63,261 nucleotides of DNA from Pseudobutyrivibrio sp. (GTDB taxonomy: Bacteria; Bacillota; Clostridia; Lachnospirales; Lachnospiraceae): assembly GCA_024684955.1 (NCBI GenBank), contig JAIKWH010000055.1, positions 1-63,261 of the forward strand, written 5' to 3'. The notes under the pieces were generated by a model. That model made no database searches and had not been told where the DNA came from. It saw only the letters and a program-made list of their open reading frames with translations. Shown piece by piece: positions 1 through 63,261 of this stretch. The number at the start of each line of letters is the position of its first letter. Within the stretch, counting starts at the first letter, position 1. A program made the translations under genes and the position numbers.

Positions 1-1
1 G

Positions 2-163
2 CGCTTTAAGGTAACAGGAACAGGAAAGCTTAAGAGAAATAAGGCATACAAGAGCCATATCTTAACCAAGAAGACTACAAAGAGAAAGAGAAATCTTCGT
101 CAGTCTGCAATCGTTGATTCAACAAATGTAAAGAACATGAAGAAAGTACTTCCATATCTTTAA
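2..163 (+). CDS. rpmI: 50S ribosomal protein L35, 3' part (5' end outside window)
   Basis: Reading from base 2 gives 53 codons up to a TAA at 161-163. The peptide is very basic, starts [16 protein letters not shown] and ends MKKVLPYL, which is the C-terminal pattern of bacterial L35. Only about the first 12 residues are missing. L35 is a small protein of the large ribosomal subunit. The gene lies 41 bases before rplT, the usual infC-rpmI-rplT order, so the two are cotranscribed. infC would be expected just upstream of the window. The identification rests on peptide pattern plus gene order and is secure. Confidence 0.93.
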
Positions 164-204
164 GATTGGTTGTTAATTATTAGTTTGGTTAGGAGGAATT
201 TAAA

Positions 205-561
205 ATGGCAAGAGTTAAAGGCGGATTAAACGCTAAGAAAAGACACAATAGAACATTAAAGTTAGCAAAGGGTTACAGAGGCGCTAGAAGCAAGCAGTAT
301 CGCGTTGCAAAGCAGTCAGTTATGCGTGCCCTTACATCTTCTTACACTGGACGTAAGCAGAAGAAGAGACAGTTCAGACAGCTCTGGATCGCTCGTATCA
401 ACGCAGCAGCTCGTATCAATGGACTTTCATATTCTAAGTTCATGTACGGACTTAAGCTTGCAGGTGTTGAGATGAACAGAAAGATGCTTGCTGAGTTAGC
501 AGTTAACGATGCTGAAGGATTTGCAAAGCTCGTTGAGGTTGCTAAGTCTAAGGTTGCTTAA
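205..561 (+). CDS. rplT: 50S ribosomal protein L20
   Basis: The product is 118 residues, the normal length for L20, and begins [16 protein letters not shown] with the highly basic N-terminal extension that threads into 23S rRNA. L20 is an early assembly protein of the large subunit. In Firmicutes it is also known to repress the infC-rpmI-rplT mRNA, but the leader where it would act is outside the window. An AGGAGG at 191-196 sits at good spacing before the ATG. The gene is the last of the operon: a strong intrinsic terminator follows within 10 bases. Confidence 0.98.
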
Positions 562-568
562 TTTATTT

Positions 569-597
569 CCCCAGTCATTTGACTGGGGATTTTTTTT
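569..597 (+). terminator. Intrinsic terminator of the rpmI-rplT operon
   Basis: An 8-bp perfect stem, CCCCAGTC at 569-576 and GACTGGGG at 581-588, has a 4-base ATTT loop and is followed by an AT and eight T residues. It ends the ribosomal protein operon before galE. Confidence 0.93.
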
Positions 598-604
598 AGA
601 CAAC

Positions 605-630
605 AAATTGTAAATTTTAGTTACAAATTT
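605..630. repeat. Imperfect inverted repeat upstream of galE
   Basis: TTGTAA at 608-613 and TTACAA at 621-626 face each other across 7 bases, and the arms extend imperfectly with AAA and TTT. It lies about 70 bases before the chosen galE start, in the only space where a galE promoter could be. It may be an operator or simply AT-rich dyad sequence. No convincing -35/-10 pair was found here. Confidence 0.3.
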
Positions 631-693
631 GTCTTTAATTTATAGGTAATGTCTGATAACCTAAAGGCTGATAATAATAAAGGAGGAATTGCT

Positions 694-1710
694 ATGGCAA
701 TTTTAGTTACTGGCGGCGCTGGATTTATCGGAAGTCACACTTGTGTGGAACTTCAGCAGGCCGGATATGATGTAGTGGTTTACGACAATCTTTGTAATTC
801 ATCAGAAAAGTCCCTTAAAAGAGTTGAGGCTATCACAGGAAAGTCTGTAAAGTTTTACAAAGGGGACATTCTCGATGCTGATAGATTAAACGAGGTTTTT
901 GAAAAGGAATCTATCGATTCATGTATTCACTTTGCCGGGCTCAAGGCTGTTGGTGAGTCTGTTCAAAAGCCATGGGAATATTATGAGAATAATATTGCAG
1001 GCACCCTAACACTGGTAGATGTTATGAGAAAGCACAATTGCAAAAATATTATCTTCTCATCATCAGCTACTGTATATGGAGATCCTGCTGAGATACCTAT
1101 CACAGAAAATTGCCCAAAGGGACAGTGCACTAACCCATACGGATGGACAAAGTCAATGTTAGAGCAGATTCTGTCTGATATCCAAAAGGCAGATAATGAG
1201 TGGAATGTAGTACTCCTTAGATACTTCAATCCAATTGGTGCTCATCCATCAGGCACAATGGGAGAGAATCCAAACGGCATTCCAAACAATCTGATGCCTT
1301 ATATCACCCAGGTTGCTGTTGGTAAATTGCCTGAACTTGGTATTTTTGGCGATGACTATGACACTCCAGACGGAACAGGTGTTAGAGATTATATTCATGT
1401 TGTTGATCTGGCAAAGGGTCATGTCCTTGCCCTGAAAAAGATAGAGGAAAAGGCTGGTCTTAAAATTTACAATCTTGGTACTGGTGTTGGATACTCAGTT
1501 TTGGATATCGTAAAAAACTTTGAGTCTGCCAATGACATCAAGATTCCATATTCTATCAAGCCTCGCCGTGCTGGTGATATCGCCACCTGTTATTCTGATG
1601 CTACAAAGGCAAAAGAGGAGTTGGGTTGGACTGCTCAGTATGGAATAAAAGAGATGTGTGCCGACTCTTGGAGATGGCAAAAGAATAACCCAAATGGCTA
1701 TGATGATTAA
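694..1710 (+). CDS. galE: UDP-glucose 4-epimerase
   Basis: GalE interconverts UDP-glucose and UDP-galactose in the cytoplasm (Leloir pathway and sugar-nucleotide supply). With the start at 694 the protein is 338 residues, the family length. The Rossmann motif GGAGFIG lies at residues 7-13. The catalytic residues fall at Ser124 (SSSATVYG), Tyr149 and Lys153 (YGWTK), the same numbers as in E. coli GalE. An upstream in-frame ATG at 649 would add 15 residues before the Rossmann strand and has no ribosome site. AAGGAGG at 681-687 is correctly placed for the ATG at 694. The gene stands alone between two terminators. Confidence 0.96.
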
Positions 1711-1712
1711 TT

Positions 1713-1759
1713 GTTATAATAGTCATAATATTTGAATTATTCTGAATATAACTTTTTTT
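1713..1759 (+). terminator. Possible weak AT-rich terminator after galE
   Basis: GTTATA at 1713-1718 can pair with TATAAC at 1747-1752, followed by seven T residues at 1753-1759. The stem is short, AT-only apart from one G-C pair, and has a long loop. Termination here is therefore only a suggestion. Confidence 0.3.
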
Positions 1760-1769
1760 AAAAATTGGG

Positions 1770-1798
1770 TTGACGAGACCTAATTCCTAGTGTATTAT
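1770..1798 (+). promoter_or_regulatory. Sigma-A promoter of tRNA-Glu and probably the rimP-nusA-infB operon
   Basis: The -35 is TTGACG (1770-1775) and the -10 is TATTAT (1793-1798), with an exact 17-base spacer. Transcription would begin near 1805, about 36 bases before the tRNA. Only 33 bases separate the terminator after the tRNA from rimP, which leaves no room for a second full promoter. This promoter is therefore the best candidate for the following operon too. Confidence 0.8.
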
Positions 1799-1800
1799 AT

Positions 1801-1835
1801 GTCTTGTCGCTGAGGGAAACACCTAAGCGACAGAC
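1801..1835 (+). other. Hairpin in the leader between promoter and tRNA-Glu
   Basis: TGTCGCT at 1805-1811 pairs perfectly with AGCGACA at 1826-1832. The stem extends inward with AGG/CCT after one mismatch and outward with GTC/GAC past a bulged T. It is not followed by a T-tract, so it is not a terminator. The first bases may fall before the true transcription start. It may shape the 5' leader removed by RNase P. Confidence 0.5.
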
Positions 1836-1840
1836 AATTT

Positions 1841-1912
1841 GGTTCCTTGGTCAAGCGGTTAAGACGTCGCCCTCTCACGGCGAAAACAGCGGTTCGATTC
1901 CGCTAGGAACTG
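1841..1912 (+). tRNA. tRNA-Glu, anticodon CTC
   Basis: The 72 bases fold as a standard cloverleaf. The acceptor stem is GGTTCCT (1841-1847) with AGGAACT (1905-1911, closing G-U pair) and discriminator G at 1912. The anticodon stem is TCGCC/GGCGA with loop CTCTCAC, placing anticodon CTC at 1874-1876, which reads GAG (Glu). The T-arm is GCGGTTCGATTCCGC. CCA is not encoded, so it must be added by tRNA nucleotidyltransferase. The gene is single, has its own promoter and is followed at once by a terminator. Confidence 0.95.
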
Positions 1913-1920
1913 CTTACACA

Positions 1921-1949
1921 AAAACCTGCTAGATTCTAGCAGGTTTTTC
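1921..1949 (+). terminator. Intrinsic terminator after tRNA-Glu, upstream of rimP
   Basis: CCTGCTAG (1925-1932) and CTAGCAGG (1936-1943) pair perfectly around a 3-base loop. Flanking A and T runs extend the stem to 12 bp and supply the T-tract. It ends the tRNA transcript. Partial read-through would feed the rimP operon, so it may act as an attenuator. Confidence 0.92.
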
Positions 1950-1981
1950 TTGTATTTATACAACTGAATAAGGAGGACATT

Positions 1982-2452
1982 ATGTCAAAACACACCGATT
2001 ACGAAAAACGTACGGAAGAAATGATTACTCCTATTCTTGACGAATTAGGCTTTGAACTCTATGACGTGGAATACGTCAAGGAGGGTCAGGATTATTATCT
2101 GAGAGCCTACATTGATAAGGATGGGGGAATTACGATTGATGATTGTGTTACAGTCAGTCGTAGAATGAATGAATTGCTTGATGCAGATCCTTCTATTGGT
2201 GGCGACGAGGGCTACATTTTCGAAGTCAGCTCACCTGGTCTTGGAAGAGTACTTAAAAAGGACAAGCATTTAACAAAAGCAATTGGCAGCGATATTGATA
2301 TCAAAACCTACAAGCCTGTTAACGGGGCCAAAGAATTTACTGGAAAGTTAATAGCCTTTGACAAGGATACCCTGTCAGTAGAGTTTGATGATGGCAATGA
2401 AACATTTTCTAGGGCTGATATTGCCCAGATTAAACTATCAATAGATTTTTAA
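1982..2452 (+). CDS. rimP: Ribosome maturation factor RimP
   Basis: RimP binds the 30S subunit late in assembly and helps mature 16S rRNA with its proteins. The 156-residue product has the usual length and two-domain layout. The N-terminal alpha/beta domain carries the family signature (LGFELYDVEYVKEG, then LRAYIDKDGGI and the DCVTVSR stretch). A C-terminal SH3-like beta-barrel follows the SSPGLGR motif. AGGAGGAC ends 3 bases before the ATG. It is the first protein gene of the nusA-infB operon, as in most bacteria, with nusA 17 bases downstream. Confidence 0.97.
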   Translation: MSKHTDYEKRTEEMITPILDELGFELYDVEYVKEGQDYYLRAYIDKDGGITIDDCVTVSRRMNELLDADPSIGGDEGYIFEVSSPGLGRVLKKDKHLTKAIGSDIDIKTYKPVNGAKEFTGKLIAFDKDTLSVEFDDGNETFSRADIAQIKLSIDF

Positions 2453-2469
2453 TTTATTTAGGAGGAATT

Positions 2470-3666
2470 ATGGCAACTACTAACGATTTTTGGGATGCGC
2501 TTAATGATTTAGCTAAAGAAAAAAATATAAGCATGGATGTTTTGATTGAGACAATTGAGAATTCTCTTCTCATTGCTTGCAAAAACAACTATGGCTCATC
2601 AGACAATGCTAGTGTAGATGTGGATAGATCAACAGGAGAATATCACGTATATCTGGCAAAGACAGTTGTTGATGAGGTATCAAACAAGGCTGAGGAAATC
2701 TCACTTGCTGATGCACAGAATATTGACGGCAAGTATGCTGTTGGTGATGTGGTAAAGGTAGAGGTTAAGTCTAGAGACTTTGGTCGTATTGCAGCCACAG
2801 CTGCTAAGAATACAATCACTCAAAAGATTCGCGAGGAAGAGAGAAAGGTTCTCTTCGAGGAATATTATGAGTTACAGCACAAGGTTGTCACTGGTGTTGT
2901 TACTAGATTCTCTGGCAACAATATCCATGTAAACCTGGGCAAACTGGAGGGATTCCTCTCTGAGACAGAGCAGGTCAAGGGCGAGTACTACAAGCCTCAG
3001 GACCGTATCAAGGTATACATCGTAGAGGTTAAGACTTCTAATAAGGGGCCTCGTATCCTTGTTTCTAGAACCCACCCTGAGTTGGTTAAAAAACTCTTTG
3101 AGGAAGAGGTTACTGAGGTTAGAGATGGTATCGTAGAAATCAAGTCAATTTCTCGTGAGGCTGGCAGCCGTACAAAGATTGCTGTTTGGTCTAATGATCC
3201 AGACGTAGATCCAGTTGGCGCTTGCGTTGGACAAAACGGTGTGAGAGTTAACGCTATCGTTAATGAACTCCGGGGTGAAAAAATTGATATTGTTGAGTGG
3301 GATGAAAACCCTGCTTATTTAATTGAAAATGCACTTTCTCCAGCAAAGGTAGTTGCTGTTGTTGCTGATGCAGATGAAAAGAGTGCTAGAGTTGTTGTTC
3401 CTGATTACCAGCTTTCACTTGCAATTGGTAAGGAAGGACAGAATGCTCGTCTTGCAGCCCGTCTTACAGGCTTCAAGATTGATATAAAGTCAGAGACACA
3501 GGCTAAAGAGGCTGGTGACTTCCTTGACTACGAAGATGAGTATTACGATGATGAAGAATACTATGATGAGGATGAGCAGTACGAAGAGGCTGATGGAGAA
3601 TATTCTGATGAGGGATATGATGCTGAGGACTCTGTTGAGGCTGAAGACTTACCAGAGGAAGAGTAA
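2470..3666 (+). CDS. nusA: Transcription termination/antitermination factor NusA
   Basis: NusA binds RNA polymerase and nascent RNA, controlling pausing, intrinsic termination and antitermination. The order is an N-terminal polymerase-binding domain (residues 1 to about 125), an S1 domain (about 135-200) and two KH domains (about 230-345) with the KH loop sequences VGQNGVRV and IGKEGQNARL. The last 50 residues are almost only Asp, Glu and Tyr with a few Gly and Ser. This is an acidic tail in place of the repeat domains of E. coli NusA. AGGAGG precedes the ATG. The stop overlaps the ylxR start by one base (TAATG), indicating translational coupling. NusA commonly regulates its own operon through termination. 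Confidence 0.97.
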   Translation: MATTNDFWDALNDLAKEKNISMDVLIETIENSLLIACKNNYGSSDNASVDVDRSTGEYHVYLAKTVVDEVSNKAEEISLADAQNIDGKYAVGDVVKVEVKSRDFGRIAATAAKNTITQKIREEERKVLFEEYYELQHKVVTGVVTRFSGNNIHVNLGKLEGFLSETEQVKGEYYKPQDRIKVYIVEVKTSNKGPRILVSRTHPELVKKLFEEEVTEVRDGIVEIKSISREAGSRTKIAVWSNDPDVDPVGACVGQNGVRVNAIVNELRGEKIDIVEWDENPAYLIENALSPAKVVAVVADADEKSARVVVPDYQLSLAIGKEGQNARLAARLTGFKIDIKSETQAKEAGDFLDYEDEYYDDEEYYDEDEQYEEADGEYSDEGYDAEDSVEAEDLPEEE

Positions 3667-3935
3667 TGGATAACAAAAAATCACCTATGAGAAAATGCAT
3701 AGCCTGCGGTCAAATGATTCCTAAAAATGACCTATTTAGGCTTTGCAGAGGACCTGCTGATATAATTTATGACAAGGGACAAAAGATGCAAACCAGAGGA
3801 GCATATCTTTGCAAATCTATGGATTGTATCAATCTTGCAATAAAGAAAAAATCTTTTAACAGGACCTTTAAGACTCAAGTCAGTGACAAGGTGATTGATG
3901 AGTTAATAATGGAGTTGGAAAATGGCAGTAGATAA
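3666..3935 (+). CDS. ylxR: YlxR family RNA-binding protein
   Basis: The product is 89 residues. It has the YlxR signature RKCIACGQMIPKNDL near the start, a basic middle and a TRGAYLC stretch. The Cys residues and fold suit nucleic-acid binding. The family sits almost invariably between nusA and the L7Ae-like gene in Firmicutes. In Bacillus it has been described as a nucleoid-associated regulator, and in Clostridia as an RNase P-linked protein. Which role applies here cannot be told from sequence. The start overlaps the nusA stop, and its own end overlaps the next gene by 14 bases. Confidence 0.93.
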   Translation: MDNKKSPMRKCIACGQMIPKNDLFRLCRGPADIIYDKGQKMQTRGAYLCKSMDCINLAIKKKSFNRTFKTQVSDKVIDELIMELENGSR

Positions 3936-4230
3936 AGGACTTAATATGATTAGTATGGCTATGAAGGCTGGCAAGATTTTTTCTGGCGAGTTTTCATGTG
4001 AAAAGGCTATAAAGTCTGGTCAGGCATTCCTGTGCATAGTTGCTGGTGATGCATCTATTAGCACTAAAAAGAACTTTTCCGATTCCTGCAATTTCTACAA
4101 GGTCAAATATGTAGAATACGGAACTAAAGAATCTTTAGGTCATGCAATTGGTAAAGACTATCGGGCATCGATCGTAGTGTGCGATGAAAATTTATCCTTA
4201 AGCATTCTAGATAAGATTATAGGTAGATGA
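3922..4230 (+). CDS. rplGA: L7Ae-family ribosome-associated protein (YlxQ/RplGA)
   Basis: This small protein of 102 residues has the L7Ae/L30e/S12e/Gadd45 fold. The N-terminal part reads ISMAMKAGKIFSGEFSCEKAI, the typical kink-turn RNA-binding segment, followed by a hydrophobic strand (AFLCIVAGDAS) and a C-terminal strand with ASIVVCDENL. Bacillus YlxQ binds kink-turn RNA and associates with ribosomes. The start overlaps the last codons of ylxR by 14 bases, and infB follows 12 bases after the stop. The whole rimP to infB block is therefore one transcription unit. Confidence 0.93.
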   Translation: MAVDKGLNMISMAMKAGKIFSGEFSCEKAIKSGQAFLCIVAGDASISTKKNFSDSCNFYKVKYVEYGTKESLGHAIGKDYRASIVVCDENLSLSILDKIIGR

Positions 4231-4242
4231 GGAGGATACTAG

Positions 4243-6921
4243 ATGGCAAAAATTAAAGTACATGAATTAGCAAAAGAACTTGGAAAAGAGAGCAAGGAGG
4301 TTATCGCTTTTCTCGGTTCACAGGGAATAGAAGTAAAGGCTCAAAATGCATTGGAAGATGATGTGGCTGAAAAGGTCAGAGGCAATTTCTCTAAAAAGGC
4401 TCCTAGCAAGGCAGCTAAGGTAGAAAAAGCCCCAAGTCCTGAAAAGGCTGCAAATCCAGAAATGAAGGCTAAAGATGCAGCAAAGGCAGCAGACCGTACT
4501 CCAGTAAAGAAAAAGAAAAATGTATTCGTTGTTACAAGAGACAGGGATGACAGACGTCGCCGTGGCTCTGATTCTTCTAGAAATGACAACAGAAGCAGAG
4601 ATGACAGAGGAGATAGAGGACAAAGGTCTCAGGGACAGGCTCCTGCCAGCCGTGGCCCTATTAGACCTAGGACATTCACTGATGGACTTCGTCCTTCTCA
4701 GAGAGCAGCCGCTCAGGCAGCTGAGGCTGAGGCGGTTGTTAATAGGCCGGCAGAGACTGAGAATACTCGTCCATCCAAAAGAGTACAGCCATCAGAAGGG
4801 GCTGAGAGACGTGATAACAGAGCAGAGCGTCCTGCTAGATCTGAAAGACCATCTAGGGACAATAGACCAGCCAGAGATGACAGACCTGCTAGATCTGAGA
4901 GACCTAGTCGTGACAATGGAGATAGAAACATGTCTAGACCAGGTGCAAAGCCATCTAGACCAGGTCAGGCACCTGCTGCAGCTGCTAGTCCTGCATCTAA
5001 TTCTTCTAAGAATCCACGCAGGGATGACAAGAAGAGAAAGAACAACCAGGATAGAGACAACAATTTAGGTGGCAAGAAACAGGAAAGATATATTAACCTG
5101 GAAAAGAATGGTGGCAAAAAGAAGCACAATAATGCTCCTAAGGCCCCAGAGCGTGATATGAACGAGGTTCTTACTATCACAATTCCTGATTCAATTACAA
5201 TTAAAGACCTTGCTGATAAGATGAAGGTTAAGGCATCTGATGTTGTAAAGACACTGTTCCTCAAGGGAACAATGGTTACCCTCAACCAGGAGGTTGATTT
5301 CGAGCAGGCATCAGATATTGCCCTTGAATTTAACTGTATCTGTGAAGAAGAGGAAAAGGTGGATGTTATTGCAGAACTGCTGAAGGAGGAGGAAGAGGAT
5401 ACATCGAATTTCCCTTCTCGCCCACCAGTTGTCTGCGTTATGGGTCATGTTGACCATGGTAAAACTTCACTCCTGGATGCTATTAGAGATACAAAGGTTA
5501 CTGATAGAGAGGCCGGCGGTATTACCCAGCACATCGGTGCTTATCAGGTAGCAATCAACGGACAGCACATTACTTTCCTTGATACACCTGGTCACGAGGC
5601 ATTTACTGCTATGCGTATGCGTGGTGCCAACTCTACAGATATTGCAGTACTTGTTGTAGCTGCTGATGATGGTGTTATGCCACAGACAGTAGAGGCTATC
5701 AACCATGCAAAGGCTGCAGGTATTGAGATTATCGTTGCTATCAACAAGATTGATAAGCCAAACGCTAATGTAGATAGAGTAAAGCAGGAACTTGCTGAGT
5801 ATCAGCTTATCCCAGAGGATTGGGGTGGCTCTACAGTATTTGTTCCAGTATCAGCTCACACAAAAGAGGGTATTGATACCTTGCTGGAGATGATTCTTCT
5901 TACAGCAGAGGTTTTAGAGCTTAAGGCAGATCCAAAGCGTAAGGCCAGAGGTCTTGTTATCGAGGCTAAACTTGACAAGGGTCGTGGTGCGGTTGCTACA
6001 GTTCTGGTACAAAAGGGTACACTGCATGTTGGCGATCCTGTTGCCTGCGGTAGCTCATTCGGCAAGGTTAGAGCAATGATTGATGATACAGGTGCTAGAA
6101 TCAAAAAGGCCGGTCCTTCAGTTCCTGTTGAGATTATTGGTCTTTCTGAGGTTCCAAATGCTGGTGAGGTTCTCATGTCATTTGAATCTGAGAAGGAAGC
6201 TCATTCATTTGCTGATACATTCGTTGCAGAGCACAAGAACAAGTTGGTTGAGGAGACCAAGTCTAAGATGTCCCTCAATGACTTATTTAGCCAGATTCAG
6301 GCTGGTAACCTTAAGGAACTTGATATTATCGTCAAAGCCGATGTACAGGGTTCTGTTGAGGCGGTTAAGTCTTCTCTGGAAAAACTCTCTAATGAAGAGG
6401 TTGTTGTTAAGACAATCCATGGTGGTGTTGGTGCCATCAATGAATCAGATGTTGTTTTGGCATCTGCTTCTAATGCAATTATTATCGGATTTAACGTTCG
6501 TGTGGATGCTCAGGCAAAGGCTACAGCAGACCACGAGGGAGTTGACCTTCGCCTTTACAAGGTTATCTACGATGCAATCAATGATGTAGAGACTGCTATG
6601 AAGGGAATGCTGGATCCTGTATTCGAAGAAAAGGTTATTGGACATGCAGAGGTTAGACAGATATTCAAGGCTTCTGGTGTTGGAAACATTGCCGGTTCTT
6701 ACGTTACAGATGGTTATTTCGAAAGAGATTGTATGGTTAGAATATATAGAGAAGGCCAGCTGATCCACGAAGGAAAACTTGCTTCATTAAAGCGTTTCAA
6801 AGACGATGTCAAGGAAGTTAAGTCAAACTTTGAGTGTGGTCTTGTAATTGAAGACTTCTCTGATGTTCAGGAGTTTGATAACATCGAAGCATACATTATG
6901 GTAGAGGTACCTAGAAAATGA
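4243..6921 (+). CDS. infB: Translation initiation factor IF-2
   Basis: IF-2 is the GTPase that places fMet-tRNA in the ribosomal P site and promotes subunit joining. The protein is 892 residues, long because of a linker. An IF2-N domain occupies about residues 1-50. A low-complexity, Arg/Asp/Pro-rich linker covers about 55-300. A second IF2-N domain lies at about 310-365. The G domain has GHVDHGKT (401-408), DTPGHEAF and NKID, and is followed by domains II, III and the fMet-tRNA-binding domain IV. The linker contains a direct repeat ([12 protein letters not shown] twice, residues 196-226). AGGAGGAT precedes the ATG. The stop overlaps rbfA by ATGA. Confidence 0.98.
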
Positions 6922-7310
6922 GAAAGAACTCAGTAAAAAATACCCGTATTAACGAAGAGGTTATGCGAGAACTTAGCAATATAATCAGGCTGGAGGTCAA
7001 GGATCCTAGGATTTCTCCGGTCACATCTGTGGTTTCGGTGGAGGTGGCTCCTGATCTCAAGACCTGCAAGGCTTATATCTCTGTTTTAGGTGACGACCTG
7101 GCTGTACAAAAGACCATCGAAGGCCTTAGGTCATCAGCAGGTTTTATCCGCCGAGAATTAGCCCACAGGGTAAATCTGAGAAATACACCTGAGATTACCT
7201 TTGTATCTGACCAGTCTATAGCTTATGCAGCCAAGATGAGCAAGCTTATCGATGAGGTAAATGCTCCTCTTCATGCAAAGGATGAGGCCGAGTCAGAAGA
7301 TGACAATTAA
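6918..7310 (+). CDS. rbfA: Ribosome-binding factor A
   Basis: RbfA binds the 30S subunit near 16S helix 1 and is needed for late maturation, particularly in the cold. The 130-residue product has the KH-like fold pattern of the family: the N-terminal [19 protein letters not shown] helix, then [12 protein letters not shown] and [19 protein letters not shown]. It ends with an acidic tail. The start ATG shares four bases with the infB stop, so it is probably translated by coupling. The gene order infB-rbfA-nrnA-truB-ribF matches most Firmicutes. Confidence 0.97.
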
Positions 7311-7338
7311 AATAAAATAAGTTTAGGAGTTTTGGATT

Positions 7339-8316
7339 ATGATAGATAACTTTGATGCCCTATTAAGTAACGCTAAAACTATTGCCATTAGTGGACATGT
7401 GAGACCTGATGGTGATTGTGTTGGATCCTGCTTGGCTATGTACAACTATATCGCCACATATTTTCCAGAGGTAGAGGTACAGGTCTATCTTGATCCTATT
7501 CCTAATATTTTCAAGTTTTTAAAAAATGCAGACAAGATAAAAGACCTGCAGAGTTTTGAGGAGGGGGCAGTATTTGATCTTTATATTGCTCTGGATTGCT
7601 CTGAGGGTGGACGCTTGGGAGATGCCTTCCAATACTTTCAAAAGGCAAAACATACAATTTGCATAGACCATCATGTTACAAATTCTGGTTTTGCTGAGTA
7701 TTCCTACATTATCCCTGATGAGAGTTCTACCTGTGAGCTTATCTATAATCAGTTTGGCAAGGATAAAATCACTTTTGAAATTGCAGAATGCCTATATACA
7801 GGTATTATTCATGATACAGGAGTATTCCAGTACTCATGCACCACAGAGGCTACAATGGCTGCTGCTGGCTTTTTAATGAGCAAGGGAATTGATTATCCAA
7901 GGATTTGTACTGACACTTATTTTGCCAAGACAATGGTTCAAAACAGGATGCTTGGTACTGCACTTTTAAACTGTAAGACTTTTTTAGATGGCAAAGTAAT
8001 TGCCGCAGTTATTACTGCAGAGGATATGGCTGAGTTTGGGGCCAAGAGCAAACACTTGGAGGGTATCGTCCAGCAGTTGAGGGATACCACTGGTGTTGAG
8101 GTGGCTGTCTTCCTTTACCAGTTAGAGGATGGAGAATACAAGGGCAGCACAAGGGCCACTGGTGATATTGACCTGACAGTAATTACTAAAAAATTCGGAG
8201 GCGGCGGTCACAAAAAGGCAGCTGGATTTTCCGTAGATACTACAAAGCCATGGGATGTAATTGATGACATTGTTTCCATGGTGGAGGAACAGCTTAAGGA
8301 AGCAGGAATTATTTAA
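7339..8316 (+). CDS. nrnA: DHH-family nanoRNase / pAp phosphatase
   Basis: The 325-residue product belongs to the DHH/DHHA1 phosphoesterases. The metal site is visible as GHVRPDGDCVGS, ALDCSEGGRLG and CIDHHVTNSGF, and the C-terminal DHHA1 domain carries GGGGHKKAAGF. B. subtilis NrnA degrades short oligoribonucleotides and pAp, and some relatives hydrolyse cyclic di-AMP products. The exact substrate is not evident here. No membrane segments or sensory domains are present, so it is not GdpP. It sits between rbfA and truB, the usual place, and its TAA overlaps the truB ATG by one base. Confidence 0.93.
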   Translation: MIDNFDALLSNAKTIAISGHVRPDGDCVGSCLAMYNYIATYFPEVEVQVYLDPIPNIFKFLKNADKIKDLQSFEEGAVFDLYIALDCSEGGRLGDAFQYFQKAKHTICIDHHVTNSGFAEYSYIIPDESSTCELIYNQFGKDKITFEIAECLYTGIIHDTGVFQYSCTTEATMAAAGFLMSKGIDYPRICTDTYFAKTMVQNRMLGTALLNCKTFLDGKVIAAVITAEDMAEFGAKSKHLEGIVQQLRDTTGVEVAVFLYQLEDGEYKGSTRATGDIDLTVITKKFGGGGHKKAAGFSVDTTKPWDVIDDIVSMVEEQLKEAGII

Positions 8317-9224
8317 TGAATAGTGGCATTATTAATGTCTATAAAGAAGCCGGGTATACTTCATTTGATGTGGTTGCCAGGCTTCGTGGCATTTTACACA
8401 TAAAAAAAATTGGCCATACTGGGACCCTAGACCCAGATGCTACAGGAGTACTGCCTGTTTGCATTGGAAAGGCCACCAAACTTTGCAATATGCTAACAGA
8501 CAAGGACAAGGTCTATGAATGTGTCCTTATGCTGGGGGTGGAAACCGATACCTACGATTTGACTGGCAAGATTTTGGATAGGCAGTCTGTGCTTTGCTCT
8601 GAGGAGGAGGCAAGAGAAGCCATCATGTCATTTGTGGGGGATATAATGCAGGTCCCTCCTATGTATTCAGCCCTAAAAGTAAATGGGAAGAAATTATACG
8701 AGTATGCCAGGGCTGGAATTGAGATTGAAAGAAAGGCCAGGCCAGTTCAGATTTTTGATATTGAAATTCTGGATATGTCCCTGCCTGCTGTTACAATTAG
8801 GGTTCATTGTGGCTCAGGTACATATATCAGATCCCTTTGCCATGATATAGGACAAAAACTCTCTTGTGGAGGGGCTATGAAATCACTGGTTAGAACTAGG
8901 GTTAGTCATTTTGATATATCAGATGCTCATACAATCAGTGAGATAGAAAAGATTGTGGAGTCAGGTAATCTAAATGGAATACTGATGCCTATAGATCAAG
9001 CTTTTGAGGGCCTAAATACGGTGGTTGTGGTGCCTTTTGACGAGGATACAATAAAACATGCAATCAACGGAATGCCAATAGAAGAAAGGGCAGTATTTGC
9101 TGAATCTGTTTCTGGCTTTGAGAATGGAAAGTTATACAGGATGTATTTGCCTGACAATAGATTTATAGGTATTTATAGGTATAATGATTCAATCTTTACT
9201 TTAGAAAAGATGTTTTTGGAATAA
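8316..9224 (+). CDS. truB: tRNA pseudouridine(55) synthase
   Basis: TruB makes pseudouridine 55 in the T loop of tRNAs. The 302-residue protein has the catalytic motif GHTGTLDPDATGVLP with the nucleophilic Asp at LDP, the VPPMYSALKVNGKKLYEYAR segment and the RIHCGSGTYIR-like strand (VHCGSGTYIRSLCHD). A short C-terminal PUA-like tail follows. The start codon overlaps the nrnA stop as TAATG. ribF begins two bases after the stop. This is the standard core gene with no unusual features. Confidence 0.97.
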   Translation: MNSGIINVYKEAGYTSFDVVARLRGILHIKKIGHTGTLDPDATGVLPVCIGKATKLCNMLTDKDKVYECVLMLGVETDTYDLTGKILDRQSVLCSEEEAREAIMSFVGDIMQVPPMYSALKVNGKKLYEYARAGIEIERKARPVQIFDIEILDMSLPAVTIRVHCGSGTYIRSLCHDIGQKLSCGGAMKSLVRTRVSHFDISDAHTISEIEKIVESGNLNGILMPIDQAFEGLNTVVVVPFDEDTIKHAINGMPIEERAVFAESVSGFENGKLYRMYLPDNRFIGIYRYNDSIFTLEKMFLE

Positions 9225-9226
9225 TT

Positions 9227-10147
9227 ATGGAATATATTTACTCATTATTTGATACGAAAATTTCAGAAGAGACAGCTATTACAGTTGGAAAGTTTGATGG
9301 CGTACACAAGGGTCATTCATTACTCACTGGGGCCATTTTAGAAAAGAAAAAGCAAGGTCTCAAGGCTTGCATTATTACCTTTACCAACTCTGTAAGGGCT
9401 GAGATTGCCGGTGACAATAGTCCTTCTCTCATAACCAACAAAGAGAGGGAACTTATGCTGGAGCAAATGGGTATTGATTATCTGATAGAATGTCCATTTG
9501 ATGAGAGATTAATGAAAACCAGCCCTAGAGATTTTGTTAGATTCTTGGTTGAAAATCTCAATATGAAATATATGGTTTCAGGCTCTGATTTTACCTTTGG
9601 ATACAAGGGGGAGGGCAATCCCGATTTCCTTTTTCAGGCGGCTGATTCATTTGGTTTTGAATATCAGATGATTGACAAGATAAAAAAAGAGGAAAGAGAT
9701 ATTTCCTCCACATATATCAGGGAGGAATTGTCAAAGGGTCATATCAAGGCCTGCAATGAAATGCTAGGTTACAAATATTTTGTCTGGGGCCAGGTGGTCC
9801 ACGGAGCTCATTTGGGACACAAGATTGGTATTCCTACCATCAATATTCTCCCGGAAAAGGACAAACTTGTTCCTAAATTTGGAGTATATGTTACTACTAT
9901 TGATTTGGATGGCCGGGTATATCACGGGGTAACAAATGTAGGTGTTAAACCCTCGGTTACCGATGATAAGGTCCTGGGTATTGAGACACATATTTTGGAT
10001 TATAAGGGCAATCTCTATGGGCGTTTTGTAAAGGTTACCTTTGAGGAATTCCTCAGGGCAGAGCAAAGATTTAATTCTATAGATGAATTAAAGAATCAAA
10101 TGGCAATTGACAAGAAAGTAGCCAAAGATTATTTCAATAATTTGTGA
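9227..10147 (+). CDS. ribF: Bifunctional riboflavin kinase / FAD synthetase
   Basis: RibF phosphorylates riboflavin to FMN and adenylates FMN to FAD. The 306-residue product has an N-terminal nucleotidyltransferase domain with VGKFDGVHKGHSLL (the HxGH-like site) at about residues 20-33. The C-terminal riboflavin kinase domain begins near residue 183 with VVHGAHLGHKIGIPTINI, the conserved PT motif, and contains YHGVTNVGVKPS. It is the last gene of the long operon. A strong promoter for the next gene begins 26 bases after its stop, and no terminator is visible between them. FAD and FMN made here would serve the Rnf complex and the flavoprotein in this window. Confidence 0.96.
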   Translation: MEYIYSLFDTKISEETAITVGKFDGVHKGHSLLTGAILEKKKQGLKACIITFTNSVRAEIAGDNSPSLITNKERELMLEQMGIDYLIECPFDERLMKTSPRDFVRFLVENLNMKYMVSGSDFTFGYKGEGNPDFLFQAADSFGFEYQMIDKIKKEERDISSTYIREELSKGHIKACNEMLGYKYFVWGQVVHGAHLGHKIGIPTINILPEKDKLVPKFGVYVTTIDLDGRVYHGVTNVGVKPSVTDDKVLGIETHILDYKGNLYGRFVKVTFEEFLRAEQRFNSIDELKNQMAIDKKVAKDYFNNL

Positions 10148-10149
10148 CT

Positions 10150-10166
10150 TGTTACAAAATTGTTAC
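10150..10166 (+). promoter_or_regulatory. WalR-like direct repeat upstream of the NlpC/P60 hydrolase gene
   Basis: TGTTAC at 10150-10155 and TGTTAC at 10161-10166 are separated by exactly five bases. This fits the published WalR (YycF) box TGTWAH-N5-TGTWAH at every defined position. It ends six bases before the -35 element of the hydrolase gene. Cell-wall hydrolases are the classical WalR regulon, so both sequence and location agree. The motif is short, so chance cannot be excluded. Confidence 0.6.
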
Positions 10167-10172
10167 ATATCG

Positions 10173-10201
10173 TTGACGATACATGCCTATCTTGTTATAA
10201 T
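10173..10201 (+). promoter_or_regulatory. Strong sigma-A promoter of the NlpC/P60 hydrolase gene
   Basis: TTGACG (10173-10178) and a perfect TATAAT (10196-10201) are separated by 17 bases, with an extended -10 TG at 10193-10194. The start point would be near 10208, giving a short leader before the ATG at 10251. Confidence 0.88.
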
Positions 10202-10250
10202 TACTTAGGCTCAAAAAATGTGTACAAATTGTGAAATACTTGGAGGTTTT

Positions 10251-11318
10251 ATGAAAAAGCGAGTAGTTTCTGCTTTTGCAATGCTTTGTGGCATGGTTTT
10301 GTTGTTTGACTTTGCCATTGATTCTCAGCAAACTTCTACAAGTGAATATAGTGAAAATGTCCATGCTAGTGTAACAGTTGGTTCTATTGCTGCTAGCACA
10401 GTGGATATCGCATCTTTAGATGCAACTGTTTCTGATTCTGATATTAGTATTACAGCTGCTTCCATCGGAGCATTGACAGGCTATACAAACATTGGTATTT
10501 GTAAGGTGTCTGAGGGCAATCTTAATATTAGAGAGTCCGCTGCGGAGGATGGCAAATTAGTTGGTAAGTTTCCAAGAGATGCAGCCTGCGAGGTTGTTAG
10601 TACCGAGGGAGATTGGACATATATCAAATCCGGTGATGTAGAGGGCTATGTAAAGAGCCAATATCTTATCACTGGGGACGAGGCCTGGGAAAAGGCCCAG
10701 GAGTTGGCACAGTATGTTGCTACATCTAACACAGGTGGATTGCGTATCAGGACTGAGGCCAGCACTGATTCCGAAATTTACGATACCATGGCTGAGGGCC
10801 AGGAGGTTCTTTTACTGGAGGACCTGGGAGATTGGATCAAGGTTGATGTGGACGGAGAAGAGGGTTATGTCAGCGCAGATTATGTTGACATTGAGCTTTC
10901 TCTAAATACAGCTATGACCCTGACTGAGGCCAGATATGGCGCAGGAGTTTCTGATGTGAGAGTTGCCCTTTGCGATTATGCTCTTCAGTTTGTAGGAAAC
11001 AGATATGTCTGGGGTGGTACATCCCTGACAAAGGGTGTTGACTGCTCAGGATTTACCATGCAGGTTATGGCCAAATATGGTGTTTATCTTTCTCATTCAT
11101 CTGCAGCACAGGCAAATGAGGGCACCAAGATTTCCGAGTCAGAGCTTAAACCTGGAGATTTGATTTTCTACGGTCGAGGCGGACGTTCTATCGGACATGT
11201 GGCTATTTATATTGGCGGTGGACAGATTGTTCACGCATCTAACAAGCGTGATGGTATCAAGATTTCTAATTACAGATACCGTACACCTGTCAAATTCGTC
11301 AGATTCATTTATGACTAA
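10251..11318 (+). CDS. Secreted SH3b-SH3b-NlpC/P60 peptidoglycan hydrolase
   Basis: The 355-residue protein begins with a basic-hydrophobic signal peptide (MKKRVVSAFAMLCGMVLL) and is predicted to be exported. Two bacterial SH3 domains follow at about residues 82-142 and 155-215, each with a NIRESAA or RIRTEAS start and a GYV end. The NlpC/P60 endopeptidase domain covers about 232-355, with catalytic Cys265 (DCSGF), His316 (IGHVAIYIG) and His328 (IVHAS). Such enzymes cut D-Glu to diamino-acid links in stem peptides. The start is set by GGAGG just before the ATG at 10251; an ATG 33 bases upstream would place charged residues before the signal peptide. It is monocistronic, with a WalR-like site, promoter and terminator. 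Confidence 0.93.
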   Translation: MKKRVVSAFAMLCGMVLLFDFAIDSQQTSTSEYSENVHASVTVGSIAASTVDIASLDATVSDSDISITAASIGALTGYTNIGICKVSEGNLNIRESAAEDGKLVGKFPRDAACEVVSTEGDWTYIKSGDVEGYVKSQYLITGDEAWEKAQELAQYVATSNTGGLRIRTEASTDSEIYDTMAEGQEVLLLEDLGDWIKVDVDGEEGYVSADYVDIELSLNTAMTLTEARYGAGVSDVRVALCDYALQFVGNRYVWGGTSLTKGVDCSGFTMQVMAKYGVYLSHSSAAQANEGTKISESELKPGDLIFYGRGGRSIGHVAIYIGGGQIVHASNKRDGIKISNYRYRTPVKFVRFIYD

Positions 11319-11328
11319 AAAGAGATTA

Positions 11329-11360
11329 AGACTAGGGGCTTAGGCTTCTAGTCTTTTTTT
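11329..11360 (+). terminator. Intrinsic terminator after the NlpC/P60 gene
   Basis: AGACTAG (11329-11335) pairs with CTAGTCT (11348-11354) around a 12-base loop, and the T-tract continues to 11360. It isolates the hydrolase gene from the next one. Confidence 0.85.
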
Positions 11361-11368
11361 ATTGTCTA

Positions 11369-11377
11369 TGGTATAAT
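11369..11377 (+). promoter_or_regulatory. Extended -10 promoter of the SEC-C protein gene
   Basis: TGG followed by TATAAT (11372-11377) gives an extended -10 element. No good -35 sits 17 bases upstream, because that space is taken by the preceding terminator. The start would be about 45 bases before the ATG. Confidence 0.55.
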
Positions 11378-11428
11378 TCTTTTCGTGGTTTCCACAAAAA
11401 ATGTTTAATATTTGAGAGGTTTATAAAT

Positions 11429-11935
11429 ATGAGTTTACTTGAAGATTGGCAAAAAATTGCCTACAACCAGAACCAGTCACAGGCTGATTTACAAAAGTTT
11501 TGGCAGAACTATTTTACTATCGAAAAAGGTATCTACGAGCTGTTGCTTAATGATCCTGATACAGAGGTAAAGGGGACTGTTAAGGAACTGGCAGACACAT
11601 ACAAAATCGACGTTATGCCTATGGTTGGTTTCCTTGATGGCATCAATGATTCTTTGGTGGAGAAGAATCCTATTGAGACTATGGATGAGAATACCCTTGT
11701 ATCTCTCAAATTTGATAAGGAAAAACTTTTCATGAACATGATTGATGCCAAGGCTGATTGGCTCTATGGATTGCCTCAGTGGGAAAAGATATTTGATGAG
11801 GATACCAGAAAGAAACTGACTCATGATGCAAAGTCTATGCACACAGTAGTTCGCGCTGAGAAAAAGGTTGGAAGAAATGATCCATGTCCTTGCGGCTCAG
11901 GCAAAAAGTATAAGTTCTGCTGCGGCAAAAAATAA
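11429..11935 (+). CDS. SEC-C motif protein of unknown function
   Basis: The product is 168 residues, with no signal peptide or membrane segment. The first 145 residues are acidic, helical-looking and not recognised as a named catalytic domain. The C-terminal 20 residues form a clear SEC-C metal-binding motif, [17 protein letters not shown], the same zinc ligand set (CxC...CC) found at the end of SecA. The protein could therefore bind zinc and contact SecB-like or ribosomal partners, but its function is unknown. GAGAGGT precedes the ATG. It is flanked by terminators on both sides, so it is transcribed alone. Confidence 0.85.
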
Positions 11936-11949
11936 GAAAAAAATAATAA

Positions 11950-11984
11950 CCCGGTCTAGAAGATTTTCTAGGCCGGGCTTTTTT
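11950..11984. terminator. Bidirectional terminator between the SEC-C gene and aroA
   Basis: CCCGGTCTAGAA (11950-11961) pairs with TTCTAGGCCGGG (11966-11977), twelve base pairs including one G-U, with a 4-base loop. T residues follow on the + strand and an A-rich stretch precedes it, so it can stop both convergent transcripts. The + strand T-tract touches the aroA stop codon. Confidence 0.9.
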
Positions 11985-13263
11985 ATTTGTTTACTATAGA
12001 TTCTAAGGTACTAATAAAAGTAGGGTAGGATATGTCGATGCAGGCTATATCATCAAAGGAGTTGGGCCCGTCTGAGACTAGTCCTGCTATTATAAAGGAC
12101 ATAGCTATTCTATGGTCCTTGTAGGTCCTTATATTTGTTCCATGGAGGGCCTTTCCCCCATCTATAATCATTCCATCATCTGTTGGGGTGACACTTGCTC
12201 CCATATTAATGAGATTTTCTGTTACAGAGGCAATCCTGTCGCTTTCCTTGACCTTTAATTCTGCAGCATCTGCAATTATTGTTTGGCCAGTGGCACATGC
12301 AGCCATGACTGCGATAACTGGGATTTCATCAATTAGGGTAGGAATAATCTGACCTGATATTTTACAACCATGTAAATTAGATGACTGGACATGGATATCT
12401 GCCACAGGCTCCCCGCCAATTATCCTCTGGTTTAAAATCTCAATATTTCCACCCATATCCTGGGCCACCTTTATGATACCTGCCCTGGTTGGGTTTGTAT
12501 TTACGTCTTTTATTAAAAGATCAGCATTTGGACAAATCAATCCTGCTGCAATAAAGTAGGCAGCAGAGGATATATCACCGGGAATCTGGATTTTTTGACC
12601 ATATAATTCCTGGGCAGGTTTGATTGATGCGGTCAGTCCTTTTGAACTGATATCTGCCCCAAATCCCTTTAGCATTAGCTCGGTGTGATTTCTAGAAAGT
12701 ACTGGCTCTGTAACTGATGTAGGGCGATCGGCGTAGAGACCTGCCAAAAGTATACATGATTTAACCTGGGCGGATGCCACAGGAGAATTGTAGTCTATGC
12801 CCTTGAGACTAGAGCCACCAATCTCTAAAGGAGCGCAGTCATTGTCTTTTATTGATTTAATATTTGCCCCCATCATTCTCAGGGGAGTCATAATTCGTCC
12901 CATGGGACGTTTTTGTATTGATTCATCACCATTTAGGATAGATGTGAAAGACTGACCTGATAATATGCCTGATATAAGTCTGGTGGTGGTGCCGGAATTG
13001 CCTACATCCAAAATGGTAGAGGGCTTTGTAAGGCCTCGCATTCCCTTACCACTTATTATGACATGGTCAGCATTTTGGCTGATGTCTATTCCCATTGCCC
13101 TAAAGCAGGAGATAGTGGAACGGCAGTCTGCCCCATCCAAAAATCCTGTCAATTCAGTGATTCCATTTGAGATAGCACCAAACATTACACCCCGATGGGA
13201 AATGGACTTGTCACCGGGTACTCTTATTTGTCCTTTTAATGATTTGATATTTGTATTAAGCAT
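11983..13263 (-). CDS. aroA: 3-phosphoshikimate 1-carboxyvinyltransferase (EPSP synthase)
   Basis: AroA joins phosphoenolpyruvate to shikimate-3-phosphate, the sixth shikimate-pathway step. The 426-residue protein has the usual length. The substrate loop GDKSISHR lies at residues 18-25, the GNSGTTTRL motif near residue 88, and the C-terminal DHRIAMSF segment is also present. These motif forms resemble the Gram-positive type more than the E. coli type. CAGGAAA precedes the ATG. It is downstream of tyrA on the same strand with a 17-base gap, so the two form a small aromatic amino-acid operon inserted against the general gene direction. Confidence 0.96.
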   Translation of the reverse strand: MLNTNIKSLKGQIRVPGDKSISHRGVMFGAISNGITELTGFLDGADCRSTISCFRAMGIDISQNADHVIISGKGMRGLTKPSTILDVGNSGTTTRLISGILSGQSFTSILNGDESIQKRPMGRIMTPLRMMGANIKSIKDNDCAPLEIGGSSLKGIDYNSPVASAQVKSCILLAGLYADRPTSVTEPVLSRNHTELMLKGFGADISSKGLTASIKPAQELYGQKIQIPGDISSAAYFIAAGLICPNADLLIKDVNTNPTRAGIIKVAQDMGGNIEILNQRIIGGEPVADIHVQSSNLHGCKISGQIIPTLIDEIPVIAVMAACATGQTIIADAAELKVKESDRIASVTENLINMGASVTPTDDGMIIDGGKALHGTNIRTYKDHRIAMSFIIAGLVSDGPNSFDDIACIDISYPTFISTLESIVNK

Positions 13264-13280
13264 AAGTATTTCCTGAGTCT

Positions 13281-14381
13281 TTACATTGTTCTTTGTCTTA
13301 CGTAGTAGTTGTTGTGGGTGAGAATTGTTTGAGCTTTGACCATGGATTCGTCTGAATAGAATTCTAGTCTTAAAACACCTGGTTCAAATTCTCGGTTATG
13401 GATAATTCCAATGTTTTTAACAGAGATATCAGCATTGTTTAATAGCTGAAGGACACCTAATATTGTACCTGCCTTGTCATCAATATCACAGTATAATTCA
13501 TAAATGGTGGTGTGAGTGTTGTCAGGAATTGTAAGGCTGTCTCTGTAGTCCTTTGCCTTGGTCCAAAGTTTTAGGATTTCATCTTCATTGGAATCTGATA
13601 TTGCTTGTTCAAATTCTTCCAATTCTTTTTTGTAATCTCCCAAAAGTTTTAATACAGCATCCCTATTTGAAAGAAATATGTGCTGCCACATAGTAGGAGA
13701 AGAGGAAGCGATTCTTGTAATATCTTTAAAGCCTCCTGCCGCAATTGTTTTACATATAGCCAATTCTGTATCTTTGTCTTTGACAAGATTAACTAAGGAT
13801 GCGGCTATAAGATGGGGAAGATGAGAGACTGTGGCAGTAGCCTTGTCATGCTCCTCTGGACTTAGTTTAATAGGGATAGCCCCGAGACTGCCGATATAAG
13901 AGCAAAACTCATCATAGGTATCTTTATTCATATTCGAATCTGCTGTAAGAATATAATAAGCGTTTTCTAAGAGTAGGGCTGATGAATAGGCTAGGCCTGT
14001 CATTTCCGACCCTGTCATTGGATGGCCTCCAATGAATTGATTTGTCATATTAAGTTCTCTGGCAACGGCAGTAATATCACCTTTTACAGACCCTACATCG
14101 GTTATAATGCATTCAGGCTTTACCACATCTTTTAATTTTCTCAAATAATCACAGTTGATTTTTACTGGTGAGCAAAGAAATATTATGTCGCATTGGGCGA
14201 ATTGGTGAATTTTTAAAAGGCCATTGTTGTCTATGAGATGTTCTTCAAAGGCCGTCTCTATTGTAGATTCTCTAGAGGCTGTAGCCAGTATTCTTGTGTT
14301 TGGGTAAATTTTTAGTATTGCCTTTGCTATGGAGCCTCCAATAAGGCCCAGGCCTACAAATCCGATTGTCTTAGTTTTCAT
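13281..14381 (-). CDS. tyrA: Prephenate dehydrogenase with ACT domain
   Basis: TyrA oxidises prephenate to 4-hydroxyphenylpyruvate for tyrosine synthesis. The 366-residue protein starts with the NAD-binding loop GLGLIGGSIAKA and has the GGHPMTGSE substrate motif and the HDKATATVSHLPH stretch. A C-terminal ACT-like domain (about residues 295-366, starting TTIYELYCDIDDKAG) suggests feedback control by an amino acid, normally tyrosine. It is the promoter-proximal gene of the tyrA-aroA pair. A near-palindrome (AGTGCTTTAAAGTACT at 14402-14417) lies 20 bases before the start. No T-box leader was found. Confidence 0.94.
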   Translation of the reverse strand: MKTKTIGFVGLGLIGGSIAKAILKIYPNTRILATASRESTIETAFEEHLIDNNGLLKIHQFAQCDIIFLCSPVKINCDYLRKLKDVVKPECIITDVGSVKGDITAVARELNMTNQFIGGHPMTGSEMTGLAYSSALLLENAYYILTADSNMNKDTYDEFCSYIGSLGAIPIKLSPEEHDKATATVSHLPHLIAASLVNLVKDKDTELAICKTIAAGGFKDITRIASSSPTMWQHIFLSNRDAVLKLLGDYKKELEEFEQAISDSNEDEILKLWTKAKDYRDSLTIPDNTHTTIYELYCDIDDKAGTILGVLQLLNNADISVKNIGIIHNREFEPGVLRLEFYSDESMVKAQTILTHNNYYVRQRTM

Positions 14382-14471
14382 AGTATTCTCCAGTGTTCTT
14401 TAGTGCTTTAAAGTACTGTTTCATTTTAGCATAATTTATTTAGATATACTACTTGTTTGCTCTAGGTACTT

Positions 14472-14500
14472 TTGATACAGTTTAATACAAGTTTTATGAA
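14472..14500 (+). promoter_or_regulatory. Possible promoter of the MFS gene
   Basis: TTGATA (14472-14477) and TATGAA (14495-14500) are 17 bases apart. The -10 is poor. The 163-base divergent space between tyrA and this gene has no better + strand pair, and nothing else recognisable beyond the dyad near tyrA. Confidence 0.3.
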
Positions 14501-14544
14501 TTATATTTTAATTTTCAATTTTATTTCATATAGAGAGGACTATC

Positions 14545-15789
14545 ATGATGGGACTTATTAATCAGTACAAAGGACTTAGAAAAGAAAATTATATTTTATT
14601 TTTAGGAAGGTTTGTAACCAGTTTGGGGTCAATGATTTGGCCTGTCCTGACCCTTATTTTGAGTCAAAAACTGGCCATGATGGCTACAGACGTATCCCTT
14701 GTAATTATTTTTTCTGGAATTATTATGCTGCCAGCCACTTTTATAGGGGGCAAACTTGCGGATAAGTACAATAAAAAAATGATTATTGTTTACTGTGATA
14801 TTATTTCAATAGTTTTTTATATTATTGCTGCCTTTATTCCCCTTAGCCTATTTAGCATTGGTCTTTTGATGATAGCTGCTTCCTGCCAAAACATGGAGAG
14901 TCCTGCCTATACAGCTTTGATTGCAGACATTACTGCATCCAAAGATAGGGAAAAGGCATATTCTCTGTCATATCTTGGGGCAAATTTAGGCCTAGTTTTA
15001 TCCCCTACAATCGCGGGTTTATTATTTGAAAACCATCTTTGGCTTTCCTTCTTGCTTAGTGGAGCAGGTATTGCCTGTTCAACTGTTCTCATTTTCTTTT
15101 TTGTAAAAGATATAAGTCTTGAGGAGGACGCAGAAATTTTTGAAGATCAACAAGGTGCTCTTTCTAATAAGTCTTTACTTTCAGTTCTTTTAGAAAATAA
15201 GGTGGTGCTTTTTTACATCATTGTTTTGGATTTATATTGGGCGGCATATTCTCAGTATTCTTATTTGCTTCCCCTTGATATAGGAAGAGTACACGGGGAG
15301 GATGGGGCTCTTATTTTTGGTTCGGTTTCATCTATAAATTGTCTTGTGGTTGTAATTTTTACACCTATACTTACAAGGCTCTTGTTTAAACTATCCTACA
15401 CCGTAAAAAATCTTTTGGGCATATGCTTTTCCCTATTAGGTTACATTGTCTTTGTGGCATTCTTAGGACATGTTCCTATTTACTATTTTGCCATGACCCT
15501 ATTTACCTTTGGAGAGATTCTCACAGTTATAGTAGGGGGAGCATATATGTCAGAGAGAATTCCTGCTAGCCACAGAGGAAGGGTAAATGGTTTTTATACT
15601 ATTTTGCAAAATGTATTATATGGTATGTCAATTTATATAAGCGGAAGAATCGTTGATTTAAAAGGTTCATATCAAGCCTGGTATTTTATTTTTGCCCTGC
15701 AAATTATTGCAATTGCAGGTTCCTTTATTCTTATTTTTGTAGATAAGAAGGCATATCCTAAGTTGTATGACTTTTTGCTGACGCAATAA
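14545..15789 (+). CDS. Major facilitator superfamily transporter
   Basis: The 414-residue protein is very hydrophobic, with about twelve predicted membrane segments in two halves. Between segments 2 and 3 is the MFS loop signature (GGKLADKYNKKM). The middle loop after segment 6 is acidic (EEDAEIFEDQQG). The family resembles drug or metabolite exporters of the DHA1 type, but the substrate cannot be read from the sequence. GAGAGGA lies at good distance before the ATG. The last codons (TTG CTG ACG CAA TAA) lie inside a repeat element, so the C-terminus and stop of this gene are repeat-derived. Confidence 0.88.
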   Translation: MMGLINQYKGLRKENYILFLGRFVTSLGSMIWPVLTLILSQKLAMMATDVSLVIIFSGIIMLPATFIGGKLADKYNKKMIIVYCDIISIVFYIIAAFIPLSLFSIGLLMIAASCQNMESPAYTALIADITASKDREKAYSLSYLGANLGLVLSPTIAGLLFENHLWLSFLLSGAGIACSTVLIFFFVKDISLEEDAEIFEDQQGALSNKSLLSVLLENKVVLFYIIVLDLYWAAYSQYSYLLPLDIGRVHGEDGALIFGSVSSINCLVVVIFTPILTRLLFKLSYTVKNLLGICFSLLGYIVFVAFLGHVPIYYFAMTLFTFGEILTVIVGGAYMSERIPASHRGRVNGFYTILQNVLYGMSIYISGRIVDLKGSYQAWYFIFALQIIAIAGSFILIFVDKKAYPKLYDFLLTQ

Positions 15790-15890
15790 GGAAATTGTCA
15801 GCAAAAATCCTGCTTCGCAGGACAACTTTTCCATTGCATGTAAAAGTTGGTCTGGTACGATTCTTGTTTTTCTGATGAAAAACAAGAATC
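15772..15890. repeat. Multi-hairpin intergenic repeat, fullest copy (A)
   Basis: Four consecutive inverted repeats are visible. An 11-bp stem runs TTTTTGCTGAC (15772-15782) to GTCAGCAAAAA (15797-15807). A 6-bp stem is TCCTGC/GCAGGA (15808-15822). An 8-bp stem is CAACTTTT/AAAAGTTG (15823-15849). A perfect 14-bp stem with a 4-base loop spans 15859-15872 and 15877-15890. Related sequence recurs at 15903, 18241 and 18500. The first stem has A and T flanks that could terminate the MFS transcript. The element overlaps the last six codons of the MFS gene. No transposase is near. It looks like a non-coding, palindromic interspersed repeat of unknown family. Confidence 0.85.
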
Positions 15891-15902
15891 TATGACTCCT
15901 TC

Positions 15903-15921
15903 CTGACCCAATAATGAAATT
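15903..15921. repeat. Partial copy of the intergenic repeat (A')
   Basis: Nineteen bases, CTGACCCAATAATGAAATT, are identical to 18247-18265 in copy B and differ slightly from the same part of copy A. It directly follows copy A, so the unit seems to have been partly duplicated in tandem. Confidence 0.75.
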
Positions 15922-15967
15922 TTCTGTAAAATACTAATATTTTTGTCTAAAAGTACCTATATACCCA

Positions 15968-15996
15968 TTGTAAACAGTCAGACTATTAGTTAAAAT
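15968..15996 (+). promoter_or_regulatory. Promoter of the EF-G paralogue gene
   Basis: TTGTAA (15968-15973) and TAAAAT (15991-15996) are 17 bases apart, downstream of the repeat. The predicted start near 16003 gives a leader of about 60 bases that ends in a GGGAGGT ribosome site. Confidence 0.65.
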
Positions 15997-16060
15997 GTAA
16001 GATAACAAGACGTAGCGGGGTTAAGACGTCACAATTTTACAAAAATGGGAGGTACAACAC

Positions 16061-18157
16061 ATGAAGGTATTTACTACTGAGAAAATCAGAAACGTTGTGT
16101 TACTTGGTCACAGCGGGGCGGGCAAAACCAGCCTCATTGAATCAATGGCATTTTTGTCTGGCCAGATTCCAAAAGCAGGAACGGTTGAGGCTGGTAATAC
16201 CATTAGTGACTACGACAAATTAGAGCAGAAAAATAAGTTTTCTATCTACACATCTTTGGTTCCAATTATTTGGGACGATACCAAGATTAACTTCCTAGAT
16301 ACTCCAGGTTATTTTGATTTTATAGGCGAGGTGGAAGAGGCTGTATCGGCAGCTGATTCTGCTATTATTGTAATTTCTGGTAAAAGTGGAATTGAAGTTG
16401 GTACCAAACGGGCTTGGGATTTGTGTGATAAATACAACCTTCCAAGAATGGTTTTTGTTACTGACATGGATATAGATGATGCCAGCTACAGAGAGATTGT
16501 AGAAGAGTTGCAAGCTCTCTATGGCAAAAAGATTGCTCCATTCCATCTTCCAATTAGAGAAAATGGTGAGTTTGTTGGCTATGTAAATGTTATCCAGCAG
16601 ATTGGTAAGAGATGGAAGGCAGATGGAACAGTTGAGCATTGCGATGTTCCTGATTATAACAAGGAATATTTGGATAACTATCGTGAGGCTTTGATGGAAT
16701 CAGTTGCTGAGACATCAGAGGAATTCATGGATAGGTATTTTGGAGGAGAAGAATTCTCAGAGGCTGAAATAAGGCAGGCCCTTAGAGCAAATGTAGGCAC
16801 AGGTGACATTGTACCTGTTATGATGGGCTCTAACCTTTTAAACAGAGGACAGTACACAATGCTCACAGACGTTGTTAAGTATCTGCCTAGCCCAGAGGAC
16901 AAAAAGATTTCTGGTATTAACGCAAATACTAATGAGGTTTATGAGGCTGACTATGATTTCTCTAAACCAAAGTCTGCATATTGCTTTAAGACAATTGTGG
17001 ATCCTTTCGTTGGAAAGTATTCCCTTATCAAAGTAAACTCTGGTGTTTTAAAAACAGATGATTTGCTCTACAACAAGCATAAGGATGCTGAAGAAAAGAT
17101 TGGCAAACTTTATGTCCTTTGTGGTTCAAAAGCAGAGGAAGTATCAGAACTTCACGCTGGAGACATTGGAGCCCTTTCAAAACTTACAAAGGTTTCTACA
17201 ACAGATTCTCTTTCCACAAAGGCTAATCCAATTCTCTATATCAGAACACCGATTTCTGTGCCTTATACATACAAGAGATACAAGGCAAAGAACAAGGGTG
17301 ATGAGGACAAGATTGCCCAGGCGCTGGCAAAACTTTGTGCAGAGGATTTGACAATCAAGGCTGTTAACGATGGAGAAAACAATCAGTCTCTCATCTACGG
17401 CATTGGTGACAGACATATTGATATGTTGGTTCAAAAACTCAATGAAAAATACAAGGTAGACATTGAACTGAGCCAGCCAAAGGTAGCTTTTAAGGAGACA
17501 ATCCTTGGCAAGAGTGATGTGGAGAATAAGTACAAAAAACAGAATGGTGGCCACGGACAGTACGGACATGTAAAGATGACATTTGAGCCATCTGGAGATA
17601 TGGAAAAGCCATATGAATTTACTGAGTCTGTAGTTGGTGGCGCTGTGCCAAAGAATTATTTCCCTGCTGTAGAAAAGGGCATCCAGGAGGCAGTCTTGGC
17701 TGGACCTTTGGCAGCATATCCTGTTGTAGGTGTACATGCCAACCTTTATGATGGCTCATATCATCCTGTCGATTCTTCAGAAATGGCCTTTAAATCTGCT
17801 GCAAGAGCTGCATTTAAAGATGGATTCATGAAGGCTAAGCCAGTACTTTTAGAGCCTATTGAGACCCTAAAAGTTTTGGTGCCTGATGACTATACAGGTG
17901 ATGTAATGGGTGACCTAAACAAGAGACGTGGCCGTGTCCTTGGTATGAACCCTGTTGAGGGTGGTGGAAAGACAGAAATTGTAGCCGAAGTGCCAATGGC
18001 AGAATTATATGGTTACGATACAAATCTTCGTTCTATGACCGGTGGATATGGAATGTTTTCATATGAACTGGCTAGATATGAGCAGGTTCCATCGGATGTC
18101 CAGGCTAAAGAAGTGGAAAGAAGAGCAAGTAAGGTATCCAAGGAAGATGAAGAATAA
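16061..18157 (+). CDS. EF-G-like translational GTPase (EF-G paralogue)
   Basis: The 698-residue protein has the full EF-G domain order. The G domain is followed by domain II, then the domain III to V region with GGHGQYGHVKMTFEP and a C-terminal RSMTGGYGMFSYE stretch. P-loop GHSGAGKT is at 16-23. The G3 motif reads DTPGY (80-84), with Tyr where EF-Tu and EF-G have the catalytic His. The G4 motif reads TDMD (134-137) instead of NKMD. This places it in the EF-G-like side family, not the main fusA (which normally sits with rpsL, rpsG and tuf). It also does not match the length and neighbours expected of TetM. Its role is unknown; GTP affinity may be altered. The gene has its own promoter and terminator and is flanked by repeats. 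Confidence 0.88.
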   Translation: MKVFTTEKIRNVVLLGHSGAGKTSLIESMAFLSGQIPKAGTVEAGNTISDYDKLEQKNKFSIYTSLVPIIWDDTKINFLDTPGYFDFIGEVEEAVSAADSAIIVISGKSGIEVGTKRAWDLCDKYNLPRMVFVTDMDIDDASYREIVEELQALYGKKIAPFHLPIRENGEFVGYVNVIQQIGKRWKADGTVEHCDVPDYNKEYLDNYREALMESVAETSEEFMDRYFGGEEFSEAEIRQALRANVGTGDIVPVMMGSNLLNRGQYTMLTDVVKYLPSPEDKKISGINANTNEVYEADYDFSKPKSAYCFKTIVDPFVGKYSLIKVNSGVLKTDDLLYNKHKDAEEKIGKLYVLCGSKAEEVSELHAGDIGALSKLTKVSTTDSLSTKANPILYIRTPISVPYTYKRYKAKNKGDEDKIAQALAKLCAEDLTIKAVNDGENNQSLIYGIGDRHIDMLVQKLNEKYKVDIELSQPKVAFKETILGKSDVENKYKKQNGGHGQYGHVKMTFEPSGDMEKPYEFTESVVGGAVPKNYFPAVEKGIQEAVLAGPLAAYPVVGVHANLYDGSYHPVDSSEMAFKSAARAAFKDGFMKAKPVLLEPIETLKVLVPDDYTGDVMGDLNKRRGRVLGMNPVEGGGKTEIVAEVPMAELYGYDTNLRSMTGGYGMFSYELARYEQVPSDVQAKEVERRASKVSKEDEE

Positions 18158-18167
18158 TATTTAAAAT

Positions 18168-18213
18168 AAACTGCAAGGATTTTACTATTTTAAAGTCCTT
18201 GCAGTTTTTTATT
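18168..18213 (+). terminator. Intrinsic terminator after the EF-G paralogue
   Basis: AAACTGCAAGGA (18168-18179) pairs perfectly with TCCTTGCAGTTT (18196-18207) around a 16-base AT-rich loop. The T-run follows to 18210. Confidence 0.92.
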
Positions 18214-18240
18214 TGTTCTAAAATTAATCCAAATCAAAGT

Positions 18241-18311
18241 TTTTTGCTGACCCAATAATGAAATTGTCAGCAAAAATCCTGCTTCGCAGTTGGTCAGATT
18301 CGATTCTAGTT
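18241..18311. repeat. Intergenic repeat copy B (internally deleted)
   Basis: It carries the same 11-bp TTTTTGCTGAC/GTCAGCAAAAA stem as copy A (18241-18251 and 18266-18276), then TCCTGCTTCGCAG, and then passes straight into TTGGTC and a CGATTCTAGTTTT end. Compared with copy A it lacks exactly the 26 bases that form the third hairpin. The right-hand 14-bp palindrome is also lost. Confidence 0.82.
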
Positions 18312-18362
18312 TTATTTAAGAATTATTTAATACAAATTTCATCTATTTGGTTTAAAATAGCC

Positions 18363-18391
18363 TTGACTAATTAAAGGAATGTGCATACAAT
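18363..18391 (+). promoter_or_regulatory. Promoter of the DUF3737 gene
   Basis: TTGACT (18363-18368) and TACAAT (18386-18391) have a 17-base spacer. Transcription would start about 160 bases before the coding region. Repeat copy C would then lie in the untranslated leader. Confidence 0.7.
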
Positions 18392-18499
18392 GAATAAAGT
18401 ACAATTTAATTGCATAAAACTATTTTCTAAATTATTTTAATAACAACTAGATATCTACGAAACTGGATTTGCTAGATACTATTTTTGCTTAAAAAAATA

Positions 18500-18536
18500 T
18501 GTAAAAGTTGGTCAGGAGCAATTTTAGTTTCGAGAA
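18500..18536. repeat. Intergenic repeat copy C (right part only)
   Basis: ATGTAAAAGTTGGTC is identical to copy A at 15838-15852. It continues with a diverged AATTTTAGTTT part and an AGAATC end like that of copy A. The sequence ATTTTTGCTT at 18481-18490 may be a remnant of the left end. The ribosome site of the next gene (GGAGG) begins just after it. Confidence 0.65.
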
Positions 18537-18556
18537 TCAGTTTATGGAGGCTATAA

Positions 18557-19465
18557 ATGGGAAACCAAGAGAGATTTAACCCTATTTCTAGGAAAAATGA
18601 AACAATTATTCAAGAAGATTTAACAGGTGAGAGAGCCCTTTACAGGGGAAGTGACCTTAAAATTTATGACACTATATTTCATGATGGAGAATCACCTTTA
18701 AAGGAAGCAAAAAATATCGAAGTTTACAACAGTGAATTTCAATGGAAATACCCAATTTGGTACGCTGAAAATGTCTATGTTAAAAATTGTGTATGGCAGG
18801 AGATGGGTAGGTCTGGTGTTTGGTACACAAACCACATGACTGTTGATGATTCCATGATTTGGGCGCCAAAGAATTTCCGTAGATGCAATGACATTACTAT
18901 TAACAATACATCTTTTGCAGAGGCGGAAGAGACTTTTTGGATGTGCAACGATATCAAACTGAATAATGTCACTGCCAAGGGTAATTATTTTGCCATGAAT
19001 TCTACCAATATCAAAATCGACGGTCTTAATCTATACGGCAATTATGCCTTTGATGGGGCCAGCAATATTGAGATTAGAAATTCTAAGTTGCTTACAAAGG
19101 ATTGTTTCTGGAATTGTGAGAATGTTACCGTTTATGATTCTTACATCTCTGGAGAATACCTGGCTTGGAACACCAAGAATATTATTTTTATCAATTGTAC
19201 AATTGAGTCTAACCAAGGCCTTTGCTACATTGATAATTTAAAGATGGAAAACTGCAAACTTGTTAATACTGGCCTTGCTTTTGAATATGCTAACAATGTG
19301 GATGCCGAAATCACAAACAGGATTGACTCAATTTTGAATCCCGGATCTGGTACAATTAAAGCAAGACAGATTGATAAACTTATTATCGAGAATGATAATT
19401 GCGACTTAGCAAAGACAAAAATAACAATTACTGAAAGCGGAAAGACAATTACCGAAAGTTTTTAA
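18557..19465 (+). CDS. DUF3737 right-handed beta-helix protein
   Basis: The 302-residue protein has the pattern of DUF3737. Short repeated rungs such as KIYDTIFHDG, EVYNSEFQWK, YVKNCVWQEM and TINNTSFAEA occur every 20 or so residues and should form a right-handed beta-helix like pectate lyases. Trp, Tyr and Phe are abundant and line the same position of many rungs, which suggests a surface for carbohydrate or aromatic ligand. There is no signal peptide, so it is predicted to be cytoplasmic. The family has no established activity. It is followed after only 9 bases by the aminotransferase-like gene, and the two are probably cotranscribed. Confidence 0.85.
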   Translation: MGNQERFNPISRKNETIIQEDLTGERALYRGSDLKIYDTIFHDGESPLKEAKNIEVYNSEFQWKYPIWYAENVYVKNCVWQEMGRSGVWYTNHMTVDDSMIWAPKNFRRCNDITINNTSFAEAEETFWMCNDIKLNNVTAKGNYFAMNSTNIKIDGLNLYGNYAFDGASNIEIRNSKLLTKDCFWNCENVTVYDSYISGEYLAWNTKNIIFINCTIESNQGLCYIDNLKMENCKLVNTGLAFEYANNVDAEITNRIDSILNPGSGTIKARQIDKLIIENDNCDLAKTKITITESGKTITESF

Positions 19466-19474
19466 TGGAGAAAA

Positions 19475-20629
19475 ATGGGAAAATACAATTTTGATGAAAT
19501 AATAAATAGGAAAAATACCTGGGCAAGCAAGTGGGACATCAAAGAAGGTGAACTTCCAATGTGGGTGGCAGATATGGATTTTAAGACTGCCCCAGAGATT
19601 ATTGATGCCTTAAAGTCTAGACTTGATATTGGAGCCTTAGGCTATACTGATGTGCCAGATGAATGGTACCAGGCATATATTAACTGGTGGAAGACATATC
19701 ATGGCATTGATATAAAGGCAGATGAACTTGTTTATTCTACAGGTGTCATTCCCACTATTTCCTCAACTCTTAGAAAACTTGCAACACCGGGAGAAAAGGT
19801 TTTAATCCAAACTCCTGTATACAATATTTTCTACAATTCGATTCTCAATAACGGTCTAACAGTTGTTGAAAGTCCTCTTTTATTGAAAGATGGAAAGTAT
19901 TATATGGATTTTGAGGACCTGGACAAAAAGATGTCTGACCCTCAGGTATCCATGATGATTCTTTGCAACCCAGCAAATCCTGTTGGACGTATTTGGAACA
20001 AAGAAGAACTGGCAAAAGTGGGAGAAATAGCAAAGAAAAATCATGTCTATGTAATCTCAGATGAGGTCCACTGTGATATTACAGATCCGGACAAGTCTTA
20101 TGTGCCTTTTGCACTTGCTTCTGATACTTGTAAGGAGATTTCAATTAATGCTATAGCTCCTACCAAATGCTTTAATATTGCAGGTATACAAACTTCGGCG
20201 GTCTATGTTCCTAACCCATATCTGAGACACAAGGTATTTAGGCAACTTAACACTGACGAGTGTGGAGAGCCAAATTTCTTAGCTATTACAGCAACTCTTG
20301 CTGCTTTTAATCAGGGAAGGCCATGGCTTGAAGAATTAAAGGAATATGTTAGGGCTAATAAAGATTACGCAATCAAATATATTAACGAAAACATCAAAGG
20401 CCTTCATGCTTTAGATACTCAAGCTACATACCTTCTTTGGGTGGACTGTAGGGAATTTGATAAATATGACACAACGGTTGGATCACATATAAGAAAAGTA
20501 TCAGGGCTTTTTGTTTCCCCAGGTGAGATTTATGGAGATGCAGGAAAGGGCTTTATAAGAATTAATCTTGCTTGTCCACGTTCCATGGTGGAAGAGGGAA
20601 TGGATAGATTAAAGAAAAGCTTTTTATAG
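19475..20629 (+). CDS. patB: PatB/MalY-type PLP-dependent C-S lyase (aminotransferase class I/II)
   Basis: The 384-residue protein begins with the MalY/PatB opening (YNFDEIINRKNTWASKWD, then LPMWVADMDF). It has fold-type I PLP signatures: CNPANPVGRIW, VISDEVHCDI, and the PLP-lysine segment APTKCFNIAGIQTS. Relatives cleave cystathionine or related thioethers to a thiol, pyruvate and ammonia; MalY also modulates maltose genes. A true aminotransferase is less likely given the MalY-like N-terminus. The gene follows the DUF3737 gene closely and ends at a strong terminator. Confidence 0.88.
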   Translation: MGKYNFDEIINRKNTWASKWDIKEGELPMWVADMDFKTAPEIIDALKSRLDIGALGYTDVPDEWYQAYINWWKTYHGIDIKADELVYSTGVIPTISSTLRKLATPGEKVLIQTPVYNIFYNSILNNGLTVVESPLLLKDGKYYMDFEDLDKKMSDPQVSMMILCNPANPVGRIWNKEELAKVGEIAKKNHVYVISDEVHCDITDPDKSYVPFALASDTCKEISINAIAPTKCFNIAGIQTSAVYVPNPYLRHKVFRQLNTDECGEPNFLAITATLAAFNQGRPWLEELKEYVRANKDYAIKYINENIKGLHALDTQATYLLWVDCREFDKYDTTVGSHIRKVSGLFVSPGEIYGDAGKGFIRINLACPRSMVEEGMDRLKKSFL

Positions 20630-20642
20630 GAAATTTTTAAAG

Positions 20643-20667
20643 AAAGCAGCCAAGGGCTGCTTTTTTT
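20643..20667 (+). terminator. Intrinsic terminator after patB
   Basis: AGCAGCC (20645-20651) and GGCTGCT (20655-20661) pair around a 3-base loop. Preceding A residues and a run of seven T residues complete the signal. Confidence 0.92.
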
Positions 20668-20694
20668 GTTATGAAAATTAAATCTTCCTTTTCG

Positions 20695-20723
20695 TTGCAA
20701 ATACTCTAGTTAAATATTATAAT
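20695..20723 (+). promoter_or_regulatory. Promoter of leuS
   Basis: TTGCAA (20695-20700) and TATAAT (20718-20723) are 17 bases apart. The leader of about 70 bases has no T-box features (no specifier stem, no TGGNACCGCG), unlike many Firmicute leuS genes. Confidence 0.82.
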
Positions 20724-20798
20724 TTCGAGTAGTTATGTAAATTGAGATTACTATAAGACTTTTGTCTTTATTTCAATTTTTATTCGTGAGGTGAAATA

Positions 20799-23204
20799 AT
20801 GAAGCACAATTTTAAAGAAATTGAGAAAAAATGGCAGGCAGCCTGGGAAAAAGATGACATTTTCAAGGCTGTTGATGGTTCCGACAAGCCTAAATTCTAC
20901 GGACTTGTCGAGTTTCCATATCCATCAGGAGCAGGTATGCACGTTGGTCATATCAAGGCTTATTCTTCTGTAGAGGTAATTTCTAGAAAGCGCCGTATGC
21001 AGGGTTACAATGTTTTGTTCCCTATTGGATTTGATGCTTTTGGTCTTCCTACAGAAAATTACGCTATTAAGACAAACAAGCATCCTAGAGTAATCACTGA
21101 TGAAAATATTGAGAGATTTACTACTCAACTTAAATCAGTTGGTTTTTCTTTTGATTACAGCAGAACAATAGATACCACCCAGGAGGACTACTACAAGTGG
21201 ACTCAGTGGATTTTCCTTAAGATGTTTGAAAAGGGCCTTGTATTTAGAGACAAGACTCTTGTTAATTACTGCCCACACTGCAAGGTAGTTCTGTCTAATG
21301 AGGATTCTCAGGGTGGAAAGTGCGATATCTGTCATTCAGATGTTATCCAAAAGACTAAGGATGTTTGGTATCTTCGCATTACAGAATATGCTGACAAACT
21401 TCTTGCAGGTCTTGATGATGTAGAATATCCAGAAAACATCAAGCAGCAGCAGGTTAACTGGATTGGTAAGTCAAAGGGTGCCTTTGTCAATTTCTCTCTT
21501 GAGGGTATTGAGGACAAACTTGAGATTTATACTACAAGACCTGACACACTTCACGGTGTTACATTTATGGTTATTGCTCCAGAGCATCCATATCTTGATA
21601 AATATGCTGACAAGATTACTAACATGGATGAGATTTTGGCCTACAGGGCTGAGTGCCAAAAGAAGTCTGAGTTTGAGCGTACACAGCTGGTATCTAAGGA
21701 CAAGACTGGTGTAAAGGTAAATGGTTTTGAGGCTATTAATCCAATCACTGGCAAAAAGATTCCTGTATTTATCTCTGACTATGTAATGATGGGATATGGT
21801 ACCGGTGCTATTATGGCTGTTCCTGCCCACGATCAGAGAGACTGGGATTTTGCCAAGAAATTTGGAATTGATATTATCCCTGTAATTGAAGGTGGAGATA
21901 TTACTAAAGAAGCCTACACAGGTGATGGAGTAATGATCAACTCTACATTTTTAAATGGTTTTACAAACAAAAAGGACTCCATCGAAAGAGCCATAGAAGA
22001 GTTGGAAAAACTGGGATGTGGCAAGGCTGGTGTCCAGTACAAGATGAAGGATTGGGCTTTCAATAGACAGCGCTATTGGGGCGAGCCAATTCCAATTGTA
22101 CATTGTCCTACATGTGGCGATGTGGCTGTTCCTTTTGAGGAATTGCCTCTCAAGTTGCCTGTTCTTGAAAATTTTGAGCCAGGCACAGATGGAGAGTCTC
22201 CACTTGCAAAAATAGATTCCTTTGTAAATTGCAAATGTCCTAAGTGTGGTGGCGATGCAAAGAGAGAGACAGATACTATGCCTCAGTGGGCTGGTTCATC
22301 TTGGTACTTCCTGCGCTATATTGATCCACATAATGACGATGAACTTGCCGCAAAGGAAAAACTCAACTATTGGATGCCAGTTGATTGGTACAACGGTGGT
22401 ATGGAGCATGTTACCCGCCACTTGATTTATTCTCGTTTCTGGCATCACTTCCTGTACGATATCGGTGTAGTTAACACTCCAGAGCCATACAAAAAGAGAT
22501 CTGCCCAGGGTATGATCTTAGGTGAGGATGGACAAAAGATGTCCAAGTCTCGCGGCAATGTTATTGATCCACTTGATATTGTAGATTCATATGGTGCAGA
22601 CACACTCCGTACTTACGTGCTTTTCATGGGTGATTACGGTTCAGCTGCTCCTTGGTCTGATGCATCAGTACAGGGATGTAAGAGATTCCTTGATAGATTT
22701 GCAGGACTGACTGATATGGTTTCTGATGAGGCCAACTCTGAGAGTCTTGAGACCAGCCTCCACAAAACAATTAAAAAGGTTACTGATGATATAGAGGCCA
22801 TGAAATTTAACACAGCTATTGCTGCCATGATGGGACTTTTAAATGACATCGTATCAGAGGGTCATATCAATAAAGACAATTTGATTATGCTTGTCAAGCT
22901 GCTTTGCCCATTTGCACCACATCTTGCTGAGGAAATGTACAAAGAGTTGGGTGGCCAGGGCTATTGTTCACTTGCTGATTGGCCAGCATATGACGCGGCA
23001 AAACTTGTTGAGTCTACTATCGAAATCGGTGTTCAGGTAAACGGTAAATTAAAGGCAACAATTTCCATTCCTAATGGTTGCGACAAGGATACAGCCCTTG
23101 GTCTTGCAAAAGAGAATGCTTCTGTTGTAAAGGCTTGCGAAGGCAAGAATATTGTTAAAGAGATTTACGTTCCAAACAAGATTGTTAATATCGTTGTAAA
23201 ATAA
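20799..23204 (+). CDS. leuS: Leucyl-tRNA synthetase
   Basis: LeuS charges tRNA-Leu with leucine. The 801-residue class I enzyme has the HIGH motif as HVGH (48-51) and the KMSKS loop at 580-584. A CP1 editing domain is inserted between them, with the [20 protein letters not shown] substrate-specificity stretch and the [11 protein letters not shown] region. Two zinc-knuckle-like CxxC pairs (CPHCK/CDIC and CPTCG/CPKCG) are present in the bacterial arrangement. GAGGTGA precedes the ATG. It is transcribed from its own promoter and ends at a weak terminator before icd. Confidence 0.98.
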
Positions 23205-23212
23205 ACTAATTA

Positions 23213-23253
23213 GAGCAAAGCCTTTTGTTTATGACAACTGGCTTTGCCCTTTT
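23213..23253 (+). terminator. Intrinsic terminator between leuS and icd
   Basis: GCAAAGCC (23215-23222) pairs with GGCTTTGC (23240-23247) around a 17-base loop. The T-tract is short (TTTT at 23250-23253), so some read-through into icd is likely; icd has no obvious promoter of its own. Confidence 0.7.
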
Positions 23254-23277
23254 GTTAAGAATTGGAAAGGGAAGATT

Positions 23278-24492
23278 ATGAGCAAAATTCAAATGACCAC
23301 ACCTCTCGTTGAGATGGATGGAGATGAGATGACCAGGATTCTCTGGGAGATGATTAAAGACGAGTTGCTTTTACCATTTGTGGATTTAAAGACTGAGTAC
23401 TATGACCTTGGCCTGGAGAATCGTAACGCCACAAATGATAAGGTTACGGTAGAGTCGGCAGAGGCAACTAAAAAGTATGGAGTTGCAGTTAAATGTGCCA
23501 CCATTACTCCAAATGCTGCCCGTATGACAGAGTACAATCTCAAGGAGATGTGGAAGAGTCCTAACGGAACAATTCGTGCCATTTTAGATGGAACAGTTTT
23601 TAGGGCTCCTATTATCGTAAAGGGCATCGAGGCAAATGTTAAGACATGGCAAAAGCCAATTACAATTGCTCGTCACGCCTACGGTGATGTCTACAAGAAT
23701 ACTGAGATGGTAATACCAGGACCTGGCAAGGTAGAACTTGTTTACACTGGAGCAGACGGCAGTGAGCAAAGGGCTCTTGTCCATGACTTTACAGGTGCAG
23801 GTGTTGTGCAAGGACAGCACAACCTTGATAATTCGATTACAAGTTTTGCTCATTCTTGCTTTAAGTACGCATTAGATACAAAGCAGGATCTTTGGTTTGC
23901 CACAAAGGATACTATTTCTAAAAAGTACGACCATACTTTTAAGGATATTTTCCAGGATATTTATGACGAGCAGTACAAGGATAAATTTGAAAAGGCAGGT
24001 ATCACCTACTTCTATACCCTTATTGACGATGCAGTTGCTCGCGTCATGAAGTCTGAGGGTGGTTTCATCTGGGCTTGCAAAAACTACGATGGAGATGTTA
24101 TGTCCGATATGATTTCATCTGCTTTTGGATCACTGGCTATGATGACCTCTGTCCTTGTTAGCCCACAGGGTTACTACGAGTATGAGGCTGCTCACGGCAC
24201 AGTTCAGCGCCACTACTACAAGCATCTAAAGGGGGAGGAGACCTCTACCAATTCTGTAGCTACTATTTTTGCCTGGACAGGAGCCCTTAGAAAGCGTGGA
24301 GAATTAGATAACATTCCTTCGCTGGAGGCTTTTGCAAACCTTCTTGAAAAGGCGTGTATCAAGACTATAGAGGATGGAAAGATGACAAAGGACCTGGCCC
24401 TTATCACTACAATATCTAATCCTACAGTCCTTAATTCTCGTGATTTCATTGTAGAAATCAGAAAAACCTTGGAAAATATGATGGGTAAATAA
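23278..24492 (+). CDS. icd: NADP-dependent isocitrate dehydrogenase, eukaryote-like (homodimeric) type
   Basis: This 404-residue enzyme oxidatively decarboxylates isocitrate to 2-oxoglutarate, supplying glutamate and NADPH. The start [20 protein letters not shown] and the [32 protein letters not shown] segment are typical of the mitochondrial or cytosolic eukaryote-like subfamily, not of E. coli Icd. The isocitrate-binding SPNGT, the metal ligands in the DDAVAR and DGDVMSD segments, and the NADP loop [11 protein letters not shown] are all present. In these fermenters it probably works in a branched pathway feeding glutamate, which the proB and proA genes further on use. Confidence 0.95.
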
Positions 24493-24516
24493 TCACAAGA
24501 TATAGTGCTCCTCTCA

Positions 24517-24546
24517 TTGACAAAACACAATATAGTATCTTATAAT
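24517..24546 (+). promoter_or_regulatory. Consensus sigma-A promoter of scpAB
   Basis: A perfect TTGACA (24517-24522) and a perfect TATAAT (24541-24546) are 18 bases apart. The predicted start near 24553 lies inside the loop of a hairpin that spans 24544-24572. Confidence 0.88.
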
Positions 24547-24575
24547 AGCCTTGCGATATACGTAGGGCTATTTTT
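24544..24575 (+). terminator. Terminator-like hairpin overlapping the scpAB promoter
   Basis: AATAGCC (24544-24550) pairs with GGCTATT (24566-24572), followed by a T-run to 24575. It can fold only in transcripts coming from icd. RNA begun at the overlapping promoter starts inside the loop and lacks the left arm. This would stop upstream transcripts while letting the new promoter escape. Confidence 0.7.
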
Positions 24576-24605
24576 ATGCTTACAATTAAAAGACGGGATT
24601 ACAAG

Positions 24606-25361
24606 ATGGATTTAAAATTTAAACTCCAGGTGTTTGAGGGCCCTTTGGACTTGCTCCTTCACCTAATTGATAAGAATAAAGTTGATATTTATGATATTCC
24701 AATTGTTGAGATTACAGATCAGTACATGGAATATGTCAGGGCTATGCACCAGGAAAATCTGGATGTTATGTCGGAGTTTCTCCTTATGGCTGCTACCTTG
24801 CTTGATATTAAAAGCAAGATGCTTCTTCCTAAAGAGGTAAAAGAGGAAGAGGGCGAGGAGGAAGAAGACCCAAGAGCAGAACTGGTACAGCAGTTGCTTG
24901 AGTACAAGATGTACAAGACAATTTCTTATCAGCTTAGGGACAGACAGATGGATGCCAGCCTTGTTTTCTACAAGGAGCCTACCATCCCTGATGAGGTTCT
25001 AAAATATCAGCAGCCTGTTGACCTAGAGGAACTCATGTCAGACCTGACATTGAATAAACTAAATGATATATTTAATCAGGTATTAAAGAGACAGGACAAT
25101 CGCAGAGATCCAATTAGATCAAGTTTTGGCAAGATAAAAAAAGAGGAGATTTCCCTGGAGGAAAAAATGGAATGGACTATTGCCTTTGCAAAGAGCCATG
25201 GCACATTTTCTTTTAGGGCCTTGCTTGAGGCCTCTCATTCAAAACTTGAGGTGATTGTCACTTTCCTTTGCATCCTTGAGATGATGAAGGTAGGACAAAT
25301 TAATATTAAGCAGGATTCCACATTTGCTGATATAGAAATCGAATCCAATATTGCTGCATAA
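24606..25361 (+). CDS. scpA: Segregation and condensation protein A
   Basis: ScpA is the kleisin subunit that bridges the two SMC heads with ScpB in the chromosome condensation complex. From the ATG at 24606 the protein is 251 residues and starts MDLKFKLQVFEGPLDLLLHLI, the usual family N-terminus. The middle is acidic (KEEEGEEEEDP), and a C-terminal winged-helix region (FSFRALLEASHSKLEVIVTFLCILEM) binds the SMC cap. An in-frame ATG at 24576 follows directly on a T-tract with no ribosome site. GACGGG lies before 24606, although it is a modest ribosome site. scpB starts 13 bases after the stop. Confidence 0.94.
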   Translation: MDLKFKLQVFEGPLDLLLHLIDKNKVDIYDIPIVEITDQYMEYVRAMHQENLDVMSEFLLMAATLLDIKSKMLLPKEVKEEEGEEEEDPRAELVQQLLEYKMYKTISYQLRDRQMDASLVFYKEPTIPDEVLKYQQPVDLEELMSDLTLNKLNDIFNQVLKRQDNRRDPIRSSFGKIKKEEISLEEKMEWTIAFAKSHGTFSFRALLEASHSKLEVIVTFLCILEMMKVGQINIKQDSTFADIEIESNIAA

Positions 25362-25374
25362 CTAGGGAGTATTA

Positions 25375-25947
25375 ATGGAATTACAAGAAATAGAAAATAT
25401 TGTAGAGGGAATACTGTTTGCCATGGGAGGCACTGTGGAGGCCAGCCGAATGGCAAAGGCTCTTGAGGTTGAAGAAGAGTTAGTAATTTCTGCAGTTACA
25501 AATCTTAAAAATAAATATGAGGCTGAAAAGAGGGGTATTTCTATTACAGAGATAGATGGGTCTTATCAGATGTGCACCAACCCGGATATCTATGATTATC
25601 TGATTAAAATTGCTAAGCAGCCTAGAAAGTACCAGTTGACTGACGTACTATTAGAGACCTTGTCTATAGTGGCTTACAAGCAGCCTATTACAAAATCTGA
25701 GATTGAAAAGATTAGAGGAGTATCCTCCGATTTTGCCGTATCAAAGTTGGTAGAGTATGGCCTTGTGGCAGAATTAGGTAGGCTGGATGCCCCAGGTCGC
25801 CCAATGTTATTTGGCACCACAGAGGATTTTCTTCGTTCTTTTGGAGTATCTTCTCTTGATGATCTACCAGAACTTTCTCAGACCCAGATAGAAGAGTTTA
25901 AAATGGAGGCTGAGACTGAGGCTTCAAAAGTGGAGGTCAATGTTTAA
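25375..25947 (+). CDS. scpB: Segregation and condensation protein B
   Basis: ScpB dimers bind the ScpA kleisin and regulate SMC ring function. The 190-residue product has two winged-helix domains. The first starts LQEIENIVEGILFAMGG, and the second carries YQLTDVLLETLSIVAYKQPITKSEIE with the RGV segment and the end GRPMLFGTTEDFLRSFG, all standard for the family. The acidic C-terminal tail is common. The gene is cotranscribed with scpA and closed by a strong terminator 15 bases after the stop. Confidence 0.96.
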   Translation: MELQEIENIVEGILFAMGGTVEASRMAKALEVEEELVISAVTNLKNKYEAEKRGISITEIDGSYQMCTNPDIYDYLIKIAKQPRKYQLTDVLLETLSIVAYKQPITKSEIEKIRGVSSDFAVSKLVEYGLVAELGRLDAPGRPMLFGTTEDFLRSFGVSSLDDLPELSQTQIEEFKMEAETEASKVEVNV

Positions 25948-25961
25948 TATTTTTCAATAAG

Positions 25962-25992
25962 AAAACCACCCAAAATTTTGGGTGGTTTTTTA
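25962..25992 (+). terminator. Intrinsic terminator after scpB
   Basis: AACCACCCAAAA and TTTTGGGTGGTT form a long perfect stem with an essentially palindromic centre (25964-25987), followed by T residues to 25990. Confidence 0.93.
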
Positions 25993-26026
25993 TTAGGGAT
26001 TTTGTGAATGAATTAACGAAATTGCA

Positions 26027-26055
26027 TTGATAAAAGTGCATAAAAACGTTAACAT
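26027..26055 (+). promoter_or_regulatory. Probable promoter of the sodium-pump decarboxylase operon
   Basis: TTGATA (26027-26032) and TAACAT (26050-26055) are 17 bases apart. TTAACG at 26013-26018 and CGTTAA at 26047-26052 are inverted copies flanking the region; the second overlaps the -10 and could be an operator. The promoter assignment is moderate because TATAAA at 26055-26060 competes as a -10. Confidence 0.45.
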
Positions 26056-26099
26056 ATAAATTGCCAGAATTTGAAATTTATAATATATGGAGGTATGAG

Positions 26100-27434
26100 A
26101 TGGGTAATGATTTAAGTCAGGCTCAGGCAAGAATCAATGCGTTACTTGATGACAATTCTTTTGTTGAATTACAGTCACTTGTAACAAGCAGAAATACTGA
26201 TTTTAATCTTGAGGCTAAAAAGGAACCATCAGATGGTGTTATTATTGGCCACGGCCTTGTTAATGGCACATTAGTATTTGTTTACAGCCAAAATGCTGAG
26301 GTTCTTGGTGGAACTATCGGAGAGATGCACGCAAAGAAGATCCTGTCAGTTTATGACATGGCTCTCAAAGTTGGTGCACCAGTTATTGGTTTTATTGATT
26401 GTAACGGGGTTCGTTTGCAGGAAAGCTTTGATGCTTTAGAGGCACTTGGCTCTGTTATTGAGGCGAGCGCAGATGTAAAGGGAGTTATTCCACAGTTAAT
26501 CTGTGTTGCTGGCAACTGCGGAGGCGGACTTTCAGTCCTTCCAGCCCTTGCAGATTTTTCATTTATGGTAGACGGAAGTTCACTTTTCGTTAACAGCCCA
26601 GATGCTATTAAAAGCAACTCTGTTGATGCATGTGATACTTCTTCAGTTGATTTCCAGTTTGCTGAGACTGGAAATATTGATGTACATGGCTCCCTTGATG
26701 AGGTCATTGCATCTATGAGACAGATTATTTCTCTTATCCCTAATGATATTACAGAGGCTACTGATGACCTTAATCGTGCTTCTGTTGGTCTGGAGGATAA
26801 GATTTGTGACGCTGCCGCTTTTGCTACAGAGATAGCAGACAACAGAGAGTTCATAGAGCTAAAGGGTGGATTTGCCCAGGAGATGGTTACAGGCCTTATG
26901 AAACTGGATGGTGTTACTGTTGGTGTAGTAGGTAACAGAGAGACAGATAAGGGAGCAATCCTTTCTGCCAATGCTTGTGAAAAGGCAGCTGATTTTATCG
27001 ACCTTTGTGACATGTACGAGATTCCTCTTTTGACACTTACTGATGTTGAGGCTTTTAAGACTTGCAAGTGCCAGGAGAAGAGACTGCCTAGAGCCCTGGC
27101 TCAGATGACACAGAGATTTGTGGATGCTAGCATTCCAAAGATCAATGTTATTATGAAGCAGGCTTATGGTAGCCCATATGTATTCATGAATTCTAAGTCA
27201 ATCGGAGCAGATTTAGTTTACGCTTTCGAAGATAGCAAAATTGGTGCTATGGAGGCATCTAAGGCTGCAAGCATTCTCTCTGCTGACGGAGTTAGCCCAG
27301 AGCAGATTGAAAAGGATTATGATTCTATTTATGACAGCGCTGCAAAGGCTGCTGCCCATGGTCATGTTGATAGAATTCTCACATATGCAGATGCAAGAAA
27401 GTATATTATTGCAGGATTCGAAATGTTCTTTTAA
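26100..27434 (+). CDS. Carboxyltransferase of the 12S / methylmalonyl-CoA decarboxylase alpha type, divergent
   Basis: The 444-residue protein has two crotonase-like halves as in acyl-CoA carboxylase beta subunits and MmdA. The N-half has SDGVIIGHGLVNGT, LGGTIGEMHAKKI and the second half AYGSPYVFMNSKS. Members transfer CO2 between an acyl-CoA and biotin. It is shorter than typical MmdA (about 510). Both oxyanion segments differ from the usual GGAR and YGGA forms, reading CNGVR (101-105) and YGSPY (356-360). The start is fixed by GGAGGT at 26089-26094; an in-frame ATG at 26061 has no ribosome site. It is the first gene of a five-gene operon with gamma, biotin carrier, beta and 5S-type subunits. 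The acyl substrate is uncertain, with methylmalonyl-CoA the default guess. Confidence 0.85.
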   Translation: MGNDLSQAQARINALLDDNSFVELQSLVTSRNTDFNLEAKKEPSDGVIIGHGLVNGTLVFVYSQNAEVLGGTIGEMHAKKILSVYDMALKVGAPVIGFIDCNGVRLQESFDALEALGSVIEASADVKGVIPQLICVAGNCGGGLSVLPALADFSFMVDGSSLFVNSPDAIKSNSVDACDTSSVDFQFAETGNIDVHGSLDEVIASMRQIISLIPNDITEATDDLNRASVGLEDKICDAAAFATEIADNREFIELKGGFAQEMVTGLMKLDGVTVGVVGNRETDKGAILSANACEKAADFIDLCDMYEIPLLTLTDVEAFKTCKCQEKRLPRALAQMTQRFVDASIPKINVIMKQAYGSPYVFMNSKSIGADLVYAFEDSKIGAMEASKAASILSADGVSPEQIEKDYDSIYDSAAKAAAHGHVDRILTYADARKYIIAGFEMFF

Positions 27435-27452
27435 TTAGTGGAAGGTGATTCT

Positions 27453-28322
27453 ATGAGAAAAAAATTATTATTAATTTTAATGACCTTTACACTTTCACTT
27501 TCTCTGTTTGCATGTGGTTCTAGCAAGGAAGATAATCTGTACGGAGGCTATGACGAAGCATACTATGAGAATCTGTCTAGATTCTACATTTATTACGCTT
27601 TAGCCTTTACCGATGATCCAAATGCTGATCTAGATGCTGCTGGCCAGTACCTTGTTAAAAATGGTGTTGGTGCTTTGCAGGTTTCTGCAGTGCAAAATGG
27701 TCTTCCTGAATATTTAGATGAAAGTTTTATTTGCTTTGACGGCCTGTTAAACAGTCTTAGTGAGTGTAAAGAAGAAGATTTAGGAGAATACAAGGATATT
27801 ATTAAGGCTGAGCCTACTTTCTGGGACAAGAAGTTCCCTAAGTTGACTGGTTACGATCCTAATTCTACCAATTATGTTCAGGTGGTAAAGTCTGGAAAGA
27901 CAATTACTGCCACCACAATTTTGGACTATGAAAATAGAGATGTAAAAGTTACATTTGCTTTCAAGTCATACAACGTTGATGGAGGCCCAACTTCTATAGA
28001 GGCATCACCTATTTATACAAAGGGTGAGATCATGAAGAAGGCCGGCCTTAACACAGGAATGGGTATTGGCATTGTATTCTTTATGCTGGTTGCTATGTCT
28101 TTGATTATCAAGTCATTTGAGATTATACCTATTATTGAAAAGAAGTTTAAAAAGAAGAACGATGAGGTTAAGCCTGTTAGTCCTGTCGTTGCAACAAACA
28201 AAGTGGCAACAAAGGATGAAACCGACAATCTTGAACTTGTGGCAGTTATTGCAGCTGCTATTGCAGCAAGCACAGGCACATCTACTGATTCCTTTGTAGT
28301 TCGTTCAATTAAGAGAAGATAG
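27453..28322 (+). CDS. Sodium-pump decarboxylase gamma subunit (OadG-like) with lipoprotein N-domain
   Basis: The 289-residue protein starts with a lipoprotein signal peptide (LSLSLFAC, lipobox Cys21). About 180 extracytoplasmic residues follow with no named domain. Then come one membrane helix (about 203-219, MGIGIVFFMLVAMSLII) and a cytoplasmic tail ending in ELVAVIAAAIAASTGT, the recognisable OadG/MmdD C-terminal motif. Canonical gamma subunits are 80-110 residues and consist only of the helix and tail, so this one has a large outer domain added. In known pumps gamma assembles the complex and its tail binds the carboxyltransferase. The ATG at 27453 follows GGAAGGTG; an upstream GTG at 27438 is less likely. 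Confidence 0.85.
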   Translation: MRKKLLLILMTFTLSLSLFACGSSKEDNLYGGYDEAYYENLSRFYIYYALAFTDDPNADLDAAGQYLVKNGVGALQVSAVQNGLPEYLDESFICFDGLLNSLSECKEEDLGEYKDIIKAEPTFWDKKFPKLTGYDPNSTNYVQVVKSGKTITATTILDYENRDVKVTFAFKSYNVDGGPTSIEASPIYTKGEIMKKAGLNTGMGIGIVFFMLVAMSLIIKSFEIIPIIEKKFKKKNDEVKPVSPVVATNKVATKDETDNLELVAVIAAAIAASTGTSTDSFVVRSIKRR

Positions 28323-28358
28323 TTTGTAACATACATTTTACCTAGGAGGTATTTATTA

Positions 28359-28712
28359 ATGAAAAATTATACTATTACTGTCAATGGAACAGTTTATGAT
28401 GTTACTGTAGAGGACAAGGGAGGCTCAGGAGTTTCTCCAGTATCTGCTCCTGCACCAAAGGCAGCAGCTGCTCCTGCAGCACCTGCTGGGGCTGGCGCTA
28501 TAAAAATTGAGGCCGGTGCAGCTGGAAAGGTTGTAAAGGTAGCAGCAAGTGCTGGTACAGCAGTAAAGAAAGGTGATGCTGTTGTAGTACTTGAGGTAAT
28601 GAAGATGGAGACACCTGTTGTTGCTCCAGAGGATGGAACAGTTGCTTCTATCAATTGCAACGAAGGTCAGACTGTTGAAGCAGGTGCATTACTTGCAACA
28701 ATGAATAAATAG
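28359..28712 (+). CDS. Biotin carboxyl carrier protein of the decarboxylase
   Basis: The 117-residue protein has an N-terminal strand-rich segment (MKNYTITVNGTVYDVTVED), a flexible Ala-Pro linker (about residues 28-46) and a C-terminal biotinyl domain. The biotin-accepting lysine is Lys82 in EVMKMETP, the canonical motif. Carboxybiotin shuttles CO2 from the carboxyltransferases to the beta subunit. It is equivalent to GcdC/MmdC or the 1.3S subunit of transcarboxylase. AGGAGG precedes the ATG. It lies between the gamma and beta genes with short gaps, so it is one subunit of the same complex. Confidence 0.95.
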   Translation: MKNYTITVNGTVYDVTVEDKGGSGVSPVSAPAPKAAAAPAAPAGAGAIKIEAGAAGKVVKVAASAGTAVKKGDAVVVLEVMKMETPVVAPEDGTVASINCNEGQTVEAGALLATMNK

Positions 28713-28723
28713 GAGGATAACAC

Positions 28724-29872
28724 ATGAGTTACGTTGGAGAGACATTGTCGAACCTACTTAATCAGACAGCATTTTTTAATCTGTCAGTAGGTAACTATGT
28801 CATGATAGCGGTTGCCTGTGTTTTCCTTTATCTTGCAATTAAAAAGGGATATGAACCACTTCTTTTAGTACCAATCGCTTTTGGTATGCTCTTGGTTAAC
28901 ATTTATCCTGATATTATTGCATCCCCTGAGGAAACCTCTAATGGGGTAGGCGGCTTGCTTTATTATTTCTATTCACTTGATGAATGGTCAATTCTTCCAT
29001 CACTGATTTTTATGGGTGTTGGAGCCATGACCGACTTTGGACCACTTATTGCAAACCCAATTTCATTTTTACTTGGTGCCGCAGCCCAGGTTGGTATCTT
29101 TACAGCCTACCTGCTGGCAATCCTGTTAGGATTCAATGATGAGGCAGCAGCTGCTGTTTCAATTATTGGTGGAGCAGATGGTCCTACATCTATTTTCCTG
29201 GCTGGTAAATTAGGTCAGTCAGCATTGATGGGACCTATTGCTGTTGCAGCATATTCTTATATGTCACTGGTTCCTATCATTCAGCCACCAATTATGAGAT
29301 TCTTTACAACAAAGGAAGAGCGTGCCATCAAGATGGCTCAACTTAGACCTGTATCTAAGTTGGAAAAGATTCTTTTCCCTATTATCGTTACTATTATTGT
29401 TTGTCTTATTCTTCCAACAACAGCTCCACTGGTTGGTATGCTTATGCTGGGCAACCTCTTTAGAGAGTCTGGAGTTGTTCATCAGTTGACTGAGACAGCA
29501 TCAAATGCTTTGATGTACATCGTTGTTATATTACTTGGAACATCTGTAGGTGCTTCTACATCTGCTGAGGCTTTCCTTAATGTTTCAACACTTAAGATTG
29601 TATTGCTTGGTCTTATAGCCTTTATATTTGGTACTGCAGGCGGCGTATTGTTTGGTAAATTGCTTTGCCACCTTACCCACGGCAAGATCAATCCACTTAT
29701 TGGTTCTGCTGGTGTTTCTGCCGTTCCTATGGCAGCCCGTGTTTCACAAAAGGTTGGAGCAGAAGAGGATCCTACAAACTTCCTTCTTATGCATGCAATG
29801 GGACCTAACGTAGCAGGTGTTATTGGTACAGCAGTTGCGGCCGGTGTATTCATGGCTATATTCGGAGTTTAA
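28724..29872 (+). CDS. oadB: Sodium-ion-translocating decarboxylase beta subunit
   Basis: The 382-residue integral membrane protein has about nine to ten hydrophobic segments. It contains the signature IIGGADGPTSIFLAGKL, in which the Asp is essential for Na+ transport in Klebsiella OadB, and the conserved GPNVAGVIGTAVAAG end. It decarboxylates carboxybiotin and exports Na+ (about two per turnover in studied enzymes). The family name covers OadB, MmdB and GcdB, which cannot be told apart by sequence alone. It sits between the biotin carrier and the 5S-type carboxyltransferase gene, 26 bases before the latter. Confidence 0.95.
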   Translation: MSYVGETLSNLLNQTAFFNLSVGNYVMIAVACVFLYLAIKKGYEPLLLVPIAFGMLLVNIYPDIIASPEETSNGVGGLLYYFYSLDEWSILPSLIFMGVGAMTDFGPLIANPISFLLGAAAQVGIFTAYLLAILLGFNDEAAAAVSIIGGADGPTSIFLAGKLGQSALMGPIAVAAYSYMSLVPIIQPPIMRFFTTKEERAIKMAQLRPVSKLEKILFPIIVTIIVCLILPTTAPLVGMLMLGNLFRESGVVHQLTETASNALMYIVVILLGTSVGASTSAEAFLNVSTLKIVLLGLIAFIFGTAGGVLFGKLLCHLTHGKINPLIGSAGVSAVPMAARVSQKVGAEEDPTNFLLMHAMGPNVAGVIGTAVAAGVFMAIFGV

Positions 29873-29898
29873 CAAACAATAATTAGGAGGGAAAAATA

Positions 29899-31317
29899 AT
29901 GGCAGATATTCAACCAAAGCCAATTAAAATTACAGAGACTGTACTTCGTGATGCACACCAGTCTCTTATAGCTACTAGAATGCCAACCTCTATCATGCTT
30001 CCAATCGTTGATAAGATGGATAAGGTTGGTTATAACGCAGTTGAGTGCTGGGGCGGCGCCACATTTGATGCATGCCTTAGATTCCTCAAGGAAGATCCTT
30101 GGGATAGACTTAGAAAACTTAGAGATGGTTTCAAAAATACCAAACTTCAGATGCTTTTTAGAGGACAGAATATCTTAGGATATAGCCCTTATCCAGATGA
30201 TGTTGTTGAGTATTTTGTACAGAAATCTATCGCAAACGGTATTGATATTATTCGTATCTTTGATTGCTTAAACGATCTTAGAAACCTTCAGACAGCAGTT
30301 ACTGCTACAAAGAAGGAAAAAGGACATGCTCAGGTTGCTCTTTCTTATACATTAGGTGAGGCTTACACACTTGATTACTGGAAAGACATTGCAAAGCGTA
30401 TCGAGGATATGGGTGCAGATTCAATTTGTATCAAGGATATGGCAGGACTTCTTGTTCCAAAGTCAGCCTATGATCTTGTATCTGCTTTAAAGGAGTCTAC
30501 TTCACTTCCTATAGAGATGCATACTCACTACACATCAGGTGTTGCTAGTATGACATATATGAAGTCAGTAGAGGCTGGTGCAGATATTATTGACTGTGCT
30601 ATTTCTCCATTTGCGCTTGGTACATCACAGCCTGCAACAGAAGTTATGGCCGCTGCCTTTGATGGCACACCATATGCTACAGGTTTTGATCAGAATCTCC
30701 TTTCTGAGATTGCTGACTATTTTAGACCTTACAGAGAAGAGTGCATCGATAGCGGTCTTATGTCTACAAAGGTCCTTGGCGTTAACATCAACACTCTTCG
30801 TTATCAGGTTCCTGGCGGTATGCTTTCAAACCTTATCAGCCAGTTAAAGGAGCAGGGTAAGGAAGACAAACTCCGTGATGTTTTAGAGGAGGTTCCACGT
30901 GTTCGTAAAGACCTTGGCGAGCCACCACTTGTTACACCTTCATCACAGATTGTTGGTACCCAGGCTGTATTTAATGTACTGACTGGTGAGAGATACAAGG
31001 TTGTTCCTCAGCAGACAAAGGACATTCTCCTGGGCAAGTATGGCCAGACTGTAAAGCCATTTAATCCAGAGGTTGTGGACAAGGCATTGGGAGATGAAAA
31101 GGACCAGACAATCACTTGCCGTCCTGCAGATCTTTTAGAGCCAGGCCTCCAAAAGTTTGAGGATGAGTGCAAGCAGTACAAGCAGCAGGATGAAGACGTA
31201 TTATCATACGCTTTGTTCCCAAAGGTTGCTACTGATTTCTTCAAGTATCGTCAGGCTCAGCAGACTGGTGTTGACCCTAACAAGGCAGATGTTGCCAACA
31301 AGGCTTACCCAGTTTAA
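29899..31317 (+). CDS. oadA: Oxaloacetate decarboxylase alpha / transcarboxylase 5S-type carboxyltransferase
   Basis: The 472-residue protein has a DRE-TIM barrel fold with metal ligands in RDAHQSLIATRM near the start and MHTHYTSGVASM near residue 207, plus the CIKDMAGLL lysine segment. The PYC-type C-terminal cap domain is present (LVTPSSQIVGTQAVFNVL, GERYKVV). It lacks a biotin domain of its own, so it depends on the separate carrier encoded 1.2 kb upstream, like the 5S subunit of propionibacterial transcarboxylase. The reaction is carboxyl exchange between oxaloacetate or pyruvate and biotin. AGGAGGG precedes the ATG. It is the last gene of the operon. Confidence 0.94.
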   Translation: MADIQPKPIKITETVLRDAHQSLIATRMPTSIMLPIVDKMDKVGYNAVECWGGATFDACLRFLKEDPWDRLRKLRDGFKNTKLQMLFRGQNILGYSPYPDDVVEYFVQKSIANGIDIIRIFDCLNDLRNLQTAVTATKKEKGHAQVALSYTLGEAYTLDYWKDIAKRIEDMGADSICIKDMAGLLVPKSAYDLVSALKESTSLPIEMHTHYTSGVASMTYMKSVEAGADIIDCAISPFALGTSQPATEVMAAAFDGTPYATGFDQNLLSEIADYFRPYREECIDSGLMSTKVLGVNINTLRYQVPGGMLSNLISQLKEQGKEDKLRDVLEEVPRVRKDLGEPPLVTPSSQIVGTQAVFNVLTGERYKVVPQQTKDILLGKYGQTVKPFNPEVVDKALGDEKDQTITCRPADLLEPGLQKFEDECKQYKQQDEDVLSYALFPKVATDFFKYRQAQQTGVDPNKADVANKAYPV

Positions 31318-31322
31318 TTATT

Positions 31323-31365
31323 TCTTGTAATTTTGCAAGATTATTCTTTACAAATTACAAAGAAT
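31323..31365 (+). other. Two small hairpins between oadA and its terminator
   Basis: TCTTGT pairs with GCAAGA (31323-31340, one G-U), and ATTCTTT pairs with AAAGAAT (31343-31365). Neither has a T-tract. Together with the terminator they make three consecutive stem-loops in the 3' untranslated region, which may protect the operon mRNA. Confidence 0.5.
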
Positions 31366-31386
31366 CATCTTAATTTCATACAATTG

Positions 31387-31426
31387 GAGGTTGTGCAAGA
31401 TTTCTTGCATAACCTCTATTTTTTTT
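31387..31426 (+). terminator. Intrinsic terminator of the decarboxylase operon
   Basis: GAGGTT (31387-31392) pairs with AACCTC (31411-31416), continued inside by GCAAGA/TCTTGC with small internal loops. Eight T residues follow at 31419-31426. Confidence 0.9.
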
Positions 31427-31470
31427 GTACAATATCTGGGTATTGAATGTTTATATGAGAGGTTGATTAT

Positions 31471-32391
31471 ATGGCAACTACAGGGGATTTACTTAGCAAA
31501 ATAAATGAGAATTACGGCAAGATGTCCAAGGGGCAAAAGAAACTTGCCAACTATATAATGGACAACTATGACAAGGCTGTTTTTTACACAGCAGCCAAAC
31601 TGGGAGAATGCATTGGAATATCTGAATCTACAGTGGTGAGATTTGCCTCCTTTATTGGATATAAGGGATTCCCAGAGTTTCAAAGAGCCCTGGAGGACAT
31701 GGTGAGAAACAAGCTAAACACCAATGATAGCACCAGCGTTACCAATGGTTCCATTGAGCAAAACGGGGTTTTAAATTCGGTTTTGTCTTCGGATATTTTA
31801 AAGATAAAAAATACCATGGAGAGCATTGACCGTGCAGCCTTTGACAATGCCGTTGATTCTCTTATTTCGGCCAGAAGAATCTATATTGTAGGAATAAGGA
31901 CCTGTGCACCACTGGCATCATTTCTTGCCTTTTATCTCAATATGATATTTGATAATGTCATTAACCTGCAGACAAATTCTGCCTCAGAACTTTTTGAGCA
32001 GATGATACATATTAACGAGAGCGATTGCATTATCGGCATATCTTTCCCTAGATATTCCATGAGAACCCTTAAGGCACTGGAATTTGCCAACAGCAGGAGG
32101 GCTAAAATTATAACTCTGACAGATTCTATTCATTCACCTATGAATCTGTATTCTTCCTGCAATTTAATTGCAGAATCGGACATGTCCTCTGTTGTGGATT
32201 CTTTGGTTGCGCCACTGTCTGTTATAAATGCTCTCCTTGTAGAACTTTGTAACAGGAAAAAGGCAGACTTGGCTAATACCTTGGATATGGTGGAGCAGGT
32301 ATGGTCTGACTATCAGTTTTATGAAAATGATGAAATCGACCAGGTGGATGATTCTATAAAGATGATTTATCAGGAGAAATTTGATGAGTAA
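31471..32391 (+). CDS. RpiR/MurR-family transcriptional regulator with SIS domain
   Basis: The 306-residue protein has an N-terminal RpiR helix-turn-helix (about residues 1-80, with MSKGQKKLANYIMDNY and CIGISESTVVRFASFIGYKGFPEFQ). A sugar isomerase (SIS) domain covers about 125-260 (ARRIYIVGIRTCAPLASFLAFYLN). Such regulators respond to phosphosugars and control sugar or amino-sugar genes. No catabolic genes are adjacent. Its stop overlaps the flavoprotein gene by 8 bases, so the effector and target cannot be inferred from context. It could alternatively act on the decarboxylase operon upstream, but nothing in the sequence shows that. Confidence 0.88.
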   Translation: MATTGDLLSKINENYGKMSKGQKKLANYIMDNYDKAVFYTAAKLGECIGISESTVVRFASFIGYKGFPEFQRALEDMVRNKLNTNDSTSVTNGSIEQNGVLNSVLSSDILKIKNTMESIDRAAFDNAVDSLISARRIYIVGIRTCAPLASFLAFYLNMIFDNVINLQTNSASELFEQMIHINESDCIIGISFPRYSMRTLKALEFANSRRAKIITLTDSIHSPMNLYSSCNLIAESDMSSVVDSLVAPLSVINALLVELCNRKKADLANTLDMVEQVWSDYQFYENDEIDQVDDSIKMIYQEKFDE

Positions 32392-33610
32392 GGTCATTGT
32401 TGTTGGTGGCGGCGCTGCCGGATGTATGGCGGCCTATGGTGCTGCCATGGTTGGACACCAGGTTATATTATTAGAAAAAAATGAAAAGCTGGGAAAGAAA
32501 ATATATATTACAGGCAAGGGTAGATGTAATTTTACCAATGCCTGCGATGTGGAAGAATTTTTTAAAAATGTTGTTTCTAATCCCAAATTTTTATATAGCA
32601 GCCTCTATACCTTTAGCCCAGACTCTACAATAGATTTTGTGGAGAGCCAGGGTATTCCTACAAAGGTGGAAAGGGGCAACAGGGCTTTTCCTGTCTCAGA
32701 TCATTCTTCAGACATTATCAAGGCATTGACCAAGGGGCTTCAATCCTATAATGTGGATGTGAGGCTTAAAACTGAGGTGGACCATCTCCTAGAAAAGGAT
32801 GGCAGGGTCTACGGCCTACAGTTAAAAAATGGGACAAGCATGGAATGTGATCACATTATTGTATGTACTGGAGGTCTTTCTTATCAAACAACAGGCTCAA
32901 CTGGTGATGGTTATAAATTTGCCCAAAAACTTGGTCTAAAGGTAACCGATTTGCGACCTGCCCTTGTGCCTCTTGATTGTAAGGAGGATTACATAAAAGA
33001 AATGCAGGGGCTTTCCCTAAAAAACGTCAATTTATCCATATATAATGGAAAGAAAAAATTATATGATAATTTTGGTGAGATGATGTTTACCCACTTTGGA
33101 ATAACGGGACCTCTTGTGCTATCTGCATCATCTATTGTGGGCAAATATTTAGATGGAAATAGTCTACAGGGATATATTGATTTAAAGCCAGCTCTTTCTA
33201 CAGAGGAATTAGATGGCAGAATCCTGCGAGATTTTAATGAAAACATGAATAAACACTTGAGTTCTGTTTTAAAGGGACTGCTTCCTTCTTCCATGGTTCC
33301 GATTTTCATAAAAATTATGGAATATGATGATAAGAGGCAAATCAATTCTATTACAAAAGAGGAGAGAGGGATTCTTTTAGCTTTGCTCAAGAATTTCCCA
33401 CTAACCATTACTGGCCTCAGAGATTATAAAGAGGCAATTATTACAGCAGGTGGTATTTCTGTAAAAGAAATTGACCCATCCACTATGAAATGCAAAAATA
33501 TAGAGGGTATATCCTTTGCTGGAGAGGTCCTGGACCTGGATGCTTTTACTGGGGGATTTAATTTACAAATTGCATTTTCCACCGGATATTTAGCCGGTAT
33601 TTCTATATAG
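32384..33610 (+). CDS. FAD/NAD(P)-dependent oxidoreductase of the YhiN/HI0933 (BaiN-like) family
   Basis: The 408-residue flavoprotein begins SKVIVVGGGAAGCMAAYGAAMVGHQVILLEKN, the FAD dinucleotide fold. It has the family motif GKKIYITGKGRCNFTNAC, an ICTGGLSYQTTGSTGDG-type loop, and the C-terminal FAD-binding GISFAGEVLDLDAFTGGFNLQIAFSTG. One relative, BaiN, is reported to act on bile acid intermediates, but most members, including YhiN, have no proven substrate. The ATG at 32384 overlaps the rpiR end and has AGGAG at good spacing; a TTG one codon earlier is less likely. cmk follows after 12 bases. Confidence 0.9.
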   Translation: MSKVIVVGGGAAGCMAAYGAAMVGHQVILLEKNEKLGKKIYITGKGRCNFTNACDVEEFFKNVVSNPKFLYSSLYTFSPDSTIDFVESQGIPTKVERGNRAFPVSDHSSDIIKALTKGLQSYNVDVRLKTEVDHLLEKDGRVYGLQLKNGTSMECDHIIVCTGGLSYQTTGSTGDGYKFAQKLGLKVTDLRPALVPLDCKEDYIKEMQGLSLKNVNLSIYNGKKKLYDNFGEMMFTHFGITGPLVLSASSIVGKYLDGNSLQGYIDLKPALSTEELDGRILRDFNENMNKHLSSVLKGLLPSSMVPIFIKIMEYDDKRQINSITKEERGILLALLKNFPLTITGLRDYKEAIITAGGISVKEIDPSTMKCKNIEGISFAGEVLDLDAFTGGFNLQIAFSTGYLAGISI

Positions 33611-33622
33611 GAGGATATTATT

Positions 33623-34279
33623 ATGGCAAAAAATGTAGCAATTGACGGACCTGCAGGAGCGGGCAAATCTACTATTGCAAAGGCTATTGCAAAGGAGATG
33701 GGATATGTATATGTAGACACTGGTGCTATGTATAGGGCAATGGCTTTGTATTTTTTACAAAATAAAATTGCAAAGGATGACGAAGAAAAAATCGCATCAG
33801 TGGTAGATGACATTATGGTATCTATCAAATACCAAGAGGGTGTCCAGCATGTTATCTTAAATGGTGAGGATGTTACTGGGCTCATCAGAACAGAGGAAGT
33901 AGGAAATATGGCCAGCGCCACATCAGTATATGGCTGCGTTAGAACAAAACTGGTCAAACTCCAGCAGGAACTGGCAAAGACTACTGACGTGATTATGGAT
34001 GGTAGAGATATTGGCACTGTAGTTCTCCCAAATGCCGACCCAAAGATTTTCCTTACAGCATCTGTAGAATGCAGAGCCAAGAGGAGATATGATGAACTAT
34101 TGGCAAAGGGCCAGGAGGCTGACTTTGACAAGATAGCAAAGGATATCGAGGAGAGAGACTACAGAGATTCTCACAGGGAGAATTCTCCACTGAGACAGGC
34201 GGAGGATGCCATACTGGTAGACTCATCTGATATGACAATTGATGAGGTTGTAAATAAAATTATTTCATATATTAAATAG
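33623..34279 (+). CDS. cmk: Cytidylate kinase
   Basis: Cmk phosphorylates CMP and dCMP. The 218-residue P-loop kinase starts MAKNVAIDGPAGAGKSTIAKAIA and has the YVYVDTGAMYRA segment, the MDGRDIGTVVLP loop and the RDYRDSHRENSPL lid, all canonical. It belongs to the frequent Firmicute cluster flavoprotein-cmk-ispH-rpsA, with ispH only six bases downstream. The gene is expressed with its neighbours; the nearest terminator is after rpsA. Confidence 0.97.
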   Translation: MAKNVAIDGPAGAGKSTIAKAIAKEMGYVYVDTGAMYRAMALYFLQNKIAKDDEEKIASVVDDIMVSIKYQEGVQHVILNGEDVTGLIRTEEVGNMASATSVYGCVRTKLVKLQQELAKTTDVIMDGRDIGTVVLPNADPKIFLTASVECRAKRRYDELLAKGQEADFDKIAKDIEERDYRDSHRENSPLRQAEDAILVDSSDMTIDEVVNKIISYIK

Positions 34280-34285
34280 GTTGTT

Positions 34286-35131
34286 ATGGAAGTAAAAGTA
34301 GCAAATACCGCAGGATTTTGTTTCGGAGTCCAAAGAGCGGTAGACTTAGTTAACAAAAATATAGAAGAGAATATCAGTCCTTTATATACTTATGGACCTA
34401 TTATTCATAATGAAGAGGTGGTCAATGACTTTCAGTCCAGAGGAGTTAATGTCATGGAGGAAGGACATATTGACGATTATGAGAAGGGCACTGTCATAAT
34501 TAGGTCCCACGGTGTCACCAGAAAGGTGGAGGAGGAACTGAAATCCAGGGGCTTTGAAATAATCGATGCCACCTGTCCTTTTGTTAAAAAGATTCACAGG
34601 GCTGTGGATGAGCATTCAAAACTGGGTGATTACATAGTAATCATTGGAAATCCTGACCATCCGGAGGTAATAGGAATCGAGGGATGGATCAATGGAGATC
34701 AGTATTCTGTTATAAAAGATGAGAGTAGTGCAAAAGATTTTTCTCTTAGTGATGACAGAAGAATTTGTATTGTTAGTCAAACTACTTTCAACCACAATAA
34801 ATTTAAAGATTTAGTTGAAATTATAAATCAAAAAGGTTATGATATTATTGTTTTGAATACAATATGCGATGCGACTAACAAGCGTCAGATTGAAGCTGAG
34901 GAAATTGCTTCTCAAGTTGATGCCATGATAGTCATTGGAAGCAAAAATTCTTCCAATACGCAAAAATTGTATGAAATATGTAAAACAAAATGCAACGATA
35001 CTTACTATATACAGACGGCTTGCGATTTAAATGCCGCTGACCTTGGTTCCATTGAAAGTGTAGGTATTACCGCAGGGGCATCCACCCCAAACAATATTAT
35101 CGAGGAGGTTCAAAAGAAATGCCAGAATTAA
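34286..35131 (+). CDS. ispH: 4-hydroxy-3-methylbut-2-enyl diphosphate reductase
   Basis: IspH is the last enzyme of the MEP isoprenoid pathway, making IPP and DMAPP with an iron-sulfur cluster. The 281-residue protein has the three cluster cysteines in GFCFGVQRAV, DATCPFVKKIH and NTICDATNKRQ. Histidines HNEEV and RSHGV and the C-terminal ITAGASTPNNIIEEV are present. In many Clostridia ispH is fused to the S1 gene. Here both proteins are separate: ispH ends with its own stop, and rpsA begins 13 bases before it in another frame. Confidence 0.96.
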   Translation: MEVKVANTAGFCFGVQRAVDLVNKNIEENISPLYTYGPIIHNEEVVNDFQSRGVNVMEEGHIDDYEKGTVIIRSHGVTRKVEEELKSRGFEIIDATCPFVKKIHRAVDEHSKLGDYIVIIGNPDHPEVIGIEGWINGDQYSVIKDESSAKDFSLSDDRRICIVSQTTFNHNKFKDLVEIINQKGYDIIVLNTICDATNKRQIEAEEIASQVDAMIVIGSKNSSNTQKLYEICKTKCNDTYYIQTACDLNAADLGSIESVGITAGASTPNNIIEEVQKKCQN

Positions 35132-36210
35132 GTTTTGAACAAATGTTGGAGGAATCATTTAAAACTATACACAATGGAGAGGTTGTCGACGGTACAGTTA
35201 TCAGTGTTAAACCTGACGAGATTGTATTAAACATCGGTTACAAGTCAGACGGTATCATCACTCGCTCTGAGTACACAAATGAATCAAATGTTGATCTTAC
35301 TACTCAGGTAAAAGTTGGCGATCCACTTTCAGCAATAGTTATTAAGGTAAATGACGGAGAGGGACAGGTCCTTCTTTCATACAAGAGACTTGCTCAGGAA
35401 AAGGGCAATGAGAGATTACAGCAGGCATTTGAGAACGGTGAGGTTCTTACTGCTACAGTAGACAAAGTATTAAAGGGCGGCTTATCAGTAGTTGTTGATG
35501 AGGCTAGAGTATTCATCCCAGCATCTTTCGTTTCAGATGTTTATGAGAAGGATCTCAACAAGTACCAGGGTCAGGAAATCAGCTTCGTAATCAGCGAGTT
35601 TGATCCAAGACGTCGTCGCATTATTGGTAATAGAAAAACTCTTCTTGTTGCTGACAGAGCAAAGGCTCAGGAGGAACTCCTTTCAAAGATCGCTGTTGGT
35701 GATGTATTTGAAGGAACAGTTAAGAATGTTAAAGACTTTGGTGCATTCATCGATTTAGGTGGAGCAGATGGTCTTCTTCATATCTCAGAGATGAGTTGGG
35801 GTCGCGTTGAGAATCCTACAAAGTCTCTCAATGTTGGCGATACAATCAAGGTATTCATCAAGGATATCAAGGACGGAAAGATTGCTCTTTCTTGCAAGTT
35901 TGATGATGCAAATCCTTGGAATGGTGCAGCTGAGAAGTTTGCAGTTGGACAGGTTGTTAAGGGCAAGGTTGTTCGTATGAAAGACTTTGGTGCTTTTGTA
36001 GAGTTGGCTCCTGGTATCGATGCACTTCTTCATGTGTCTCAGATTTCTAGAGAACGTATTGAAAAGCCAGCTGATTTCCTTTCAATTGGACAGGAAATTG
36101 AAGCAAAGGTTGTTGAGTTCAACGACGCTGACAAAAAGATTAGCCTTTCAATGAAGGCACTTCTTGAGCCAGAGGCAGCTGCAGAGGAAGCAGAGTCTAC
36201 AGAGGAATAA
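35119..36210 (+). CDS. rpsA: S1 RNA-binding domain protein, ribosomal protein S1 homologue
   Basis: The 363-residue protein consists of four S1 (OB-fold) domains at about residues 16-85, 102-168, 188-257 and 272-342. The last two are best conserved (GTVKNVKDFGAFIDLGGADGLLHISEMSW and a matching copy). The S1 of Firmicutes usually has four such domains, against six in E. coli. It helps mRNA binding on the 30S subunit. GAGGAGG sits 10 bases before the ATG within the ispH coding region, so it can initiate on its own or by coupling. A terminator follows the acidic C-terminus. Confidence 0.94.
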   Translation: MPELSFEQMLEESFKTIHNGEVVDGTVISVKPDEIVLNIGYKSDGIITRSEYTNESNVDLTTQVKVGDPLSAIVIKVNDGEGQVLLSYKRLAQEKGNERLQQAFENGEVLTATVDKVLKGGLSVVVDEARVFIPASFVSDVYEKDLNKYQGQEISFVISEFDPRRRRIIGNRKTLLVADRAKAQEELLSKIAVGDVFEGTVKNVKDFGAFIDLGGADGLLHISEMSWGRVENPTKSLNVGDTIKVFIKDIKDGKIALSCKFDDANPWNGAAEKFAVGQVVKGKVVRMKDFGAFVELAPGIDALLHVSQISRERIEKPADFLSIGQEIEAKVVEFNDADKKISLSMKALLEPEAAAEEAESTEE

Positions 36211-36223
36211 TTTTAAAATCAAG

Positions 36224-36249
36224 GCCCAAGCATTTGCTTGGGCTTTTTT
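36224..36249 (+). terminator. Intrinsic terminator after rpsA
   Basis: GCCCAAGC (36224-36231) and GCTTGGGC (36236-36243) pair around a 4-base loop and are followed by six T residues. Confidence 0.94.
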
Positions 36250-36283
36250 GTTTGTCTGTCCTTGTAAATTGCTTCACATCATT

Positions 36284-36315
36284 TTGACAGATTTAACACA
36301 ATATTTGTGTATACT
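36284..36315 (+). promoter_or_regulatory. Possible promoter of cheR
   Basis: A perfect TTGACA (36284-36289) is followed by TATACT (36310-36315), but the 20-base spacer is longer than ideal. TGTATA at 36308 would give 18 bases. No flagellar sigma-D type motif was seen. Confidence 0.45.
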
Positions 36316-36384
36316 CTTCCTAATGATTGAGTATAAATAGGCATTGAAATTAAACAAATATGATTGCGTGAAAGGCAGGATTCT

Positions 36385-37164
36385 ATGGAGAATTACGAAG
36401 AGTTTAAAACGGATGTATATAAGTTGACTAAAATTGATTTAAGCTCCTACAAAGAGAAGCAGATGCGTCGTAGAATCGATTCTCTAGTTACAAAGAATAA
36501 ATGCAAGACATATCCTGAATATGTCCAGTTATTAAAAACTGACAAAAATATATTTGATGAGTTTGTAAACTTCCTTACCATTAATGTTTCAGAGTTTTAT
36601 AGAAATCCTGAGCAGTGGGAATTGCTTACAAAGGAGTTTATCCCAGAGTTGATGGCTCATTCAGGGCAAAATTTAAAGATTTGGTCCGCAGCATGTTCAA
36701 CTGGGGATGAGCCATATTCTCTTGTTATGGCCTTGTCAGAACATATGCCCCTTAACAAGATCAAGATATATGCTACAGACTTGGACAAGCAGGTTATAGC
36801 CACAGCAAAGGTAGGGCTTTATAACGACAAATCTGTGGCTAATGTACCAGCTCATTTAAAGAAAAAATTTTTTACTCAGGTAGGAAATTCATTCCAGATT
36901 AGCGAGGACGTAAAAAGATGTGTAGAGTTTAAAGAACACAATCTTTTAAAGGACCAATATCCAAGCAACTATGACATGATTGTATGTCGAAATGTTTTGA
37001 TATATTTTACAGATGAAGCCAAGGAAGAGGTTTATAGAAAATTTGCTGCATCTCTTAGAGATGACGGAATCCTCTTTATTGGATCCACTGAGCAAGTTTT
37101 GGATTATAGAGAGATAGGATACAAGAGAAGATATTCTTTCTTCTATCAGAAAACTTCAAACTAG
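36385..37164 (+). CDS. cheR: CheR-type protein-glutamate O-methyltransferase
   Basis: CheR methylates glutamates on chemoreceptors using S-adenosylmethionine. From the ATG at 36385 the product is 259 residues. The N-terminal helical domain (SYKEKQMRRRIDSLV) and FLTINVSEFYRNPEQW lead into the methyltransferase domain with LKIWSAACSTGDEPYSLVM (the SAM loop). YDMIVCRNVLIYF and the GSTEQ end complete the family set. No other chemotaxis or flagellar gene is in the window. An in-frame ATG at 36364 lacks a ribosome site, while AGGCAGGA precedes 36385. It is monocistronic between a promoter and a terminator. Confidence 0.93.
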   Translation: MENYEEFKTDVYKLTKIDLSSYKEKQMRRRIDSLVTKNKCKTYPEYVQLLKTDKNIFDEFVNFLTINVSEFYRNPEQWELLTKEFIPELMAHSGQNLKIWSAACSTGDEPYSLVMALSEHMPLNKIKIYATDLDKQVIATAKVGLYNDKSVANVPAHLKKKFFTQVGNSFQISEDVKRCVEFKEHNLLKDQYPSNYDMIVCRNVLIYFTDEAKEEVYRKFAASLRDDGILFIGSTEQVLDYREIGYKRRYSFFYQKTSN

Positions 37165-37171
37165 ATTAAAT

Positions 37172-37204
37172 AAAGCCCTTATACATGAAGTATAAGGGCT
37201 TTTT
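37172..37204 (+). terminator. Intrinsic terminator after cheR
   Basis: AAAGCCCTTATAC (37172-37184) pairs perfectly with GTATAAGGGCTTT (37190-37202) around a 5-base loop, then T residues. The converging yprB-like gene ends 25 bases beyond, and the hairpin may serve both directions. Confidence 0.92.
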
Positions 37205-37228
37205 ATTGTTTTGATGGGAATGATTCCT

Positions 37229-38290
37229 TTAGTGTTTTAGCATATAGGTCAGTATTTTCTTTATTTGGCCTGGGTCAATATCCTCAATGGAGAGGAAATT
37301 TTCATCATCAGAGTAATCCTTGCGGAAAGTCCTTGCCTTATTTCCCACATCTACATGGTTTGGTATTTGAATAAAGTCCCCATCCTTCTTTACCTTGCAA
37401 TCACTTTTGCTGGCTGGCCTCCTGTTGGAAGGGTCCACACTGGCCCCCAAAGACTTTGGGATAATTATATCCTCATTTAACAAGTAATAATAGTTCTTAT
37501 TATCCGGTAAGAATGTATATAGAGAGTTTGATGTGATGTTTAAGGCTAAAGAAATAGTATTGTCTTTAATCACATATGTGCCATAAGGTCTTTGCTTGTT
37601 AATTGGAGAGGGTATAGAATATGGCAAAGTCCAATATGACCTATATCTATCCTGGCTTACCTCGGTATCTGATAAAGTTAAATCACAAGTTAATATATCG
37701 CAATATGCTAAAATGTCGATAAGCGACACCATTCCTTTTACATCCTCGTAGTTGTGGAGGAGGAAAAGATCCTTTAGAGACTTGTCTCTGGTTTTGGAAT
37801 ATTCTTTATAAACAGGTATCAGTTGTCCTCCGTCATATTTGTCTTCCCTTTTGAGCCCTAAGAAGACCTCCAGGGTTTTCTGCTTGTAGTTTTGTAGGTC
37901 TAATAGACACTTAGCCTTGGTGGCGGTGAGATATATATCTAAATGATATTTAGATTTAATTTCTGTATTGATGCCATATAACTTGCAGCGTTCACATATA
38001 AAGGATTGGTCAAAACGGCTTGAGTTAAATCCCATGATCTTTGGAAAAGACTTTAGGACATTTTCGAAGTATAAAAGTATTTCTGATTCTTCAGTTTCAT
38101 CATTTGCAAGCAACTGGTTTATTTCTATTTCATTTCCATTTCTAGTACCGTAACCAATTAAATAGATAAAGGACTTGCGAGGAGATAATCCTGTGCACTC
38201 AATATCAAATAGGAGAGTGTCTTCATCGAAATATTTGTCCAGAGAATATGTAATATCAGTCAACGTATATTTGTTTTGGATTATTTCCAT
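37229..38290 (-). CDS. YprB-like RNase H-fold exonuclease domain protein
   Basis: The 353-residue protein has a DEDD-type exonuclease core in its first 220 residues. LLFDIECTGL (ExoI, Asp and Glu), an IMGFNSSRFDQ segment (ExoII) and LFLLHNYEDVKGMVSLIDI (ExoIII with the catalytic Asp) are visible. The spacing fits YprB of Bacillus and related ribonuclease H-like proteins. The last 130 residues are not recognised. The biological substrate is unknown; single-strand DNA or RNA processing is plausible. It reads on the minus strand between cheR and rnfC, and AAGAGG precedes its ATG. Confidence 0.82.
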   Translation of the reverse strand: MEIIQNKYTLTDITYSLDKYFDEDTLLFDIECTGLSPRKSFIYLIGYGTRNGNEIEINQLLANDETEESEILLYFENVLKSFPKIMGFNSSRFDQSFICERCKLYGINTEIKSKYHLDIYLTATKAKCLLDLQNYKQKTLEVFLGLKREDKYDGGQLIPVYKEYSKTRDKSLKDLFLLHNYEDVKGMVSLIDILAYCDILTCDLTLSDTEVSQDRYRSYWTLPYSIPSPINKQRPYGTYVIKDNTISLALNITSNSLYTFLPDNKNYYYLLNEDIIIPKSLGASVDPSNRRPASKSDCKVKKDGDFIQIPNHVDVGNKARTFRKDYSDDENFLSIEDIDPGQIKKILTYMLKH

Positions 38291-38392
38291 AATTTTTTAA
38301 CCTCTTATTTTATCATCTAATAAAATATTCACTATAACTTTTTGCCTTGGTACTTAAAAATATACAAAATTGTTGGTAAATCTTCTTATTTA

Positions 38393-38413
38393 TTGTATAC
38401 AAACTGTTATAAT
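38393..38413 (+). promoter_or_regulatory. Promoter of the rnf operon with an adjacent palindrome
   Basis: TATAAT (38408-38413) with TG at 38405-38406 forms an extended -10. The -35 region (38385-38390) is poor. The 10-base palindrome TTGTATACAA (38393-38402) fills the spacer, where a bound regulator would block the polymerase. Confidence 0.55.
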
Positions 38414-38464
38414 TTACTTTGTAGAGTAAAGTTTCTCTAACTATAAAGAAAGAGGGGTATGGTA

Positions 38465-39787
38465 ATGGGCCTTAAAACTTTTAAGGGTGGCGTTCATCCC
38501 TATGATGGCAAAGAATTATCTAAAGAAAAGCCAATCAAGGAATTGAAGCCTCAAGGCGAATTGGTTTATCCACTATCGCAACACATTGGTGCACCGGCCA
38601 CACCGGTTGTATCTGTGGGTGATACTGTCCTGCGAGGTCAGAAGATTGCAGATGCGGGAGGCTTTGTTTCTGCACCAATTTTTTCTGCAGTTTCCGGTAC
38701 AGTAAAAGCCATCGAGCCTAGGCGAGTGGCCGTAGGCGACATGGTTAATTCTATCATAATTGAAAGTGATGGTAAATTTTTAGAGACTGGATTTGAAGCA
38801 TGCAATGACTATACCAGTCTTTCCAGTGATGAAATAATCAAAAAGATTCAGGATGCCGGTATCGTTGGTATGGGTGGCGCAGGTTTTCCAACCCATGTAA
38901 AGCTTACTCCAAATAATCCTGAAAAGATTGAATATATTATTGCTAACTGTGCAGAGTGCGAGCCATATCTTACCTCTGATTACAGATCTATGATTGAAGA
39001 GCCTGAGAAACTCATCGAGGGCATGAAAATTATTTTACAGCTTTTCCCTAATGCAAAGGGTCTTCTTGGCATAGAGGACAACAAATCTGATGTCATTGAA
39101 AGCCTCACCAGGCTTACAAAGCATGAGAAGAGAATAGAGGTTGTACCTCTTATGACCAAATATCCTCAAGGTGGAGAGCGTCAGCTTATCTATGCTTGCA
39201 CTGGCAGAAGCATTAATTCTAAGATGCTTCCTGCTGATGCTGGATGCATTGTTGATAATGTAGCTACCATAAATGCAATCTACACCGCCATTGTTGAGGG
39301 CAAGCCTGTTATGGACAGGATATTTACCCTGACTGGTGATGCAGTTATGGAGCCTAGAAACTATAGAATATGCATTGGTATGACCTGCAAAGATATTGTG
39401 GAGCAGGCCGGCGGTTTTGTGAGAGAGCCAAAGAAACTTATTTCAGGCGGCCCAATGATGGGATTTGCTATTTTCTCTTTGGATATTCCTACCACAAAAA
39501 CATCGGGAGCCCTGCTTTGCTTTAGCCAGGATGAGGTATCCAAATTTGAGACTACTGCCTGCATTAATTGTGGTAGATGTGTAGAGGCTTGCCCTGAAAA
39601 GTTAGTTCCTTCACGCTTGTCCAAATTTACTGAGTACGGGGACAAGGAGTCCTTTGAGGCCTGGTATGGACTTGAGTGTATAGAGTGTGGTTCTTGTTCT
39701 TTTGCGTGTCCTGCTAGAAAGCCTTTGGCTCAATCTATCAAGACTATGAAAAAACAGATTCTCGCTGATAAACGAAAGAAAAAGTAG
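38465..39787 (+). CDS. rnfC: Rnf complex subunit C
   Basis: RnfC is the NADH-binding subunit of the Rnf complex, which moves electrons between reduced ferredoxin and NAD and pumps Na+ or H+. From the ATG at 38465 the protein is 440 residues. It starts with the GGVHPYDGKELS segment and has a lipoyl-like barrel (residues 50-100). The FMN/NADH region (GIVGMGGAGFPTHVKL) and two [4Fe-4S] motifs near the end (CINCGRCVEACPEKL and CIECGSCSFACPA) are present. A first ATG at 38459 is only one base from GAGGGG, so 38465 fits better. The operon is rnfCDGEAB, complete and uninterrupted. Confidence 0.96.
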   Translation: MGLKTFKGGVHPYDGKELSKEKPIKELKPQGELVYPLSQHIGAPATPVVSVGDTVLRGQKIADAGGFVSAPIFSAVSGTVKAIEPRRVAVGDMVNSIIIESDGKFLETGFEACNDYTSLSSDEIIKKIQDAGIVGMGGAGFPTHVKLTPNNPEKIEYIIANCAECEPYLTSDYRSMIEEPEKLIEGMKIILQLFPNAKGLLGIEDNKSDVIESLTRLTKHEKRIEVVPLMTKYPQGGERQLIYACTGRSINSKMLPADAGCIVDNVATINAIYTAIVEGKPVMDRIFTLTGDAVMEPRNYRICIGMTCKDIVEQAGGFVREPKKLISGGPMMGFAIFSLDIPTTKTSGALLCFSQDEVSKFETTACINCGRCVEACPEKLVPSRLSKFTEYGDKESFEAWYGLECIECGSCSFACPARKPLAQSIKTMKKQILADKRKKK

Positions 39788-39801
39788 AAAGGATTATGAC
39801 A

Positions 39802-40758
39802 ATGAGCGATTTATTACATGTTTCTTCCTCTCCACATGTTCGTGCAAAGGATGATACAAGCCGCATTATGTTATACGTTATCATCGCTTTGCTTCCGACT
39901 AGTTTGTTTGGAATTTTCAATTTCGGACCTAGGGCTTTGCTTTTAATCCTGGTCTGTATATTTACATGTGTGATTTCGGAGTTCTTATTTGAAAAGATTA
40001 CAAAAAGAAAGGTGACAGTCAAGGATCTTTCTGCAGTTGTTACCGGACTTCTCTTAGCATTAAACCTGCCACATACCTTGCCAATTTGGCAGGCAGTTGT
40101 GGGATCGGTTTTTGCTATTGTGGTTGTTAAAATGTTGTTTGGCGGCCTGGGTCAAAATTTCATGAATCCTGCCTTGGGTGGTCGTGTATTCATGCTGGTT
40201 TCCTTTGCTGCTACAATGACTAATTTTGAATTTGACGGTGTAGCCTCTGCAACACCACTTGCTATGATTAAAAGCGGAGAGTCAGTCAATACTCTTGATT
40301 TACTCATAGGTCGAACAGGAGGTACCATAGGCGAGACTTCTACACTTTTTGTCCTAATTGGAGCAATTATATTAATTCTCCTGGGGGTTATTGATCTTAC
40401 CATCCCAGGAGCATACATTGTTTCCTTTGTAGTATTTTTAGTACTTTTCTCAGGACATGGTTTTGATTCAAATTACATAGTTGCACAGTTGTGCGGTGGT
40501 GGCCTCATGCTGGGTGCCTTCTTTATGGCTACCGATTATGTCACATCACCTATTACCCCTATGGGCAAAGTCCTCTTTGGCATTTGCCTGGGAGTTCTCA
40601 CAGGACTTTACAGAATATTTGGAAATTCTGCAGAGGGAGTTAGTTATGCAATTATCTTCTCTAACCTGCTGGTTCCTTTGATTGAAAAAATTACAATCCC
40701 TAGGGCTTTTGGCATAGTTAGACAAAAGAAGACCAAGGAGGTGAAGGCTAATGAATAA
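39802..40758 (+). CDS. rnfD: Rnf complex subunit D
   Basis: RnfD is an integral membrane flavoprotein carrying covalent FMN and forming part of the ion path. The 318-residue protein has about ten hydrophobic helices. The flavinylation site is SATPL with Thr151 as the attachment residue. GGLGQNFMNPALGGRVFML and the C-terminal segment DYVTSPITPMG are typical of the RnfD/NqrB family. ATG 39802 is chosen over 39796 because AAAGGA at 39788-39793 is eight bases from it. The end overlaps rnfG by 8 bases. Confidence 0.95.
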   Translation: MSDLLHVSSSPHVRAKDDTSRIMLYVIIALLPTSLFGIFNFGPRALLLILVCIFTCVISEFLFEKITKRKVTVKDLSAVVTGLLLALNLPHTLPIWQAVVGSVFAIVVVKMLFGGLGQNFMNPALGGRVFMLVSFAATMTNFEFDGVASATPLAMIKSGESVNTLDLLIGRTGGTIGETSTLFVLIGAIILILLGVIDLTIPGAYIVSFVVFLVLFSGHGFDSNYIVAQLCGGGLMLGAFFMATDYVTSPITPMGKVLFGICLGVLTGLYRIFGNSAEGVSYAIIFSNLLVPLIEKITIPRAFGIVRQKKTKEVKANE

Positions 40759-41374
40759 ATTAGTTAAAGACGCTTTGGTTTTAACTGCTATTACTGTCAT
40801 TGCTGGATTTGCGCTGGGTCTTGTTTATGAGATTACTAAGGCTCCAATTGCTACAGCAAAGGCTGCTGCACAGCAAAAGGCTTACCAGACAGTTTTTTCT
40901 GATGCAAATGAATTTAAGGGACTGGATGGTTTTGATTCTGCCACAGCATCACAAATACTTATTGATGCTGGAATAGAGGATGCCACAATCGACAATTGTT
41001 CTATAGCCTATGATGGCTCTGGCAATCCATTAGGATATGTAATCGAGGTGACAGACTCCTCTGGTTACGGCGGCGATATTTCCTTTGCCATGGGTATTAC
41101 CAATGATGGCATGATTAACGGCTATTCAATCACTAGCATTTCTGAGACAGCCGGTCTTGGTATGAAGGCCAAGGACGAGGGAGAGGGCACATTCTCCTCT
41201 CAATTTATAGACAGAAAAGCAGAGATTTTTCAGGTTACAAAAACAGGTGCATCAACATCTAATGAAATTGATGCCATTTCAGCTGCAACAATCACTTCCA
41301 AGGCTGTTACAGGAGGAGTTAATGCAGGTGTTACCTACTTCAATTCTTTGACAGGAGGTGGGGCAGATGAATAA
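40751..41374 (+). CDS. rnfG: Rnf complex subunit G
   Basis: RnfG is a membrane-anchored, mostly extracytoplasmic flavoprotein with covalent FMN. The 207-residue product has one N-terminal helix (residues about 7-28) and an outer FMN-binding domain. The flavinylation motif reads ISAATITSKAVTGGV with Thr180. It matches the RnfG/NqrC consensus except that Ala replaces the usual Gly (SAAT instead of SGAT). AAGGAGG is placed before the ATG, inside the end of rnfD. The C-terminus overlaps the rnfE start by eight bases. Confidence 0.95.
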   Translation: MNKLVKDALVLTAITVIAGFALGLVYEITKAPIATAKAAAQQKAYQTVFSDANEFKGLDGFDSATASQILIDAGIEDATIDNCSIAYDGSGNPLGYVIEVTDSSGYGGDISFAMGITNDGMINGYSITSISETAGLGMKAKDEGEGTFSSQFIDRKAEIFQVTKTGASTSNEIDAISAATITSKAVTGGVNAGVTYFNSLTGGGADE

Positions 41375-42233
41375 ATATATCGAGAGAATTTACAATGGTG
41401 TTTGGAAGGAAAACCCTACCTTTGTTTTGATGCTAGGTATGTGTCCAACTCTGGCAGTTACCACATCAGCAATAAACGGAATCGGCATGGGTCTCTCTAC
41501 AACAGTGGTTCTTATCCTTTCCAATATGATGATTTCTGCTTTGAGAAATATCATTCCTGATAGGGTGAGAATGCCAGCCTTTATCGTAGTAGTTGCTTCC
41601 TTTGTTACAATGGTTGACTTCCTGATGCAGGGCTTTGTTCCTTCCCTTTATGATTCACTTGGAATTTATATTCCACTGATTGTTGTAAACTGTATTATTT
41701 TAGGTCGTGCTGAAAGTTATGCCAGCAAGAATCCTATTGTGGAATCTATGTTTGATGGAATCGGTATGGGTCTAGGATTTACTATTGGCCTTACCCTGAT
41801 TGGTTCTGTTAGAGAAATACTTGGCAACGGCAGCATTTTTGATGTAAATATTGCAGTTCTTAACGACTATCACATTACCTTGTTTGGACTGGCTCCTGGA
41901 GCTTTCTTTGTACTTTCTATTTTGGTTGCTCTCATGAATATCGTGAGAAAGAAGATGGAGGAGAAGGGCAAGCCACTGCCACCAGTACAGGGTTGTCTGG
42001 CTGGCGATTGCAGGACTTGTACCTTGTCATCAGGGTGTACAGGCAAGGCCACTATTACAAAAGAGGTCCTTCCACCTGTTAATCCAAAGGATGTGGCAAA
42101 GCCAGTACCTGATACAAGAATAGAGGTAGAGCACACATCTAATACTTTAAACACTATAGATGTAGAAAAATCTGGTTCAGATTCTTCATATGCAGATGAT
42201 GATATTGTAGAAAAAGGAAAGGAGGAAAGCTAA
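41367..42233 (+). CDS. rnfE: Rnf complex subunit E with cysteine-rich C-terminal extension
   Basis: RnfE and RnfA are homologous, inverted membrane subunits that share an intramembrane iron-sulfur cluster. The first 200 residues have six helices and the cluster cysteines in LGMCPTLAV and VVNCIILGRAE. After residue 205 comes a soluble tail of about 85 residues. It contains four cysteines (210, 215, 218, 224; pattern CX4CX2CX5C) and then an acidic low-complexity end. The tail is absent from the E. coli type. The ATG at 41367 has GGAGG before it; a GTG at 41358 is less likely. Confidence 0.95.
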   Translation: MNKYIERIYNGVWKENPTFVLMLGMCPTLAVTTSAINGIGMGLSTTVVLILSNMMISALRNIIPDRVRMPAFIVVVASFVTMVDFLMQGFVPSLYDSLGIYIPLIVVNCIILGRAESYASKNPIVESMFDGIGMGLGFTIGLTLIGSVREILGNGSIFDVNIAVLNDYHITLFGLAPGAFFVLSILVALMNIVRKKMEEKGKPLPPVQGCLAGDCRTCTLSSGCTGKATITKEVLPPVNPKDVAKPVPDTRIEVEHTSNTLNTIDVEKSGSDSSYADDDIVEKGKEES

Positions 42234-42818
42234 ATGAATTACGTTACTGAATTAATTTTAATCTTAGTTTCTTCAGCCATTGTAAATAACGTTGTACTTT
42301 CCCAGTTCCTTGGTATTTGTCCTTTCTTAGGTGTTTCAAAAAGAGTTGAGACCGCTGCAGGAATGGGTGGAGCAGTTATCTTTGTCATAACAATTGCTTC
42401 CTTCGTTTCTTCTGTTATTTACAAGTTTATTCTTGCCCCTACAGGCTTTGATTATATGAAGACAATTGTTTTCATACTAGTTATTGCAGCCTTGGTTCAA
42501 TTTGTAGAAATGTTTTTAAAGAAGAGTGTGCCTTCACTTTATCAGTCTCTTGGCGTATATCTTCCTCTTATTACTACGAACTGTGCCGTTCTAGGTACTG
42601 CTCTTAATAACGTTCAATATGAATACGATATTCTACAGTCTGTTATTAATGGTGTAGGCGTATCAGTAGGATTTACAATTGCCATTGTAATTATGGCTGG
42701 AATTAGAGAAAAGATAGAATACAACGACATACCAAAAACCTTTAAGGGTTCTGCCATTGTACTTGTTACTGCAGGTCTAATGGCTATGGCCTTCCTTGGT
42801 TTTTCGGGTATCATATAG
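42234..42818 (+). CDS. rnfA: Rnf complex subunit A
   Basis: The 194-residue membrane protein has six hydrophobic helices. The conserved cysteines lie in FLGICPFLGVS and ITTNCAVLGTA, which in solved Rnf structures bind a [2Fe-2S] cluster together with RnfE. The start VTELILILVSSAIVNNVVLSQFLG is the family N-terminus. Its ATG follows the rnfE stop directly, with GGAGG inside the rnfE end. The stop lies 12 bases before the rnfB ATG, and the ribosome site of rnfB overlaps this stop. Confidence 0.97.
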   Translation: MNYVTELILILVSSAIVNNVVLSQFLGICPFLGVSKRVETAAGMGGAVIFVITIASFVSSVIYKFILAPTGFDYMKTIVFILVIAALVQFVEMFLKKSVPSLYQSLGVYLPLITTNCAVLGTALNNVQYEYDILQSVINGVGVSVGFTIAIVIMAGIREKIEYNDIPKTFKGSAIVLVTAGLMAMAFLGFSGII

Positions 42819-42830
42819 GAGGTGCTGACT

Positions 42831-43622
42831 ATGAGTATTGCAGGTATATTACTGGCGGCTGTAATTGTTGGCGCTACTGGATGTATTATAGGATTTTTCC
42901 TTTGCTTTTCAGCTGAAAAATTCAAGGTTGAAGTGGACCCTAGAGAAGAGCAGATTATAGCTGTTTTACCAGGCAATAACTGTGGTGGCTGTGGCTATGC
43001 TGGATGTTCGGGGCTTGCTGCCGCCATAGTAAAGGGAGAGGCTCCTTGTAATCAGTGTCCTGTGGGCGGGGCACCTGTCGCTGCCAAGGTATCAGAAATC
43101 ATGGGAGTGGATGCTGGAGAGTCTGACCGAAAGGTTGCCTTTGTAATGTGTAACGGTACTTGCGAGAATGCAAAACAGTTATACGATTACACAGGAGTAG
43201 AGGATTGTAGATCAATGGCCTTTGTGCCAGGTGGTGGACCAAAGGCTTGTTCCTATGGATGTATGGGATTTGGCTCTTGCGTAAAGGCCTGTCCATTTGA
43301 TGCCATCCATATTGTAAATGGTGTTGCCTTAGTTGATAAGGAGGCTTGTAAGGCCTGTGGCAAGTGTATCGATGCTTGTCCTAACCATTTGATAGAGCTT
43401 ATCCCTTATGACTTTGGACATGCTGTTAGATGTCACAACAATGACAAGGGCAAAGATGTAATGGCAGTTTGTTCTGTTGGCTGTATTGGATGTCACAAAT
43501 GCGAAAAGGTTTGTGAGTTTGATGCAATTCACGTAGATGGCTTCTTTGCACACATTGATCAAAGCAAGTGTACATCCTGTGGAAAATGTGCGGAGGCTTG
43601 TCCAAGACACATTATTCTCTAG
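42831..43622 (+). CDS. rnfB: Rnf complex subunit B, multi-cluster ferredoxin
   Basis: RnfB takes electrons from soluble ferredoxin. The 263-residue protein has an N-terminal membrane helix (residues about 2-25) and a GNNCGGCGYAGC domain holding a first [4Fe-4S] cluster with CNQCPVGG. Four ferredoxin-like motifs follow: CMGFGSCVKACPF, CKACGKCIDACP, CIGCHKCEKVCEF and CTSCGKCAEACP. That gives about five or more clusters, as in clostridial RnfB. The ATG at 42831 is eight bases from AGGAGG (42817-42822), while a GTG at 42822 lies inside that site. A terminator follows. Confidence 0.96.
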   Translation: MSIAGILLAAVIVGATGCIIGFFLCFSAEKFKVEVDPREEQIIAVLPGNNCGGCGYAGCSGLAAAIVKGEAPCNQCPVGGAPVAAKVSEIMGVDAGESDRKVAFVMCNGTCENAKQLYDYTGVEDCRSMAFVPGGGPKACSYGCMGFGSCVKACPFDAIHIVNGVALVDKEACKACGKCIDACPNHLIELIPYDFGHAVRCHNNDKGKDVMAVCSVGCIGCHKCEKVCEFDAIHVDGFFAHIDQSKCTSCGKCAEACPRHIIL

Positions 43623-43639
43623 ATAATCTTTAATAGACT

Positions 43640-43684
43640 AAGACCTTAGTTTCTGTAATGATTTATGGAAACTAAGGTCTTTTT
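43640..43684 (+). terminator. Intrinsic terminator of the rnf operon
   Basis: AAGACCTTAGTTTC (43640-43653) pairs perfectly with GAAACTAAGGTCTT (43668-43681) around a 14-base loop, followed by T residues. Confidence 0.93.
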
Positions 43685-43728
43685 ATGCTAGAATTATTTG
43701 GATTATAGTTAAAAATAAAGAGGCGACT

Positions 43729-44562
43729 ATGTATAAGGTTGATTTTACAGAAAAAAAGAGAATTATTGTAAAGGTTGGTTCTTCTACAATCACCCACGAG
43801 GAGACTGGAAATATAGACTATACAAAGCTGGAAAGACTGGTTAGACAGTTGTGTGATCTCAGGGCAAGAGGCAAGGATGTATGTCTTGTTTCCTCAGGTG
43901 CCATTGCTGTTGGTCGTTATGCCATCGGTTTAAAGGAAAGACCAAGAGATCTTGCTACAAAGCAGGCCTGCGCATCTATTGGTCAGGCCTACCTAATGTC
44001 TGTATATCAAAAGTTGTTTTCAGAATATAACCAAAAGGCTGGACAGGTTCTCATTACCAAAAAGACTTTTATTGATTCTGAATCTAGAGAAAATGCTAGA
44101 AATACTTTCAATGAGCTTTTTAAACTGGGGGTTATACCAGTTGTAAATGAAAATGATACAGTAGCCACCCACGAGATTCAGTTTGGTGACAACGACTCTC
44201 TTTCTGCCATTGTTTGTGCCCTGGTAAAGGCTGACGCTTTAGTTCTTCTCTCAGATATTGATGGACTTTATACCCATAATCCAAAAGAAAATCCTGACGC
44301 AAAACTGGTAGAGGTAGTGGAGGACATTTCATCTGTTATGGATATGGCCACTTCTGATTCCTCATCCAATGTAGGAACAGGAGGTATGACTGCAAAGCTT
44401 AAAGCAGCTTTAATTGCCACCTATTCTGGTGCTGACATGGTTATAACAAATGGTAATCACATTGGAAATATACATAGGATTTTTGAAAACCAGGATAAAG
44501 GAACTCTTTTTGTTGCAAACAAGAGAGATGATGTAAATATATTAGAATTATTAGAGGAATAG
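43729..44562 (+). CDS. proB: Glutamate 5-kinase
   Basis: ProB phosphorylates glutamate in the first step of proline synthesis. The 277-residue protein carries the amino-acid kinase fold: RIIVKVGSSTIT at the start, CLVSSGAIAVGRYAIG, and the nucleotide region ADALVLLSDIDGLYTHNP with GTGGMTAKLKAA. The C-terminal PUA domain of E. coli ProB (about 90 residues) is absent, which is common in Firmicutes. It opens an operon with DUF896, 5-FCL, proA, miaB, ruvA and ruvB, which share short gaps or overlaps. Confidence 0.96.
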   Translation: MYKVDFTEKKRIIVKVGSSTITHEETGNIDYTKLERLVRQLCDLRARGKDVCLVSSGAIAVGRYAIGLKERPRDLATKQACASIGQAYLMSVYQKLFSEYNQKAGQVLITKKTFIDSESRENARNTFNELFKLGVIPVVNENDTVATHEIQFGDNDSLSAIVCALVKADALVLLSDIDGLYTHNPKENPDAKLVEVVEDISSVMDMATSDSSSNVGTGGMTAKLKAALIATYSGADMVITNGNHIGNIHRIFENQDKGTLFVANKRDDVNILELLEE

Positions 44563-44564
44563 AA

Positions 44565-44789
44565 ATGATTACAGAAGCAGATATTAAAAGAATAAATGAG
44601 TTATATCATAAGCAAAAAAGCGTAGGCCTTTCCGACGAAGAAAAAGTGGAGCAAGCCAAACTTCGTGGTGCTTATATTGATGCTATAAAAGGCAATATCA
44701 GAAACCAACTTAACAATATTGATATTGTTGATGAGAATGGCAATGTAGAAAATCTTGGTGAGAAATATGGAAATAAATCAAAGTCTTAG
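44565..44789 (+). CDS. DUF896 (YnzC/UPF0291) small protein
   Basis: This 74-residue protein has the family signature: an N-terminal helical hairpin ADIKRINELYHKQKSVGLSDEEKVEQAKLRGAYI-like segment (split here: INELYHKQK and LRGAYIDAIKGNIRNQL). Bacillus YnzC is a two-helix protein linked to the SOS operon yneA, but its role is unknown. It starts two bases after proB and its end overlaps the 5-FCL gene by 23 bases, so it is translated within the proline operon. Confidence 0.9.
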   Translation: MITEADIKRINELYHKQKSVGLSDEEKVEQAKLRGAYIDAIKGNIRNQLNNIDIVDENGNVENLGEKYGNKSKS

Positions 44790-45330
44790 GGATGATTTTA
44801 AAAATTATAGGAAATCTCTTAGCCCTAAGGATAAAAGAGATTTTTCCAACAAACTTTGTCTAAAACTATATTCTTTTATTAGGAATAATTATGAGGATGT
44901 AGATAATTTCCTATGCTATTATCCCCTTGAATACGAAGTGGATTTGAGACCATTATATGCTGGTCTTTTATCTGAGAATAAATATTTGTATTTTCCAGTT
45001 TCTAACCCGGCAGACTGTAGCCTTTCTTTTTACAGGGTTACAGATTTAAAATCGGATTTTTCTAGAGGGAATTTTGGGGTAATGGAGCCTTTTGATACTC
45101 TGCCAAAGTTTTCATTTGATAAAAAGACTATCTGTTTTACACCAGGACTGATTTTTGACAATTCTGGCAAGAGGGTAGGCTATGGCAAGGGCTATTATGA
45201 TAGATTTTTTGCCCAGAATATGGATTTAATAAAAATTGCTGCATGTTTTGAAGGACAGCTTGTGGATGCTTTAGAGACATCTAGTTATGACGTCCCCATG
45301 GATTATATCTTTACAAATAATGACTTGTGA
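44767..45330 (+). CDS. 5-formyltetrahydrofolate cyclo-ligase
   Basis: The enzyme converts 5-formyl-THF to 5,10-methenyl-THF with ATP. The 187-residue protein has the N-terminal RDDFKNYRKSLSP segment, the YPLEYEVDLRPL strand region, and the C-terminal phosphate loop VGYGKGYYDRF, the family signature. From ATG 44767 the ribosome site is GGTGAG. An in-frame GTG at 44755 would add four residues. It overlaps DUF896 by 23 bases and precedes proA by 42. There is no sign of damage. Confidence 0.94.
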   Translation: MEINQSLRDDFKNYRKSLSPKDKRDFSNKLCLKLYSFIRNNYEDVDNFLCYYPLEYEVDLRPLYAGLLSENKYLYFPVSNPADCSLSFYRVTDLKSDFSRGNFGVMEPFDTLPKFSFDKKTICFTPGLIFDNSGKRVGYGKGYYDRFFAQNMDLIKIAACFEGQLVDALETSSYDVPMDYIFTNNDL

Positions 45331-45372
45331 TGCAAATCGAGGACTAAAGATTAAATGTAGAAAGGTATGGAT

Positions 45373-46617
45373 ATGGAATTATTAGAACTTGCTGAATTAA
45401 CTAGACAATCAAAGTTTGCCCTGGGCAAAATGACCACTGATGAAAAAAATAAAGTTATCAATGCAGTGGCAGATGCTTTAGAAAAAAATTCTGCTGATAT
45501 AATAAAGGCCAATGAAATCGATATGGCTGCTGGTGCTAACAAACTTATGTCAGCAGGCCTATTGGATAGACTAAAACTGACAGAGGATAGGATAAAGGGG
45601 ATTGCTGATGGACTGAGACAGGTAGCCCTTTTAGATGATCCTATAGGAAAGGTCTCTGATGAATTCATTAGACCAAATGGTCTTAAAATTCAAAAGAGGA
45701 TTGTTCCTATTGGGGTGGTTGGTGTCATCTACGAGGCAAGACCTAATGTAACTGCAGATGTTTTCTCCCTATGTTACAAGACTGGCAATGCTGTGCTTTT
45801 AAAGGGAGGCAGCGATGCTATCGAATCCAACAAGGCTATAGTAAAGGTCATTAGGGAGACTATTAAAGCCTTAGGATACAATGAAAATGCCTGCACACTT
45901 ATAGAGGATACTTCTAGACAATCCACAAAAGAGATGATGAGGCTAAATGGCTATATTGATGTCCTTATTCCAAGAGGTGGAGCGGGCCTCATCAAAAGCG
46001 TTGTAGAGAATGCATCAGTGCCTGTAATAGAAACAGGATCTGGCAACTGCCATATCTATGTGGACAAGGATGCTGATTTAGACATGGCTGTAGAGGTGAT
46101 TGATAATGCAAAGACACAAAGGATCGGGGTTTGCAATGCCTGCGAGTCTCTTGTAGTCCACGAGGATATTATTGCCCAGTTCTTGCCAAAACTAAATGAC
46201 AGGCTGATGGAAAGAGGCGTTAGGGTAAAAGCTGATGATAGGTCAAGAGTATTTATGAAGGATTCAGAGGAGGCCTTTGATTCTGACTTTGCTATGGAAT
46301 ACCTGGACCTTATTATTTCAGTAAAGACAGTCAATGACATAGATGAAGCCATTAGTCACATCAACAAAAACAATACTGGGCACTCTGAATCAATAATCAC
46401 AAATGATACTGAGGCTGCAGAAAAATTCTTAAATGAAATCGATGCTGCATGTGTTTATGTAAATGCTTCCACCAGATTTACAGACGGATTTGAGTTTGGT
46501 TTTGGTGCTGAGATAGGAATTAGCACCCAAAAACTCCACGCTAGAGGACCTATGGGACTGATGGCACTCACCAGTTACAAATATACTATTTATGGAAATG
46601 GACAAATTAGGAAATAG
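45373..46617 (+). CDS. proA: Gamma-glutamyl phosphate reductase
   Basis: ProA reduces glutamyl-5-phosphate to glutamate semialdehyde with NADPH. The 414-residue protein belongs to the aldehyde dehydrogenase fold. It shows [31 protein letters not shown], the [14 protein letters not shown]-like region with the catalytic Cys ([10 protein letters not shown]), and [26 protein letters not shown] 45373 is used because AAAGG lies seven bases before it and only one base before the ATG at 45367. proB and proA are in the same operon, split by two genes. Confidence 0.96.
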
Positions 46618-46618
46618 A

Positions 46619-48049
46619 ATGAGATTTAGTGAATTATTAAACGATGCTCCAGAAAAGGAGCCAGAAAGACAGTATTACTACATTAAATGTGCTGCTGAAT
46701 TATTAAAGGAAAAGGAGGCAGAACTTGGTAGGAAACTTACTTGTCATGTTACCACCTTTGGATGCCAAATGAATGCCAGGGATTCGGAAAAACTCCTGGG
46801 GGTTTTAAAGGAAATTGGCTATGAGGAAGTAGAGTCAGAGGATGCTGACTTTGTAATTTATAACACCTGTACTGTTAGAGAGAATGCAAACAACAAGGTA
46901 TATGGCAGGCTTGGCATTCTCCATGGTTACAAAAAGAAAAACAAGAATATGATGATTGCCCTCTGTGGATGTATGATGCAGGAGCCTACTGTTGTTGAGC
47001 ACCTAAAGGATTCCTATAAGTTTGTAGACTTGATTTTTGGTACCCACAATCTTTACAAATTTGCAGAACTATACACTATGGCCCTCCTCAATAAAAAGGG
47101 CATGATTATTGATATCTGGAAGGACACAGACCAGATTGTTGAAAATCTGCCTATCTCTAGAAAGTATCCTTTCAAATCTGGAGTCAATATTTCCTTTGGA
47201 TGTAATAATTTCTGTACCTATTGCATTGTGCCTTATGTCAGAGGTAGAGAGAGGTCTAGAAAGCCAGAGGATATAGTAAATGAAATAAAAGGACTGGTGG
47301 CTGACGGGGTTGTTGAAATCATGCTCTTAGGTCAGAATGTTAACTCTTATGGGGTTGGCCTTGAGGAAAAGGTCAGCTTTGCAGATTTACTTAGGATGGT
47401 AAATGACATAGAGGGATTAAAGAGAATCCGTTTTATGACCCCTCATCCAAAGGATCTCTCTGATGATTTGATTGAGGCTATGGCTACTCTTCCAAAGGTT
47501 TGCAAGCATATGCATCTGCCTCTGCAGTCGGGTAGCAGCAGGATCCTTAAAAAGATGAATAGGAGATACACCAAGGAATCTTATCTTGAATTAGTTGATA
47601 AATTGAGAGCCAGGATTCCTGATGTGGCAATTACAACAGATATAATTGTTGGCTTCCCTGGTGAGACTGAGGAAGATTTTCTTGATACCATGGATGTAGT
47701 GGATAAGGTCCACTATGATTCGGCTTTTACCTTTATCTATTCTAAGAGGACTGGCACCCCAGCAGCTGCTATGGAAGATCAGGTTCCTGAGGATGTGGTA
47801 AAGGACAGGTTTGATAGACTTTTGGCCCTTGTACAAGATCATGGTCATGAAAAGACCAAAAGTTTTGAGGGCACTGTACAGGAGGTCCTGGTGGAGGAAG
47901 TTAATGAGCAGGATTCTAGCCTTGTCACAGGAAAAATGGCTAACAACCTCACTGTTCATTTCCCAGGTGACCCATCTATGATCGGACAGCTGGTTAATGT
48001 AAAACTAAACTGCTGCAAGGGATTTTACTTTATTGGAGAATTGGTATGA
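46619..48049 (+). CDS. miaB: tRNA-2-methylthio-N6-dimethylallyladenosine synthase
   Basis: MiaB adds a methylthio group to isopentenyladenosine at tRNA position 37. The 476-residue radical-SAM protein has the N-terminal domain cysteines (TTFGCQMNARDSE, YNTCTVREN, ALCGCMMQE). The SAM cluster is CNNFCTYC in FGCNNFCTYCIVPYVRGRER. A C-terminal TRAM domain is present. AGGA lies before ATG 46619, one base after the proA stop; an in-frame ATG at 46592 inside proA is possible but less likely. miaB's stop overlaps ruvA by four bases. Confidence 0.96.
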   Translation: MRFSELLNDAPEKEPERQYYYIKCAAELLKEKEAELGRKLTCHVTTFGCQMNARDSEKLLGVLKEIGYEEVESEDADFVIYNTCTVRENANNKVYGRLGILHGYKKKNKNMMIALCGCMMQEPTVVEHLKDSYKFVDLIFGTHNLYKFAELYTMALLNKKGMIIDIWKDTDQIVENLPISRKYPFKSGVNISFGCNNFCTYCIVPYVRGRERSRKPEDIVNEIKGLVADGVVEIMLLGQNVNSYGVGLEEKVSFADLLRMVNDIEGLKRIRFMTPHPKDLSDDLIEAMATLPKVCKHMHLPLQSGSSRILKKMNRRYTKESYLELVDKLRARIPDVAITTDIIVGFPGETEEDFLDTMDVVDKVHYDSAFTFIYSKRTGTPAAAMEDQVPEDVVKDRFDRLLALVQDHGHEKTKSFEGTVQEVLVEEVNEQDSSLVTGKMANNLTVHFPGDPSMIGQLVNVKLNCCKGFYFIGELV

Positions 48050-48654
48050 TTTCATTTGTAAGAGGAGAATTAGTTGATATCGATGGTTTGGTTGTCACTG
48101 TAGACAATGGGGGCATTGGATTTGCTATCAACAGTTCTATGAATACTATAAAGACTTTACCTTCCATAGGCCAGGAGGTTATGCTTTACACAATCCTAAT
48201 TCCAAAGGAGGATTCTCTAAATCTTTACGGTTTTTCCCACAAGGAGGAGAGAAGGATTTTTGACATGCTCCTTGGTGTGTCAGGAGTTGGTCCCAAAGCG
48301 GCTCTTGCAATTCTGTCTACTATGACAGTAGATGATGTTAAATTTGCTTTGGCCGGGGCTGATTCTAAGGCTTTTGCAAATGCTCCAGGTGTAGGAAAGA
48401 AAACGGCTGAGAGAATTATAATCGACCTAAAGGACAAGATAGATGCAGTGGATGCTTTTGAGGCAAAACTGGCATCTGGGTCTAGCAGTGCCAACAATAT
48501 TGCAGGCATTAGGGCTGAGGTAATGGATGCCCTGGTTTCACTGGGTTATTCTTCCAGCAATGCGGCTCGTGCCTTAGATAAAATGACAATCAATGAGTCT
48601 ACCAGTGTAGAACAACTACTCACAGATACATTAAAACAAATGTCATTTTTATAA
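48046..48654 (+). CDS. ruvA: Holliday junction DNA helicase subunit RuvA
   Basis: RuvA binds Holliday junctions and loads RuvB. The 202-residue protein has an N-terminal OB domain (MISFVRGELVDIDGLVVTVDNGGIGFAI), two helix-hairpin-helix units (LLGVSGVGPKAALAIL and NAPGVGKKTAERIIIDLKD) and a short C-terminal domain III that contacts RuvB. The ATGA overlap with miaB implies translational coupling. ruvB starts 15 bases downstream. No SOS (LexA) box was found in front of the pair, which lies deep within the proB operon. Confidence 0.97.
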   Translation: MISFVRGELVDIDGLVVTVDNGGIGFAINSSMNTIKTLPSIGQEVMLYTILIPKEDSLNLYGFSHKEERRIFDMLLGVSGVGPKAALAILSTMTVDDVKFALAGADSKAFANAPGVGKKTAERIIIDLKDKIDAVDAFEAKLASGSSSANNIAGIRAEVMDALVSLGYSSSNAARALDKMTINESTSVEQLLTDTLKQMSFL

Positions 48655-48669
48655 AATCAAAGGGGAATT

Positions 48670-49683
48670 ATGTTAGAAAAGAGACAGATTACTTCTACAA
48701 TTGCAAGTCACGAAGATCTTGTAAATGACAATCAACTCAGGCCAAAATCATTTGATGGATATATAGGCCAGACCAAGGTTAAGGAGAATATGAAAATATA
48801 TATCGAGGCTGCCAAAAAACGTGGCGAAGCCTTGGACCATGTGCTTTTATATGGCCCTCCCGGACTTGGTAAAACGACCCTGGCTGGTATCGTGGCATCA
48901 GAAATGAACAGCAATATCAAGGTGACATCTGGTCCGGCCATCACCATACCAGGTGAGATAGTTGCTGTACTTATGACCCTAAAAGATGGGGACATTCTCT
49001 TTATAGATGAGATACACAGATTGTCAAAACCAGTTGAAGAAACCCTTTATTCTGCAATGGAAGATTTTGCAGTTGATATTGTTATGGGAAAGGACACAAC
49101 TGCCAGGTCTATACACACCAAATTGCCTAGGTTTACCCTGATTGGTGCCACCACAAGACCAGGACTTTTGTCTGCGCCATTGAGAGATAGATTTGGCATT
49201 ATTAACCACATGGATTATTACAGTCCTGAGGAATTATCATCTATTGTAAAGGCCTCAGCAGCAAAACTAAATGCCCCAATAGATGAGGAGGGTGCATATC
49301 AGATCGCCCTTAGGTCCAGAGGTACCCCTCGACTTGCCAATAGATACCTAAAGAGAGTGAGGGATTATGCCGAAGTAAGATACGATGGTCTTATTACAAA
49401 AGAGGTTTCTAATGAGACCCTTAACACCTTGGAGGTAGATAGCCTAGGTTTGGACAACAACGATAGAAATATTCTCCTTGCCATTATAGAAAAATTTGCA
49501 GGAGGACCTGTAGGACTGGATAATCTGGCGGCTACAGTGGGAGAGGATTCAGGCACCATCGAGGATGTATATGAGCCATATTTGTTGCAGCATGGACTTA
49601 TCATTCGTACCCCAAAGGGAAGAATGGCAACAAAACTTACTTATCAACACTTTAATTTAGCTATTCCAGACAATATGATTTAA
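48670..49683 (+). CDS. ruvB: Holliday junction DNA helicase subunit RuvB
   Basis: RuvB is the AAA+ motor that drives branch migration. The 337-residue protein has Walker A GPPGLGKT (62-69), Walker [12 protein letters not shown], the sensor region [10 protein letters not shown], the arginine finger in LRDRFG, and a C-terminal winged-helix domain ([25 protein letters not shown]). GGGGAATT precedes the ATG. It is the last gene of the proB operon. No obvious terminator follows, but a good promoter for zapA begins 9 bases later. Confidence 0.98.
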
Positions 49684-49691
49684 GTTATTTC

Positions 49692-49720
49692 TTGTTTTTA
49701 GTGCATTTAACAGATATAAT
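49692..49720 (+). promoter_or_regulatory. Promoter of zapA
   Basis: TTGTTT (49692-49697) and TATAAT (49715-49720) are separated by 17 bases. A second TATAAT directly follows at 49721-49726. The leader to the ATG at 49751 is short and contains AGGGAGGAT. Confidence 0.75.
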
Positions 49721-49750
49721 TATAATAGTTTTCTTTAGGGAGGATGCGTT

Positions 49751-50176
49751 ATGGTTTCCGAAAAAAGCGCAAAGGTGCTTATAGGCGGAAAAGTTTATAC
49801 TTTGTCGGGCTATGAATCAGAAGAATACCTTCAAAAAGTAGCTAATTATATCAATGCGAAACTGGACGAATTCAATTCCATTGATGATTACAAGCGCATA
49901 TCTGCTGACTTGAAAGCTACCTTGCTAGAACTTAATATAGCGGATGATTATTTTAAGGCCAAAAGCCAGGTTGAATCCCTTGAGTCAGATATGGAAATAA
50001 GGGACAAGGAAATCTATAATCTCAAACATGATTTGATTTCTGTTCAGCTTAAAACTGAAACCTTAAATGAAACTATTACAAAGTTAGAAAGAGAAAATAA
50101 GGAGCTCCTTCTTCACAAGACAAAGCTTGAGGCTTCGCTTGAGGATGCACTCTTAGGTTCGGTATCAGATATATAA
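49751..50176 (+). CDS. zapA: Cell division protein ZapA
   Basis: ZapA promotes bundling of FtsZ filaments at the division site. The 141-residue protein has the N-terminal ZapA fold (KSAKVLIGGKVYTLSGYESEEYLQKVANYINAKLDEF). A long coiled coil runs from about residue 55 to 135 (rich in Leu, Glu and Lys). The family in Firmicutes is normally 85-100 residues, so the coiled-coil tail is extended. It is the first gene of a unit that continues with the U32 protein, a SEDS protein and a PBP, although a hairpin terminator separates the first two. Confidence 0.9.
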   Translation: MVSEKSAKVLIGGKVYTLSGYESEEYLQKVANYINAKLDEFNSIDDYKRISADLKATLLELNIADDYFKAKSQVESLESDMEIRDKEIYNLKHDLISVQLKTETLNETITKLERENKELLLHKTKLEASLEDALLGSVSDI

Positions 50177-50178
50177 AA

Positions 50179-50208
50179 CAAGAGTCCCTTAATGGGACTC
50201 TTTATTAT
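50179..50208 (+). terminator. Intrinsic terminator between zapA and the U32 gene
   Basis: AAGAGTCCC (50180-50188) pairs with GGGACTCTT (50194-50202) around a 5-base loop, followed by a mixed TTTATT tract. The U32 gene starts 14 bases after it, with no space for a full promoter, so partial read-through is expected. Confidence 0.82.
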
Positions 50209-50221
50209 TTTTAGGAGTTTT

Positions 50222-52336
50222 ATGAATCCATTAGAATTACTTTCTCCTGCGGGAGACAAAGAAATATTTAAGGCTGTTATAGATGCTGGGGCAGACGCTG
50301 TCTATTTTGGTGGCGACATGTTTGGCGCCAGAGCCTATGCAAAAAATTTCTCTATTGAGGATGCAATAGAGTCCATTAATTATGCACATTTGCATGGAGC
50401 AAAAGCCTATCTTACAGTCAATACCCTCCTTAAAAACCTGGAGATAGAAAAGGATTTATATCTTTATCTCAGGTCCTATGTTGAGGCTGGTATTGATGCC
50501 TTTATCGTCCAGGATTTTGGGGTCTTTTCCATGATCAAATCTTATTTTCCTGATACAGATATACATGTCAGCACCCAGGTTAGTTTGTGCACTAGCTACG
50601 GGGCCAAACTGATGGAGGATATGGGAGCATCGAGAATTGTCACTGCCAGAGAAATCTCATTAAAAGAGATTGAGAGCATTCACAAGGCCTGTCCTGATTT
50701 GGAGATTGAATCCTTTGTACACGGGGCCCTTTGTGTTTGCTATTCCGGTCAGTGCCTCATGTCATCAATCATTGGTGGCAGGTCTGGTAACAGGGGCAGG
50801 TGCGCTCAGCCTTGTCGTCTGAATTACAAGGCCTATAGCAATGGCAAGTTATTAAACAAAAATGGTGAGTACATTCTTAGTCCAAAGGATTTTTGTACCA
50901 TTGAATCCCTGCCTCAAATGATAGAAAGCGGTGTGTCTTCCTTCAAAATCGAGGGCAGAATGAAATCATTAGAATATGCCAGAGCTGTAGTTAGCATTTA
51001 CAGAAAGTACCTGGATTCTTATTTATACAAAGGTAAAGACAATTATAATGTTAGTTCTGAGGATTATCAGAGCCTCTTGGACGCTGGCAACAGGTCCGGA
51101 TTTACAGACCTATATCTAAGACATCACAATGGTCCTGATATGATTACATTTAAGGCTAGCGGACACACTAAATCAGATGAAAACAGAATAGATATTAAAG
51201 AAAAGAAAATAGTTGTTAATTGCAAGGTGATTGCAAAGAAGGGGCAAAATCTTTCCTTAGTCTTTTTTGATGATTTGGATAGAAGGGGAAAATTTGTTGG
51301 CCAACTGGTAGAAGCAGCCACAAATAAACCTATAGACAGACAGGATGTTATAAAGGCTGTTACTTCTTTGGGCAACACTCCTTTTGAATGTAAAGAAATA
51401 ATTGTGGAAATGGATGAGGATATTTTCCTTCCAATTTCTGCCCTAAAAAATGCCAGAAGGCTAGGACTAGAGGAGTATGAGAAGGCTATTTCTACACATT
51501 CTCCTAGCAAGAAAATATTAGAATATACAAAGATGGAGGAGGCTCATAATCATCCTCGCCATACATTTGATACCTTTGTCACAGTCCAAAGCAAGGAGGA
51601 ATTGGATACAGTTTTAAAATATGACTTTGTCACATCCATAGGTGTAAGCAATTCCTTGGTAGGGGAGGCTATAGCCCATAAAGATAACAGGGATATCTAT
51701 TTGTATATGCCTCCTGTTATAAGGGAAAATGACATTAAAAAACTAAAGATAAGGGATGACTTGTCAGGTGTAATCGCATCATCAATGGATGAACTGGCCT
51801 ATTTAAATTCCATTTCATATCCAAAGGAGAAAATTATACTAGACCACAGGATTTACACCTTTAACAACAGGTGTATTTCAGCCTTTGAAGAGATGGGATA
51901 CGAGAATTTTTGCACACCATATGAATTGTCTTTAAAAGAAGTAAATCACAGGTATAATAATAATTCTCAAATGGTAGTTTACTCTAGGATTCCCCTTATG
52001 GTCACAGCCAACTGCACCATAAAAAATACTATTGGCTGCCAAAAGGATAATAGAAATTATTCTCTCATTGATAGGAAAAATACTGAGTTTGCTGTTAAGG
52101 CAAACTGCGATTTTTGCTACAACGTAATTTACAACAGCAGGCCATATATTGCCTTTGATCTAAAAGATGAATTCTTAAAAATGGGCTTGTCTTCCTTTAG
52201 ATTGGATTTCTCCATTGAGAATGAAAAAGAGACAAAAGAAATTATGGAATGGTATAAAAAGATTTGTATTGATAATATTTCAACCCATATTGATATGGAC
52301 ATTACAAAGGGGCATTTAAAACGCGGGGTAGAATAA
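50222..52336 (+). CDS. U32 family protein (collagenase-like / RlhA-like)
   Basis: The 704-residue protein begins NPLELLSPAGDKEIFKAVIDAGADAVYFGG, the N-terminal half of the U32 TIM barrel. It carries the U32 signature ESFVHGALCVCYSGQCLMSS near residue 175, and more conserved cysteines near residue 630-640 in NCDFCYN. The length and C-terminal extension resemble RlhA (YdcP), the 23S rRNA C2501 hydroxylase, more than a short peptidase. U32 members now have mixed RNA-modification roles, so peptidase activity should not be assumed. TAGGAG precedes ATG 50222; an in-frame ATG at 50192 overlaps the terminator. Confidence 0.85.
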   Translation: MNPLELLSPAGDKEIFKAVIDAGADAVYFGGDMFGARAYAKNFSIEDAIESINYAHLHGAKAYLTVNTLLKNLEIEKDLYLYLRSYVEAGIDAFIVQDFGVFSMIKSYFPDTDIHVSTQVSLCTSYGAKLMEDMGASRIVTAREISLKEIESIHKACPDLEIESFVHGALCVCYSGQCLMSSIIGGRSGNRGRCAQPCRLNYKAYSNGKLLNKNGEYILSPKDFCTIESLPQMIESGVSSFKIEGRMKSLEYARAVVSIYRKYLDSYLYKGKDNYNVSSEDYQSLLDAGNRSGFTDLYLRHHNGPDMITFKASGHTKSDENRIDIKEKKIVVNCKVIAKKGQNLSLVFFDDLDRRGKFVGQLVEAATNKPIDRQDVIKAVTSLGNTPFECKEIIVEMDEDIFLPISALKNARRLGLEEYEKAISTHSPSKKILEYTKMEEAHNHPRHTFDTFVTVQSKEELDTVLKYDFVTSIGVSNSLVGEAIAHKDNRDIYLYMPPVIRENDIKKLKIRDDLSGVIASSMDELAYLNSISYPKEKIILDHRIYTFNNRCISAFEEMGYENFCTPYELSLKEVNHRYNNNSQMVVYSRIPLMVTANCTIKNTIGCQKDNRNYSLIDRKNTEFAVKANCDFCYNVIYNSRPYIAFDLKDEFLKMGLSSFRLDFSIENEKETKEIMEWYKKICIDNISTHIDMDITKGHLKRGVE

Positions 52337-52337
52337 A

Positions 52338-53642
52338 TTGATTGATGTACTAACAGCATTTTCTAGGATAGTAATTATATTATTTGTAGCCATTTTTACA
52401 TTTATAGATTTGTTTCTCATATTTGAGAGAAGATTAGGGCAGGCCCTGGGGGATGCCCTAATTATTATACAAAGAATTGTTATCTTTCTTTTTCTTGGCC
52501 TATGCACTTATATTTGCTGGCTCAACCTAAACAATCCATGGCCTATATATATTTTTCTTTTGGCCATATTATCTTTTGTCTTAATAATTCTTTCACTAAA
52601 AAATGTTGGAAGCAGCCTTTCGGCAGGGCTTGTCAATAACGTACTATTCTTTTTAGCCATGTCTTTTGTGGAGTTGGAAAGGCTAAATATGGATTCAGCT
52701 CTGAGGCAGGCTATATTTTGTCTTGTTGCCATTTTGATATCTTTTGGAATAATTATTCTCCTAAAGAGGATTTACCAAATAGAAAGGTTTTACTACATCT
52801 TTTTTATAATAGGAATATTCTTGCTTTCTTTGGTCTATTTCCTTGGAAGCAGAGAATACGGGGCCAAATTATCTTTGTCCTTTGGTAACATATCTATTCA
52901 GCCTAGTGAGTTTGTAAAGATTTCCTTTTGCTTTTTTGTTTGCTCTTGTATTGCTATTTTTAAAAATATAAAGGGGCTGATATTGGCCACTATAGGCAGC
53001 GTTTTCCATATCCTGATTTTGGTTATGTGTAAGGACCTAGGAACTGCCTTAATATATGCTCTTTGCTATATGTTTATCAGTTTCATAGCCTATAAAAATT
53101 ACCTTTTATTGCTAGTGGAAATAGGAGTTGGAATATTTGCAGGTTATTTTGCCTACAACAATTTCCCTCACATTCAAAGGAGATTTTTAGCCTACACAGA
53201 TCCTCTATCGGTGGCTGAGGACCAGGGATATCAGCTTTCACAGTCCCTTTTTGCTATAGGCAGCGGCTCCTTTTTTGGTCAGGGTCTCTTTAAAGGGCAG
53301 CCTAAAAAGATACCAGTTGTAACAAAAGATTTTATATTTGCATCAATAGCAGAGGAGATGGGAGGCATAGTTGCAATATGTCTGATTATAGTCTTCATAT
53401 GTAGTTTTATTCTTATCTTTAATCTGGCATACAGGTGTCATAACAGTTTTTACATGTTAGTTACTTGTTGCATCGCCATAATTTTTGCCATCCAAACCCT
53501 GCTCAACATAGGTGGAGTCATTAAATTCATTCCATCCACAGGTGTGACCCTTCCATTTATTTCCTATGGAGGATCCTCCCTACTTTCTATGTTTATCTGT
53601 TTTTATATTGCTGAAAATGGGGAGGTCTTAAATGAAAACTAG
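52338..53642 (+). CDS. SEDS-family glycosyltransferase (FtsW/RodA/SpoVE)
   Basis: SEDS proteins polymerise glycan strands together with a class B PBP. The 434-residue protein is almost all membrane helices. It ends with the SEDS motifs: SLFAIGSGSFFGQGLFKG, FIFASIAEEMG and the C-terminal FIPSTGVTLPFISYGGSSLLSMF. The long N-terminal helix set before the core resembles actinobacterial RodA-type proteins. The start is a TTG at 52338 after a GGGG ribosome site, because no ATG is in frame nearby. Its last 11 bases overlap the PBP gene, which is its natural partner. Division or elongation cannot be decided by sequence. Confidence 0.9.
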   Translation: MIDVLTAFSRIVIILFVAIFTFIDLFLIFERRLGQALGDALIIIQRIVIFLFLGLCTYICWLNLNNPWPIYIFLLAILSFVLIILSLKNVGSSLSAGLVNNVLFFLAMSFVELERLNMDSALRQAIFCLVAILISFGIIILLKRIYQIERFYYIFFIIGIFLLSLVYFLGSREYGAKLSLSFGNISIQPSEFVKISFCFFVCSCIAIFKNIKGLILATIGSVFHILILVMCKDLGTALIYALCYMFISFIAYKNYLLLLVEIGVGIFAGYFAYNNFPHIQRRFLAYTDPLSVAEDQGYQLSQSLFAIGSGSFFGQGLFKGQPKKIPVVTKDFIFASIAEEMGGIVAICLIIVFICSFILIFNLAYRCHNSFYMLVTCCIAIIFAIQTLLNIGGVIKFIPSTGVTLPFISYGGSSLLSMFICFYIAENGEVLNEN

Positions 53643-55056
53643 CAGACTGTCCAAAAGAAAAGAAATATATATAGTCGCCTCTATATTTGTACTTGTATTT
53701 GTTGTAATGATTGTATTCTTTGCAAAATTTATAAATGAGGACGCCAGGGATTTTGTATACAACCAGTATAATTCCAGGTTTTCCGTATTTAGCGACGATT
53801 ATGTCAGGGGAACCATCTATAGCAGCGACAAAAAGCCCCTTGCAACCACCAAATTAGACGAAGATAAGAAAGAGTATAGGGATTATCCCTATGAGAGATT
53901 ATTCTCCCATGCAATAGGTTACACCGGCCACGGTATGACAGGGCTGGAGGCCTATTACTCTTTTGATCTATTAAAAAGTCACAACGATTTACAAGACCAA
54001 ATCGACTCCAGTCTCAGCGGAAAAAAGATATTAGGGGACAATATCTATACCACCCTAAATGTGGAGACTCAAAAGGCGGCCTATGAGGGTTTGGGATTAT
54101 ATGATGGGGCGGTAATAGCCATAGAGCCTGATACTGGAAAGGTGATTGCTATGGTTTCTAAACCGGATTTTGACCCTAATAGCATTGATGTATATTGGGA
54201 CAATATCACTGGAAAAGATTCTAGCAAATCCGCCCTTTTAAACAGGGCTACTATGGGAAATTATCCTCCTGGATCCACTTTTAAAATAGTCAGCACTTTG
54301 GCCTATCTCAGAGATAATAATGGAGACGACTCTTTTAGTTACAATTGTAATGGAGAATTTCCGGTGGATGACTATACAATACACTGTTCCTCCAAGGAAA
54401 AGCATGGCAAGGAGGATTTAAAGGAGGCCTTTAGCAATTCTTGCAATTCTGCCTTTGCAAAGATTGGAGTGGATTTAGACCGGGATGTATTTATGAAAAC
54501 AGCCCAGTCCCTGATGTTTAATGAAAATTTACCTACCCAAATAGGTCAGACATCTATTCCAGAATTTAATATTGATAGCAAGACCTCTGACAAATTGCTG
54601 GCTCAAACAGCTATAGGCCAGGGACAGACTGTGGTTTCACCCCTTTATATGTGCATGCTAGTATCTGCCATTGCAAATGATGGTGTCCTTATGGAACCTT
54701 ATATGGTAGATAAAATCGTCAGTGCAGACGGCCAATATATAGACGAGAATCTTCCTAGCCAGTACAGGAGAATTATGACTGTAAAGGAGGCAAATACCCT
54801 TTCAGATTATATGGAATCAGTAGTCCAGGAGGGTACTGCAAGAAAGGTGGACTTTAAGGGGCTTAAAGTCTACGGCAAGACAGGCACTGCAGAATACTCT
54901 GATGACAAGGAAATGGCTCACTCCTGGTTTGTAGGCTATGCAACAGATGATAATGGCAAGGAATTGGCTGTTGCGGTGATAATGGAAGGGGCAGGATATG
55001 GCAGCAAATTTGCAGCTCCTTTGGCAGCCAAAGTTTTTGATGCTTACTTTAACTAG
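53632..55056 (+). CDS. Class B penicillin-binding protein (transpeptidase)
   Basis: The 474-residue protein has an N-terminal membrane anchor (residues 11-32) and an outer region. The transpeptidase domain carries the active-site Ser215 and Lys218 in GSTFK, SCN at 270-272 and KTGTA at 416-420. It is shorter than PBP2 or PBP3 of E. coli, and resembles the PbpA type that pairs with a SEDS protein. The YTGHGMTGLEAYYS segment before the catalytic domain supports this. It overlaps the SEDS gene by 11 bases, so they are made together as one peptidoglycan synthase. No SH3 or PASTA domain was seen. Confidence 0.94.
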   Translation: MKTSRLSKRKEIYIVASIFVLVFVVMIVFFAKFINEDARDFVYNQYNSRFSVFSDDYVRGTIYSSDKKPLATTKLDEDKKEYRDYPYERLFSHAIGYTGHGMTGLEAYYSFDLLKSHNDLQDQIDSSLSGKKILGDNIYTTLNVETQKAAYEGLGLYDGAVIAIEPDTGKVIAMVSKPDFDPNSIDVYWDNITGKDSSKSALLNRATMGNYPPGSTFKIVSTLAYLRDNNGDDSFSYNCNGEFPVDDYTIHCSSKEKHGKEDLKEAFSNSCNSAFAKIGVDLDRDVFMKTAQSLMFNENLPTQIGQTSIPEFNIDSKTSDKLLAQTAIGQGQTVVSPLYMCMLVSAIANDGVLMEPYMVDKIVSADGQYIDENLPSQYRRIMTVKEANTLSDYMESVVQEGTARKVDFKGLKVYGKTGTAEYSDDKEMAHSWFVGYATDDNGKELAVAVIMEGAGYGSKFAAPLAAKVFDAYFN

Positions 55057-55083
55057 CTTTTTGATTTATTCTTTAAAAAGTAA

Positions 55084-55112
55084 TTGCAATTTGTGAAACC
55101 CTTTGCTATAAT
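55084..55112 (+). promoter_or_regulatory. Promoter of rpmB
   Basis: TTGCAA (55084-55089) and a perfect TATAAT (55107-55112) are 17 bases apart, with an extended TG before the -10 (55104-55105). Confidence 0.88.
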
Positions 55113-55179
55113 TCGTTTGTTGCGTAATTACTTTGTATTTATGCACTCGTGTTGAAATATATTACAAGGAGGTGCAATC

Positions 55180-55365
55180 ATGGCAAAATGTGCAGTTTGT
55201 GGAAAAGGCGCTCATTTCGGTAACAATGTGAGCCATTCTCATAGAAGATCCAATCATATGTGGAAGTCTAATGTGAAATCCGTTAAGTGTAATGTGAATG
55301 GAACACCTAAGAAGTTATATGTATGTACTTCTTGTTTACGTTCAGGCGCAGTTGAGAGAGCTTAA
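55180..55365 (+). CDS. rpmB: 50S ribosomal protein L28, zinc-ribbon (C+) form
   Basis: L28 is a small protein of the large ribosomal subunit. The 61-residue product starts MAKCAVCGKGAHFGNNVSHSHRRSN and ends with VCTSCLRSG, so it keeps the two CxxC pairs that bind zinc. Such zinc (C+) forms have zinc-free paralogues in some bacteria under zinc limitation. Only this copy is in the window. AAGGAGGTG is well placed. It is monocistronic between its own promoter and terminator. Confidence 0.97.
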   Translation: MAKCAVCGKGAHFGNNVSHSHRRSNHMWKSNVKSVKCNVNGTPKKLYVCTSCLRSGAVERA

Positions 55366-55384
55366 TTCGCCACATGATATTAGA

Positions 55385-55412
55385 GGATGTCGATCCGTCG
55401 ACATCCTTTTTT
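55385..55412 (+). terminator. Intrinsic terminator after rpmB
   Basis: GGATGTCGA (55385-55393) and TCGACATCC (55398-55406) pair perfectly around a 4-base loop, followed by six T residues. Confidence 0.95.
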
Positions 55413-55506
55413 ATTTCGAATGTAAGTAGGGTAAAAAATACCAATAATTTTGCCAATTTTGCCTATAAGTTATATGTTTACAACCTTTATAAAAGAGGTC
55501 ATAGCA

Positions 55507-55534
55507 TTGTAATTTTTTAGGTTTTGTATATAAT
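55507..55534 (+). promoter_or_regulatory. Promoter of the yloU-yloV-recG operon
   Basis: TTGTAA (55507-55512) and TATAAT (55529-55534) have a 16-base spacer. The start point lies about 36 bases before the ATG at 55578. Confidence 0.72.
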
Positions 55535-55577
55535 AGATACATATTCTGTCGAAATATGCGAAATTGGAGGTTTGATT

Positions 55578-55937
55578 ATGCAAGGTCAAATGGAAACAGA
55601 GCTAGGAAAGATAGTAATTGACACAGATGTAATTGCAACATATGCAGGTTCCGTTGCCGTTGAATGCTTTGGCATTGTAGGCATGGCTGCTGTTAATATG
55701 AGGGATGGTTTAGTAAAACTTCTTAAAAAGGATTACTTAAATCATGGTATTGCTGTAGTTATCGGAGAGGATAATAGCATTTCTCTAGATTTTCACGTTA
55801 TAGTATCTTACGGTGTTAGCATTGCTGCTGTATCTGAGAATCTTATTGAAACTGTTAAATATAAGGTTTCTTCTTTTACAGGCCTTACAATCAGCAATGT
55901 TAATATCTACGTTGAAGGCGTGAGAGTTATAGACTAA
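55578..55937 (+). CDS. yloU: Asp23/YloU family protein
   Basis: The product is 119 residues from ATG 55578 (GGAGGT at good spacing); an upstream in-frame ATG at 55524 has no ribosome site and overlaps the promoter. The Asp23 domain is visible as GKIVIDTDVIATYAGSVAVECFGIVGMA and the end NVNIYVEGVRVID. S. aureus Asp23 is a membrane-associated alkaline-shock protein. In Firmicutes the YloU gene regularly precedes yloV and recG, exactly as here. Its molecular role is not settled. Confidence 0.93.
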   Translation: MQGQMETELGKIVIDTDVIATYAGSVAVECFGIVGMAAVNMRDGLVKLLKKDYLNHGIAVVIGEDNSISLDFHVIVSYGVSIAAVSENLIETVKYKVSSFTGLTISNVNIYVEGVRVID

Positions 55938-55952
55938 GGAGGATTATATATT

Positions 55953-57581
55953 TTGGAAATCCAAACAATCGATGCGTCTTTGTTATCAAAGATGTTTCTT
56001 TCTGGAGCCAAGAGTCTTGAATCTAAGAAAGAATGGATTAATGAATTAAACGTATTCCCTGTACCGGATGGTGATACAGGTACTAATATGACAATGACAA
56101 TCATGTCAGCAGCAAAGGCTGTTTCAGAGCTTAAAGATCCTGACATGAAAACCCTTACAAAGGCAATGTCTTCTGGTTCTCTTAGGGGTGCCAGAGGTAA
56201 TTCAGGCGTTATCCTTTCTCAGCTCCTCAGAGGTTTTGCAAAGGTTGCCGGCAATTATGATGAACTGACAGTAGAAATATTGAATGAGGCTTTTGAAAAG
56301 GCTACTCAGACTGCTTACAAGGCAGTTATGCAGCCTAAGGAGGGCACCATTCTTACAGTTGCCCGTGCTGCTGCAGACAAGGCTGCTGAGATTGCTCTTA
56401 AAACCGACGATATTCAGGTATTTGCTGATGCTGTTATTACAGCAGCCGAGGAGACTCTGGCAAAGACACCTGATATGCTACCTGTATTAAAGCAGGCTGG
56501 CGTTGTAGATTCAGGCGGACAGGGTCTTGTTCAGTTCCTAAAGGGTGGACAGGATATTCTCCTTGGCAAAGAGGTGGACCTTACAATTGGTGAGCCTGTA
56601 GAGGAGAAAGAGGAGGAAACTGTAGAGGAGCAGGCCGCTCCTGCAGAGGATGTAAAGTTTGATTACTGCACAGGCCTTACAGTTAAATCTTCAGCCAAAC
56701 TTTTAAGCTATCAAATCAAAGAATTCAAGGCATACCTGGAGTCTGCTGGAGATCTTCTTGACTTTACAAATGATGACAACAAGATGACAGTTCATGTTCA
56801 TACATTAGAGCCAGGTAATGTTATTACAAAGGCTATGGCTTATGGTCAGCTTTCTGATGTTAAAGTTTTAAACAACTCAGAGAATGCTTGTAATAAATCA
56901 GCCTCAAATGCTGAGCCTGAAAAGGAGATGGGATTTGTTTCCATCGCTACAGGCGAGGGGCTTTCATCTATATTTATAGAACTAGGTTGCGACTACATGA
57001 TTCCAGGCGGACAGACTATGAATCCTAGTACAGATGACATTTTATCTGCTGTTGAGCATGTTAATGCCAAGACTGTATTTGTTTTGCCAAACAACAAAAA
57101 TATCATTCTTGCAGCCAACCAGGCGGCAAGCATTTGCAAGGATAAAAAACTTGTAGTTATTCCTACAAAGACTATTCCTCAGGGTATTACAGCCCTTATT
57201 TCATTCTCAGCTGATGCATCTGTTGAGGATAATACAAATGCTATGACAGAGGAAATTGCCAATGTTAAGACTGGCCAGGTTACCTATGCTGTCAGAGATA
57301 CAATGATTGATGACAAAGAAATCAAGATGAATGATTGGATGGGAATGGGTGATTCTGGATTACTTTCAGTTAATGCAGACATTGACACTGCCTTCCTTGA
57401 GATGATTGACGCTATGGTTTCTGAGGATTCTTCTGTTGTTTCTATCTATTGGGGCGAGGGCTCTGATGAGAACAAGGCTACAGCCTTAGGTGAAAAGATT
57501 GCAGAAAAGTATCCTGATCTTGAAATCGAGATTTCTTGCGGTGGTCAGGCAGTTTACGCTTACATTGTTTCAGTGGAGTAA
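55953..57581 (+). CDS. yloV: DAK2/FakA-like kinase (YloV)
   Basis: The 542-residue protein has an N-terminal Dha kinase (DAK2-type) nucleotide domain, with NVFPVPDGDTGTNM (Asp residues that bind Mg-ATP) and SSGSLRGARGNSGVILSQ. A middle domain follows, and then a C-terminal EDD-like domain. Homologues phosphorylate fatty acids bound to FakB (FakA), for exogenous fatty-acid use. No FakB gene is in the window. The start is a TTG at 55953 with AAGGAGG nine bases before it; no in-frame ATG is close. It sits between yloU and recG. Confidence 0.9.
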   Translation: MEIQTIDASLLSKMFLSGAKSLESKKEWINELNVFPVPDGDTGTNMTMTIMSAAKAVSELKDPDMKTLTKAMSSGSLRGARGNSGVILSQLLRGFAKVAGNYDELTVEILNEAFEKATQTAYKAVMQPKEGTILTVARAAADKAAEIALKTDDIQVFADAVITAAEETLAKTPDMLPVLKQAGVVDSGGQGLVQFLKGGQDILLGKEVDLTIGEPVEEKEEETVEEQAAPAEDVKFDYCTGLTVKSSAKLLSYQIKEFKAYLESAGDLLDFTNDDNKMTVHVHTLEPGNVITKAMAYGQLSDVKVLNNSENACNKSASNAEPEKEMGFVSIATGEGLSSIFIELGCDYMIPGGQTMNPSTDDILSAVEHVNAKTVFVLPNNKNIILAANQAASICKDKKLVVIPTKTIPQGITALISFSADASVEDNTNAMTEEIANVKTGQVTYAVRDTMIDDKEIKMNDWMGMGDSGLLSVNADIDTAFLEMIDAMVSEDSSVVSIYWGEGSDENKATALGEKIAEKYPDLEIEISCGGQAVYAYIVSVE

Positions 57582-57583
57582 TC

Positions 57584-59632
57584 ATGGATTTAATGTCGAG
57601 TGTTGATTCTATAAAGGGAATCGGAGAAAAGACATCTAAATTATTAAATAAGTTAGGAGTATATACCATACAGGATATACTCCTTTTTTTTCCGCGGACA
57701 TATTTAATATATCCTGACTTTATAAAGCCAAATCCAGATGCAGTAGGAAAGGATATTGCCATATTGGGCCATTTGAGGACCAAGCCAAAGACTTTTAGGG
57801 CAAGGCGTGGGCTTGATATTCTTTCAGCCACTGTTTACGTAGATGACATGCCTATAGAATTGGTTTGGTTTAATGCAAATTACTATCTAAATAATTTAAT
57901 CCCAGGGACGAATCTAGTCTTTTACGGAAAGTTAATTCTGGAGAATAAAAAGTACAAGATTAGTCATCCTGCCATATTTACTAGGGAAAAATACAGCTCA
58001 TTAAGAGAGGAAATACAGCCTGTTTATCATCTTACAAAGGGGCTTTCCAACAATACCCTAATAAAGGCTGTTAAGGAGGCTATATCTTGTCAGTTTTTAT
58101 CTGACGGCAGGCTGCCAGATTCTATACTTAAAAACCGTGATTTGATGGAATACTCACAGGCTATATATTCCTATCATTTTCCCAAGTCTTTTGATGAATT
58201 ATTCCAGGCCCGAAGACGTCTTGCCTATGAGGAAATGTTCTTTTTTATTCTCAATTCCAGACTCCAGGAGGAGAGTGGGACTTCCTACGAAAATACATTC
58301 AATATCAGTCACCACAGCAAGACTGATGCTTTCAGAAATAATTTAGGTTTTGAACTAACTAGTGACCAAGAAAATGTCCTATCTGATATTACATCTGATT
58401 TGACAGGAGACTATATTACCCAAAGACTCATTCAGGGAGACGTAGGTTCCGGCAAGACTATAGTTGCCTTTCTTGCCATGCTAGATGTGGCCTTGTCCGG
58501 ATACCAGACTGCAATTATGGCCCCTACAGAAGTCCTGGCTAGGCAGCACTATGAAGGCTTTAAAAAATGGATTGAAGACAATGGTTTAGACATTCCCATA
58601 GCCTTGTTTACAGGGTCTATGAAGGCCTCTGAAAAAAGGACTATGGAAAAAATTGTTAAAGAAAATGATTCCTGCATTATTGTAGGTACCCATGCCCTGA
58701 TTTCTGATGGTAGAGAATATAAAAACCTAGCTCTGGTCATTATAGACGAGCAACACAGGTTTGGAGTAATGCAGAGGGATAAACTGGCATCAAAGGGGAA
58801 TAGACCCCATATTATTGTTATGTCGGCCACACCTATTCCTCGGACCCTGGCCATGATTTTGTACGGCAATATGCATGTCTCCACCATCAAAACTATGCCA
58901 AGCAACAGACTGCCAATAAAGACTGCTGTTATTAAAGAGCATATGAGGGCCTCTGCCCTCAAATTTATTGGAGAGCAGGTTGCAGAAGGCAGGCAGGTAT
59001 ATATTATCTGTCCACTTGTGGAGGCCTCAGAGACCACAGAGGCGCAAAATGTTTTGGATTACAGCAAAAAATTAAAAGAACATTACAAGGATGCCATTAA
59101 TATTGCAGCTCTCCACGGAAAGATGAAGTCCAGTGAAAAGAATGAAATAATGGATGCTTTTGCCAGACATGAAATAGATATTCTTGTGTCTACTACTGTA
59201 GTGGAAGTAGGTGTTAATGTGCCTAATGCCAGCCTTATTCTCATAGAAAATGCAAATAGGTTTGGACTGGCAGCCCTCCATCAGCTCAGAGGCAGGGTTG
59301 GAAGAGGCCAGTATCAAAGCTATTGTATTCTTATGAATTCTGCTGATGGAGACAAGGAATCTGAAAGACTAAACATTATGCTCAAATCCAATGACGGATT
59401 TTTTATAGCAAAAGAGGATCTTAAAATGCGAGGTCCAGGAGACATGTTTGGCCTTAGACAAAGCGGAGAATTCTCCTTTCGGGTGGCTGATATTTATCAG
59501 GATGCAAAGGAGTTGGAGATGGCAGACCAGGATGTCAGCGCCATATTAAAAGAGGATAACAAACTGGAGAATCATCCAGAATTGTTATCCACCTTAAATT
59601 CATTTTTATTGGACCAGTTTTACGTGCTCTAA
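57584..59632 (+). CDS. recG: ATP-dependent DNA helicase RecG
   Basis: RecG reverses stalled replication forks and branches DNA. From ATG 57584 the protein is 682 residues. A wedge domain with an OB fold comes first (SSVDSIKGIGEKTSKLLNKLG), then two helicase domains with Walker A GDVGSGKT, IIDEQHRFGV (the DEQH-type motif II), SATPIPRTL and the QLRGRVGRG motif VI. The upstream in-frame ATG at 57536 lies inside yloV. GTGGAG precedes 57584. The last nine codons overlap the end of the opposing rqcH gene by 27 bases, with no terminator between. Confidence 0.97.
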   Translation: MDLMSSVDSIKGIGEKTSKLLNKLGVYTIQDILLFFPRTYLIYPDFIKPNPDAVGKDIAILGHLRTKPKTFRARRGLDILSATVYVDDMPIELVWFNANYYLNNLIPGTNLVFYGKLILENKKYKISHPAIFTREKYSSLREEIQPVYHLTKGLSNNTLIKAVKEAISCQFLSDGRLPDSILKNRDLMEYSQAIYSYHFPKSFDELFQARRRLAYEEMFFFILNSRLQEESGTSYENTFNISHHSKTDAFRNNLGFELTSDQENVLSDITSDLTGDYITQRLIQGDVGSGKTIVAFLAMLDVALSGYQTAIMAPTEVLARQHYEGFKKWIEDNGLDIPIALFTGSMKASEKRTMEKIVKENDSCIIVGTHALISDGREYKNLALVIIDEQHRFGVMQRDKLASKGNRPHIIVMSATPIPRTLAMILYGNMHVSTIKTMPSNRLPIKTAVIKEHMRASALKFIGEQVAEGRQVYIICPLVEASETTEAQNVLDYSKKLKEHYKDAINIAALHGKMKSSEKNEIMDAFARHEIDILVSTTVVEVGVNVPNASLILIENANRFGLAALHQLRGRVGRGQYQSYCILMNSADGDKESERLNIMLKSNDGFFIAKEDLKMRGPGDMFGLRQSGEFSFRVADIYQDAKELEMADQDVSAILKEDNKLENHPELLSTLNSFLLDQFYVL

Positions 59633-61354
59633 TGTAGGGCTAGCCATCATAGAGTAATTAGTATAATAGACTACAAAGCCTGCTACTGCCGAAGCGGGCT
59701 TTTTTACGTTCTTTTTTTGTAGATAGTCTATTTCCACTTTGGCGCTATCTCTGCCGGAAGAATAGTAGGCAGCCAGCTCTGCAGCATGTTCAAAGGTTGA
59801 GTCAGGCAATTCTTTACCCTCAGATTTTACAATAACGTGGCTGCCATGGATTTTTTTAGTGTGGAACCACCAGTCATTTCCTGTGGCAAACTTGAAGGTG
59901 AGTTCGTCGTTTTGGTAGTTGTTTTTGCCTACGTAAATATCAAATCCATTGTCATCTACAAAGTGTAGTGGCTTGCTCTTTTTTACCTTTTCTTTCTTGC
60001 CGCCCATGACATGTTTTTTTATAAAGCCATGGTCTGATAATTCTCGTCTAATATCCGAAAGATCATCCTCAGTTTCTGCAATGGAAAGGGAGGCTTGTAT
60101 GGATTCTAATAGTTCTAGTTCCTCTTTTGAGGCAATGAGATATGTGTCTAAGGCCTCGGCAGTCCTCTTTAATTTTGAGTATTTATCAAAGTATTTTTTT
60201 GCATTTTCTGAGGCTGACAGGTCAGGGTCTAGAGGGATGGTCAGTTCTTTTCCGTCATAGTAATTAATGACTGTAATGGACTTGTCCTGGGGCTTTGCTT
60301 CGTAGCCGTAGGTGTGGAGCATCTCTCCGTACAACTTGTATTTTTCTTTTTTCTCTGTGTCCTTTAGTTGCTTTAACTGCAAATCCAATTTTTTGGAAGT
60401 ACGCTCAATATGGTTTGCAATTATTTTTCTCAAATCAGCAGACTTTTGCCTAATGTTGGTGTAAGAGTTTCTCTTGGCAAAAAATTCTACCAAAACCGAT
60501 GACATGGATTCGTATTCTCTAACTGATTTGTCAGAGTACATGGTAAGTGGTATAGGGCCATATTCTACAGGCTCTGTATCTCCCTTGTCATATACAATGT
60601 TGTAACTGTATTTATTGTCTTTGATATCTGCCATGAGGTTTTCAAAGGCAAGGAAGAGTTTTTCCTTGTCAGAATCCATCAAAGAGGCGCAGGATACATC
60701 TGAGTCGTAGCCTGCCCTAAAGGAAATCTCATTTGCTATGGTTGGACTGATTCCCACAAAAGAAGACATGATAGCCTTGTAAATAGACTCAGACCTTTTT
60801 AAAACCTTGTCATAGAAATAGTCCCTTTTGATGGTGGTAGGATCCACCTTGCCCTCCTGGGTAGGGATAAAATAGTCCCTGCCAGGCAAAACCTCTCTGA
60901 CAGAGGAAACCGATGATGGAATATGTTTGATGGCATCGAGAATCATATTATCCTCCGAGCAGAAGATAATATTTGAATGCTTACCCATAATTTCTACATA
61001 GAGATATTTGAGGGTGATGTCCCCCATTTCATTAAGGTGCTGGATAGTAAATCGAACAGCACGCTCCAGTCCCATTTGAGAAATTTCTATTATTCTGCCG
61101 GCCCCGATATGCTTTCTAAGCAGCATGCAAAAACCAGGGGCTGTTGCTGGGGCTGTCTTGTTTGTATCTGTAATATACATAAATGGGAGAGAAGCGTTGG
61201 CAGAAATTAAAAGCCTCTTGTTTCCCTCCTTTGTGTTGACTGTAATGAGGAGCTCCTCCCGCTCTGGCTGGGAGATTTTATTTATCTTTCCATTCAGTAA
61301 AACCCTGTTAAATTCGTCAACTAACGAGTGTATTGTAATACCGTCTAAAGCCAT
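59606..61354 (-). CDS. rqcH: NFACT family protein RqcH (Rqc2 homologue)
   Basis: RqcH binds stalled 50S subunits and adds alanine tails to nascent chains for degradation (ribosome quality control). The 582-residue protein has an N-terminal NFACT-N domain (residues 1-200, MALDGITIHSLVDEFN). Coiled-coil and helix-hairpin-helix middle segments follow. The C-terminal NFACT-R domain carries the FDIYVGKNNYQND and WWFHTKKIHGSHVIVK stretch. It was formerly annotated as a fibronectin-binding protein. AAAGGG precedes the ATG. Its end overlaps recG by 27 bases. The divergent yicC operon promoter lies 20 bases from its start. Confidence 0.93.
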   Translation of the reverse strand: MALDGITIHSLVDEFNRVLLNGKINKISQPEREELLITVNTKEGNKRLLISANASLPFMYITDTNKTAPATAPGFCMLLRKHIGAGRIIEISQMGLERAVRFTIQHLNEMGDITLKYLYVEIMGKHSNIIFCSEDNMILDAIKHIPSSVSSVREVLPGRDYFIPTQEGKVDPTTIKRDYFYDKVLKRSESIYKAIMSSFVGISPTIANEISFRAGYDSDVSCASLMDSDKEKLFLAFENLMADIKDNKYSYNIVYDKGDTEPVEYGPIPLTMYSDKSVREYESMSSVLVEFFAKRNSYTNIRQKSADLRKIIANHIERTSKKLDLQLKQLKDTEKKEKYKLYGEMLHTYGYEAKPQDKSITVINYYDGKELTIPLDPDLSASENAKKYFDKYSKLKRTAEALDTYLIASKEELELLESIQASLSIAETEDDLSDIRRELSDHGFIKKHVMGGKKEKVKKSKPLHFVDDNGFDIYVGKNNYQNDELTFKFATGNDWWFHTKKIHGSHVIVKSEGKELPDSTFEHAAELAAYYSSGRDSAKVEIDYLQKKNVKKPASAVAGFVVYYTNYSMMASPTLEHVKLVQ

Positions 61355-61373
61355 GGTTAATCCCTTTCGTTTA

Positions 61374-61402
61374 TTGACTTATATGTTACAATTATTTATA
61401 AT
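61374..61402 (+). promoter_or_regulatory. Promoter of the yicC-remA-gmk-rpoZ operon
   Basis: TTGACT (61374-61379) and a perfect TATAAT (61397-61402) are 17 bases apart. The start point is about 55 bases before yicC. The promoter region is shared with the divergent rqcH gene. Confidence 0.85.
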
Positions 61403-61463
61403 TTAAAACAACTATGTAAATTAGGTATTTTATGCGAATAGACTAAAGAATAAGGAGACTGGC

Positions 61464-62342
61464 ATGGTTCGTAGTATGACAGGTTATGGCAAGGGATTTG
61501 CTGAAAATTCTGATGCCAGAGTCACAATAGAGATGAAATCTGTTAACCACAGATATCTCGATTTAAATATTAAACTTCCTAAGAAACTCAACTTCTTGGA
61601 GAGCCAGATTCGAAACAAAATAAGCGAAAGCATATTCAGAGGTAAAGTGGATGTTTTCGTCACCTTAAATGAACATTCTGACGCCTGCTACAAGGTATCT
61701 ATAAATGAGACTATAGCTGAAGAATACGCCAGGGGCTTATCTGCAATGGCAGAACATCTCGGTATCAGAAATGATGTTAGTGCCAGTTCAATCTCTAGAC
61801 TTCCAGACGTTATTGAAATTGAAGAATTAGAAACAGACGAGGACAGCCTAAAGGGTCTTGTGCTTTCTGCTCTTGATACTGCAATTGACCAGTTTGTCCA
61901 GTCTAGAATCGCCGAGGGAAAGCGTCTAGAGGAAGACCTGCTTGCAAAGATGGATGAGCTAACATCCCTTGTTGACAAGTTGGAAAAGCGTTCTCCAGAC
62001 ATCATAAAAGAATACAAAGAAAAACTCAGTGGAAAAATTGCAGAACTCCTGGAGGGCAACAATATAGACGAGACCAGGATCGCCCAAGAGGTGACAATCT
62101 ATGCAGACAAAATATGCATAGACGAGGAAATGGTACGCCTAAAGAGCCATGTGGCAGAGACCAAGTCTGTATTTGCCTTGGACAAAGAGGTGGGACGCAA
62201 GTTGGATTTCCTGGCTCAGGAGCTTAACAGGGAGGCCAACACCATTCTGTCAAAGTCAACAGATGTTGAAATTTCAGATATAGGTATTATACTTAAGACC
62301 TTAATAGAAAAGGTTAGAGAGCAGATTCAAAATATAGAATAA
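61464..62342 (+). CDS. yicC: YicC family endoribonuclease
   Basis: The 292-residue protein starts MVRSMTGYGKGFAENSD, the unmistakable YicC N-terminus, and has the KSVNHRYLDLNIKLP segment. The C-terminal DUF1732 domain includes RLKSHVAETKSVFALDKEVGRKLDFLAQELNREANTI, also diagnostic. YicC proteins are newly described endoribonucleases that act in RNA decay. Acidic residues (metal ligands) occur in the C-domain. AAGGAG precedes the ATG. remA follows two bases after the stop, so this is the first gene of a four-gene unit ending in rpoZ. Confidence 0.95.
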   Translation: MVRSMTGYGKGFAENSDARVTIEMKSVNHRYLDLNIKLPKKLNFLESQIRNKISESIFRGKVDVFVTLNEHSDACYKVSINETIAEEYARGLSAMAEHLGIRNDVSASSISRLPDVIEIEELETDEDSLKGLVLSALDTAIDQFVQSRIAEGKRLEEDLLAKMDELTSLVDKLEKRSPDIIKEYKEKLSGKIAELLEGNNIDETRIAQEVTIYADKICIDEEMVRLKSHVAETKSVFALDKEVGRKLDFLAQELNREANTILSKSTDVEISDIGIILKTLIEKVREQIQNIE

Positions 62343-62344
62343 TT

Positions 62345-62605
62345 ATGGCATTTATAAATATTGGTTTTGGAAATGTATTAAACAGCAATAAAATAGTTTC
62401 TATTGTTACCTCTGATTCTGCTCCTGCAAAAAGAATTGTTGCAGAGTCCAAAAAGAAGGGTAATATCATAGACGCAACCAGCGGTAGACGGACAAAGTCT
62501 GTTATTATTTGCGACGATCATGTGGTTTTATCTGCACTGATGCCGGACACAATTGCTGGGAGAATATCAGGGAATTACCCTAAGGAGGATCTTAATAATG
62601 ACTAG
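62345..62605 (+). CDS. remA: Extracellular matrix regulator RemA (DUF370)
   Basis: RemA is a small DNA-binding activator of biofilm matrix operons in Bacillus. The 86-residue product has FINIGFGNVLNSNKIVSIVTSDSAPAKRIV and the GRRTKSVIICDDHVVLSAL segment, both diagnostic for DUF370. Conserved arginines in the APAKR and GRRTKS segments mark the DNA-binding surface. It overlaps gmk by 8 bases. The cluster yicC-remA-gmk-rpoZ is the usual Firmicute order. Whether it controls matrix genes in this organism is unknown. Confidence 0.96.
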   Translation: MAFINIGFGNVLNSNKIVSIVTSDSAPAKRIVAESKKKGNIIDATSGRRTKSVIICDDHVVLSALMPDTIAGRISGNYPKEDLNND

Positions 62606-63236
62606 TGACAAGGGTCTGATCATAGTTTTATCTGGCTTTTCTGGGGCCGGCAAAGGCACAATTATGAAGCATTTGCTTGAAACTCACCCAGATGACTACA
62701 ATCTTTCCATCTCAGCCACCACCAGAGGCATGAGGTCTGGAGAAAAGGACGGAAGAGAATACTTCTTTAAAACAAAAGAAGAATTCGAAGCCATGATTGA
62801 AAACAATGAGCTTTTGGAGCATGCCTGCTTTAATGGAAATTATTATGGCACACCTAGAGCCTATGTTGAGACATTGATTGAAAGACGCAAAGACGTTATT
62901 TTGGAAATAGAAATACAGGGAGCTCTAAAGGTCAAGGAAATGTATCCTGATGCTCTTTTGTTATTTACAATGCCACCTTCTGCAAATGAATTACAAAATA
63001 GGTTAGTCGGCAGAGGTACAGAGACTGAGGAGGTCATCAAGCAAAGACTTGAGATTTCTTGTAAAGAGTCTGGCTACATGAACAAGTATGATTATCTGAT
63101 TATTAATGATTCCTTGGAAAAGGCAGTCGATCAGGTTCATAATATTATTCAATCTGAGCATTTTAGGGTTTCTAGAAATCAAACTATTATTGCTCAAATG
63201 AAAGAAGAATTAAAGATATTTGAAAGGAGTAATTAA
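62598..63236 (+). CDS. gmk: Guanylate kinase
   Basis: Gmk phosphorylates GMP to GDP. The 212-residue protein has P-loop SGFSGAGKGT near residue 12 (Gly-rich with Lys18), the GMP-binding stretch SATTRGMRSGEKDGREYFF, and the LEIEIQGALKVKE segment. All are standard. ATG 62598 follows AAGGAGGAT and overlaps the remA stop; an in-frame ATG at 62553 inside remA is rejected. The gap to rpoZ is two bases. The gene is complete. Confidence 0.97.
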   Translation: MTSDKGLIIVLSGFSGAGKGTIMKHLLETHPDDYNLSISATTRGMRSGEKDGREYFFKTKEEFEAMIENNELLEHACFNGNYYGTPRAYVETLIERRKDVILEIEIQGALKVKEMYPDALLLFTMPPSANELQNRLVGRGTETEEVIKQRLEISCKESGYMNKYDYLIINDSLEKAVDQVHNIIQSEHFRVSRNQTIIAQMKEELKIFERSN

Positions 63237-63238
63237 TT

Positions 63239-63261
63239 ATGATACATCCATCTTATGTGGA
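63239..63261 (+). CDS. rpoZ: RNA polymerase omega subunit, first codons (3' end outside window)
   Basis: An ATG at 63239 preceded by AAAGGAG opens MIHPSYV before the window ends. This resembles the M(I/L)HPSY start typical of the omega subunit in Clostridia, and rpoZ regularly follows gmk. Only seven full codons are visible, so the call rests mainly on gene order. Confidence 0.75.

Follow-up and report, generated by a model that had tools for sequence, protein, structure and literature searches.

A dispersed multi-hairpin repeat of Pseudobutyrivibrio, probably a non-autonomous MITE-like element with a 2-bp target duplication

The repeated segments on both sides of an EF-G paralogue in Pseudobutyrivibrio sp. 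probably belong to a non-autonomous MITE-like element of ~123 nt, which inserts as GAC...CCT or GAC...TCT into AT-rich, near-palindromic sites with duplication of 2 bp (usually AT), the transposase being provided in trans. Copies are dispersed, lack coding capacity, are present or absent at homologous sites and also insert directly beside each other, and a filled site equals the empty site plus the unit plus 2 bp. The fold is maintained by paired changes, and identical cores are shared between species. The 123-nt unit is short, free of ORFs and found in many copies, as expected for a MITE.

The window, i.e. the whole analysed stretch of 63,261 nt, holds four related segments (15772-15890, 15903-15921, 18241-18311 and 18500-18536), which were confirmed by the sequence and by a repeat search. 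A covariance model of the element (R1) gave four matches in the window at E<=1: the complete copy, a deletion derivative and two minus-strand matches, both overlapping the palindromic complete copy. The two small remnants were detected by the repeat search and not by plus-strand R1. The features are as follows.

14545-15789, plus strand: MFS transporter ORF (ORF list; Pfam MFS_1, 1e-39)
15766-15893, plus strand: complete element with both flanking AT (R1 match 15766-15892, 151.4 bits; ends from filled/empty junctions and 159 copies); left AT 15767-15768, unit GAC...TCT 15769-15891 (123 nt), right AT 15892-15893
15769-15771, plus strand: GAC, forming the 5' strand of P0, a short closing helix, by pairing with GTC 15850-15852 (copy alignments, predicted fold)
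15772-15807, plus strand: hairpin H1, 11 bp, 14-nt loop (aligned copies, covariation, predicted fold)
15808-15822, plus strand: hairpin H2, 6 bp, triloop (aligned copies, covariation, predicted fold)
15823-15849, plus strand: hairpin H3, the most sequence-variable hairpin (aligned copies, covariation)
15850-15852, plus strand: GTC, 3' strand of P0 (aligned copies, predicted fold)
15859-15890, plus strand: hairpin H4, 14 bp, conserved apex TTTTC-TGAT-GAAAA (aligned copies, covariation)
15892-15924, plus strand: degenerate second copy in head-to-tail order, reduced to the left end and a decayed H1 (sequence; repeat family D1; junction CT-AT-GAC)
16061-18157, plus strand: EF-G paralogue, core gene (Pfam EF-G domains; DNA match in 29/29 genomes)
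18235-18326, plus strand: deletion derivative, H1 and H2 near-intact, H3 missing, H4 decayed (R1 47.1 bits, E 8.1e-10)
18499-18540, plus strand: fragment with 3' arm of H3, GGTC linker and decayed H4 (81% match to query positions 67-98, E 0.087; repeat family D2)

The complete copy consists of GAC-H1-H2-H3-GTC, a linker and H4. Its GAC foot is invariant in 14/14 aligned copies and kept in 101 (G), 104 (A) and 100 (C) of 104 rows; the GTC of P0 is not kept in a subfamily reading GGTATTTACG after H3. The remnant of the second copy, which contains 15903-15921, shares AT 15892-15893 with the complete copy by a CT-AT-GAC junction like that of other tandem pairs. Segment 18241-18311 falls inside the deletion derivative. 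The last codons of the MFS transporter and its TAA stop (15787-15789) are located within the element, the stop in the H1 loop. Such an element accounts for recurrent intergenic insertions that give neighbouring genes stop codons and hairpins.

The EF-G paralogue had been taken in the earlier note for an accessory gene that might have arrived together with the repeats. It has DNA matches in all 29 genomes of the genus. R1 matched none of 29 EF-G loci from the other 28 genomes. Of these loci, 26 extend 1.5-1.6 kb upstream, the remaining three being truncated, and none extends more than 64 bases downstream; upstream of EF-G no element is seen in the 25 other genomes where this side is covered. 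Likewise R1 had no match in 80 EF-G loci from named genomes, including 20 of Pseudobutyrivibrio and one of Butyrivibrio fibrisolvens 16/4 (in 19 of these 21, 390 bases or more of downstream sequence are covered), many of these records looking like the same assemblies as the genus genomes and hence not being independent. Since EF-G is found in 29/29 genomes and R1 detects no element in the covered parts of its other loci, we regard it as a core gene that did not arrive with the repeats. These appear to lie beside it by accident, and the local cluster fits the habit of the family to land next to its own copies.

A local duplication only, the case left by the earlier note if no further copies turned up, would agree with four segments within 2.8 kb but is refuted by copies throughout genome and genus and has virtually no probability left. 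In the own genome, 22 R1 matches exceed 100 bits (one without H1), next to shorter ones. Moreover, nine more places match a 154-base query with 90-98% identity over 121-130 bases, again besides shorter and more diverged ones. Across the genus, identified as Pseudobutyrivibrio through the closest named relatives, R1 matches (E<=0.001) occur in 27 of the 29 genomes, own genome included; G015, G016, G012 and G022 have weak matches or none. The counts are not exact copy numbers, as the 120-150 candidates scored per genome are part of the total and some weak rows are palindromic copies reflected on the minus strand. An identical 121-nt core is present in 14 copies from nine species, between which the EF-G gene is 83.2-97.2% identical (median 85.0, 36 pairs). 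Spread between species would ride on horizontal transfer. The genus includes cultured species, with records of P. ruminis and P. xylanivorans.

No match to the element was found in plasmid and phage collections, and none to three exact patterns in viral contigs. Rfam matched no element in the window at gathering scores (one tRNA elsewhere), and no element copy reached the gathering score in a search at E<=1 of three copy-bearing loci and five G205 loci. By title and the start of the abstract, no description of the repeat was found in the literature searched. The characterisation as an unnamed, non-coding, palindromic, dispersed MITE- or BOX-like family holds, while its tie to the EF-G gene is not supported. 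As a well-bounded and recently active family in gut anaerobes, it raises the question whether small elements are recognised by shape rather than by sequence.

Five comparisons of filled and empty sites fit an insertion of the unit into an AT-rich, near-palindromic site, during which 2 bp, in most cases AT, are duplicated. Gap-free junctions were obtained for L367/L051 (filled/empty), L251/L298 and L299, and L079/L328, L332 and L334, gapped alignments for L387/L495 and L393/L146; L418, L362 and the G007 5523 site, also examined among the junction-spanning rows, gave no clean alignment. The empty site reads AT in two of the five (L051; C4 paralogues). In the others it reads TT, AC and TT, so that the duplication is there deduced from length. 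The copy in L251 ends a reading frame that continues in L298.

The ends were compared in 159 distinct copies, a set from which R1 matches below 90 bits and one match without H1 (L082) were dropped. On the left, NAT-GAC is mostly TAT (99), followed by CAT (23), AAT (8) and GAT (6), and on the right T-AT is found in 137 of 159. A at -4/-5 (103 and 104 of 159) is mirrored by T at +4/+5 (102 and 100 of 158). By eye, the terminal repeats are short and imperfect, TATGACTTCTTG and TATAGATTCTTG agreeing at 9/12 positions. Copies frequently abut, and such pairs occur in all three arrangements; a list of abutting ends (61/159) rests on short motifs and includes chance cases. Among copies with identical cores, the left and right dinucleotides agree in 51/59, one of these copies having AC/AC. 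The remaining 8/59 differ between sides, which is more than plain target duplication should leave in fresh copies.

The fold of 15766-15893 is exceptionally stable (z -7.75 as RNA, -8.75 as DNA; 0/200 shuffles equally stable), and that of the damaged copy 18235-18326 is unremarkable (z -1.55). The stems vary in sequence yet stay paired, with double changes at 37/40 pairs among 101 sequences. Paired cells amount to 97.1%, with 0/500 shuffles as high by any measure, though alignment A3 was fitted to the structure of the model and leans towards it, so that the slid controls (30-55% paired) and five G205 rows with differing stems are the better guide. The same fold with other sequences exists in a second Lachnospiraceae genus, mostly packed within longer elements with IS-like outer arms. 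A classical MITE folds into a single hairpin; four separate covarying hairpins are unusual and count against the MITE reading. The multi-hairpin fold itself may be under selection, be it in the single-stranded form that the transposition machinery encounters or in a folded RNA. A hammerhead-like CUGAUGA in H4 was dropped, as it forms part of the apex of this hairpin and is replaced by CUGAGGA in some copies.

By analogy with IS30, the repeat would be moved by a DDE-type transposase that cuts with a 2-bp stagger and that another element provides in trans. This enzyme would recognise the short imperfect terminal repeats, AT-GACTTCTTG on the left and AT-AGRTTYTTG, read inwards, on the right. The partner transposase that the earlier note proposed to look for was searched for but not found, and neither was an autonomous relative, in the scanned loci and stretches of G028. 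End-pair scans of fetched loci of at least 1.8 kb (from L229 on) and further G028 stretches, together a minor part of each genome, returned pairs made by element copies or single chance sequences. One promising pair on G028 contig C3 falls within a transposase ORF that belongs to an unrelated IS with different ends of its own. A repeat search over ~0.75 Mb of G028, a minority of this genome (C1 alone has 3.41 Mb), revealed several multi-copy IS elements, none with element-like ends. The IS30-type domain PF13936 is above cut-off in 13/29 genomes, with none in G007, G010, G011, G014 and G025, and the four inspected IS30-family copies were rejected as source for their differing end sequences.

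The insertions could also be explained by a recombinase with 2-bp crossover (serine-type or IS110-type) that integrates a circle, so that circle and target each contribute the dinucleotide on one side. The site has a symmetry centred on a dinucleotide, the eight mismatched identical-core copies keep AT on one side, and so do most mismatched pairs overall. However, plain duplication suits the AT/AT majority as well as the one AC/AC and the one GT/GT copy, and later mutation accounts for part of the mismatches; we consider this route unlikely. The IS630 family makes a TA duplication, and TA at both ends of most copies would suit a MITE derived from IS630/Tc1-mariner, the origin proposed for RUP. 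Yet the paralogous empty sites of G000:C4 have the sequence CTAA^ATACCGG, and it is AT instead of TA that is repeated in the filled site. Moreover, 46/159 copies, among them copies identical inside, have a base other than T before the left AT, which makes this origin very improbable. Slightly less credible still is a spread as REP/BIME-type repeats by a Y1 transposase (RAYT, TnpA-REP) acting on single-stranded hairpins. The repeats are intergenic, palindromic, numerous and clustered in both orientations, and some carriers have Y1 genes (G007, G009, G014, G028 and others). But PF01797 is found in only 10/29 genomes and is missing in G000, G025, G026, G017, G008, G006 and G011, which have 19-69 R1 matches each; this contradicts the idea for present-day genomes, the most complete of the seven being G008 with 99%. 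In addition, R1 at E<=0.001 matches nothing in the surroundings of Y1 genes (18 loci), the foot that the copies conserve is GAC and not GTAG, and Y1 chemistry is not expected to give a 2-bp duplication.

Covariation across two genera and the conserved loops might instead reflect a function that the host maintains, as structured RNA or cis-regulator. We hold this to be quite unlikely. The 72 copies with enough flank, evaluated with a simple ORF caller, have no orientation bias: 27 run along both neighbours and 26 against both, while the neighbouring genes diverge around 14 copies and converge on 5. That homologous sites either carry or lack a copy also speaks against it, and template-switch repair of palindromes can produce paired changes without selection. 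A further speculation, doubtful but conceivable, is that the cargo of the element is the fold alone: four covarying hairpins, three of them closed by GAC/GTC, recognised as folded nucleic acid and not by sequence. The recognising enzyme would be a transposase or recombinase acting in trans, perhaps an RNA-guided one that uses the folded transcript as its guide, and would cut with a 2-bp stagger at AT. If true, this would make it a new class of mobile element, and the fold in the second genus would be the same parasite with a changed vehicle.

The MITE-like element resembles several known systems. With REP/BIME it shares dispersed, mostly intergenic, clustered palindromes; according to PMC8266576, REPs have 20-50 nt, are most often preceded by GTAG and go with a TnpA-REP enzyme, features that the element does not display. 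It also lacks the TA duplication expected of an IS630 relative. RUP (107 bp) is similar in size, has no own gene and is proposed to move in trans, its ends resembling IS630-Spn1 (PMC3049150). The BOX element of Streptococcus pneumoniae is likewise a short, interspersed, modular composite repeat with stable predicted stem-loops and without own transposase, for which mobilisation in trans is proposed and gene-modifying insertions are described (PMC3049150). BOX varies the number of boxB modules and has ends similar to ISSpn2 (PMC3049150), whereas here, in the copies seen, hairpins are lost and not amplified, GAC/GTC closes three hairpins and leaves the fourth outside, and none of the IS elements inspected has similar ends. 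IS30 carries 26-bp inverted repeats and a transposase, and its ends are joined with 2-bp spacing (PMC9333248), the spacing being a likeness to the element. The four inspected IS30-family copies in the genus have other boundaries and no ends in common with the element, which yet behaves like IS30 (PMC9333248): it duplicates 2 bp, prefers near-palindromic hot spots and inserts beside its own ends.

Four stretches of the element, which is a mobile repeat of ~123 nt, were located in the window:

15766-15892: complete element copy (R1, 151.4 bits)
15892-15924: start of a decayed second copy (repeat search, BLAST)
18235-18326: damaged copy (R1, 47.1 bits)
18499-18540: element fragment (repeat search, BLAST)

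R1, the covariance model of the element, was built from 14 copies, all from the window's own genome. The four multi-hairpin segments which an earlier note had placed around the EF-G paralogue (16061-18157, plus strand) are present in the sequence and in the repeat search. In the window R1 at E<=1 gives only 15766-15892, 18235-18326 and two weak minus-strand matches overlapping the palindromic complete copy. This copy greatly exceeds its shuffled versions in stability (z -7.75 for RNA, -8.75 for DNA; equalled by 0 of 200 shuffles); the damaged copy does not stand out in this way (z -1.55). The MFS ORF in the window takes its final codons and its stop from the element. Just after the EF-G gene, at 18165-18210, a 20 nt inverted repeat (90% complementary) is followed by T-rich sequence and probably represents a terminator.

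Insertion is seen at five filled copies with homologous empty sites and gap-free junctions (G, genome; C, contig; L, extracted locus). In each comparison the filled site equals the empty site plus the unit plus 2 bp.

Filled copies, their empty counterparts and the reading of the empty site
G011:C79; G023:C58; AT
G028:C1; G004 and G023; TT
G000:C4; paralogous repeat copies in the same genome; AT
G010:C6; G028:C3; AC
G010:C40; G022:C24; TT

The G028:C1 copy (L251:2253-2378, near 1327752) stops an HTH-type ORF whose frame continues in G004 (first-stop translation); in addition, a segment farther along is missing from the G028 gene. Three more sites (L418, L362 and G007 5523) gave no clean filled/empty alignment. 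At the last one several relatives lack the element, and inspection by eye shows a degenerate copy in G025 and a single hairpin in G023. The flanking pairs are AT/AT in 120 of 159 distinct copies, and over all 159 the flanks are mirrored, A standing at 4-5 bases on the left side and T at the same distance on the right. Among 59 copies whose inside is identical to another copy, 51 have the same pair on either side (one AC/AC) and 8 do not; the flanking pairs differ in 28 of the 99 other copies covered on both sides. TA as the duplicated pair is contradicted by the G000:C4 site and the free base on the left. Copies adjoin each other with a 2-bp spacer, either head to tail (G026:C22, G026:C67, G028:C1 3130235/3130360), with left ends facing (G000:C66, G025:C16) or with right ends facing (G028:C1 2559643/2559770, G007:C56, G027:C28). 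The window pair at 15766 and 15892 is of the head-to-tail type. A second, larger dispersed repeat of G000, TTTCCGCGAAACA ... ATACCGGAAT, yields 21 BLAST matches (L264:3250-4000 on C33, also C4, C41, C67, C1, C31, C32, C52); on C4, C31, C33 and C52 it has element copies within it or close by.

A dispersed repeat family, as the earlier note had supposed, is borne out by BLAST of the window's own genome (2.26 Mb, 84 contigs, 86% complete), which finds nine more sites aligned along 121-130 of the 154 query bases with 90-98% identity, besides shorter matches. With R1, 22 matches there exceed 100 bits, one of them (C33) without H1, the first hairpin; further matches are truncated, diverged or reflections. 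At E<=0.001, 27 of the 29 genus genomes, own included, contain 2 to 69 matches each, with a weak best match in G012 and G022 (~E 6e-9) and none in G015 and G016. Judged by EF-G, the closest named relatives are Pseudobutyrivibrio. An identical 121-nt core is shared by fourteen copies, located at different sites in nine species whose EF-G genes are 83.2-97.2% identical (median 85.0, 36 pairs; <=91.8 in 35 pairs, the exception being G006/G011 at 97.2). Hence the spread among species is recent and INTERSPECIES. Neither 72,556 plasmid nor 50,697 phage records gave a match, nor did viral contigs for three exact element patterns. In two species, L040 (G005:C1) and L044 (G019:C21) appear to carry one copy at the same position with one flank alike, which would be an older shared insertion. 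Of 397 family genomes drawn (E<=1e-6, stricter filters) three match, G205 being the only one from another genus, with 20 BLAST matches below E 1e-8. A single further Lachnospiraceae genus thus harbours a distant relative of the family.

From 5' to 3' the element consists of AT, GAC, H1, H2, H3, GTC, a linker, H4, YCT and AT.

Hairpins and linker of the element
H1: 11 bp, loop of 13-14 nt
H2: 6 bp, triloop
H3: about 10 bp, variable
Linker between GTC and H4: 6-7 nt
H4: 13-14 bp, apex TTTTC-TGAK-GAAAA

Over 101 distinct sequences 97.1% of the stem cells are paired and 37 of 40 pairs changed on both sides, figures that lean towards the model since the alignment was made with it. No measure is reached by any of 500 shuffles, and a shift of the partner by 1-3 columns lowers pairing to 30-55%. 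Of the 101 sequences, 38 lack pairing at one H4 position (columns 121/146). The GAC/GTC helix, which is not part of R1, is without covariation support, as it is invariant in the 14-copy alignment and broken in the subfamily with GGTATTTACG after H3. In G205 the H1, H2 and H4 stems, together with part of H3, differ in sequence; hairpin order and GAC/GTC are kept, the apex CTGATGA mostly. These copies are the independent support for the fold. The G205 module mostly sits inside longer elements of roughly 300 nt (e.g. L456) whose long outer arms pair though their sequences differ between copies, several reading GGCTGTAAAAAATC...GATTTTTTACAGCC. The arm type starting GGCTGTAAAAAATC resembles the termini of one IS in G028 (AAGGGGCTGTGAAAAAATGA, L507/L509). 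Template-switch repair of palindromes can also yield paired changes; selection on the fold is therefore probable rather than proven. Subfamilies differ in H3 and parts of H1 and H4 in assorted combinations, and deletion forms join the 5' arm of H1 to H3 and H4 (C55), or retain H1-H2-H4 (C49), H1 by itself plus both outer ends (C62) or H4 alone (C32).

Gene context was assessed for 72 copies with callable neighbours using a simple ORF caller. Overlap with a called ORF does not exceed 60 bp in 71 of them, a test blind to interrupted genes such as that at L251. A converging ORF ends with TAG from the element's right end in nine loci (L137 and L141 being orthologous). Orientation to both neighbouring genes is even (27 along, 26 against, 14 between divergent and 5 between convergent genes), which argues against an orientation-dependent regulatory role. 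The alternative that the EF-G gene arrived with the repeats is contradicted: the gene has a match in 29 of 29 genus genomes, and R1 finds no element at 29 EF-G loci of the other 28 genomes (upstream side covered in 26 of 29 loci, 25 of 28 genomes; downstream <=64 bases). The same holds for 80 EF-G loci from named genomes; 21 belong to Pseudobutyrivibrio or Butyrivibrio fibrisolvens 16/4, with at least 390 bases downstream covered in 19, and many appear to come from assemblies already among the 29 genus genomes. The adjoining MFS and DUF3737 genes of the window are absent within the covered flanks of the 29 plus 22 EF-G loci searched. The EF-G paralogue is thus a bystander to the element.

As candidate mover, a Y1 enzyme (PF01797) occurs in 10 of the 29 genus genomes, some carriers included. 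It is probably not responsible, since PF01797 is missing from seven high-copy genomes and the 18 loci around Y1 genes hold no element copy. An IS30-type HTH scores above cut-off in 13 of the 29 genomes, carriers included, and in none of G007, G010, G011, G014 and G025. Four inspected copies of IS30-family elements were rejected as source because their boundary sequences differ from those of the element. The ends of multi-copy IS elements in the examined part of G028 are likewise unlike. A 1858-bp IS present twice in identical form on G028:C3 (L496:17489-19346 and L498:9717-11574) has a 483-aa transposase ORF, and a short stretch near the end of this ORF resembles H1 by chance.

Taken together, the copies form a new family of multi-hairpin transposable elements in Pseudobutyrivibrio, non-autonomous and active in recent times; no earlier description was found among titles and abstract starts of open-licence papers. 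As the end test failed, membership in the IS30 MITE group is not claimed. In its insertion pattern the element behaves like IS30, with a 2-bp duplication, a near-palindromic target and insertion beside its own ends (PMC9333248). In build it resembles BOX (PMC3049150).
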